Shown here: in pieces, positions 1 through 40,958 of the stretch
How the letters are laid out: every line of letters starts with the position of its first letter
Position numbering within the stretch: position 1 is the first letter of the stretch
Assembly (NCBI GenBank): GCA_018066145.1
Contig: JAGHRY010000064.1
Span: 1 to 40,958 of the forward strand
DNA from: Candidatus Colimorpha merdihippi
Lineage (GTDB): Bacteria > Bacteroidota > Bacteroidia > Bacteroidales > P3
Reading direction: 5' to 3'
DNA length: 40,958 nt
Translations under genes and position numbers: made by a program
The notes under the pieces: generated by a model
Told to the model about the DNA's origin: nothing
Databases searched by the model: none
The model's input: the letters and a program-made list of their open reading frames with translations, nothing else

Positions 1-882
1 GAACTCGTAAAGACCAAGGAAAAGAAAAGACTCGTAGCCGCCTATGCTAATGACTCCCACACTATCGGTGCAGTTAGCGCTGCCATCGACAAGGGTATTG
101 TTGACGCTACCCTTGTTGGCGATATCGACACCATCAAGAAAGTATGTGCAGAGGAAGGTATCGATCCTAACAAATTCGAACTCGTTCAGGAGGCCGACGA
201 AACCAAAGCTGGCGTAAAGGCTGTAGCACTTATCCGCGAAGGCAAGGGCGACATATTGATGAAAGGCTTGCTGTCTACCGACAAGTATATGCGCGCCATT
301 TTGAACAAAGAAACCGGCCTTATGCCCGGTAAGAAAAACGATATGCTCACCCACATGGCTGTGTTTGAGATTCCCGCATACCACAAGCTGCTCGTCTGCT
401 CCGACGTGGCCATTATGCCTGCTCCCGACTTCAAACAGAAGCAGTCCATCCTCAACTATCTGATCAGCACTGCCAAGAGCCTTGAAATAGCAAAGCCCAA
501 GGTGGCCATTATTGCTGCTACCGAACAGGTGTCTACCGGCATGCAGGCTTGCGTTGACGCTGCCATCATCAGCCGCATGGGCGACCGCGGCCAGATTAAG
601 GGCTGCGTTATCGATGGTCCTCTCTCGCTTGACATTGCCGTTAACAAAGAAGCTGCCGAAACCAAGAAATGTGGCGGCGAAGTGGCCGGCGATGCAGACT
701 GCCTCCTCTTCCCCAACATCGAAAGCGGCAATATCTTCTACAAGGCTTGCACCAAGTTTGCCGGTGCCGAACTGGCTTGCATGGTTGTGGGTGCCAAGGT
801 TCCCTGCATCCTCACCAGCCGTGGCGACAGCGCAAAAACCAAGCTCTACAGCATTGCCCTCGCTGCTCTTAATGCAAAATAA
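1..882 (+). CDS. Phosphate butyryltransferase / phosphate acetyltransferase family protein (5' end truncated by window)
   Basis: Frame 1 is open from base 1 (ELVKTKEKKRLVAAYANDSHTIGAVSAAIDKGIVDATLVGD...) through the listed ORF at 256, stop at 882; motifs DILMKGLLSTDKYMRAILNKETGL and GCVIDGPLSLDIAVNKEAAETK typical of Ptb/Pta. Confidence 0.88.
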   Translation, partial: ELVKTKEKKRLVAAYANDSHTIGAVSAAIDKGIVDATLVGDIDTIKKVCAEEGIDPNKFELVQEADETKAGVKAVALIREGKGDILMKGLLSTDKYMRAILNKETGLMPGKKNDMLTHMAVFEIPAYHKLLVCSDVAIMPAPDFKQKQSILNYLISTAKSLEIAKPKVAIIAATEQVSTGMQACVDAAIISRMGDRGQIKGCVIDGPLSLDIAVNKEAAETKKCGGEVAGDADCLLFPNIESGNIFYKACTKFAGAELACMVVGAKVPCILTSRGDSAKTKLYSIALAALNAK

Positions 883-901
883 TCTTTTACCAATTTGTTC
901 G

Positions 902-941
902 AATCGCTCCATCCAATCCTTGCGGAATGGGTGGAGTGATT
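902..941 (+). terminator. Possible stem-loop (terminator or attenuator) downstream of the ptb-like gene
   Basis: aatcgctccatcc ... gggtggagtgatt can form a 13-bp stem with two G-U pairs; only a weak T-tract follows. Confidence 0.35.
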
Positions 942-979
942 TGAGTAAGTTGGCATACTAACTTTTTATAGAACCTATT

Positions 980-1324
980 ATGGAAGTTTTTTTCGAAAAT
1001 CTAAAAGACATCGCTATTACCATTTGCGATAAGGAAGGCAACATCCTGGATATGAACCAGCGCTCGGCCGACGTGAATAGTCATGGACAAAAAATCATCG
1101 GCAACAATTTATTCAACTGCCATCCGCCACACGCCAGCAAGATATTGAAAGACCTTCTCGACAACGAGAAACTCAATGCATATACCATTGAAAAGAACGG
1201 CGTTAAGAAGTTGATCTACCAGGTGCCTTGGTACGACGACAACCAATTTGGCGGCCTGATTGAGCTTTCTATTCCCATCCCATTCGAGATGCCCCATTTC
1301 GTACGTACACCCAAAAAAGATTAA
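980..1324 (+). CDS. Small PAS-domain protein
   Basis: 114 aa; FFENLKDIAITICDKEGNILDMNQRSADVNS..GNNLFNCHPPHASKILKDLL..KKLIYQVPWYDDNQFGGLIEL resembles a PAS fold. Confidence 0.65.
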   Translation: MEVFFENLKDIAITICDKEGNILDMNQRSADVNSHGQKIIGNNLFNCHPPHASKILKDLLDNEKLNAYTIEKNGVKKLIYQVPWYDDNQFGGLIELSIPIPFEMPHFVRTPKKD

Positions 1325-1350
1325 TACCCATACACTTCTAACAAAATCCA

Positions 1351-3870
1351 ATGTCAACAATCAAGCTTAAGCACACATTTGCCACCATTCTCCTTACACT
1401 AAGCTTCGTTACCGCCTCGGCACAAGGGGGCATCAGCGGTCGCGTGTTCGACGCTAAAACGGGCGAAGCAATAGAATATGCATCCATCGCACTCCTTAAC
1501 CCCCAAGACTCAGGAATAGTTACCGGCACCGTAAGCGAACACAATGGCTCGTTTGCGATTAAGCCGAAATACGGGAGTTATATTGTGCGCATTTCTTTCA
1601 TGGGCTATACCACCTATTTCCATCCTAATACCATCACCCTCAACAGCAAACATCCAAATGCCAACCTCGGCAAGATTGGCCTTACACCAAGCGCAAAGAC
1701 GATGGACGAGGTGGTTGTAACGGCAGAAAGGACTATGGTGGAATACCAGCTAGACAAACGTGTGGTAAATGTTGACAAAAACATTGTGTCCGGCGGCGGA
1801 ACTGCCACCGATGTGCTTGAGAATGTTCCCTCGGTTGCTATTGACAACGATGGAAATGTGACGTTGCGAGGCTCTACCAACGTGAAGGTGCTTATTGACG
1901 GGCGCCCCTCGGAACTATTAGGCGCCAATTTGGAATCGCTATTGGAGCAAATTCCTGCCTCAACAGTTGAGAATGTAGAGATTATCACCAATCCCTCAGC
2001 GAAATACGATCCCGAAGGCATGTCGGGCATCATCAATATTAAACTGAAGGACAAAAATAGCGGAGCCCTAGGCCTCAACGGTTTGGCGAACATCAATATT
2101 GGTTCTCCGGTTCAAGAGTGGCTGCCAACCACTATGGCCACAATCAACATCAACTACAATACGCCCAAATACGCCATCACCTTTGCCGCTGATGGCGGCC
2201 AACGAGCCCGTGGAATGTATGGCACCACCGATATAGCCCGAATTCAAAATGGCGTGGCCTATCAGCATGATTCGCTCTTCGAACACCGCATTTTCCCGAA
2301 CCAGATGGCCAGCTCGAAACTTGGCTTTGAATACTATTTCAACAAAAACAACTCGCTGCTCATCAATTACCAGCTACGCAGCGGAAACCGAATCAGAAAG
2401 GGCACAATAAATGCCACCGACTTATTGGGTATCGACATGGACTATATCCAATCCGATACCAGTCTCTCGCGCAGTTTGAATCACGTAATCGGCCTCAACT
2501 ATACCCATAAGTTTGAGAAACCCGAACAAGTGTTCACCATTGATGCCACACTGAACCTGCGCAAAATGAATGGCGAAGGCGACCAAGAAGTGTCGTACGC
2601 TGATTACTTCTCGAATTTGAACCACTACTACCTACGCCACTCTATCCAGGAGAACCATCACGAAAACATAAATGTTCGTGTCAACTACAACCATCCGCTG
2701 AAAAACGATTGGAAGTTTGAAACCGGCTACGAGGGCCGCATAAGCTTCCCTAACCAAAACTCGAAATACTATATTACTAACTACGATTCTACCGGCATTC
2801 TTGCAACGCATCTCGACAACAATTCGTCTACGCACTATGTCTCCCAGCAACAAATACATGCTATCTATGCAACTGTAGGCGGTTCGATTATTGAAGGCCT
2901 GAGCATGCAAGCCGGCTTGCGCGGGGAATACTCCCTGGTGGAAGGCCATGACATTAATCACCCCGACATGCAACGGGTATACAAATCCTATCCTCAGATT
3001 TACCCCACTCTGCATGCCAGCTACCAGATTAATAAAATCCACAGTACGCAGCTCAGCTATAGCCGACGCGTACGCCGGCCGAACATGTGGGACTTGAACC
3101 CTTACCTCGACGTGCGCGAAGGACAGCAGATGAGTTTCGGCAATCCCAACCTGGCTCCGGAATTCACCAATGCATTAGAGCTTTCATACAATGTGGCTCT
3201 CGACAAAATTAATTTATACACCTGCCTTTATTATCGCCAGACCGATAGCATGATGACCCGATATGGTTTTGTATGGGACGAATCATCAGCAAGCTATTAT
3301 TCTCCATGGATGCCCTACGATGCCCAATACGACGGCTACTGGGCATCTGCATGGCAAAACCTTAACAAAGGGCGCAATTATGGCATGGAGTTCATCCTGG
3401 ACTATCAGATACTCAAATGGTGGAAAATCAATGTCAGCATTAACCTTTACGAAAGCACTATAGAAGGCACCGAATTGCTTCAGAACCAAGACAAGAAAGC
3501 ATTTCAAGCCAGCGGAAAATTCAACACATACATGACGCTACCCAAGAACTGGACTATTCAGATCTCAGGACAATATTGGGCACCCTGGCTTGACCTACAG
3601 ACTGAGATGTTTTCAAACAAATGGGCCGACCTGGCCATCAAGAAGGATATTCTTAGGAAACAGGGCACTCTGAACCTACGTATTGGCAACATATTCCATA
3701 CAGCCGGTTTTGGACACTATACCAACACTCCACAACTCGATCGACTAGTTACTGGCCGCAGACTAGGGCCTACCGTTACGATTGGTTTTTCATACAAAAT
3801 CAACAATGGCCTGAAACAAAAAAGCACACAAGCCGAATATGACGACAGCTCATCCGATAGCGAATATTAA
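1351..3870 (+). CDS. TonB-dependent-receptor-like outer-membrane beta-barrel protein with N-terminal carboxypeptidase-regulatory-like domain
   Basis: 839 aa; signal peptide; GGISGRVFDAKTGEAIEYASIALLNPQDSGIVTGT; plug-like TATDVLENVPSVAIDNDGNVTLRGSTNVKVLIDGRPS; C-terminal beta-barrel region. Confidence 0.9.
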   Translation: MSTIKLKHTFATILLTLSFVTASAQGGISGRVFDAKTGEAIEYASIALLNPQDSGIVTGTVSEHNGSFAIKPKYGSYIVRISFMGYTTYFHPNTITLNSKHPNANLGKIGLTPSAKTMDEVVVTAERTMVEYQLDKRVVNVDKNIVSGGGTATDVLENVPSVAIDNDGNVTLRGSTNVKVLIDGRPSELLGANLESLLEQIPASTVENVEIITNPSAKYDPEGMSGIINIKLKDKNSGALGLNGLANINIGSPVQEWLPTTMATININYNTPKYAITFAADGGQRARGMYGTTDIARIQNGVAYQHDSLFEHRIFPNQMASSKLGFEYYFNKNNSLLINYQLRSGNRIRKGTINATDLLGIDMDYIQSDTSLSRSLNHVIGLNYTHKFEKPEQVFTIDATLNLRKMNGEGDQEVSYADYFSNLNHYYLRHSIQENHHENINVRVNYNHPLKNDWKFETGYEGRISFPNQNSKYYITNYDSTGILATHLDNNSSTHYVSQQQIHAIYATVGGSIIEGLSMQAGLRGEYSLVEGHDINHPDMQRVYKSYPQIYPTLHASYQINKIHSTQLSYSRRVRRPNMWDLNPYLDVREGQQMSFGNPNLAPEFTNALELSYNVALDKINLYTCLYYRQTDSMMTRYGFVWDESSASYYSPWMPYDAQYDGYWASAWQNLNKGRNYGMEFILDYQILKWWKINVSINLYESTIEGTELLQNQDKKAFQASGKFNTYMTLPKNWTIQISGQYWAPWLDLQTEMFSNKWADLAIKKDILRKQGTLNLRIGNIFHTAGFGHYTNTPQLDRLVTGRRLGPTVTIGFSYKINNGLKQKSTQAEYDDSSSDSEY

Positions 3871-4291
3871 AATTCAACACAATTCTCAGGGGAATAGGGA
3901 GATATTTTGCCCTGTGCGGAACAAATACGTGGCCCTTACCCCCGAGGAATGGGTTCGACAGAACTATCTCCTTTATCTACACAACACCCTATCCTATCCT
4001 TTCGAACTGATACAGGTTGAAGGCAAAATCTCACTCAACGGGATGACAAGACGATGTGATATCGTTGTATATGATACGCAGGTGAGGCCACTAATAATTA
4101 TCGAATGCAAGAAGGAGACTGTATCGCTCACGCAACGAGTCATCGATCAGGCTTCGCGGTATAATATCGTTTTAAAAGTCCCCTATCTATGTATTACTAA
4201 TGGTCCTCAGCAAATATGCTGCCAGGTGGATTCTGCCAACCAAGCACTAATTAACATTCCCAGCCTGCCTCCATATAATAAAAAAAGTTAA
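3839..4291 (+). CDS. Stand-alone type I restriction enzyme HsdR N-terminal-domain (HSDR_N_2-like) protein
   Basis: 150 aa; RNKYVALTPEEWVRQNYLLYL...TRRCDIVVYDTQVRPLIIIECKKETVSLTQRVIDQASRYNIVLKVPYLCITNG; start overlaps the upstream gene by 32 nt. Confidence 0.82.
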   Translation: MTTAHPIANIKIQHNSQGNREIFCPVRNKYVALTPEEWVRQNYLLYLHNTLSYPFELIQVEGKISLNGMTRRCDIVVYDTQVRPLIIIECKKETVSLTQRVIDQASRYNIVLKVPYLCITNGPQQICCQVDSANQALINIPSLPPYNKKS

Positions 4292-4359
4292 AAAAGCAGA
4301 CAAGGGGGTGACGAAACTGCATGCAATGACAGTAATTAGTACATTTAATACTAACCCTC

Positions 4360-4842
4360 ATGCGCGAAAAGGACAAGCAACAACTAGCCGAACGCTATCT
4401 AGATTTATACCGGATGGCATTTGTCCTTCTGCGCAATGAGACTGACACCGAAGACTGCGTACAAGAAGCTCTGGCAGTAACTATGGCACACACATTTCTA
4501 CTTGACCCCTACCAATATTGCACCAAGGTACTCCACAACCAATGCTACCAATTGCTTCGACGCCGTGGCTATTCGCTTCCTAAAGAACTACCAGAATTAT
4601 CTGAGAATAATGAAGACAACAAACTATACGAATACCGACTAGTACAACTAGCCCGATTGAAGGAACAGCTTCCTGAGCGTGTTATTAATATTATAGACAT
4701 GTACTACCGCGATGGCTATACCCTGGCCCAAATTGCTTCGATACAGGGCATCTCTGAGTCAATGGTGAAAAAACTATTAAACAAAGGGAAAATGCGCCTT
4801 CAGAAACAAATGATTGAATTTGACAAGAAAAACAAAAATTAA
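4360..4842 (+). CDS. ECF-type RNA polymerase sigma factor
   Basis: 160 aa; region 2-like LYRMAFVLLRNETDTEDCVQEALA; region 4-like LPERVINIIDMYYRDGYTLAQIASIQGISESMVKKLLNKGKMRLQKQM. Confidence 0.82.
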   Translation: MREKDKQQLAERYLDLYRMAFVLLRNETDTEDCVQEALAVTMAHTFLLDPYQYCTKVLHNQCYQLLRRRGYSLPKELPELSENNEDNKLYEYRLVQLARLKEQLPERVINIIDMYYRDGYTLAQIASIQGISESMVKKLLNKGKMRLQKQMIEFDKKNKN

Positions 4843-4850
4843 ATTACTGT

Positions 4851-5387
4851 ATGAGCAATATCGAACAACTCCTCAAACAGCAATACGAAGGATCACTTTC
4901 GTTCGATGATGAGAAGAAACTCAACGAGCTTACTCATCGTTCGCAGGTATTGGAAAATGCAAATAAGCGTGCTCGCGAGATCCGCCACCGACAACTTAAC
5001 ATTGTGGGGATTGCTTGTGTAGTACTGGTGGGGGCTGGTACTATCTTTGCAATGCAATCAGTAAAACGCTCCAATATAAAAGAAGGACAACTAATTGCCT
5101 CTGCTACACAAAAAACAGAAGACATAATAACAAACAATCCAGAATCTGTCCTTATGCAAGAAGTTGACAATGCCCTATTTTCAACAGAAAAAGCGGCTTC
5201 AACAACAGCACCACGAACTAAGAATACCGCCAGTGCTGAATTCAAACAAAAGGAGCCAACAGAGATAGAAGAAAGCGAAATTGTTCCACCAGCCTCCAAT
5301 ATTTCTGACGAAACCATTGTTGCCTGCAATACGCAATGTTCGCCAGATTCAGTCATCAGCGATATCTGGAAATTCCTTCAAGCCTAA
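4851..5387 (+). CDS. Hypothetical single-pass membrane protein (candidate anti-sigma-like partner)
   Basis: 178 aa; short cytosolic N-terminus, TM segment NIVGIACVVLVGAGTIFAM, polar C-terminus; starts 9 nt after the sigma factor stop. Confidence 0.6.
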   Translation: MSNIEQLLKQQYEGSLSFDDEKKLNELTHRSQVLENANKRAREIRHRQLNIVGIACVVLVGAGTIFAMQSVKRSNIKEGQLIASATQKTEDIITNNPESVLMQEVDNALFSTEKAASTTAPRTKNTASAEFKQKEPTEIEESEIVPPASNISDETIVACNTQCSPDSVISDIWKFLQA

Positions 5388-5395
5388 GATGCATT

Positions 5396-5857
5396 ATGAA
5401 AAGTAAACTCATTATCTTTGCGATATTTTTAACGTTATCCATAGTCTGCTACGCGCAAACCGACATATACAAACTATATGCCAACAGAACAGACATACGG
5501 GTTGCAAGTGTAACCAACTTCACATTGGATTCTGGAATAACAGTAGACGTTACCCTTCTAGAGGCTATTGATGACCATGGTTGGGCTTGGATTTGCAAAG
5601 AATTCGCTCTCCTGAATCCTTCCGAGGAACAACAAAAGCAAATTGACAACGGCTGGGATGTAGTATTTTTCTCACAACGAAGCAGGCAAGACCCCACCAA
5701 AACCGTAACTATCACCGATAATAATATTGATCAAGCGAATACTTGCTACATTGGAGTATCTTATCTAAAACAAACACTATACATATTTTGTTACGACACG
5801 ACCCAACAAAATGATGTGATTGTGAATTACTTTATTGAAAAAATGAGAAGAAAATAG
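5396..5857 (+). CDS. Hypothetical secreted protein
   Basis: In-frame ATG at 5396 gives signal peptide MKSKLIIFAIFLTLSIVCYAQ; the upstream extension in the listed ORF (5336) overlaps the previous gene. Confidence 0.6.
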   Translation: MKSKLIIFAIFLTLSIVCYAQTDIYKLYANRTDIRVASVTNFTLDSGITVDVTLLEAIDDHGWAWICKEFALLNPSEEQQKQIDNGWDVVFFSQRSRQDPTKTVTITDNNIDQANTCYIGVSYLKQTLYIFCYDTTQQNDVIVNYFIEKMRRK

Positions 5858-6162
5858 CAAACATCATCATTTTATACTTTGATTATATGCCCGACCACAT
5901 CTTACCTTTTATTCCGGATCAATCACTAGTGAATATCAGAGGGAAATGGATCTAAATCCGCATAACACATTCTCTGGCAATATTGGCCTTATACTAGTAA
6001 CATTCATTCCATCAACAGCCTTACCACATTATTTGATAATCAAATGATCTTTGGACCATACAAAGAATGTAGAATAGCGATAAGTATGCACATTTGCATA
6101 AACACAAAAGACTTATCTTTGATTAGGCCAACACGTTAATATCCATCATCAAATTAACAAAA

Positions 6163-6190
6163 AAGAGTGACCATATATATGGTCACTCTT
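6163..6190 (-). terminator. Rho-independent terminator of the polysaccharide operon
   Basis: Near-perfect inverted repeat aagagtgaccatatatatggtcactctt; followed on the minus strand by a T-run (cttttttgttaat). Confidence 0.85.
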
Positions 6191-6352
6191 ATAATCTATA
6201 CAAATATCAATAAATATGTAAAATCAAGACATTCGTGATAGAATGGATTTTATGTTAGGATCATACGAACTTGGCATTAGACTGAAAAGGAACAAAAATA
6301 CAACTCAGCAAATGACCTAATTGGGATATCTTGAGCTGAATTAATACCACTG

Positions 6353-7462
6353 CTATCTATTAACGATGATATCAATAATCCGATCGACATCAGCATCAGA
6401 TAGTGAATGATGTAATGGCAAACAAATTACTTCTTCCGATACTCGAGTAGCATTCGGTAGATTTTGTATGGTCGAACTCGGTAATCCCCTATATGTACTA
6501 AACGTGCTAATTAGTGGATAGAAATAACGACGTCCGAAAATGCCATTTTCTTTCATCTTAAGATATAGCTGATCACGAGTAATGCCATACTCATCAGCAT
6601 TCACGAAAATCGGGAAATAACCATAGTTATGCCGTACCCCTGGAATATCGTCAATGAAACGAATGCCAGAAACATCACGTAATGCCAACTTATAGCGAAT
6701 AGCTACTTGACGCCTAGCTTCTATCGCAGAATCAACTTGTTTGAGATTGAGCAATCCACAAACAGCACGAATCTCATCCATTTTGCTATTGATGCCTGGC
6801 GCTATCACTTCGGTTTCACTTGCAAAACCGAAATTTTTTAGATAATCGATACGCTGTTTCAGTGCATGGTCGTGCATGATCATTGCGCCACCTTCTATCG
6901 TGTTATAGACTTTTGTTGCATGGAAACTAAGCGTTGAAACATCACCATATTCTAAAATTGAACGACCATTGATTTCTACGCCAAAGGCATGGGCAGCATC
7001 ATAGATAACTTTCAACCCATACTTATCAGCTATTGCTTGGATACGGTCAACATCGCAAGGAATGCCATAACAATGGACAGGCATAATAGCTGTTGTACGT
7101 GGAGTAATTGCAGCCTCGATAGCATCAGGATCAATACCACAAGTGCGTGGATCTATATCCACAAATACGGGTTTGATTCCATTCCACCATATACTATGAG
7201 TAGTGGCTACAAAACTATATGGGGTCGTAATCACTTCGCCAGTAATTCGCAATGCCTGGAGAGCAGTAAGCAATGGAAGTGTTCCATTGGTAAAGAGACT
7301 AATATATGGCACTTTTAGGTATTCACATAATGCTTTCTCTAACTGTTTATGAAACTGTCCATTATTTGTAACCCATTTACTATCCCACACCTTTCTAAGT
7401 TCTGAAACGAACTCATCATAGTCGGGCAACAAAGGTGAAGTTACTGTAATATTATCTGCCAT
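6353..7462 (-). CDS. DegT/DnrJ/EryC1/StrS family sugar aminotransferase (VioA-like, 4-amino-4,6-dideoxyhexose type)
   Basis: WDSKWVTNNGQFHKQLEKALCEYLKVPYISLFTNGTLPLLTALQAL; ITTPYSFVATTHSIWWNGIKPVFVDIDPRT; VIYDAAHAFGV; LSFHATKVYNTIEGGAM (PLP lysine). Confidence 0.9.
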   Translation of the reverse strand: MADNITVTSPLLPDYDEFVSELRKVWDSKWVTNNGQFHKQLEKALCEYLKVPYISLFTNGTLPLLTALQALRITGEVITTPYSFVATTHSIWWNGIKPVFVDIDPRTCGIDPDAIEAAITPRTTAIMPVHCYGIPCDVDRIQAIADKYGLKVIYDAAHAFGVEINGRSILEYGDVSTLSFHATKVYNTIEGGAMIMHDHALKQRIDYLKNFGFASETEVIAPGINSKMDEIRAVCGLLNLKQVDSAIEARRQVAIRYKLALRDVSGIRFIDDIPGVRHNYGYFPIFVNADEYGITRDQLYLKMKENGIFGRRYFYPLISTFSTYRGLPSSTIQNLPNATRVSEEVICLPLHHSLSDADVDRIIDIIVNR

Positions 7463-7502
7463 TGCTTATTGCTTTAAAGTACATAATAGCATCTAAAAGA
7501 GA

Positions 7503-10007
7503 CTATTTCTTCTTCCCAAATAATCCTTTTTTCTCTTTCTCTTCTTTTGTAGTATTCTCCTGATCAACATTTTCCTCTCCGTAGCCATAGCCATAACCAT
7601 AGCCATAACCATAACCATAGCCATAACCATAACCATAGCCATAACCGCCATTACGACCGTATAGAGGTTGTTTCTCATAACGGACACCATTGAGAATCAT
7701 GCACATTGACGGGAAGGCTTTTTCTTGATACAAACGCTCAATGTCGAGAAGCATTCTCTTATCAAATTTTCTAGCACGAACGAGGAAACATGTATGATCT
7801 GCAACATGCTTAATGATATCAGTATCCACAACCATACCAGCAGGAGCTCCATCTATAAGGATGTAATCATATCTTTGGCGGAGAGACGCGATGAGGTCAT
7901 CAAAACGTTTAGTACCAACCAATTCGGCAGGATTGGGTGGAATAGGACCTGAAAAGAGAGAATCAACACCTTCAGCTATTACGCCATGCTGAATCAGTTT
8001 GTTGATGTCATTTTCTCTCTCAGTGAGATAATTGACAATACCCGGGTTCTTACGCGAATAGAACAAATGGGTGAGCGATCCTTTACGTAAGTCTAAATCG
8101 ATAACCAGCGTTTTCTTGCCTGCGATTGCTAGTGCTGCTGCCAAATTACTAGTGGTAAAAGTTTTACCTGAACCGGGCAAAAGCGACGAAAATAGAATTA
8201 CCTTGGCTCCATCCGAAGGGCTTGAAAGAAATTCTGTTTTTGCACGGAGCAACCTAAACGATTCTGCAATTCCGCTGTGATCCTTATCGCTAATAACAAT
8301 ATTACGGGTATCTTTCTCATCTTTATCAGGAATCTCACAAAGGAAGGGAATGGTCGTAGCCTTTTCGATGTCAGCATATGTCTTCACTTGAGTATCAAAC
8401 AGTCGTCTCAAGAAATAGAACAATATAGGAATTAGCAATCCAATAATCAATCCTGTATAAGTGTTTTTGGAGATATCAGGTGAAATGGGTGCACTACTAA
8501 CATATGCCTCATCAATCACTTTTGCACAACCTTCCAAGGATGGCTGACTTATCATCATTTCCTCTCGACGAGTAAGCAATGAAACATAAAGTTTTTCTTT
8601 AATATCTTGATTGCGCTGAAGTCCTTCGAGATACACTTGCTTTTGAGGCACAGAACGAACCTTGTTAGTAGCTGCATTAGCTATGTTCTGCTCATTGATT
8701 AAACGGTCCTCAAGTGAGGCAATATAACTTTCTGTAACAGAAATGAGGTCGGCTTTTTGTTGTGCCTGATTTTCCAGAACTCGAGCAGCTACCGGGTTAT
8801 TGATGGTTCCCTGTTCTTTATATCGAGATACTTTTTGGGCATGATCATTATAGCTAGAAAGATAGGACAATACCGTTCCACTAGAAACAGTACCCACGGA
8901 AGGAAGTATTTGAGTGCCATCGCTTGCTTTAACGTCCTCTAACAAAGTGCGAGCGCTATTTAGCTCTCCAGCTAAACGATTCACCTCATTATTCGATCTG
9001 ATACTGGTACTGATATAGTTGGAACTGAATGCGGTTGAGGTTACCACATCGTTAGCGCTTCGATAGTTGGCAACTGCGGCCTCTTGTGCGCCAAGGTCAT
9101 CACCGATAACGTTAATACGTTCATTAATAAAGTTATACGTTTCATTGATGATGCGTTTCTTATCATTAATAGCACCCTCATTATATACTCTAATAACCGT
9201 ATTAATTACATCAGCACAACGACGTGGAGAAGAATCCTGAAGTCTGATATTTACAATGGTATTATGCGCATCTGCTCGTTTCACTGATAGTTTGTGTCTA
9301 TAGTGATTTACAAGGAAGTCTGTATTATAGAAATCAATATTAATAGTTTGCCCCAAATAATCCGAAACGAAGGACCAGGTTTTATGAAGTCTTATACGAC
9401 CCATAGGTGTTACAATCACCTTATCGAAAGGAATATACATAGGGTGGCGTCCTGGTACTCTAAGCAAACCATAATCATTATTGAGGATTTTAACACTCAT
9501 GAAATCCGGCTCGGAGAAATCATCCTCAGAATATTCTAATTCGATTGGAGATACACCATAAAGGCTTTTTTCTCGCTTAAGAAAAGTCGTTGTTGTACTG
9601 TAAGCAACATTTAGCCTGAGAGCATCAACAGCCTGTCTAATTGTGGACTTCGAAGTAAGAATCATCATTTCGTTGTTGATACTAGTCGAATAGAATGACT
9701 GCAAACCTAAAGTACGACGAAGAGATAATTCACGTGTATCGCTATCAGACACTCCAACATCATTTCCACTACGCAACAAGATTTTTGCTGCGCTAGCATA
9801 AACCTTCTCTTGACGACGTGAAACAAAATTGGCTATTACAGCTCCTACTGCAGCAAATATTATTAGCCAATGAATGTTTCTCAGGAGTAGGAAGATAATA
9901 TCTTTAACCTGAAAACTAACAGATTGATTATCCTCTAAAAAGGATAGCTGAGTACGAGTATCGTTACTACTCTCATTATTACTTTTGTTGGGTTGGTTGT
10001 TTTCCAT
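7503..10007 (-). CDS. wzc: Wzc-like polysaccharide co-polymerase with C-terminal BY-type tyrosine kinase domain
   Basis: 834 aa; N-terminal Wzz-like region; Walker A LLPGSGKTFTTSNLAAALAIAGKKTLVIDLDLRKG; YDYILIDGAPAG; Tyr-rich C-terminal tail. Confidence 0.92.
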   Translation of the reverse strand: MENNQPNKSNNESSNDTRTQLSFLEDNQSVSFQVKDIIFLLLRNIHWLIIFAAVGAVIANFVSRRQEKVYASAAKILLRSGNDVGVSDSDTRELSLRRTLGLQSFYSTSINNEMMILTSKSTIRQAVDALRLNVAYSTTTTFLKREKSLYGVSPIELEYSEDDFSEPDFMSVKILNNDYGLLRVPGRHPMYIPFDKVIVTPMGRIRLHKTWSFVSDYLGQTINIDFYNTDFLVNHYRHKLSVKRADAHNTIVNIRLQDSSPRRCADVINTVIRVYNEGAINDKKRIINETYNFINERINVIGDDLGAQEAAVANYRSANDVVTSTAFSSNYISTSIRSNNEVNRLAGELNSARTLLEDVKASDGTQILPSVGTVSSGTVLSYLSSYNDHAQKVSRYKEQGTINNPVAARVLENQAQQKADLISVTESYIASLEDRLINEQNIANAATNKVRSVPQKQVYLEGLQRNQDIKEKLYVSLLTRREEMMISQPSLEGCAKVIDEAYVSSAPISPDISKNTYTGLIIGLLIPILFYFLRRLFDTQVKTYADIEKATTIPFLCEIPDKDEKDTRNIVISDKDHSGIAESFRLLRAKTEFLSSPSDGAKVILFSSLLPGSGKTFTTSNLAAALAIAGKKTLVIDLDLRKGSLTHLFYSRKNPGIVNYLTERENDINKLIQHGVIAEGVDSLFSGPIPPNPAELVGTKRFDDLIASLRQRYDYILIDGAPAGMVVDTDIIKHVADHTCFLVRARKFDKRMLLDIERLYQEKAFPSMCMILNGVRYEKQPLYGRNGGYGYGYGYGYGYGYGYGYGYGYGEENVDQENTTKEEKEKKGLFGKKK
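7581..7646 (-). repeat. Eleven tandem imperfect hexamers (ATARCC; minus strand GGYTAY) encoding (YG)n
   Basis: gtagcc atagcc ataacc atagcc ataacc ataacc atagcc ataacc ataacc atagcc ataacc, in frame within the Wzc tail. Confidence 0.93.
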
Positions 10008-10012
10008 ATAAA

Positions 10013-10804
10013 TTAATTTCTACCAGTAAAACGTTGAACATAATTCATAAGCGAAGTGGTAAGGGTAAGCATAGAGAGACCAACCGATAACCACGACACC
10101 AATCGACTAGCTTCTGATCTTGGTGTTGCTTTATTATATTTTTGAGTGATTATGAAATCATTCTGTTGCAACATAAAGAAGGGATCCTGAAACACTGATG
10201 AAGATCTTGGATCAAGATAACGCATAACCATCTTTCCATCCACCTCACGCATAACAGCAATTTTATTACGATTTGTATACATGCTTAAATCGCCACACAT
10301 AGCAAGTGCCTCAAGAAAAGTACAACGCTCATTTGTAATGTGAATCACTTTACCTCCTTCTGCTCCAAGGAAAAATATTTTAAAACTAGCAAATCGAATC
10401 ATCACGACGGCGTCTACCAAATATCCACCTCTCACTAACATATTTTTAATCGAATCCTGCAAAGCCAATCGGGACAGTCCCGCAACATGCACTTCACCAA
10501 GAATCGGAAACTGAATATTACCATTCACATCTACTATGTACGAACCATGGGTTCCCTGTCCTACACCAGAATTGACAGCAGAACGACCAATGTTGAACGG
10601 TTTTGCCAGTTCTTCATTTGATGAGAATACCGTGATGTTTAATTCATCATAAGGGGCAACTACTGCCTGAAATTTATTCTCTAATTCAATTTGGCTTCCA
10701 TGCTCCATATCTTGAAGATAGTTAACCTGACCTGGTGTTACACAGGAGGTAAGAGCAACAGTTGCAACAAGTGCAATCAAAGGTAACTTGTATACTACTT
10801 TCAT
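10013..10804 (-). CDS. wza: Wza-like polysaccharide export lipoprotein
   Basis: Lipoprotein signal MKVVYKLPLIALVATVALTSC; YDELNITVFSSNEELAKPF; SYIVDVNGNIQFPILGEVHVAGLSRLALQDSI. Confidence 0.9.
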   Translation of the reverse strand: MKVVYKLPLIALVATVALTSCVTPGQVNYLQDMEHGSQIELENKFQAVVAPYDELNITVFSSNEELAKPFNIGRSAVNSGVGQGTHGSYIVDVNGNIQFPILGEVHVAGLSRLALQDSIKNMLVRGGYLVDAVVMIRFASFKIFFLGAEGGKVIHITNERCTFLEALAMCGDLSMYTNRNKIAVMREVDGKMVMRYLDPRSSSVFQDPFFMLQQNDFIITQKYNKATPRSEASRLVSWLSVGLSMLTLTTSLMNYVQRFTGRN

Positions 10805-10867
10805 CTTTTTATTTTTATTTATATAATAAACGTATAATTGATTTCATTATTGTACTCTACCCATTAT

Positions 10868-11611
10868 TTATTTTTTTCCAATCAAATACGCCTTGATAAC
10901 ATTTTTAACATTTTGAATAATTGCCTCTTTGATATACCTGAACCCAAAATCATTCCATCGTTGAGGATGGGTTGTAATCAACAATGAAAAGCTCGACTTC
11001 ACTAAGGGAGAATTTGCTGATTCTAATTGAGCAATAATATCATTTGTAGAATGGAAAACAAGCCCCATGGAATCCCATTTTTCTTGGAATCCGGGGATTT
11101 TGTCCCGAACACTAACGCGATAACCATCCCATCGTCGCCCAGTATCTGTTAAATACAACGTTGACCCAAAATCCGTATCAAAATAGGGTTCATAATCAAT
11201 ATCTAACTCGCGATAATCATACTTCCTCCATATATCTTTACTATCCCATTGACTTCGTGGAGATCCATGCATACAAATACTTTTGATTTGCACAATCTTT
11301 CGAAGCTGCGACAAGTTAGAACAAAAATCATCATATGCCTCATCAATATTTCCGTTACACGTTGTCAAAGATTCATAATGGTATCCAATATCGTGACCTA
11401 GTGACGAAATCTGTTTAATAATGTTCTCATCGTAGCTTTCTGGAACCATTCGAAAATAATAAATTGCCTTAAGACCCAATTCTGACTCTATTTGGGCTGT
11501 TCGCAATGAGTTTTTCGGTAGGAGATCCACATCATGTCGTAGTTTAAAGTTCAAACCACTTTTTTTCAATGCGTTGAGTAACTGGGTATACTTGTCAAGT
11601 GTAAAATCCAT
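10868..11611 (-). CDS. Polysaccharide deacetylase-like protein
   Basis: LNFKLRHDVDLLPKNSLRTAQIESELGLKAIYYFRM ... LGHDIGYHYE; start probably the internal Met (MDFTLDK) at 11611 rather than 11656, which overlaps the upstream gene. Confidence 0.72.
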   Translation of the reverse strand: MDFTLDKYTQLLNALKKSGLNFKLRHDVDLLPKNSLRTAQIESELGLKAIYYFRMVPESYDENIIKQISSLGHDIGYHYESLTTCNGNIDEAYDDFCSNLSQLRKIVQIKSICMHGSPRSQWDSKDIWRKYDYRELDIDYEPYFDTDFGSTLYLTDTGRRWDGYRVSVRDKIPGFQEKWDSMGLVFHSTNDIIAQLESANSPLVKSSFSLLITTHPQRWNDFGFRYIKEAIIQNVKNVIKAYLIGKK

Positions 11612-11615
11612 ATTT

Positions 11616-12632
11616 TTATTTTTCAAGTAAACTGACAATAAAAGCGTTGATATCACCTACCTGTTCATAATATTTTTCGCGACGAGATAACCAAATTGAT
11701 TTTTGTGATTGTGAAGCAAATTCCTCTGCTTTTTCAATTGCTTCATTAGGTTTAGCAATATTTTTTAGCAGATTTCGATTCTGAAGCATCACAAAATTGG
11801 ACATGTCATTAGGCCCCACGAATGAATTAGAACGAATGGCCGGGGTACCTAACAAAGCTGCTTCTGCGGCCATCGTTTGAGAGTCACCAATATACAAATC
11901 AGCAGAACTAAGAACATCATGAATAACTGAAGCCGGGGTTGGAAGACGATACTCAGACAATTCTTCTGGCAACGGACCTTCTACAGAAATATAAACTCTC
12001 ATGTATTTTGAGACAGACTTTACCAATTGTATTTTATCATCAAAAGAAAAACCTTTGTTCCCGACATCATGATTTGCAAACCAACCAACGAAACGAATAA
12101 TTGCATATGGCTTCGTTAGTCCATATTTTTCTACCACAGCTTTATCTGGATGAAACACTTGTGGGGAAAGGTAACAATCTTCAAAAATACCGGCAATTCT
12201 CACATGTTTGACCCCATAATTTAATTGGAATGGCTGGGGAGTGACCACTTGACTGCAAAGTGGGACCACATATTTATTTGTAACTTTTACAACTTCAGAA
12301 TCCGGGAAAATAATAGATTTACAGCCAATAATTCGAGCTGTAACTACTCCATACAACGATGCTTTTGACACGATAACATCGGGATGAAACCTTCTGGCTA
12401 TCGAGACATAATTACCTACTAACGAAAAAGTGCCTAACACCTTTTTCATCATTGTTTTATTATGTTTACCAAAAATTGTGTATGATACATTTTCCTCATC
12501 CAGGACATTCAGCAAAACATCTTTGTCTCGGGCTAATACGAGTATCTCGTGCCCGTGATTGTGAAGTATTTGCATTACATATTTAAATTGATAGTAATGT
12601 TTTGGATGATTCAGTTCAAAAATATACTTCAT
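11616..12632 (-). CDS. DUF354-type glycosyltransferase-like protein
   Basis: MKYIFELNHPKHYYQFKYVMQILHNHGHEILVLARDK ... YIGDSQTMAAEAALLGTPAIRSNSFVG, GT-B-like C-terminal motif. Confidence 0.75.
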   Translation of the reverse strand: MKYIFELNHPKHYYQFKYVMQILHNHGHEILVLARDKDVLLNVLDEENVSYTIFGKHNKTMMKKVLGTFSLVGNYVSIARRFHPDVIVSKASLYGVVTARIIGCKSIIFPDSEVVKVTNKYVVPLCSQVVTPQPFQLNYGVKHVRIAGIFEDCYLSPQVFHPDKAVVEKYGLTKPYAIIRFVGWFANHDVGNKGFSFDDKIQLVKSVSKYMRVYISVEGPLPEELSEYRLPTPASVIHDVLSSADLYIGDSQTMAAEAALLGTPAIRSNSFVGPNDMSNFVMLQNRNLLKNIAKPNEAIEKAEEFASQSQKSIWLSRREKYYEQVGDINAFIVSLLEK

Positions 12633-13153
12633 TCGGCTAACTTTTTAATAACTTTTGCAGGAACTCCTACAGCCAAACAATAGTCTGGAATATCCTTTGT
12701 AACAACAGCACCCGCTCCAACAACAGCACATTTACCCACGGTAACTCCCGGCATAATAATACTTCCTATTCCAATATGGGCACCGTCTTTTATAACTATC
12801 GGAGCATACTTCAACGGACAGTCCATTACTGGCATATCTTTATGGTAATACGATAAATCTCGTTGGTGGCATAACAATTGACATCCTGCAGTAATCCATA
12901 CATTTTCACCAATTGTAATAAGATCGGGTCTAGAATCTTCAATAATCACAGTACGAGTAATTTTTGAACCTTTTCCTACATGAACACCCCGCAATCTATG
13001 GATAGCAGTGGTTACATGCGCTGGGAAAGTAAACTGAGCAATAATGGAAAGCAATCGAATCCAAATACCCTTCATGACTGAAATCACAGTTCGATGATTA
13101 TTTGCCATAATACTTAACTTTACTATTGATAATATTCGTATTCTGAAACGCAA
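12629..13153 (-). CDS. Left-handed beta-helix (hexapeptide) acyltransferase
   Basis: ITIGENVWITAGCQLLCH...APIVIKDGAHIGIGSIIMPGVTVGKCAVVGAGAVVTKDIPDYCLAVGVPAKVIKK. Confidence 0.88.
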   Translation of the reverse strand: MRFRIRILSIVKLSIMANNHRTVISVMKGIWIRLLSIIAQFTFPAHVTTAIHRLRGVHVGKGSKITRTVIIEDSRPDLITIGENVWITAGCQLLCHQRDLSYYHKDMPVMDCPLKYAPIVIKDGAHIGIGSIIMPGVTVGKCAVVGAGAVVTKDIPDYCLAVGVPAKVIKKLAE

Positions 13154-14523
13154 TAATCCTCTTTACCTGACGGTAAGGTTGGGATATCCTCAACAAAACG
13201 CAATTCGACCTCAGATCCAACAAAATGATTGCGATAATTGTCTTCAATATAATAGAACTGATCCTGAGACTCTTGATTATCCTTAAGCTTTATCAAGATA
13301 ACTAAATCTCCTTTCACATCCTGTCGGATTTGAAACTTATCAATCTTGTTGTATACTTTTTGATATTCAGGATTATGGTAGTTCAGTTCTGGGTAAAACA
13401 TCATCGGCAATACGGTAGGGGAAATTGGAACTCCCTGTTTATTATACATCAATTTCCCCGCACGTCCCATTACCTCGCCTATCAAACGTGTATGGCGCCC
13501 ACAAGAACATTTCTGTTTTTTAATGTAAGCCATATCTCCTACATGATATCTTAGGAATGGGAATACATAGTTGTCCAAATCTGTCGTACAAACAAAACCC
13601 ACCTCCCCATCAGGAAGTACTCGGCCTTGCTTATCTGTAATTTCTATGATACATGCTTCTTCTGTAATATGAAGTCCTTCTCGTTTTGGACACTCATGAG
13701 AAAGGATACCTCCATCGCCAGCCCCATATGCATCATATACTGGTGCATTAAAAATCTCTTCCAATTTCCGCCGATATTCAGGCATCAACACCTCTCCTGT
13801 AGTAAGTACAACATTTACTGGAGGTAGCTGCAATTCATTTTTTTCAATATATCTTGCGAAAATATATAGCGAAGATCCATATCCCCGAACAGCCTTAGGT
13901 TTCAACTTTATAAATGCATCGTAATTCCGTTGCATGGCTTCATCTGAGACATCCGCACTGCTATACTTGAAATTTCGCATTATTATGCGATCATACAATC
14001 CCTTAAAAGAAAAGAAGTCTTTTTTCTTATTAATGGAACTCCCCCCCAGTGAGAAAATCTTATCTCCAAGTTTTAACCCATACCATTCCCAAGCACGCAG
14101 TGTCGATGCTTTCCAACTACTCCATTCAAGAGAATCCGTGCAAAATTTCAAAGGCATTCCTGTACTACCACCAGTTGAAGATTTTCGCCAACGTTTTGGG
14201 TTTATTGCTTTGCTAAATAAATCGTCATAGTTATCACGAATCGTCTGCTTAGTCAAAATCGGCAAGATAGCAAGATCCTCTCTAGACTTTATCTGTTCGG
14301 GTGTTATACCCAGGGAATCGAATAGTTTAGTATAATATGGGACTGTCTCATAACAATGGCGCACTAATGATTGAAGTTTTTTGTTTTGAATATCTTGAAT
14401 ATCTTTTCCCTCCAGATAATCATATTTTCTCAATTCCTTCAACTTTTTGACCACACTACTTCCATATACAAAATCGCCTATGGGAAGAAAGACAAACCTA
14501 TCAAAAATATTATAAAGACTCAT
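13123..14523 (-). CDS. CapK/PaaK-like (phenylacetate-CoA ligase family) adenylate-forming enzyme
   Basis: KSSTGGSTGMPLKFCTDSLEW (P-loop-like), VYDAYGAGDGGILSHEC, VCTTDLDNYVFPFLRYHVGD. Confidence 0.87.
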   Translation of the reverse strand: MSLYNIFDRFVFLPIGDFVYGSSVVKKLKELRKYDYLEGKDIQDIQNKKLQSLVRHCYETVPYYTKLFDSLGITPEQIKSREDLAILPILTKQTIRDNYDDLFSKAINPKRWRKSSTGGSTGMPLKFCTDSLEWSSWKASTLRAWEWYGLKLGDKIFSLGGSSINKKKDFFSFKGLYDRIIMRNFKYSSADVSDEAMQRNYDAFIKLKPKAVRGYGSSLYIFARYIEKNELQLPPVNVVLTTGEVLMPEYRRKLEEIFNAPVYDAYGAGDGGILSHECPKREGLHITEEACIIEITDKQGRVLPDGEVGFVCTTDLDNYVFPFLRYHVGDMAYIKKQKCSCGRHTRLIGEVMGRAGKLMYNKQGVPISPTVLPMMFYPELNYHNPEYQKVYNKIDKFQIRQDVKGDLVILIKLKDNQESQDQFYYIEDNYRNHFVGSEVELRFVEDIPTLPSGKEDYCVSEYEYYQ

Positions 14524-15439
14524 AAATCGATTTTATTCTTTTTGCTACATCTTGTACCGATAATCCAAGTGATAATATCTTTTGTCGACCAGTTGTTCTA
14601 CTGTTGAAATCCAGTGCTTTGCTAATACACTCTCCTATTTCAATTTCAGAATCAGTTTTCGACACATATGCCCCTCTTACACCATCAATAACCCAACTAA
14701 CATCACCCACATCAGTAGAAACTAATGGACAATTACATGCCATAGCCTCCTTTATTACATTAGGAGAGCCCTCACTGATTGAAGTTAAAAGGAGTGCATC
14801 TGCCGCACACATGTAATGAACGACTTCGTCATGGCTTTTATCATAAACTGGGAATAGCACAACATTCGGATCATGCAGCTGTTCAACAGATCTCTCAGCC
14901 AATCCATAACGCTTCTCGCCCCTAGCCGGATTCGAACACCAAATAACATATTTTTTATCAGCTTCAAACCCAAGCAACAAACGAGCTTTCTCTTTGTCTA
15001 TGATTGCAAACTGATCAAGATTAACACCATTAGGAACAACAGGAAGGTTTATACCTATTTGATTTGCGGTCCTTTGCGATTTTGTAAGCGTTGCATCCCA
15101 AATATATCTAATAAAAAATCTCACCCATTTCAATTTAAATGAAGGATGAGGAAAGCTTCCTAATATCGAAACGACTACTTTGGTTTTTGTTCCAACTGAT
15201 GCTATTGCGGCTACTACGCCACAAACAGAATAATGCGCATGGATGACATCCGGTCGTTCCTTTTGGATTAGGGTATGCAGCTTCACAATTGACTTGGCAT
15301 AAGATTTCCACCCATGGCCTCGAATCGGGAATAAAAGCATGTCCAACCCTTCCCTTTGAAGAGACTCATATTGTGAACGAACAAAAGCACTTACCGTTCC
15401 TACTGACTTATTTCCACTAGCAACAAAAACTACTTTCAT
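14510..15439 (-). CDS. Glycosyltransferase family 4-like
   Basis: VVPNGVNLDQFAIIDKEKARLLLGF; CAADALLLTSISEGSPNVIKEAMACNCPLVSTDVGDV. Confidence 0.88.
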   Translation of the reverse strand: MKVVFVASGNKSVGTVSAFVRSQYESLQREGLDMLLFPIRGHGWKSYAKSIVKLHTLIQKERPDVIHAHYSVCGVVAAIASVGTKTKVVVSILGSFPHPSFKLKWVRFFIRYIWDATLTKSQRTANQIGINLPVVPNGVNLDQFAIIDKEKARLLLGFEADKKYVIWCSNPARGEKRYGLAERSVEQLHDPNVVLFPVYDKSHDEVVHYMCAADALLLTSISEGSPNVIKEAMACNCPLVSTDVGDVSWVIDGVRGAYVSKTDSEIEIGECISKALDFNSRTTGRQKILSLGLSVQDVAKRIKSIYESL

Positions 15440-16453
15440 TTACTTCAAGTTATTCCAATACCATTCACACGCATGTTCAAAACCTGCCAAAGCATCATAG
15501 TTGGGATTGTATCCTAAAATCGTTCTCGCTTTTTCTATTGATGCTTGAGAATGAGGGATATCCCCTGCACGATTTTCCCTATATATTGGTTCTATCTTTT
15601 GTATGGACTTATCGAAACGAGAAAGATTATTTCTCAAACAATGAAATAGTTCATTCAATGTTGTATTGCCACCATATGCCACGTTAAAGACAAAATCGCG
15701 AGGCGCATTCTCTGGAAGTTGTGAATTAAATAATGCTACTCTTGTTTGGAGTTGTTCAGAGGAGATGGTTGCCGCTAGTTCATTGGCTAAAACCACATTA
15801 TCAATATATGTAAAATCTCTGGAATATGAACCGTCTCCATTAATATATGGTGATTCATGTCGAATCAAAGCTTTCACCCAAAGTGGTATAACTGCTGCAT
15901 ATGCTCCATTAGGATCTTGGCGACGTCCAAAAACATTGAAATATCTCAACCCAATCGTTTCAATTCCATACAGATTAGAAAAGACATTGGCATACAGTTC
16001 ATTCACATATTTTGTAATTGCGTAGGGAGAAAGAGGTCTCCCAATTATGTGTTCACGCTTAGGCAATTCCTTACTATCGCCATATGTCGAAGAACTTGCT
16101 GCATATACGAAACGTTTTACACCAGCATCACGTGATGCCACAAGCATATTCAAAAATCCATCAACATTATTGGCATTAGTATTCATAGGGTCCTTAATAC
16201 TACGTGGAACACTTCCCAATGCAGCCTCATGCAATACCACATCAGAGCCCTTCACAACGTCTTTACAAAGATCGAATTCCCTTATATCACCTTCAATAAA
16301 ATTAAAATTAGCATATTCCATTAAAGGTTGAATATTGTGAAGAAAACCCGTTGACAGATTATCGAGGCAAACTACCTCAAAACCTTTCTTTACAAAATAC
16401 TCGCAAAGATTGGAGCCAATAAAACCTGCTCCACCGGTAATTGTTATTTTCAT
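15440..16453 (-). CDS. NAD-dependent UDP-sugar epimerase (WbpP/TviC/GalE-like SDR)
   Basis: MKITITGGAGFIGSNLCEYF; SSSTYGDSKELPKRE; YAITKYVNELYA; FGRRQDPNGAYAAVIP; internal Met at 16453 fits the Rossmann start better than 16474. Confidence 0.86.
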   Translation of the reverse strand: MKITITGGAGFIGSNLCEYFVKKGFEVVCLDNLSTGFLHNIQPLMEYANFNFIEGDIREFDLCKDVVKGSDVVLHEAALGSVPRSIKDPMNTNANNVDGFLNMLVASRDAGVKRFVYAASSSTYGDSKELPKREHIIGRPLSPYAITKYVNELYANVFSNLYGIETIGLRYFNVFGRRQDPNGAYAAVIPLWVKALIRHESPYINGDGSYSRDFTYIDNVVLANELAATISSEQLQTRVALFNSQLPENAPRDFVFNVAYGGNTTLNELFHCLRNNLSRFDKSIQKIEPIYRENRAGDIPHSQASIEKARTILGYNPNYDALAGFEHACEWYWNNLK

Positions 16454-16483
16454 TTCATCTAATAATGTTATCAATAACTTCTT

Positions 16484-17443
16484 TTATCTCCCTTGAAAAG
16501 CGATAATTCGAGGATCTAAAATCACACCACGCTCAAAATTATGACAATCTCTCAATACTTTACTATCCAATGGATGGCCTTCGATAAAGAAATCAACATA
16601 TTTTACAAACTCTTTACTTAACGTTTCTGTAGTAGTTTTCCAAAAAAGTGAGGGTGTATGGTCAACCACATAATGGGTGACGCCATCAATCTTATACGTT
16701 GGATTTTCGATCGTAGTCGGAATACTTGTTTCCACTCCGCCACAACGATCGCAAGAGACATCAATGATCATCGAATTATGACGCATTCTTTTCAAATCTT
16801 CTCGATAAATGATATGATCTTTGCGCGATGTATCCCACAAGATCGCATTTACAATAACATCAAACTGTGTTAACTCTTCTCTAAACAAGGCTTCAGTTTT
16901 ACGATCATACTGAATTACTTCTGCGCCCATGAAATTTAATGTTTTCACAGCGCCGCGTGCAATATTTCCTCGACCCAATACCGCAGCTCTTGTATTATAT
17001 GGAAATATTCCATGGCACATATACGCGTGGAAAACAGCCGCTTCACCAGCTATCTCATTATTACGCCAGAAAGAATGTCGCCCATTCTCATACATATCTT
17101 CCCATGCAAATGAAGACAGGTGATGATTTATTATTTTGTCTGTAATATCTCTATTCTGAACTGCATGGACCCATCCAAAAATAGTCTGATTATCTAATTG
17201 ATCGAGATATTCTGCATCACCAATTTTGGGATCTGCTATATAATTCTTCGTCAAAACCTCCTGCCTTGATGCAATATTAACACCCTGACGACGATATTCT
17301 TCATCAGAAAAACCCAAAATCTCTCCATAGCCTTCTTCAATAAATATCTGTTTTGGATTATTAATAAATTGGATATCTTGAGGTACAAGCGTTCTACGCT
17401 TTTCATTTTCTTTATGTGAGATAGGAAGACCTACTGTATTCAT
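16484..17443 (-). CDS. N(5)-(carboxyethyl)ornithine synthase-like opine dehydrogenase (alanine dehydrogenase/PNT superfamily)
   Basis: MNTVGLPISHKENEKRRTLVPQDI; IADPKIGDAEYLDQLDNQTIFGWVHAVQNRDITDKII; AVLGRGNIARGAVKTLNFMGAEV; VNAILWDTSRKDHIIYREDLKRM; DGVTHYVVDHTPSLFWKT. Confidence 0.85.
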   Translation of the reverse strand: MNTVGLPISHKENEKRRTLVPQDIQFINNPKQIFIEEGYGEILGFSDEEYRRQGVNIASRQEVLTKNYIADPKIGDAEYLDQLDNQTIFGWVHAVQNRDITDKIINHHLSSFAWEDMYENGRHSFWRNNEIAGEAAVFHAYMCHGIFPYNTRAAVLGRGNIARGAVKTLNFMGAEVIQYDRKTEALFREELTQFDVIVNAILWDTSRKDHIIYREDLKRMRHNSMIIDVSCDRCGGVETSIPTTIENPTYKIDGVTHYVVDHTPSLFWKTTTETLSKEFVKYVDFFIEGHPLDSKVLRDCHNFERGVILDPRIIAFQGR

Positions 17444-17453
17444 TTTTCAGCAT

Positions 17454-18542
17454 TTATTTACTATCCATAACTAACTCATATTCTTGTTCTAAACAAGCAA
17501 TATGCCTATCTATATCATATCGACGCCGCACTTCTATTGCGCTTTGATATGCCTTTTCTATCCATGATTGGCGATGTATAACAAAATCATGATATAATTC
17601 ATATAGGGACGTTATATTATCAGTAGGAAACAATGATGCATACTCGCCCTGATTTGTAATTTCTTTCATCACCTCCCAATCATTAACAATTGTTGGAACT
17701 CCTGCAGCAATTGCCTCTATAACTGCTATGCCAAAACTATCATGTCGTGTAGCATATATGAATAAGTCCATTTTTTTTAATAACCCCGGTACATTATTAC
17801 TTAACCCTACAAAAGTCACATTTTCTACTAGCCCATGTTCCTTACAATAACTGACACATTTTTCATATAGTGGCAATTCACTCGGTCGTGAGGCCCCAAT
17901 AAAACTAAAATGAAAATTTTCGCCTCTTTTTTTTAGATAGTCTAGAAATTGACAAATGAAATAATGATTTCTTCCTTCGCCAAAACTACCCACCATCCCC
18001 ATTTCTACAACAAAATCATTCTCCTTCTGCTTCCTTTGCAACTGAAACTTCTCAAAATTCACCCCATTGTATACTACCGCACACTTATTCTTTGCACCAA
18101 ATTCTCCACGCAACAAATAGTGATTCTTCTCATATTCACTTACAAAAATTAAGCGACCACAGCCTTTGAAAACAAATCTTCTAAGCCATTTACTTGCAGA
18201 AGAAAAACTAAACCCATGAAACGTATTTACGACTTTTATTCCTGTTCCAAAAGTGCACAGAATTGCAATTATTGCATTCAATGAAGTTTGCGCATGAACA
18301 ATATCAATTTTTTCTTTTTTCAGTAACCTCCTTAACCTAAGGGAATATATCAGCCAACTTTTATTTCTCGGTAGCCTGATTAGCGGCACTTTCGTTTCAT
18401 GAAAAGATTCAGAGAGAGTACCTTCAGAACGATATATGCATACCGGATCAAATGGCAGAGTATCTTTTCTACTGAAAATATCCAGCAGCAAAGTTTCTGC
18501 CCCCCCGCGGTTAAATCTACCGATATAAAAAGCAACTCTCAT
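17454..18542 (-). CDS. Glycosyltransferase family 4-like
   Basis: MRVAFYIGRFNRGGAETLLLDI; VVYNGVNFEKFQ; DLFIYATRHDSFGIAVIEAIAAGVPTIVND; start moved to 18542, which removes overlap with the upstream gene. Confidence 0.87.
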   Translation of the reverse strand: MRVAFYIGRFNRGGAETLLLDIFSRKDTLPFDPVCIYRSEGTLSESFHETKVPLIRLPRNKSWLIYSLRLRRLLKKEKIDIVHAQTSLNAIIAILCTFGTGIKVVNTFHGFSFSSASKWLRRFVFKGCGRLIFVSEYEKNHYLLRGEFGAKNKCAVVYNGVNFEKFQLQRKQKENDFVVEMGMVGSFGEGRNHYFICQFLDYLKKRGENFHFSFIGASRPSELPLYEKCVSYCKEHGLVENVTFVGLSNNVPGLLKKMDLFIYATRHDSFGIAVIEAIAAGVPTIVNDWEVMKEITNQGEYASLFPTDNITSLYELYHDFVIHRQSWIEKAYQSAIEVRRRYDIDRHIACLEQEYELVMDSK

Positions 18543-18550
18543 AATCCATT

Positions 18551-19975
18551 TTATAGCAAGCCTCTTGAGCCTAATTTGAATACAGCCCAACTAATAATCA
18601 AAATGGGCATCAACCAATACCACATTCGCACATATCGGTAGTTCCAATTATCAACCAACGTGATGCCATATGCCGCTATCATCAATAGTATTGGATATCC
18701 TGGCAATAGGAACCGTTCCGAATTTGCAAAACCACTTGTACAAACAATACCTAAATATGCAACTATAAAGGCACCGATTAGTGTAAAATTCCTCCAGTTC
18801 TTCTTTCCCAATAATGCATTTAATAATGCCAAAATCACAAAAATACCCATAAAGTTTCGAACATAATTGCCTCCATTATTCATTTGTTGAGCATATTGAT
18901 TATCAACATCCACCATCGTCGGAAATGGCAAAACGAACATCATCGGCGCCATTACTGTACCTGTCGCATATTTGGCCCATTCATATCCTTTATTTACTTG
19001 GTGACTTCGTTTTGCCGCCTGGTTACCGCCACGGGAATTCCATAACTGTTCAGCTTCGCGCGCAATACGTCCACCTGCAAAAAATGTAATAGCAACTACA
19101 GCCCATACTATTAGCAGTACACGATTACTCTGAGTCATCATGGTACTATTCGAAAAGACTAAGGAACTAAAAATTGCAAAGACAACAGCCGATCCTAATA
19201 CACTTCGAAAGAAAAACAAACTAGCTGTGAGCAAAAAAGCTAAAGTAACGTTCAAAATTCCTGCTTTTTTTTGTCTCATCATGTAATCAGATCTCTCTAG
19301 TGCAGCTACCGCCAAGAAAATCATTTCGGTTTCTTTTAAATGCATACCACAATACATTATCAAATTTGGACAGAAACAACAAAAAACTGCAGCCATGCGA
19401 GCAGCATCCTCGTTGAAAGTCCGTTGAGCTAACTTATAAATCAACACACACATCCAAGAGCCCAATATTGATTTAATAATACGCGTGATAAATATATTCG
19501 GCCCATATATTCCATATAGGAAATACAAATACAATGGATAGCCAATATCACCTCGAGAAACATGCCGCAGATAATCACGAGTTTCGTCCCATCCTATCTC
19601 ATGGTACCAAATGGCAGCTGTATGATATCCTAATGAATCACTTGCTCCGAATTCGAATGGAATACCCGTTTTTATCGTATAAAATACCCATGAGAATAAA
19701 ACCCAAACAATTCTTATAACCAACGCTATCACAAATAGTTTTCTCACAAATTTCTTTTGCTCATAACCATGCCATTTTCTTGATAAGCGCGAAGAATTTA
19801 AAAAGAAGATCAACACCCATGCAATACCTATCAACATAAATTCTGGTCGCATGATATAATCTCTAAATATAAAACTCACGGCTGCCAAAGCGAGAAAATA
19901 ACTCACAATCGCTTTTGAAGAGAACTCTTTTGGAAAATACTGAATCACTGTATTCGATTTTTTATTTCGGTTCAA
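18551..19975 (-). CDS. Polytopic membrane protein, GT39/ArnT-like (candidate lipid-linked glycosyltransferase or polymerase)
   Basis: 474 aa with many hydrophobic segments; EFGASDSLGYHTAAIWYHEIGWDETRDYLRHVSRGDIGYPLYLYFLYGIYG. Confidence 0.68.
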   Translation of the reverse strand: MNRNKKSNTVIQYFPKEFSSKAIVSYFLALAAVSFIFRDYIMRPEFMLIGIAWVLIFFLNSSRLSRKWHGYEQKKFVRKLFVIALVIRIVWVLFSWVFYTIKTGIPFEFGASDSLGYHTAAIWYHEIGWDETRDYLRHVSRGDIGYPLYLYFLYGIYGPNIFITRIIKSILGSWMCVLIYKLAQRTFNEDAARMAAVFCCFCPNLIMYCGMHLKETEMIFLAVAALERSDYMMRQKKAGILNVTLAFLLTASLFFFRSVLGSAVVFAIFSSLVFSNSTMMTQSNRVLLIVWAVVAITFFAGGRIAREAEQLWNSRGGNQAAKRSHQVNKGYEWAKYATGTVMAPMMFVLPFPTMVDVDNQYAQQMNNGGNYVRNFMGIFVILALLNALLGKKNWRNFTLIGAFIVAYLGIVCTSGFANSERFLLPGYPILLMIAAYGITLVDNWNYRYVRMWYWLMPILIISWAVFKLGSRGLL

Positions 19976-20017
19976 TTATGTTTTCAAGCAAAACACCTGA
20001 ACTATAATGATATAATG

Positions 20018-20878
20018 CTATTTAATTTTAAAAAGATGTAACAAAGCAAATAGCAGATAGTCGAACATATTTTTATATCCTTTTGCATCAATTACAACTA
20101 ATCCTTTATACATATTCAAGGTATGCATTCCTTCATTCATACGTTTACTCGGTGAAACAATTCTTCGCACTGGAGTGAACCGTATACCATCTTCTGTTTT
20201 TGAGACTTTGTTCACAATCACTGCTCCACCATATGTCTTTGAACAATCTTGCATCGGACAATATACTTCACCTTGATATTTAAAGAATTGGCCTGCTAAT
20301 CTGAAATCAGCTTGAGCAGACTCATATGTTCTTGAGTGAATAAATCTCATCTGAGATTCACTCCAATCATATTCCTCAAGACAAAAATGGTTTTCCCTGC
20401 CTCCAAACAACTGCCATTTTCCAAAATACTCAGTGATAGTAGAATCCCATAATCCGTCATTACAGATCGTCTGAACGGGTATCAATTGCTCATCCTTTTC
20501 ACTATACTCATAGATATCCAGCTTTTTACTATGGCAATTTTCAGGATAAACATATACTTTACCTTCATGCCTGATTATGTTAGGGAAACTCAAATGAGTT
20601 TTTTCATGTAAAATGATATCCATGCTCAACATCTTATACGACACCTTGTCTATTGTCAACTTGGCAATACGGCCTCGTTTATGATATCGACACTCCTCAG
20701 CAAGTACATATATATATTTATCATCTACGTCCAAAATAAATGGATCCGCAAACCATCTATCGCTGTATATATTCTTAACCCAATGGACCTTTAATTTCTC
20801 AGTTCCAAACAAAGGCTCTACTCCTCCCTCAACAAACCCTATTATCCAATCTTTCCTAATCTTTCTCCTTATTATCAT
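20018..20878 (-). CDS. Glucosamine inositolphosphorylceramide transferase (GINT1) N-terminal-domain-like protein
   Basis: VHWVKNIYSDRWFADPFILDVDDKYIYVLAEECRYHKRGRIAKL...HLSFPNIIRHEGKVYVYPENCHSKKLDIYEY...LWDSTITEYFGKWQLFGG, beta-propeller-like spacing. Confidence 0.72.
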   Translation of the reverse strand: MIIRRKIRKDWIIGFVEGGVEPLFGTEKLKVHWVKNIYSDRWFADPFILDVDDKYIYVLAEECRYHKRGRIAKLTIDKVSYKMLSMDIILHEKTHLSFPNIIRHEGKVYVYPENCHSKKLDIYEYSEKDEQLIPVQTICNDGLWDSTITEYFGKWQLFGGRENHFCLEEYDWSESQMRFIHSRTYESAQADFRLAGQFFKYQGEVYCPMQDCSKTYGGAVIVNKVSKTEDGIRFTPVRRIVSPSKRMNEGMHTLNMYKGLVVIDAKGYKNMFDYLLFALLHLFKIK

Positions 20879-21849
20879 TTTACCCTCCTCCCGATTTTTA
20901 ATAAAAACTGTTTTACTATTGACAATTTTCCTTTAACATAAAAACGTATACGTTCCTTCCAAATTGGAGAATGGTATATATTATACGTGTTCTTAGACAC
21001 ATTCTTCCAGTCTACTTTTTCAAGCATCTGTAGAGCCATATTATGATACTCCTTAGAAAGATAATATCTATACATTCCACTAGCCCTTAATCGATCCATG
21101 AGTACTTTAAAATCGGGATTAATCCTTTCTTGATTTTCCAAATATCCCAAATTCCACATCATATGGGAATTTGGTTCATGTAGTCTGCGCGTAGCCCTTT
21201 GCCCGATTGGTATATCTTGAAAATAATTTGATAGCGGTTTATTAACTAGAGCGACTTTGTATCGCAAGGCGATTCTAATCCATAAATCGAAATCTTCTCC
21301 TAATGTAATTCCACTACGAAACTGTCCTGCACTATAAAAAATGTCTTTTGGTATAGCTACAGAGCTAGACGTGATCGGCATACAGAGTCGCTTAGCATAC
21401 ACTTGACAATAATTGATGTAACCCATTTTAAAATCAGCCGGAAGCGCAACTGGAGCTATTCTTTTTTGTCCATTTTTTACCAAGTAGTAGTTTGTTCCAT
21501 ACAAACCAGCTTCGGGATACTTTTGTATTAAATCATCCATTTCCTCCAAAAAAGTATCCTCCCACCAATCATCCGAATCCAAAAAACATATATACTGTCC
21601 TCTCGATAAGGATACACCATTATTACGCGCTACAGCAACTCCCGAATTTTCTTGCTGCACCACCTGTGCATTTGGTTTGGTTTTCAGAAAATCTCGAGCA
21701 ATTTGGAATGAATAATCCTTGCTTCCATCATCTACTACTATTACTTCGAAATTATTATACGTTTGAGAATAAATGCTTTGCAAAGTTTTCTCAACATATA
21801 ATTCTTTATTATATAATGGGACAATTATCGAAAATCTTGTATGTTCCAT
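20875..21849 (-). CDS. Glycosyltransferase family 2
   Basis: FSIIVPLYNKELYVEKTLQSIYSQTYNNFEVIVVDDGSKDYS; ICFLDSDDWW. Confidence 0.93.
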   Translation of the reverse strand: MEHTRFSIIVPLYNKELYVEKTLQSIYSQTYNNFEVIVVDDGSKDYSFQIARDFLKTKPNAQVVQQENSGVAVARNNGVSLSRGQYICFLDSDDWWEDTFLEEMDDLIQKYPEAGLYGTNYYLVKNGQKRIAPVALPADFKMGYINYCQVYAKRLCMPITSSSVAIPKDIFYSAGQFRSGITLGEDFDLWIRIALRYKVALVNKPLSNYFQDIPIGQRATRRLHEPNSHMMWNLGYLENQERINPDFKVLMDRLRASGMYRYYLSKEYHNMALQMLEKVDWKNVSKNTYNIYHSPIWKERIRFYVKGKLSIVKQFLLKIGRRVK

Positions 21850-21865
21850 TTAGTGAGAATGGTAT

Positions 21866-22825
21866 TTATTTCTTTATCCAAGATCCTTCATGTCCAAGAA
21901 GGCGTTTTAGCCGACGATTAAGTCGGTATTTCAGTCTCCTTCTTCCTTTCTTCCCATAATTATCAGGATCGAAGTATATCCTCTGAAAATCTCTATCGGC
22001 AAGACGTTGAATCGACTCATCTGTTGGATGAATTATCGGGAGTATCGAACTTGTTTTCTTTGCAGCGGCAGGAGAATTAGAATTCCATGTATGCGTCGAA
22101 TCTTCACAAAAACCTATATTGGAACATAGATTCACATTTGGCAAAATACCTTTCCCTCCCCGCCTCCAAATCGACATCCAGAATTGCTGATCCCAACTAG
22201 AATTATGTAAACCATCCTTATGTATCTCATCCAACCGGGCACACCAATATTCCCTCTCTCTCAAATCACATTTATATCTCCTTAATACACTATTTAATTC
22301 TTTTCTATTTAAATCGACCAATTTAATGTCAAAAATTCCCCATGCCCTCCTCCATGTTGCCCAAGCACATAAAGTATGGTTCATTCTGGAAAAATAGTAC
22401 GACCCATCACCATACCTTTTTCCTTCCAACTGCATACTACCGATGCACATCACATTTCCATCATTGCGATAACGATCCAACATTTGTGCAGCAAATTCAA
22501 AAAAATCAATATGCGGAACAGCGTCATCTTCTATTATAATACCCTCATCAACATGTTCAAAAAACCATGAAATGCCTCGCGCCGGTCCTGGGCCACACCC
22601 TAAATTCACTTCAGAGTATAGCGTATGGACATCACATTTCCAATCTATACTCTCCGATATTACGGTACGGACTTGTTGACACCTTTCTATATCTTGAGTA
22701 TTACCTTCACGAGCTCCATCTTGAAAAACGAACAATACTTCAGGCTCATACTCCCTTATAGCTCTCAATACTGTGCTGGTTAATTCCGGCCTATTAAAAG
22801 TAACTAAAAGTACTGGTTTCTTCAT
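21866..22825 (-). CDS. Glycosyltransferase (GT-A, GNT-I/HlpA-like)
   Basis: KPVLLVTFNRPELTSTVLRAIREYEPEVLFVFQDGAREG; NLGCGPGPARGISWFFEHVDEGIIIEDDAVPHIDFFEFA. Confidence 0.78.
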   Translation of the reverse strand: MKKPVLLVTFNRPELTSTVLRAIREYEPEVLFVFQDGAREGNTQDIERCQQVRTVISESIDWKCDVHTLYSEVNLGCGPGPARGISWFFEHVDEGIIIEDDAVPHIDFFEFAAQMLDRYRNDGNVMCIGSMQLEGKRYGDGSYYFSRMNHTLCAWATWRRAWGIFDIKLVDLNRKELNSVLRRYKCDLREREYWCARLDEIHKDGLHNSSWDQQFWMSIWRRGGKGILPNVNLCSNIGFCEDSTHTWNSNSPAAAKKTSSILPIIHPTDESIQRLADRDFQRIYFDPDNYGKKGRRRLKYRLNRRLKRLLGHEGSWIKK

Positions 22826-23550
22826 TTTTCCTTTTTTAAATAATAGCTATCTATAGGCTTCCGTCCTATTCCGTAATGGAATCGATAATTCGATGCTCCA
22901 TCGGTGAATACCGGAACCACTTTCTTCTGCTTTAGAATTTGTTGGGTCTGTTCTGAATAGTTACCCCATGTATAAGCATAAAAAGATATATATCTCGGAT
23001 GGTTTGATAGCATATTAATACATTTATTCACAGATTCTTCAAACTGGTCCGAGGATAGTCGAGTTGCATCATTGTGCTCATATCCATGCATTCCTATTGT
23101 GACGTTTTCTGAATGGATTGAAAACAAATCTTTATGAGTAATATATTGAGGGTTAAGTGAATATTCTTTTCGTTTACTTATTCCATCCAAATAACAAGGA
23201 TTCACGAACAAAGTAACTGGCACTTTTCTTTCTTCAAGAAACGGTATTATCTGCAAGACGGATTCAAAACCATCATCACAAGTCAATACCGCATACTTCT
23301 TACTTCGGAATAAATCATGACACATCATCCAATACGCTTGTTCTAAAGAAATAAACGTGTATCGTTGTTGATAATTAATAATCCTCTGTTTGAAATCTTT
23401 TGTAGATGACCAATCAACCCTCATATTCAATTGCTCATCATACTTGTCACTCACTGCGTGGAACACGAATACTTCAATTGGAGACAATCGCATTTTCTCC
23501 ATCTTCCTAACAACTTTCCTAAACATTTTTCTCACTCTACCCATGCCCAT
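22822..23550 (-). CDS. Polysaccharide deacetylase (NodB-like)
   Basis: YAVLTCDDGFESVLQIIPFLEERKVPVTLFVNP; VTIGMHGYEHNDATRL (metal-binding His motif). Confidence 0.86.
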   Translation of the reverse strand: MGMGRVRKMFRKVVRKMEKMRLSPIEVFVFHAVSDKYDEQLNMRVDWSSTKDFKQRIINYQQRYTFISLEQAYWMMCHDLFRSKKYAVLTCDDGFESVLQIIPFLEERKVPVTLFVNPCYLDGISKRKEYSLNPQYITHKDLFSIHSENVTIGMHGYEHNDATRLSSDQFEESVNKCINMLSNHPRYISFYAYTWGNYSEQTQQILKQKKVVPVFTDGASNYRFHYGIGRKPIDSYYLKKEK

Positions 23551-24191
23551 TATTTATTCCTAAAAATTCGACTGCTTCTTATCTTTCCTGTATTAAAAAA
23601 ATGGACATAATCGAATAATTCGAACCAATGTAATGCATCCCCACATAATTTTGTCTTTAAAAGGTCTCCTTGACAATATTTCGGATTTTTTATAACAAAC
23701 ACCGACTTGAGTCCAGGATAATCCTTCATCGTTATTATTGCTTTATGCTTCAAATTAAGACGATCAAATTCTTCAACATCTTCCTCCGGACAATTATCAC
23801 CATCTACCAAAACAAATAAATTGTCCAAATCTAGTCGCTTTGCCCTGTCATACCACTTCTTCCTAACCTCAGCTTCGGTTGAATAATGAATAAAATGTAT
23901 AGTTACATCTCCAAGCTCACTCCGCAAAACACCTACCGGATATTTATACTCTGATGGAATAAAATCTATCGGTTGATTGACATAATAATCTATGTTTGAA
24001 ACAAACACATTAAACTCTGCAGGAACGAAAAATGCACAATTAATAGTCGGCGATTTAAATTGAAGACCTAGCTCATGACTTATCATTCCACCTAAACAGG
24101 TATTTGAGACCAAAGAAAAATTATTATTCCTAAGTCTTGACCTATTTAGAAACCGCACTACAGATTTAATTATTTTTAATCCAATTTTCAT
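23550..24191 (-). CDS. DUF1919 family exopolysaccharide biosynthesis protein
   Basis: NNFSLVSNTCLGGMISHELGLQFKSPTINCAFFVPAEF...YPVGVLRSELGDVTIHFIHYSTEAEVRKKWYDRAKRLDLDNLFVLVDGDNC. Confidence 0.84.
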   Translation of the reverse strand: MKIGLKIIKSVVRFLNRSRLRNNNFSLVSNTCLGGMISHELGLQFKSPTINCAFFVPAEFNVFVSNIDYYVNQPIDFIPSEYKYPVGVLRSELGDVTIHFIHYSTEAEVRKKWYDRAKRLDLDNLFVLVDGDNCPEEDVEEFDRLNLKHKAIITMKDYPGLKSVFVIKNPKYCQGDLLKTKLCGDALHWFELFDYVHFFNTGKIRSSRIFRNK

Positions 24192-25249
24192 CCTCCAAAT
24201 CCATCACCATCTCCTCCCTGTGAGACGGCATCTTTTATTATATTAAATGATTCCGGGTACGAGAAAGAAATTCTTTCTTCTCTTTCATTCCAAAAAATCT
24301 TACTTCCACTAATATATTGAGCCAATCGAGGATCCCTCGTCGAAAAATTATTGTTTTTCAACTTTATTATATGTTCAGCAATCGAAGCGAAGACTTGTTC
24401 TTCATATTTCTCGTTATAATATAGATACTTGATTGACAGGCTTCTATCCGAATCGCTAATATAATAATAACCCTGCAATTTCCCATCCACAAAAATCTTC
24501 ACTCCCGACTTCCAAAACCGAGAACTTTTCCCTGCGAAGTATCCCGTCCAGTAATCTCTACCATATAAAGGAGCCCAATGTCTATATGAATATTCCATTA
24601 TCCAATTTAACATTGGCTGCTCTCTTTGCCATAAGTCTTTTTCCCGGTGATCCTGTATAAACGAATATGTGTTATCATCTATAAAGCTGGTATACATCAA
24701 ACGATATTTGGTCAAAGTTACTTTTTTCTTTATCCCGGAACGACGCAACCTATTTGCAGCTTTCCAATTCTCATAATGATACAGTAACTTTCCTTTAAAA
24801 GTATCTTTGACGATATTTTTTTGTTCGAAAATATACTCGCTCACGAATGTATTTTTCAAACCCAAAAACTTGAATATCTCTACTGTTTCTGCAGCGCCCC
24901 ACATATCGAAATAATTCCCTTCACCATACTCCTCTGCCAAGCAACCAACGGCTATTAAGGCATAACCCTTACCTCGACAATCCGGATGGCACCACAAAGT
25001 TGTAAACCACCATACCTTTTGACCGCTTATCAAATCTGGGAAAGCTGCAGTACAGGCGACCATTTTATCGTCTTCAAAAACTGCAGAGGCAATTGGATCA
25101 TCATCCAAAATGTATGGGTTATGTAAAATTGCATTCGCCCTATCGGGAGATAGAATTCGATTGGAATATCCTTCCAAAGGACGATTATGCCATAACCAGT
25201 CTCGGACTTCCTTGGCTTTAAAGATCTTTATGTCGACTTGTTCTTCCAT
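24188..25249 (-). CDS. GNAT-like acyltransferase
   Basis: Acetyl-CoA-site-like TTLWCHPDCRGKGYALIAVGCLAEEY; translationally coupled downstream of the carrier protein gene. Confidence 0.75.
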   Translation of the reverse strand: MEEQVDIKIFKAKEVRDWLWHNRPLEGYSNRILSPDRANAILHNPYILDDDPIASAVFEDDKMVACTAAFPDLISGQKVWWFTTLWCHPDCRGKGYALIAVGCLAEEYGEGNYFDMWGAAETVEIFKFLGLKNTFVSEYIFEQKNIVKDTFKGKLLYHYENWKAANRLRRSGIKKKVTLTKYRLMYTSFIDDNTYSFIQDHREKDLWQREQPMLNWIMEYSYRHWAPLYGRDYWTGYFAGKSSRFWKSGVKIFVDGKLQGYYYISDSDRSLSIKYLYYNEKYEEQVFASIAEHIIKLKNNNFSTRDPRLAQYISGSKIFWNEREERISFSYPESFNIIKDAVSQGGDGDGFGG

Positions 25250-25492
25250 CTAACCAATATGGTTCAAAACAGAATCAATAATTGCCCCCATATTCTTCAT
25301 TTTCAATATTTCTATCATTTTGAATTTGAAACCGAATTCATGCTCTATTTCAGAAAGAAATTGTGTAAATGTAAGTGATGTCCATGCAGGCACATTCGAG
25401 GCACTTAATTCATCACTGATTTTTAGCTCCGGTTGTCCAAACACAGCTTGAGCTATCAATTCCAACTTATCAGAAATCTGTTGTCTTGTCAT
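25250..25492 (-). CDS. Acyl carrier protein (phosphopantetheine-binding)
   Basis: 80 aa acidic helical protein; candidate 4'-phosphopantetheine Ser in PAWTSLTFTQFLSEIEHEFGF; 1-nt overlap with the upstream adenylation gene. Confidence 0.82.
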   Translation of the reverse strand: MTRQQISDKLELIAQAVFGQPELKISDELSASNVPAWTSLTFTQFLSEIEHEFGFKFKMIEILKMKNMGAIIDSVLNHIG

Positions 25493-27000
25493 TATATCAA
25501 TTGTTTTAATGCTGCTCGATCAATCTTATCAGAATGATTCAGCGGGAAGGTATCTAGATAGATTATACGAGAAGGTATCATATATTGCGGCATTTTAGAT
25601 TTTAAATATGCCTCTAATGAAGATCTCTCACGTCCAATAGATTCAATAAATAACGCTATTTCTGTCAATCCTTTTTCATTATTAAACGATATGGCTACGC
25701 TTCGACAATTATTATCATAAAAAGTTCGCGCATGATACTCTATTTCTCCTAACTCTACTCTATATCCTTGAATTTTGGCCTGCTGATCGATTCTGCCGGA
25801 ATAAATAATATTGCCACTCTTGTCCCAATAACACAAATCCCCAGTAGAATAGAAACGCAACAACTCTCCTTCTATCTCTTTAATAAAGAAGGATGCATCA
25901 TTCCGTTCATCATTTTTCCAATATCCTCGGGTAATTTGATCGCCAGCAACACATAGTTCCCCCTTTATTCCCTGCCCCAAACTGTTACCATCTTCATCAA
26001 TAATAATGGCATTTACATTAGCAAGTGGTTTACCTATCGAAATAATACCATTTGACGACAGGTTAGTTTCGTCACGGTGCAACTTATAGCATGTACAATA
26101 TATAGTAGCCTCGGTCGGCCCGTAGAAATCATATATATCTGTATTTACCGCACATTTGAACCAATCCTCCATCAAATCTACTGGACACGCTTCTGCAGTG
26201 AGAATGCATGTTTTTAATGATTCTATCTTCATCTCCGAAAAATAGGGCCGTAAGTACGAAAGCATCGAAGGAGCCATAGCACCAAATGTAATACCCTGGT
26301 CTAACATCAATTCTGCTGCATAGAGATATTTTACTTGCCCGTAAGGAATTGTATAAACACTAGCCCCTTTGACCAATGCCACCAAAAATGATTGAATACT
26401 TACATCAAAAGTAAGGTCGAAAGCTTGAAGACACTTATCTGACGATGTTATTTCTATTCCCGTCTTCCAAAAAGAATCCATGAAGGTTGCAATATTCTTC
26501 CTCGACAAGCAAACTCCTTTTGGTGTACCCGTACTCCCTGAAGTGAACAAGATATATGCCAAATTGTCATCTGGTACTTGCACCGGGTCTTCTATACAGA
26601 TTTTTTTTAAGCAACTCGTTGTTTTTATTATCTGAAAACCAGAAGCTTCAAATGGCGATTCTTTTGCAGAATCAATAATATAATTGGTACCAACCTGAGC
26701 TAGAATATTCAAATTTCTATCCAATGGTTGATTAGGATGAAGTGGTACGTATGCTTTACCCTCCATCCATAATGCAATAATAGCCGCATATGTATCAACA
26801 TCATCGTGTACAGCTAATGCTACAATATCATCAATAATTTTCTGATGCTGGATTGCGACTCTAATTTGACAAATCTTCGTTCCTAATACAGCATAGGAAT
26901 ACGAAACCCCATTAATATAAAAAGCACAATTCTCTCTACATTCGAGAATCTGTTTGCTTATGGGCAATAGTACTTGATCAAAAAAGCTATTTACCTGCAT
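25492..27000 (-). CDS. Free-standing amino-acid adenylation enzyme (NRPS A-domain / DltA-like)
   Basis: NLAYILFTSGSTGTPKGVCLSRKN; YDFYGPTEATIY; STGDLCYWDKSGNIIYSGRIDQQAKIQGYRVELGEIE; C-terminal catalytic Lys in LNHSDKIDRAAL. Confidence 0.93.
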   Translation of the reverse strand: MQVNSFFDQVLLPISKQILECRENCAFYINGVSYSYAVLGTKICQIRVAIQHQKIIDDIVALAVHDDVDTYAAIIALWMEGKAYVPLHPNQPLDRNLNILAQVGTNYIIDSAKESPFEASGFQIIKTTSCLKKICIEDPVQVPDDNLAYILFTSGSTGTPKGVCLSRKNIATFMDSFWKTGIEITSSDKCLQAFDLTFDVSIQSFLVALVKGASVYTIPYGQVKYLYAAELMLDQGITFGAMAPSMLSYLRPYFSEMKIESLKTCILTAEACPVDLMEDWFKCAVNTDIYDFYGPTEATIYCTCYKLHRDETNLSSNGIISIGKPLANVNAIIIDEDGNSLGQGIKGELCVAGDQITRGYWKNDERNDASFFIKEIEGELLRFYSTGDLCYWDKSGNIIYSGRIDQQAKIQGYRVELGEIEYHARTFYDNNCRSVAISFNNEKGLTEIALFIESIGRERSSLEAYLKSKMPQYMIPSRIIYLDTFPLNHSDKIDRAALKQLI

Positions 27001-27922
27001 TCTTATGCTTTCTTATATATAACAATAATTTTGTCGTTGTGCGCAGATTCTTTGACACCTTTAAGTATTCTTGCAAGTACTTTAAAGCCATATTGTATCT
27101 GCCCATCCTTGCATTGGACCGAATGCTTTCACTTAATGTTTCTAAATAAACACATTTAGAATATTCTGATGGATTAATTTCATAGAATTCGCGATCTATC
27201 GGTAATGATTTGACACAATAATCATCTTTTGATATCATGCTATGTATCCCACCTTGATGATACCTATACACTCCACCATTAAAGGCAAACAAATATCCCT
27301 TTCCCACAGTCAAAAGGTGATATATTTCATGCATATCACGATAATATCTATATTGTTTTTGCCATTCTGGAGTAAACATCGATCGCCTGAACACCATTGT
27401 TAATGGCTGCGTTACCCATGGACCGAAGAACATTTCCATAGAAATATCTACTCCAACCTGATCTTTTTTGAGATATCTGCCACACTTGTCCCGACTAAAC
27501 TTTCCATTCTCTGAATTCAAATGACTACATCTATGGAAACAAACGGAATAATCCGGATGTGATTCCATAAAGTCTACTTGTTTTTGCAACTTTTGAGGAT
27601 CTGTCCAATAATCATCACCTTCACAGTATGCAATATACTTACCTCTGGCTCTATTGTAATTAAAAGCTATATCAATCACCGACTCCATCCCTTTCGAATA
27701 CTGATTCTCATCTTCATACAATGGGAATATTCGACTAGGGTATTTCGATGCATATTCTTTTATTATTTGATCCGACCCGTCAGTAGAGCAGTCATCATGA
27801 ATCAATACTTCATACTCAAAATCGGTTTGTTGCATCATAAAACCATCCAAACATTCCTTCAAAAAAGGGGCATGGTTGTATGACAAACAACAAATACTTA
27901 CAAGTGGTGTAGTATCTACCAT
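26987..27922 (-). CDS. Glycosyltransferase family 2
   Basis: PLVSICCLSYNHAPFLKECLDGFMMQQTDFEYEVLIHDDCSTDGSDQII; YIAYCEGDDYWTDPQKLQKQVDFME. Confidence 0.93.
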   Translation of the reverse strand: MVDTTPLVSICCLSYNHAPFLKECLDGFMMQQTDFEYEVLIHDDCSTDGSDQIIKEYASKYPSRIFPLYEDENQYSKGMESVIDIAFNYNRARGKYIAYCEGDDYWTDPQKLQKQVDFMESHPDYSVCFHRCSHLNSENGKFSRDKCGRYLKKDQVGVDISMEMFFGPWVTQPLTMVFRRSMFTPEWQKQYRYYRDMHEIYHLLTVGKGYLFAFNGGVYRYHQGGIHSMISKDDYCVKSLPIDREFYEINPSEYSKCVYLETLSESIRSNARMGRYNMALKYLQEYLKVSKNLRTTTKLLLYIRKHKNAGK

Positions 27923-27926
27923 TACC

Positions 27927-29129
27927 TTACTCTACTTCTACATTATATAAGCGATTTACATCCCTCATATAATTATCCATTATATCTTTATTATCGAAAT
28001 GAATAAACATTGTTCCAACGGTATCGTTGGCCCCATTGAATCCTCTGACTTCAACCCCGGAATCCAAAAATAAAGTTTTATCAACCACCATTCTCTCCAA
28101 CTCAGGCAACACTTCAACACTTCTTAATTTCCCAGTCTTGTTCGAATGAAGAATGACATTCCCCCAATATCCATTGCAACTTTTTTTATCAATTTCGAAA
28201 TTCATCCCAACAGCTGCTTTCACGGCACAATCAATCATATCTATTCCATAAGCATATCGAACCATCTCTGATAATCGATTGCCGCCGCCTCGTGGAGAAA
28301 CTTCCATTAAATAAGGTGTGCCATTCTTACTAATACGACATTCAATATTGAAAACTGACGTTCTCATTTGCAGTAAGTCAATCAACCGTTGAATTTCGCT
28401 TGTCAAATATTCTTGAACCGAGTTTGACATAGAAGATGGCCATGAATATGCCGCTGGAGTGAATGGATTGGGCGCATTTTTATCGAACAATTGGTTGTCA
28501 AACGAAACAAATGCCAATTTGCCATTTACAACAAAACTATCTGCATCGGATGTAGTGCCCAAAGGTTCGATGAATTCTTCAATGATAAAATCAGATGAAT
28601 GTATCGAAAATAATTGAGCTTGATCAATTGCCTTCTCCAATTCTGCTGGACTATCAACCCTTGTTACCCCTTTACTACCCGCAGAATCGACAGGTTTTAC
28701 AATACAGGGATAAGGAATCGTTGATATTTCCTGAAGAGCCATTGACTTGTCTTTGTACGACTTAACTATCGGTACATTGAAACCATTTTGCTTCAAGAAA
28801 GCCCTAAACAGGGACTTATTTTGCAATATTTCCACCGAATTACTTGGTCCTGCCGCTGGAATACCCATCTTCTCTGCTACGTAAGCCGCAGTGGTTACCC
28901 CAGGATCAACTGCAAAAGACAAAATCCCATCAATATTCTTTTCCTTAGCCACGGAAAGAACCGCTTCTTTGTCAATGATACTCACATTCACATACTCATC
29001 AGAGTATTTGTGTGCCACATTATCCGGTAGATAATCAGCTGTGATAACATGAATACCTAATTTATGGGCCGCCTCAATCACAGGTACCAAATAATAGATA
29101 CCACCTAAAAGCATTAATTTCTTTTTCAT
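27927..29129 (-). CDS. ATP-grasp carboxylate-amine/thiol ligase-like protein
   Basis: PYPCIVKPVDSAGSKGVTRVDSPAELEKAI; DFIIEEFIEPLG; FNIECRISKNGTPYLMEVSPRGGG. Confidence 0.88.
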   Translation of the reverse strand: MKKKLMLLGGIYYLVPVIEAAHKLGIHVITADYLPDNVAHKYSDEYVNVSIIDKEAVLSVAKEKNIDGILSFAVDPGVTTAAYVAEKMGIPAAGPSNSVEILQNKSLFRAFLKQNGFNVPIVKSYKDKSMALQEISTIPYPCIVKPVDSAGSKGVTRVDSPAELEKAIDQAQLFSIHSSDFIIEEFIEPLGTTSDADSFVVNGKLAFVSFDNQLFDKNAPNPFTPAAYSWPSSMSNSVQEYLTSEIQRLIDLLQMRTSVFNIECRISKNGTPYLMEVSPRGGGNRLSEMVRYAYGIDMIDCAVKAAVGMNFEIDKKSCNGYWGNVILHSNKTGKLRSVEVLPELERMVVDKTLFLDSGVEVRGFNGANDTVGTMFIHFDNKDIMDNYMRDVNRLYNVEVE

Positions 29130-29139
29130 TCGAATAATA

Positions 29140-29997
29140 TTACGGCTGGATTCTGATTTTGCTTTTTATTTCCTTTATTTTTGTCTTCCATGACCTCGGA
29201 TACGGCCGATCGATTCCTCTTTTTATATTCCGCTTTGCTAATGGATAATAAAGCAAACAGTACTTTGGCAAAAAAGGCTTCATTAGTTTTAAAGTATCAA
29301 ACTGCGAACGTAACATGGCTTTTTTATCCATACCAGACCATTGGCCCATATTATTAATACGATATAGGGACGTGGGCTTTTTCAACCGACCAATAGGTCC
29401 ATGCGAGGCCATTATCATCCCTATTTCCCAGTCAGCAATGTAATGTTCGAAAAAGATTTCTGGTAACATTTGTAGAAATTTTCTTCGAAAGCAACATGCA
29501 GATAGGTTACCTATTTGATTGCCGTAGACTATAGTATCTCTCAGTTTCAATTTATAAAAGTCGTTTTTATATGGCCATGAGTGTACTATTTTCCTTCCAT
29601 TCTCTTGAAAATAATAGTACATTCTATTGAACGACATTGAAAAATGCGGATGATGCTCCAAAAAATTGACATGTTGTGCCAAATGGTCTGCCGTTTCCCA
29701 CCGATCATCTCCCTCTAAAATAGCAACATAATCACCTCTGCATACAGCAAAAGCCCTTTGATAGTTGGCAACGAATCCAATATTATGGTCACTCTGAAGG
29801 TAGTCGAATTGGAATGGTGATTCAACCTCGAGCCTCTTTATTATTTCCAAAGTCGAATCAGGAGAGCTGTCATCAGCTACCAAAACCCTTACATCAGCAT
29901 CAATTTTCTGGCGAATAATACTATTCACGGCTTCGCCAATAAAACGTTCCTGATTGTAGCAACACAATATTATGTCAACTTTAGGTCTTATGCCCAT
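29140..29997 (-). CDS. Glycosyltransferase family 2
   Basis: VDIILCCYNQERFIGEAVNSIIRQKIDADVRVLVADDSSPDSTLEII; YVAILEGDDRWE. Confidence 0.92.
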   Translation of the reverse strand: MGIRPKVDIILCCYNQERFIGEAVNSIIRQKIDADVRVLVADDSSPDSTLEIIKRLEVESPFQFDYLQSDHNIGFVANYQRAFAVCRGDYVAILEGDDRWETADHLAQHVNFLEHHPHFSMSFNRMYYYFQENGRKIVHSWPYKNDFYKLKLRDTIVYGNQIGNLSACCFRRKFLQMLPEIFFEHYIADWEIGMIMASHGPIGRLKKPTSLYRINNMGQWSGMDKKAMLRSQFDTLKLMKPFLPKYCLLYYPLAKRNIKRGIDRPYPRSWKTKIKEIKSKIRIQP

Positions 29998-30001
29998 GCT
30001 G

Positions 30002-31015
30002 TTATCGACGAATATTTTTTATCGGGTACAGTAATTTCCGTCCTATTCTATACGCCCATGAACCCGACACAGTGTTATACTTTTGATGATAGCCAACATA
30101 CTCTCGACATTTAGCAATAAACCACTGCATATCTAACCCTTGAGAAACAAAGAAAGTCTCAGCCTCAGCAACAAACTTTTTATCCCCAACTTCTATTGCC
30201 ATAAACATTAATTGGGCATATTCCTGAATTTTCAATCGACTAATCAGTTCGCTACCGCAACCATATTTATTTGCAATATAAAGTTGTGTATCAAATACAC
30301 CCCGTTCATACTTCCATTGTTGACCAATACTTTTGGGAGAAGATAGCCCTCCCTGCCGATTCGTATACACTGCCGTAGCTTCATCGATGTAGTGAACATC
30401 CCCTAACTGGAACAAGTCAAGTGCCATTGCTAACGAAGCATCACTCAAACCCTTATATGGCCCGAGTGTTTTATAAATTTCAGACTTTATAAGCCACGTT
30501 GGCGGCGCTATATATCCAGCCGTTAGTAAGTGATCTTCAAAACATTGTGGAATTTTACCGGTTCTTTTAATAAAATTCTTTTTTGTGATACGACCATTTG
30601 AATCACCCACATGACAATCGGTGTAACACATCACACACTCCGGATGAGACTCCATGTATTCGACCTGCATCTGGAGCTTTTTCTTATTTATCCAGAAATC
30701 ATCTCCTTCGCATTTAGCAACATATTTGCAGTCGTACTCGCCCAATAATTCCCTCAATTTTTTGCCTAGAAGCCCCTTCGAATACATATTACTACCCGAA
30801 GGCTCTATTACTGCCCTAATAATGTCCGGATACCGTCTTGCATACTGCATTATTACTTTATCCGACCCATCTGTTGAAGCATCATCGTGAACAACCACGA
30901 CAAAGGGGAATGTTGTTTCTTGCTCAACAAAACCCTTTAACGTACGCTCAACATAATCCACCTCATTGAATACAGGGCAGAGGCAAACTACTAATGGAAT
31001 CAATGAATCGCTCAT
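30002..31015 (-). CDS. Glycosyltransferase family 2
   Basis: PLVVCLCPVFNEVDYVERTLKGFVEQETTFPFVVVVHDDASTDGSDKVI; YVAKCEGDDFWINKKKLQMQVEYMESHPEC. Confidence 0.92.
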   Translation of the reverse strand: MSDSLIPLVVCLCPVFNEVDYVERTLKGFVEQETTFPFVVVVHDDASTDGSDKVIMQYARRYPDIIRAVIEPSGSNMYSKGLLGKKLRELLGEYDCKYVAKCEGDDFWINKKKLQMQVEYMESHPECVMCYTDCHVGDSNGRITKKNFIKRTGKIPQCFEDHLLTAGYIAPPTWLIKSEIYKTLGPYKGLSDASLAMALDLFQLGDVHYIDEATAVYTNRQGGLSSPKSIGQQWKYERGVFDTQLYIANKYGCGSELISRLKIQEYAQLMFMAIEVGDKKFVAEAETFFVSQGLDMQWFIAKCREYVGYHQKYNTVSGSWAYRIGRKLLYPIKNIRR

Positions 31016-31045
31016 TACTCTGAAAGCATGAAATCTTTCAAATTG

Positions 31046-32329
31046 CTACTCAACCTTTGTTTCAACAAAATCAAACTTGGGAGTAATATCACCAGGTTCT
31101 TTCCCCACATATCCTCCAACTGATACTGCTTTGTTTGCGATAACAAAAGATACTATATCATATTCCACCAATATAGGCTCTTTCTTATCCACAACAAACA
31201 AAAGATCAATTGCATAGCTACCCCAATTTAAGAAATTAGCAGGAATACGGCACTGTTGTTCGTATACTCCCGCTTCATGTTCCAAACTATAGCATCTTCC
31301 ACCTCCAGACATTGAGAACATGGCAATACCTTGATCGTTTTTGAGATGAAATGTCAAATGTGACTGTTTAAAATCTCGCTTTAGACGATATTTGATATTA
31401 AACTCTATCTCATTATCCATATTCATAACGTCTCGATAATCCTTTCCAACTGCACGTACTCCAATCTCTAAAAGTTCGAAACCTTTTCTAGACATAATCG
31501 GTTCGTTTCCGTACTGTTTGTGATTAATGATATCGCTCTTTCCTTTCAGATAAGTAGACACTGCAGTTTCTACATCTGCATCCATTGCCACCATACCATG
31601 TTCAAGAATTATGCCTCGCTGACATAACGATTTGATACTGGTCATATTATGACTTACAAAAAGAACCGTACGACCATCATCCTTACTCACATCCTGCATT
31701 TTACCGATGGCTTTCTTTTGGAACTCAGCATCACCAACGGCTAATACTTCATCAACCACAAGAATCTCGGGTTCCAAAAATGCCGCAACTGCGAAACCCA
31801 AACGTACCGTCATACCCGAACTATATCGCTTTACTGGAGTATCAATATAACGCTCACACCCGCTAAAGTCAATAATTTCATCAAGCTTTCTATCAATCTC
31901 GGCTTTAGTCATACCCAAAATAGCACCATTCAGGTATATATTCTCTCGACCAGTCATCTCACCATTAAAGCCTGTACCAACCTCTAGCAAAGACCCTATT
32001 CGGCCTCTAGCGCGAATCTCACCTGTTGTTGGACCTGTAACACGAGACAGGAGTTTCAAAAGGGTACTTTTACCTGCACCATTGCGACCAATAATTCCAA
32101 CAACCTGACCTTGATCAATCTTCAGGTTAATATCTTTGAGGGCCCATACATAATCACTATCAGCCTTCAATGCGCGGTTATTCACCGAACCAATTTTTAG
32201 GAAAGGGTCTTCCTTTCCCAAGACTCGCATAGCCCAAAAACGCTTTAAGTCATCACTTAGTGTCTTTGAGGAAACCAAACCGAGTCTGTATTGTTTAGAA
32301 ATATTTTCAAATTCAATTGCTGTAGCCAT
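31046..32329 (-). CDS. wzt: Polysaccharide ABC transporter ATP-binding protein with Wzt-type C-terminal domain
   Basis: VVGIIGRNGAGKSTLLKLLSRVTGPTTGEI; YSSGMTVRLGFAVAAFLEPEILVVDEVLAVGD; C-terminal beta-sandwich-like extension of about 170 aa. Confidence 0.93.
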   Translation of the reverse strand: MATAIEFENISKQYRLGLVSSKTLSDDLKRFWAMRVLGKEDPFLKIGSVNNRALKADSDYVWALKDINLKIDQGQVVGIIGRNGAGKSTLLKLLSRVTGPTTGEIRARGRIGSLLEVGTGFNGEMTGRENIYLNGAILGMTKAEIDRKLDEIIDFSGCERYIDTPVKRYSSGMTVRLGFAVAAFLEPEILVVDEVLAVGDAEFQKKAIGKMQDVSKDDGRTVLFVSHNMTSIKSLCQRGIILEHGMVAMDADVETAVSTYLKGKSDIINHKQYGNEPIMSRKGFELLEIGVRAVGKDYRDVMNMDNEIEFNIKYRLKRDFKQSHLTFHLKNDQGIAMFSMSGGGRCYSLEHEAGVYEQQCRIPANFLNWGSYAIDLLFVVDKKEPILVEYDIVSFVIANKAVSVGGYVGKEPGDITPKFDFVETKVE

Positions 32330-32388
32330 AATCTAATTCTTTTGTAATTCTTTTTCCTGGATTCACATCATTATCTCATCTACATAAA

Positions 32389-33261
32389 TTATACAGTATC
32401 CAAGAAACTCTTTTGAGTTTTGTTAAATACAATCAATCCAAAAAATATCATGAGTATCATGAAACAAAAACTATATCCAAGCCATTCCCATCCAATGAAT
32501 TCACCAGCGCCTAATGCTCCATATTTAAAGGTTTCAAGTACAGGTGTTACCGGATTGAATCTCATAATATTATATAATTCAATACCGGCTGCCACTTTCC
32601 CCTTTGCCAAACTCAATGGATACACGATAGGTGTAGCATACATCCATAAGCTGGTAACAAAGCCGAACAGAATACCCAAATCACGGTATTTCGTAGTCAT
32701 GCTGGTAATCACCATTCCAAATCCAAGTGCCAAGCCTGCCATCATTAATACCAGAATCGGGAATAACAACAAATACCAGTTGGGACTTGCAGGACAATCA
32801 CCCTTAACATAATAAAATATGTAAATAGCAATAAACAATCCTATTTGAATAAAGAATCTCAACAAATTGGATGTAACATTTACCAGCGGGGTAATAATTC
32901 TAGGGAAATAAACCTTACTGAACAAGCCACTATTTCCTCTGAATGTACCTGAAGTTTTACCTAAACAATCAGAAAAATAATGCCACATAGCAGTACCCGA
33001 AAGGTAAAACAGTGGTTTAGGAATACCATCTGTACCGATTCCGGCGATACCACCAAATACTACCATGTACATGAAAATTGTCATTATTGGTTGAATAATA
33101 AACCATAATGGTCCTAATACCGTTTGCTTGTACTGAACCGTAATGTTTCGTTTCACCATTACGGTAAACAAATCGCGGTACTGCCATAATTCTTTAAAAT
33201 CAATTGCCAAAGCTTTATCCTTGGGCTTGATAATGGTTGTCCATTTTTGATTCTCACTCAT
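32389..33261 (-). CDS. wzm: Polysaccharide ABC transporter permease (ABC-2, Wzm-like)
   Basis: KELWQYRDLFTVMVKRNITVQYKQTVLGPLWFIIQPIMTIFMYMVVFG; multiple TM segments. Confidence 0.93.
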   Translation of the reverse strand: MSENQKWTTIIKPKDKALAIDFKELWQYRDLFTVMVKRNITVQYKQTVLGPLWFIIQPIMTIFMYMVVFGGIAGIGTDGIPKPLFYLSGTAMWHYFSDCLGKTSGTFRGNSGLFSKVYFPRIITPLVNVTSNLLRFFIQIGLFIAIYIFYYVKGDCPASPNWYLLLFPILVLMMAGLALGFGMVITSMTTKYRDLGILFGFVTSLWMYATPIVYPLSLAKGKVAAGIELYNIMRFNPVTPVLETFKYGALGAGEFIGWEWLGYSFCFMILMIFFGLIVFNKTQKSFLDTV

Positions 33262-33299
33262 ATAATATAATGTTTATTTATTATTCAATTAGAAAATCC

Positions 33300-34484
33300 C
33301 TAATGCGAATGCTTGTGTTTCAATATAATGTTGTTCATTATTCCCCAAAAATACTTCCAATCTGTTCGAAGTGGGTTTTTCAAATAGGCTTCACAATATC
33401 TGCGCTCCGATTCTTGAATTTCATCCAATGTTTCGGGCTGATTCTTCTCGAAATATAGTGGAGGAAGCAATCCTGGCTTTGTTTTGATACGGAGTTCTTG
33501 CATCTCAGGACTATATAAACTAAAAAACTGCTGAGACAATGGTCTTACCCCTACAAGCTTCATTTCACCCTTAAGAATATTCAGTAGCATCGGCAGCTCA
33601 TCAAGCCATGTTTTCCGCAAAAATGCACCAATGCCATTGATTCTGTAATCTTGGTAAAACTTTCCCGTGTTATCCAGTTTACGATGTTGGTATACATACT
33701 CCTGCAAATATTCGCTGTAAGAGTACATGGTGCGGAATTTGTAAACAGTTATTATCTTGCCACATTTCCCAACACGACGAAGTTTTGCTATAGGTGAAGT
33801 ACTGGGAACCCCTTTTAAATTGGGCTCCTTCACTTTTCGAGCTATCACACGAAACTCTGCATGAGCAGTATTCTCATACACCACTTCAAAACCGGCACGA
33901 TACAACCTTCCTAAGATTTCAACCCGATGGAAAGTGCGATTACATCCTTTTGTAATGCCAAAATATATTTTCTTTAGACCTTTTATCTTGGGGAAAACTC
34001 GATGCCATAAGTAGTGAAACCCATATAAAACCTTATTCAACGGCCACGGATATCGGCTCATAAACATGGCTTTTTTTACTGCTGATGTACGACAATAACA
34101 TACCAAATATCCACCTTGATCTATCTTGCTATTTGCCTCAATCAGAAATTTATTGAGTTCAAATATAGTATGGAGCGGACGCATCACAAAAATCGCATGG
34201 TAATTTCTTCCATCCAACCTATCCGGAATAGGGTCGCATCCATTATATTTCATTCTCAGCAGTAGCGTCGAATCTGAAAATCGATTCTCATGCGACAGGA
34301 ACCAAATGCATACCTGCTTCATTGATTCGTCATCAGTCTCCTCGAAAAGCAGCCTAACGTCAGGATCATCAATGTCTTCGGCCTTCAAATCATCACAACC
34401 CTCACTTCCCTTCTCAGCAAAATCATTGCTAGGAAGATACTGCTGCTCACGAAGAGGATCCAACGGATATAATGGTCTTCTCAT
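33300..34484 (-). CDS. Bacterial sugar transferase catalytic domain fused to a roughly 200-aa Rossmann-like N-terminal region
   Basis: C-terminal KIITVYKFRTMYSYSEYLQ...INGIGAFLRKTWLDELPMLLNILKGEMKLVGVRPLSQQFFSLYSPEMQELRIKTKPGLLPP; N-terminal half lacks the usual membrane helix. Confidence 0.85.
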   Translation of the reverse strand: MRRPLYPLDPLREQQYLPSNDFAEKGSEGCDDLKAEDIDDPDVRLLFEETDDESMKQVCIWFLSHENRFSDSTLLLRMKYNGCDPIPDRLDGRNYHAIFVMRPLHTIFELNKFLIEANSKIDQGGYLVCYCRTSAVKKAMFMSRYPWPLNKVLYGFHYLWHRVFPKIKGLKKIYFGITKGCNRTFHRVEILGRLYRAGFEVVYENTAHAEFRVIARKVKEPNLKGVPSTSPIAKLRRVGKCGKIITVYKFRTMYSYSEYLQEYVYQHRKLDNTGKFYQDYRINGIGAFLRKTWLDELPMLLNILKGEMKLVGVRPLSQQFFSLYSPEMQELRIKTKPGLLPPLYFEKNQPETLDEIQESERRYCEAYLKNPLRTDWKYFWGIMNNIILKHKHSH

Positions 34485-34491
34485 GATACTT

Positions 34492-35010
34492 TTATTGAAC
34501 TATCTCTAAAAAATGAGGGTGTATATATGTAGTTGCTACAGCAGCTACCCCTCTTATACTTACCACCAGACGGCGATCTTTTTTAATACGTTTGATATGG
34601 CCTTCGGCACCTTTAAATGGCCCATCAGTCACCCTAACCCTATCTCCTTGATGGTACTCTGGCTTATCTTCCCCTAAATATGAAAGTCCTTGTTTGCCAG
34701 CTGAACAAACAAACATAAAAACTTCCATTTCGGCTTCAGGAATAGCAGCAGGTTTATGCGATAGAGGATCTCGATATATCCAAATTCGTTCAAAATTACT
34801 TTGTTCGAATTGCTTCATATAATCTTCTGTGCTATAAATAAAAACTAATGAACCTATCACCTCAGGCACATAATACCGGACTCCTTCTAACAATAGCTTT
34901 CTACAAATTACTTCCGTCCGGTTGTAATGCACTTTTACCGCATACCATCGCAGATCATCCACTTTCTCAATAATAAAAAATATCTCAAAACCAGGTGCAT
35001 TTCTTCCCAT
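34492..35010 (-). CDS. UpxY/NusG-like transcription antiterminator
   Basis: LRWYAVKVHYNRTEVICRKLLLEGVRYYVPE...SLVFIYS (NGN); YHQGDRVRVTDGPFKGAEGHIKRIKKDRRLVVSIRGVAAVATTYI (KOW); first gene of the locus. Confidence 0.88.
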   Translation of the reverse strand: MGRNAPGFEIFFIIEKVDDLRWYAVKVHYNRTEVICRKLLLEGVRYYVPEVIGSLVFIYSTEDYMKQFEQSNFERIWIYRDPLSHKPAAIPEAEMEVFMFVCSAGKQGLSYLGEDKPEYHQGDRVRVTDGPFKGAEGHIKRIKKDRRLVVSIRGVAAVATTYIHPHFLEIVQ

Positions 35011-35150
35011 CCCCCTATGCTAAGGCATGGAGTATCTGGAGGAAATAAATGGTACTAACCATTATTTGTGCTCGCCCCTATCCAAGGGCAGAATCACAAT
35101 CCACCTGGTTTTGTGTATATTACATAAACTAGTTTACACTAAACCCATAA

Positions 35151-35184
35151 TGCAAAGATACTAAATATATTTTATATACACAAA
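35151..35184 (-). promoter_or_regulatory. Bacteroidetes-type promoter for the polysaccharide operon
   Basis: Minus-strand TATCTTTGCA (35151-35160) matches TAnnTTTG; minus-strand TTTG (35181-35184) lies 20 nt upstream. Confidence 0.7.
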
Positions 35185-35234
35185 AAAATATCAAAAAAAT
35201 CCATGTCTAACAATAACGAATCAATTTTTTTTTG

Positions 35235-35243
35235 TACTTTTGC
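35235..35243 (+). promoter_or_regulatory. Putative -7 element for the divergent ATP-grasp gene
   Basis: TACTTTTGC matches TAnnTTTGY, 26 nt before the ATG at 35269; no clear -33 TTTG seen. Confidence 0.5.
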
Positions 35244-35268
35244 AAAACATTTTTTTATATTATCCCTC

Positions 35269-36234
35269 ATGAATAAAATAAACAAGTTTCTGAAAGTGCG
35301 CGTTAATGCCGCACGAAAGGTGTCAAAAATAACAGGGAAAAGCACTTTTTTCCATTTTCTTGACTGCACTATTTGCAACCTAATTTACGGTTGTCGTTCG
35401 TACCAATATAGCGATATGGGATTCTACAAAATCCCCTACATTGAAAGATCCAGAATCATGACTTCCCGACATGTTGCAAAAGCCTACCGACTTAACGATA
35501 CCGAGAAACTACGTTATTTCAATAGCAAAAGCGAGTTCGACAAACATTTTGACAAATTCATCCAAAGGGCTTGGATAAACTGCCGCACTTCCTCCCCAGA
35601 ACAAATTGAGACATTTCTAAGAAACTATCCCGAGGTAATTGTCAAACCCAATGGCGGGCAAGCAGGCAACTCCGTGACAAAAATAAATACAACTGAAATC
35701 AACATTCAAGAATACGCACAAACGGTTTCCGGAAAGAACCGAGTGATGGAAGAATGCGTCAAGCAACACCCTGCTCTATCCTACGGTAGCCGATCAGTTA
35801 ATACCATCCGCATGGCCACGATGGTCGACCGTAATGGTGTGGCCCATATCCTTACCGCTTCATTCCGTTGCGGAATTGGAGATTCCATTGTCGACAACTG
35901 GAGCGCCGGAGGCGTTGCCTACCCTATCAATCTGGATTATGGCCGAATTGAATCTTACGGCTTTCAAGCCGACAATATGAATACGCCCGTATATGTCCAT
36001 CCTGGAACCAACACTTTCATGCTCGGAGAAATAATTCCTTACTGGGAAGAAGCCAAAGCAATGGTTCTTGAAGCCTGCAAAGTTTTCCCCACCGTGAGAT
36101 ATATTGGTTGGGATATTGCCATCACACCCAATGGCCCGCTTTTAATTGAAGGTAACCCCAGTCCAGGATTCGCCACACTTGAAGGAATCGGCAATACTCG
36201 AGGAATATATGGCATGATTCAGGATTTGAAATAA
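35269..36234 (+). CDS. Sugar-transfer-associated ATP-grasp (ATPgrasp_ST-like) protein
   Basis: NYPEVIVKPNGGQAGNSV; HPALSYGSRSVNTIRMATMVD; VRYIGWDIAITPNGPLLIEGNPSPGF; start at 35269 preferred over 35203 because a -7 element lies within the extension. Confidence 0.84.
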   Translation: MNKINKFLKVRVNAARKVSKITGKSTFFHFLDCTICNLIYGCRSYQYSDMGFYKIPYIERSRIMTSRHVAKAYRLNDTEKLRYFNSKSEFDKHFDKFIQRAWINCRTSSPEQIETFLRNYPEVIVKPNGGQAGNSVTKINTTEINIQEYAQTVSGKNRVMEECVKQHPALSYGSRSVNTIRMATMVDRNGVAHILTASFRCGIGDSIVDNWSAGGVAYPINLDYGRIESYGFQADNMNTPVYVHPGTNTFMLGEIIPYWEEAKAMVLEACKVFPTVRYIGWDIAITPNGPLLIEGNPSPGFATLEGIGNTRGIYGMIQDLK

Positions 36235-36249
36235 GTTTTCCCATCATAC

Positions 36250-36300
36250 AAAATAATAACGCGGTTCACCCCCTATTGGAGCGGACCGCGTTATTATTTT
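36250..36300. terminator. Bidirectional rho-independent terminator between convergent genes
   Basis: aaaataataacgcggt ... accgcgttattatttt, 16-bp perfect stem with A/T-rich outer ends. Confidence 0.88.
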
Positions 36301-36312
36301 ACGAATGTCGAC

Positions 36313-37950
36313 TTAGTTTGCCAAACCCAAAGCCTTTAATCCTTGATTATAAACAATATCTCTAGGAATATTGCTCTTTGCAATCAAATCCAGATCCTTC
36401 TGAAGGTCCTCACGCACTTTGCCATTTTCAGCAGCATACTGCTTAGCGAAATCATATTTCCCTTCGCCTTCAACCTCAAGAATCATGGCTGCCCAACTAC
36501 GCATAGCTTCTTCGGTCTTTTCAACATTTACAACATATTTTCCATCAGCATTACGCACAAAAGCCTCATGGTCTTGCAGATAGTTGAAACACATCATATT
36601 GGCAATGCCATGGGCCTCGGTAGCTCCAAAGCGAACGCTACGCAGAATACCTGCGATAAAAGTCACAAAAGCATCTTCCTTAGTGCAATTGGTAATCTCG
36701 CCCATTTCAATAAGAGTAGTAGTCAGGAACAAGCCGCAAATGTCAGCCTTAGCCTCTTCCCAATTGCTGTACTGATTTCCTAAAGCCTTACGCATGCTTT
36801 GGTGCGTATTTACAGTTTCCTTGATACCCAGGCCATGAGCAACCTCGTGGAAACACACATTGGAGAAGAATGCATTGAAATTAACGTTGTCAATCTGGTC
36901 GTCGCAGATCATCAGTTTGGAGATAGGCATCACCATAGCATCAAATTTGGCCTGCATTGCATTCTTCAGCTGCAAGCGGCGAGCACCTTTTTGCTGATGA
37001 ATACGCTCGTCATTAGGCAAATTGATAGCAATGGTCTTCGAACCGGCATTACAGTCACCTGCATAATAGATAACATCATACACATTCAAGTCACTCTCTG
37101 CGCCAGCCATAGCGGGCTTGTACTTTGGATCACAGGGCAGCTTCTGCTGGAGGTCGGGCAGCATCTTGACGAATTTTGCCAAGTCATTGCTCCATTTTAC
37201 ATCTTTCACGAGGATAAACGACTCGTAGCTGGTCTTATTTCCATAAAGGGCATCGTCATAATTCTCTATGGGGCCGACAACAAAATCAATCTTGCTTTCC
37301 TTCATGTCCATCCAAGCCAAATCAGATGCATAATAATCATCAGTAAGGAGAGCTTTGCGACGCTCGGTCAAGTACTTCTTTAATCCTTGATCCTCTGCAA
37401 GGTCAATAGCAAGCCCCATCAGACTGTCGACCTTGGCAAGTCGGTCGGCATACTCCACATGGTAAGGAACAACTTTAAGCGCACCATTCTCGTCACGACG
37501 GATAACAGTATATTGGCTGCTCTTTTCTTCATCCTGGAGTGCATCGTACTCCTCGGCAGTCATATCCTGAGGATAAAAGTTACATCCGGCAGGACGAGCG
37601 CCCCATCCGGGAATAAAAGGCTTTTCTTCTCCCAAACGATCCCATGCGCCATACTGAATCATTGCAAACGCTTTTACAGCAGGATCGGTGATAGTATCTA
37701 ATAGGGCACGATTCTCGGGTCCAAAATACTGGTCCCAATAGAGATCATCCATAATGTTGGCAATCTGAATAAAAATCGGCAGCAATTGCTGCTCTTTCTC
37801 ACTCAGAATGCTCAAATCGGTAGTCAAAGTATACTCTGCATACTCGTCAACTTTTTGTTGAATTTCCGATTTCTCAACGGTTTTTTGGTTCTTACAACCC
37901 ATTGTGGCGAACAAACTAACGGCCATAATCAAAATAGGTAATTTCTTCAT
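36313..37950 (-). CDS. M49 (dipeptidyl peptidase III)-like zinc peptidase lipoprotein
   Basis: Lipobox FATMGC; FHEVAHGLG zinc motif; downstream NWEEAKADICGLF matches the M49 EEx[RK]A[ED] motif. Confidence 0.8.
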   Translation of the reverse strand: MKKLPILIMAVSLFATMGCKNQKTVEKSEIQQKVDEYAEYTLTTDLSILSEKEQQLLPIFIQIANIMDDLYWDQYFGPENRALLDTITDPAVKAFAMIQYGAWDRLGEEKPFIPGWGARPAGCNFYPQDMTAEEYDALQDEEKSSQYTVIRRDENGALKVVPYHVEYADRLAKVDSLMGLAIDLAEDQGLKKYLTERRKALLTDDYYASDLAWMDMKESKIDFVVGPIENYDDALYGNKTSYESFILVKDVKWSNDLAKFVKMLPDLQQKLPCDPKYKPAMAGAESDLNVYDVIYYAGDCNAGSKTIAINLPNDERIHQQKGARRLQLKNAMQAKFDAMVMPISKLMICDDQIDNVNFNAFFSNVCFHEVAHGLGIKETVNTHQSMRKALGNQYSNWEEAKADICGLFLTTTLIEMGEITNCTKEDAFVTFIAGILRSVRFGATEAHGIANMMCFNYLQDHEAFVRNADGKYVVNVEKTEEAMRSWAAMILEVEGEGKYDFAKQYAAENGKVREDLQKDLDLIAKSNIPRDIVYNQGLKALGLAN

Positions 37951-37991
37951 TATAAATAGTTTTAGTGATTCTTCAAAAAAAAAGTTTCATT

Positions 37992-38022
37992 GCAAAGATA
38001 CATTTTTTTTTCTATATGCAAA
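37992..38022 (-). promoter_or_regulatory. Putative promoter for the M49-like gene
   Basis: Minus-strand TATCTTTGC (37992-38000) with TTTG (38019-38022) 18 nt upstream. Confidence 0.6.
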
Positions 38023-38030
38023 AAAAGTAG

Positions 38031-38039
38031 TACTTTTGC
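38031..38039 (+). promoter_or_regulatory. Putative -7 element for tRNA-Ser
   Basis: TACTTTTGC matches TAnnTTTGY, about 50 nt upstream of the tRNA; no clear -33 element. Confidence 0.5.
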
Positions 38040-38091
38040 ACTCGATTTCGCAACGAGATAACCCTCGTAACTAGCAGAAAAAACAACCCAC

Positions 38092-38179
38092 GGAAAGGTG
38101 CTCGAGTGGTTGAAGAGGCCCGCCTGGAAAGCGAGTAAGCCTTAACAGGGCTTCAAGGGTTCGAATCCCTTCCTTTCCG
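38092..38179 (+). tRNA. tRNA-Ser (GGA anticodon)
   Basis: Acceptor GGAAAGG/CCTTTCC, anticodon loop CTGGAAA, variable arm, TPsiC arm GGGTTCGAATCCC; CCA not encoded. Confidence 0.95.
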
Positions 38180-38190
38180 CTAGTACAGAA

Positions 38191-38219
38191 AAAGACACTT
38201 GCTTCCAAGTGTCTTTTTT
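38191..38219 (+). terminator. Rho-independent terminator after tRNA-Ser
   Basis: aaagacacttg cttc caagtgtcttt, perfect 11-bp stem, followed by T-tract. Confidence 0.9.
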
Positions 38220-38480
38220 ATTTGTACAACTATACACTTTTATGATACAACTCCAAGCTTCGAAGTTGATGAAAAAAAAATGGTATGATCTTATTTCAGA
38301 TTGTTGAGACATTTTGGAGTTGAGACGAAGTAGCCTAGCGGGCCATATCGCATATTTGAGGATCATCAACTACCTCATTATTAATATGATCTTCTACTGC
38401 TTACGGCAAAAGAAGAAGCCCCAGACAAGTAGTGCCTCGGCACCTGCAAGGAAGTAACTCAGAAGTGCGTCCGCCCTTAG

Positions 38481-38518
38481 TCCGTTGATTGTCCGTTCTA
38501 GAACGGACAATCAACGGA
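38481..38518. repeat. Perfect 38-nt palindrome
   Basis: tccgttgattgtccgttct|agaacggacaatcaacgga, no spacer. Confidence 0.97.
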
Positions 38519-38611
38519 GCCACTCATCATCCACCCCAGAGTTACTATTAAGTTTGTTGACTCGCGAAGATCTATTGAATGCATTTTTTCAGGTAGATGA
38601 CGACATAATGA

Positions 38612-39376
38612 TTATATGCAAGTGTAGCCTCCATCCACAACCAGGTTGTGGCCAGTCACCCATCTCGATGCATCACTTAACAGATAAATACACGCATATG
38701 AAATATCAGAACAAGCGCCAATCCCTAGCAAATGTTTATCTTCCAGCTTTTTTCGTTGTTCGGGGTCAGCCATGTGAGGTAGCTTGGCATTAATCGGAGT
38801 TTCGATAGCTCCCGGACTAATCACATTTACGCGAACTTTATTCTGTGCCAATTCACAAGCCATCGACCTTGCAGCTGAAATCAAAGCTCCTTTTGTGGCG
38901 CTATACATAGTCTTGCACTTATCCCCACACAATCCCATGATGCTAGAAAATAGAATAATACTGCATCCGCATTCTTTGTCATAGTTACCCATACGAGTTA
39001 CTTCTTTCGTTAGGTTGATTGCAGAATACACATTGGCGCGGAAGAATTGGTCCAACTGCTCATCCGTAATCAATTTCAATGGTGTAACCGATGAAATACC
39101 CGCACAGTTCACCACACCGCTAATTTTTCCCATTCTGGATACAACATCTTTGATCGTCTCTTTCATTCCTTCTGACGACGCGAGATCAAATGGCAAAATC
39201 ATGTGGCCATCGCCTTCCATCTGTTCCAAAGTCTGATGAAGACGTTCTTTATTTCGTGCAATTAACACCACTTTTGCACCCATTTTGGAGCAATCGATAG
39301 CACATTGGGCACCTATACCAGATGATGCACCCGTAATAAGAATAGTTTTACCAGTTAATGAGAATGGGTTAAACAT
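38612..39376 (-). CDS. SDR family oxidoreductase (FabG-like 3-oxoacyl-ACP reductase)
   Basis: GKTILITGASSGIGAQCAIDCSKMGAKVVLIAR; NCAGISS; YSATKGALISAARSMA; VTGHNLVVDGGYTCI. Confidence 0.9.
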   Translation of the reverse strand: MFNPFSLTGKTILITGASSGIGAQCAIDCSKMGAKVVLIARNKERLHQTLEQMEGDGHMILPFDLASSEGMKETIKDVVSRMGKISGVVNCAGISSVTPLKLITDEQLDQFFRANVYSAINLTKEVTRMGNYDKECGCSIILFSSIMGLCGDKCKTMYSATKGALISAARSMACELAQNKVRVNVISPGAIETPINAKLPHMADPEQRKKLEDKHLLGIGACSDISYACIYLLSDASRWVTGHNLVVDGGYTCI

Positions 39377-39506
39377 ATCATTACGTTATTATATTATTAA
39401 TCAAATCCCATTTAGCAATAAGCCACATTCGTTCTGTTCATTGTATTAAACTAAACTATCTAGCTCATCGTTTTTGTCGATAAAATCATTACTTTAACAA
39501 TCTTTA

Positions 39507-40658
39507 TCAATCGCCATTCGTATGGGTGTCTAATTCTTCGGGGACACCTTCTATTGGAGTATATTCTCGCCGGAGATATTCATCTACTGGCTGTCCGGAT
39601 TCTACTTCTACAATATCTGATATCTTTGTGTCAACAAAAGACACGATTCCCGTTGCCCATGTCATACCCACACCAAAAGCAGACAGCATAAGGCACTTGC
39701 ATCCATCCAGCTTATCCTTCAATTCGCTAACGATAGTAAGGGGTACAGATACTGAGGAAGTGTTGCCAAACTTCTCAATCGTGTGGGGTATCTTGGACAC
39801 ATCTAGCTTCATTTTTTTGGCAATAAACGCATTGATGAAGTTATTTGCCTGATGGAAACAGAAATAGTCGATTTCCTCAACTGCTTTCCCCGACTCGGCA
39901 ATGGTCTTCTTTATGTCACGCGGAATCTCTCGGATTACAAAGTTGAACACATCACCACCCTTCATATAGCCTTGTTCGTCGCTTCGCATATTGCCATATT
40001 CATCAACAACACGCTCAACAAGTGTCTCCGGCGTTGAGGGATGACGGTAACCACCAGCCTTTATCATAATGAGATCGGCACGTGAGCCATCTGTATTGAG
40101 AGAAAATGTAGTTTCACCAAACTTGTCATCCTTCTCTACGAGCGCAGCCACACCACCATCACCAAAAATAAAGGCACTTCTTCGATCGCGTGGCCCATAA
40201 ACCTTGCTTCGAGTCTCACCATCAAGGATTAACGCCTTACGAATAGCCCCCGACTGCATCATGCTGTATGCCACAGACATACCATAGATAAATGCCGAAC
40301 AGCCTAGATTCACATCAAAAGCAATACAACTATTGCTAAGCCCTAGACGATGCTGGAGCGTACAAGCGGTAGCCGGCATACGATAATCCTGAGTCTGCGA
40401 GATAAAGATTAGAAGATCAATCTCCCCGCGGTCAATCTCATTATCAATAATAAGCTTTTGGGCAGCAGCAAAACACAAATCAGACGAGCAGGTGTTTTCA
40501 TCGGCAAATCTGCGCTCGTACACACCCACTTTCTCAACAACCTCTATTACCTGTTCTTTCGGGAAGAAATCGGTATACTCCAGGTTATTGACAACTCTTT
40601 TGGGTACTGCACCAGCCAGGGCCGTAATACCTACACCTTTGAACTTAAGTAAAGCCAT
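39507..40658 (-). CDS. 3-oxoacyl-ACP synthase III (FabH-like)
   Basis: Catalytic Cys in DVNLGCSAFIYGM, His in FCFHQANNFI, Asn in FGNTSSVSVP. Confidence 0.9.
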   Translation of the reverse strand: MALLKFKGVGITALAGAVPKRVVNNLEYTDFFPKEQVIEVVEKVGVYERRFADENTCSSDLCFAAAQKLIIDNEIDRGEIDLLIFISQTQDYRMPATACTLQHRLGLSNSCIAFDVNLGCSAFIYGMSVAYSMMQSGAIRKALILDGETRSKVYGPRDRRSAFIFGDGGVAALVEKDDKFGETTFSLNTDGSRADLIMIKAGGYRHPSTPETLVERVVDEYGNMRSDEQGYMKGGDVFNFVIREIPRDIKKTIAESGKAVEEIDYFCFHQANNFINAFIAKKMKLDVSKIPHTIEKFGNTSSVSVPLTIVSELKDKLDGCKCLMLSAFGVGMTWATGIVSFVDTKISDIVEVESGQPVDEYLRREYTPIEGVPEELDTHTNGD

Positions 40659-40664
40659 AAAAGA

Positions 40665-40889
40665 TTAAGAAATAGCAAGATTATATAAATCCTGAATCGT
40701 AGAGCAAGCTCTCAAATCTGACGTACTTACTTCTTTTTCGAACTCTTCGTCATAGAATGCGATAACAAGCATCACACTTATGGAAGACCATTCTTCCAAG
40801 TCGCGAAATTTTGTTTCTGCAGCCAAATTAGCCACATCTTCTATTTCTATAGCTTCAGCAAACTTAGTAACAAATTCTTTTATTTCCAT
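40665..40889 (-). CDS. Acyl carrier protein
   Basis: 74 aa acidic; KFRDLEEWSSISVMLVIAFYDEEF with candidate phosphopantetheine Ser. Confidence 0.82.
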   Translation of the reverse strand: MEIKEFVTKFAEAIEIEDVANLAAETKFRDLEEWSSISVMLVIAFYDEEFEKEVSTSDLRACSTIQDLYNLAIS

Positions 40890-40913
40890 TATGACAATTA
40901 TTTATGTATTATA

Positions 40914-40958
40914 CTATAATTTCAAATAATCTTTGATTTCTTTGACTCTGTTTAAGAA
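40914..40958 (-). CDS. 3' end of an upstream minus-strand gene (truncated by window)
   Basis: Minus-strand frame from the window edge reads FLNRVKEIKDYLKL* with stop at 40914-40916; only 15 codons visible. Confidence 0.35.
   Translation of the reverse strand, partial: FLNRVKEIKDYLKL

Follow-up and report, generated by a model that had tools for sequence, protein, structure and literature searches.

A candidate carrier-dependent cassette for N-aminoacylation of amino sugars in a Bacteroidales polysaccharide operon

By which route amino acids are attached to bacterial sugars is, to our knowledge, not known for most amino-acid-decorated sugars, and this question is raised by a run of genes in the stretch of DNA analysed here (the "window", meaning all of its 40,958 nucleotides) which encodes an adenylate-forming enzyme (A enzyme), a small carrier protein and a GNAT-type acyltransferase. 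N-linked amino acids on amino sugars have been found in many O-antigens and capsules, where they may contribute to immunospecificity (PMC10609480), and a paper from 2025 that deals with N-alanyl linking sugars stated that the transferring pathway was unknown to its authors' knowledge (PMC11969387). Carrier-dependent aminoacylation has a biochemical precedent in the Sbz system discussed below. For a surface polysaccharide this chemistry appears to be undescribed; literature searches for carrier-dependent aminoacylation of polysaccharides did not find a description. The cassette itself is made up of ordinary enzyme classes in an unusual combination.

The genes for the A enzyme, the carrier and the GNAT lie head to tail on the minus strand, as seen in both the ORF list and the DNA (Table 1). 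The TAA stop codon of the A gene overlaps the ATG of the carrier gene by 1 nt, the ATG of the GNAT gene follows directly on the carrier stop codon (gap 0), the GNAT gene overlaps the start of the DUF1919 gene by 4 nt, and the A gene is in turn overlapped over 14 nt by the upstream gene for a family-2 glycosyltransferase. The three-gene unit described in an earlier, sequence-only reading was thus confirmed in its order, overlap and motifs from the ORFs, the DNA and the protein families. The DUF1919 gene occurs in only two cassette loci. The region from the gene at 34492-35010, through 10013 and 7503, to 6353 looks like one Bacteroidales polysaccharide operon. The first of these genes was judged from its sequence and place to encode a short antiterminator-like protein, and those at 10013 and 7503 were named Wza/Wzz-like from their sequences.

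Table 1. Genes of the window that are discussed in the text, with their positions and proposed assignments
Feature	Positions	Strand	Size	Assignment
A enzyme	25492-27000	-	502 aa	Stand-alone NRPS/DltA-type aminoacyl-carrier ligase, from motifs, profiles and AF2 model
Carrier	25250-25492	-	80 aa	Acyl/peptidyl carrier protein; predicted phosphopantetheine Ser39 in WTSL
GNAT	24188-25249	-	353 aa	Tandem-GNAT N-acyltransferase, from PF00583 and AF2 fold matches
Deacetylase	22822-23550	-	242 aa	NodB/CE4-type; proposed to expose the amine
DUF1919 protein	23550-24191	-	213 aa	Accessory; between GNAT and deacetylase
Family-2 glycosyltransferase	26987-27922	-		Adjoins the cassette on its left, conserved in this place; also the left edge of the block absent from G027
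CEOS-like, AlaDH/PNT-type protein	16484-17443	-		Same operon; link to cassette unproven
DegT/DnrJ sugar aminotransferase	6353-7462	-		Operon end; alternative source of the amino sugar acceptor

The A enzyme scores 184.7 bits against PF00501, well over the cut-off, and 299.8 bits against TIGR01733, which is under the cut-off of 317.4 with nearly the whole model covered. It keeps the motifs TSGSTGTPKG, YGPTEATIY, STGD and GRIDQQAKIQGYR, as well as the C-terminal K492 in DKIDR, so that core motifs A3, A5, A7, A8 and A10 and the catalytic Lys are all intact. Its AF2 model (pLDDT 87) has as nearest solved structures exclusively amino-acid-activating A domains, among them DltA and VinM, a stand-alone enzyme in complex with its carrier VinL, with TM values of about 0.7-0.8. 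The Asp that had earlier been equated by eye with the alpha-amine-binding residue of NRPS A domains is the second of the two in FDLTFDVS, D199. In the alignment it does correspond to Asp235 of GrsA, and each of the 14 A enzymes compared has it. An alpha-amino acid is supported as substrate by D199, K492 and the closest solved enzymes.

Alignment of the binding pocket yielded D199, V200, Q203, A241, L267, A269, F292, I300, Y301 and K492, a code (DVQALAFIYK) that is identical in the A enzyme of the G018 genome and conservatively changed in four other capsule loci. Besides the equivalents of Asp235 and Lys517, this pocket has Val236/Gln239 and Ala301 as in proline domains; Val236 and Gln239 have been reported in most proline-activating domains (PMC12283262), and examples of proline pockets are DVQYIAHVVK and DVQYVAHVVK (PMC9113097). 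The match amounts to three of the eight variable positions, with F/L322 and Y331 being unlike typical proline domains, and because the remaining positions do not match, the prediction that the enzyme activates proline or a proline-like amino acid is a tentative one, to which slightly less than even odds may be given. Relatives of the A enzyme in three non-capsule loci have the pocket DAHKLGVINK, which is closest to methylglutamate codes in the small set compared.

The carrier scores 19.8 bits against PF00550, slightly short of the cut-off of 20.8, and matches NF009104 at 5e-6, and its relatives in the loci L061 and L081 exceed the PF00550 cut-off. Ser39 is invariant in all eight carriers aligned. 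In the window carrier the usual DSL reads WTSL, with the Ser retained and the preceding Asp replaced by Thr; since related carriers have T, N, S or the canonical D at this position, the change is not disqualifying. The idea that WTSL marks an inactive carrier was dropped, the position being freely variable among relatives, with the canonical DSL in some of them. Even so, the low PF00550 score and the replaced Asp count among the points against the reading preferred below. A phosphopantetheinyl transferase domain is encoded in the same genome as the cassette.

The GNAT was recognised by PF00583 (24.9 bits, over the cut-off of 20.7) and contains RGKGYA, corresponding to the pantetheine loop, and a conserved C-terminal QGGDGD. 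Its AF2 model (pLDDT 92.4) is a tandem GNAT whose nearest solved folds are two-domain GNATs of low sequence identity. The GNATs of loci L018 and L012 are only 29-37% identical to it.

Within the genus, the A-carrier-GNAT unit is found in six capsule loci, namely that of the window and those of five other species. The A gene is present in the window genome and six others, and the GNAT gene in the window genome and five others, in the same type of capsule operon; G018 has one A enzyme, one carrier and two GNATs. The GNAT family is present in 47 of the 295 Bacteroidales genomes searched, and all three proteins occur together in five loci of other families (L019, L060, L064, L072 and L077), while the genome G528, outside Bacteroidales, has GNAT, A enzyme and ACP in a row. 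This gives at least six further loci of the phylum, outside the genus, with co-located A, carrier and GNAT genes of related type. The A enzyme, stand-alone carrier and GNAT are hence co-located as a conserved unit, which is the arrangement known from Sbz-type pathways, and because it is conserved in other species the cassette is not a chance assembly. A link of the cassette to the T9SS was tested through PorU, which 57 of 61 genomes encode irrespective of the cassette, so that the two are not associated.

In several loci the parts surrounding the carrier have been exchanged. L061 holds carrier, FkbH protein (296 bits against TIGR01686, cut-off 147), GNAT and deacetylase without an A enzyme, and L082 holds carrier, KAS III-like protein, deacetylase and GNAT, whereas L081, from the same genus as the window, holds A enzyme (pocket DLFLFGVIFK), formyltransferase, carrier and a DltB-like MBOAT without a GNAT of the window family. 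That an FkbH or KAS III-like loader can serve the carrier while GNAT and deacetylase stay the same speaks for the carrier as the donor of the GNAT, and both loader and transferase are thus exchangeable around the carrier, as a thioester shuttle would predict. By eye, a further protein of L081 is DltD-like. The block is naturally absent from G027, where the same operon has the glycosyltransferase joined directly to the deacetylase, and the A enzyme, carrier, GNAT, DUF1919 and CEOS-like genes are missing.

The deacetylase keeps the CDDG and HxxxH metal motifs and has no evident signal peptide. A deacetylase of this type (that at 22822) accompanies each of the six complete cassette loci of the genus and is also encoded in L012 and G027; since G027 retains it without the cassette, it has some role of its own. 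Among 31 loci examined, drawn from many Bacteroidales families, a deacetylase lies beside the GNAT in 26, sometimes with an A gene, a small GNAT and the carrier, or else a FemAB-like gene, in between; three of the remaining five are cut by a contig end. The deacetylase is the most constant partner of the GNAT, and had been overlooked in the earlier reading.

With a probability of roughly two in three, the cassette is a carrier-dependent N-aminoacylation unit acting on a de-N-acetylated amino sugar of a capsule or O-antigen. As to substrate, loading, direction of transfer and acceptor, we infer the following scheme. The A enzyme would convert its substrate, an alpha-amino acid for which proline or a proline-like acid is the tentative choice, to the aminoacyl-AMP and load it onto the phosphopantetheine of the 80-aa carrier. 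Acting in the cytoplasm on a sugar bound to a nucleotide or lipid, the NodB-type deacetylase would strip off an N-acetyl group and so generate a free amine, unless the acceptor were an amino sugar made by the DegT enzyme. The tandem GNAT would then move the aminoacyl group from the carrier to the free amine before polymerisation. The activator-carrier-transferase order proposed earlier, with an amino sugar as acceptor, is supported by the conserved linkage, the swaps of loader and transferase and the accompanying deacetylase; the monomer that had been suggested with it, N5-(carboxyethyl)ornithine, is not supported.

The acyl source of the GNAT is predicted to be the carrier and not CoA, for which the loader swaps provide indirect support. 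The GNAT might instead be an ordinary acetyl- or acyl-CoA-dependent sugar N-acetyltransferase working with the deacetylase, the A enzyme and carrier serving some other step, and this is considered unlikely. Most GNAT-deacetylase pairs in Bacteroidales adjoin neither a carrier nor an A gene, so that members of the GNAT family can probably draw on a different donor (CoA or a housekeeping ACP); moreover, the N-terminal domain keeps a normal GNAT pantetheine motif and the nearest folds are those of acetyl-CoA enzymes. However, in every locus in which the GNAT family occurs with an A, FkbH or KAS III loader, carrier and GNAT belong to one gene run, another candidate acyltransferase for the carrier was not recognised in the operon, and deacetylation followed by re-acetylation would be futile.

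The CEOS-like protein contains AlaDH/PNT domains and is only about 30% identical to proteins annotated as N5-(carboxyethyl)ornithine synthase (CEOS), the enzyme defined by a reductive condensation of pyruvate and ornithine. Its gene was detected in five genomes of the genus, all of them bearing the cassette (5/6 of the cassette genomes), and is absent from the G018 genome. The operon type, followed by its PaaK-like gene as a marker, is present in seven genomes, of which G027 has neither cassette nor CEOS-like gene; with seven operons the co-occurrence is not significant. As the CEOS-like gene is found only in cassette genomes, it may contribute to the same polysaccharide. The amine alkylated by known CEOS is that of a side chain and not the alpha-amine, which speaks, together with the lack of the gene in G018, against the proposal that this protein makes an N-(1-carboxyethyl) amino acid, a secondary amine of the alanopine type, for the A enzyme. 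Such a monomer would suit a proline-type pocket and the co-occurrence of gene and cassette, and in Providencia alcalifaciens O35 Qui4N is known to carry alanopine as its N-acyl group (PMC10609480); even so, this is judged improbable.

Still less probable is a Dlt-like O-aminoacylation, in which A enzyme and carrier would feed a membrane O-acyltransferase to place ester-linked amino acids on the polymer. The A enzyme does score 233-235 bits against DltA models, and a related A/carrier pair accompanies the MBOAT of L081, but neither an MBOAT nor DltD was seen among the translations of the window ORFs, and the L081 pocket differs from that of the window. The idea that the CEOS-like enzyme makes N5-(carboxyethyl)ornithine and that this is the activated monomer, in whose favour stands the confinement of the gene to cassette-bearing genomes, is the least probable of all and is left unsupported, since G018 combines the cassette and an identical pocket with absence of the gene, the pocket is proline-like with D199 as its sole acidic residue and none for a basic side chain, the identity to CEOS is low, and about 7 kb with several other genes separate the gene from the cassette.

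On the preferred reading, the cassette is a compact candidate pathway for N-aminoacyl sugars. Its three proteins are small and soluble, a deacetylase and a predicted substrate go with them, and G027 offers a sister operon from which the block is missing. Judging by the loader swaps, the acyl group may be predictable from the gene next to the carrier. It is further possible, if speculative at roughly one chance in three, that the cassette represents one version of a plug-in system, spread across Bacteroidota, by which sugars have their N-acyl group exchanged. A constant deacetylase-GNAT pair would take off the N-acetyl group and acylate the amine anew from a dedicated carrier, and interchangeable loaders (amino-acid ligase, FkbH glyceryl loader or KAS III) would choose the acyl group. 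If true, this logic could also explain from which donor some N-aminoacyl surface sugars of Bacteroidota, Vim-type linking sugars among them, receive the aminoacyl group.

Among known systems, that of altemicidin-SB-203208 is alike in using an adenylate-forming enzyme, a stand-alone carrier and a GNAT which transfers an (amino)acyl group to an acceptor: in vitro, SbzG/SbzK are charged by SbzL or SbzB and then serve the GNATs SbzI/SbzC as donors (PMC6331615). The likeness noted is one of function; the Sbz product is a Streptomyces antibiotic and not a polysaccharide, and a deacetylase partner is not described. The Dlt system (DltA-DltC-DltB-DltD) likewise devotes a stand-alone amino-acid ligase and a small carrier to a cell-surface polymer, whereas the window has GNAT and deacetylase in place of MBOAT and DltD, another pocket, and an A enzyme far under the DltA cut-off (233 bits against the equivalog TIGR01734, cut-off 560). 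The O-antigen genes wfpD (ACP) and wfpG of Flavobacterium psychrophilum, also in Bacteroidota, comprise a dedicated carrier predicted to be the acyl donor to an amino sugar, although this is a prediction only and involves an FAS-like acyl route and a PglD-like acyltransferase instead of a GNAT (PMC6519341). In the Wbp/Vim pathway of the Bacteroidota Porphyromonas gingivalis and Tannerella forsythia, the proposed logic is that VimE deacetylates, after which the GNAT-related VimA puts Ser or Gly in place of the 2-N-acetyl group (PMC7468200). There, too, a deacetylase gene accompanies the transferase gene, the window matching at the level of function only and with DUF1919 in between; the passages of PMC7468200 considered here do not describe a carrier, activating enzyme or aminoacyl donor. 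VimA matches TIGR03019, whereas the window GNAT gave no match to this profile at E 0.5, and a TIGR03019 profile search found no recA-vimA-vimE locus. A FemAB-like protein beside MutS2 was considered as a VimA equivalent and proved uninformative, being near-universal (221 of 295 Bacteroidales genomes). By analogy, the window cassette may be regarded as uniting carrier-dependent parts of the Sbz type with the deacetylation-aminoacylation parts of the Wbp/Vim type.

Within the genus, the gene for the AlaDH/PNT protein resembling N5-(carboxyethyl)ornithine synthase (CEOS) is confined to genomes bearing the cassette of adenylation enzyme, carrier and GNAT, and its product retains 75-79% identity from operon to operon. 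The ATP-grasp protein, the C-terminal part of which gives a weak match to L-amino-acid-ligase, differs among loci (53% in G018, a genome of the same genus; 25-27% in G017 and G027).

Features of the window considered here
Feature	Position	Location
CEOS-like AlaDH/PNT protein	16484-17443	
ATP-grasp protein	27927-29129	adjoins cassette
SDR and KAS III-like genes	38612-40658	outside operon

In the sister operon of congeneric G027 (L122:10087-11825), the A-ACP-GNAT-DUF1919 block is cleanly missing between the glycosyltransferase and deacetylase genes. G018 (L017:6993-13163) carries one adenylation enzyme and one carrier with two divergent GNATs, separated by DUF1919 and ATP-grasp genes; these GNATs possibly serve two acceptor amines.

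In the non-capsule loci L019, L060, L064, L072 and L077, a second small GNAT of ~250 aa is placed between adenylation enzyme and carrier, in L064 sharing a stretch of reading frame with the former, and may modify the carrier-bound amino acid. A single gene run in G180 (L061:5338-9288) comprises a carrier, an FkbH-domain protein, a GNAT of the window cassette's family and a deacetylase, which suggests that this GNAT moves a glyceryl group onto a sugar amine. By eye, the KAS III of the window looks similar to that adjoining the carrier in L082, a locus with deacetylase and GNAT.

Congeneric G035 combines an adenylation enzyme, a formyltransferase, a carrier and a DltB-like MBOAT (L081:8184-13278), a Dlt-like gene set within a Gram-negative polysaccharide locus.
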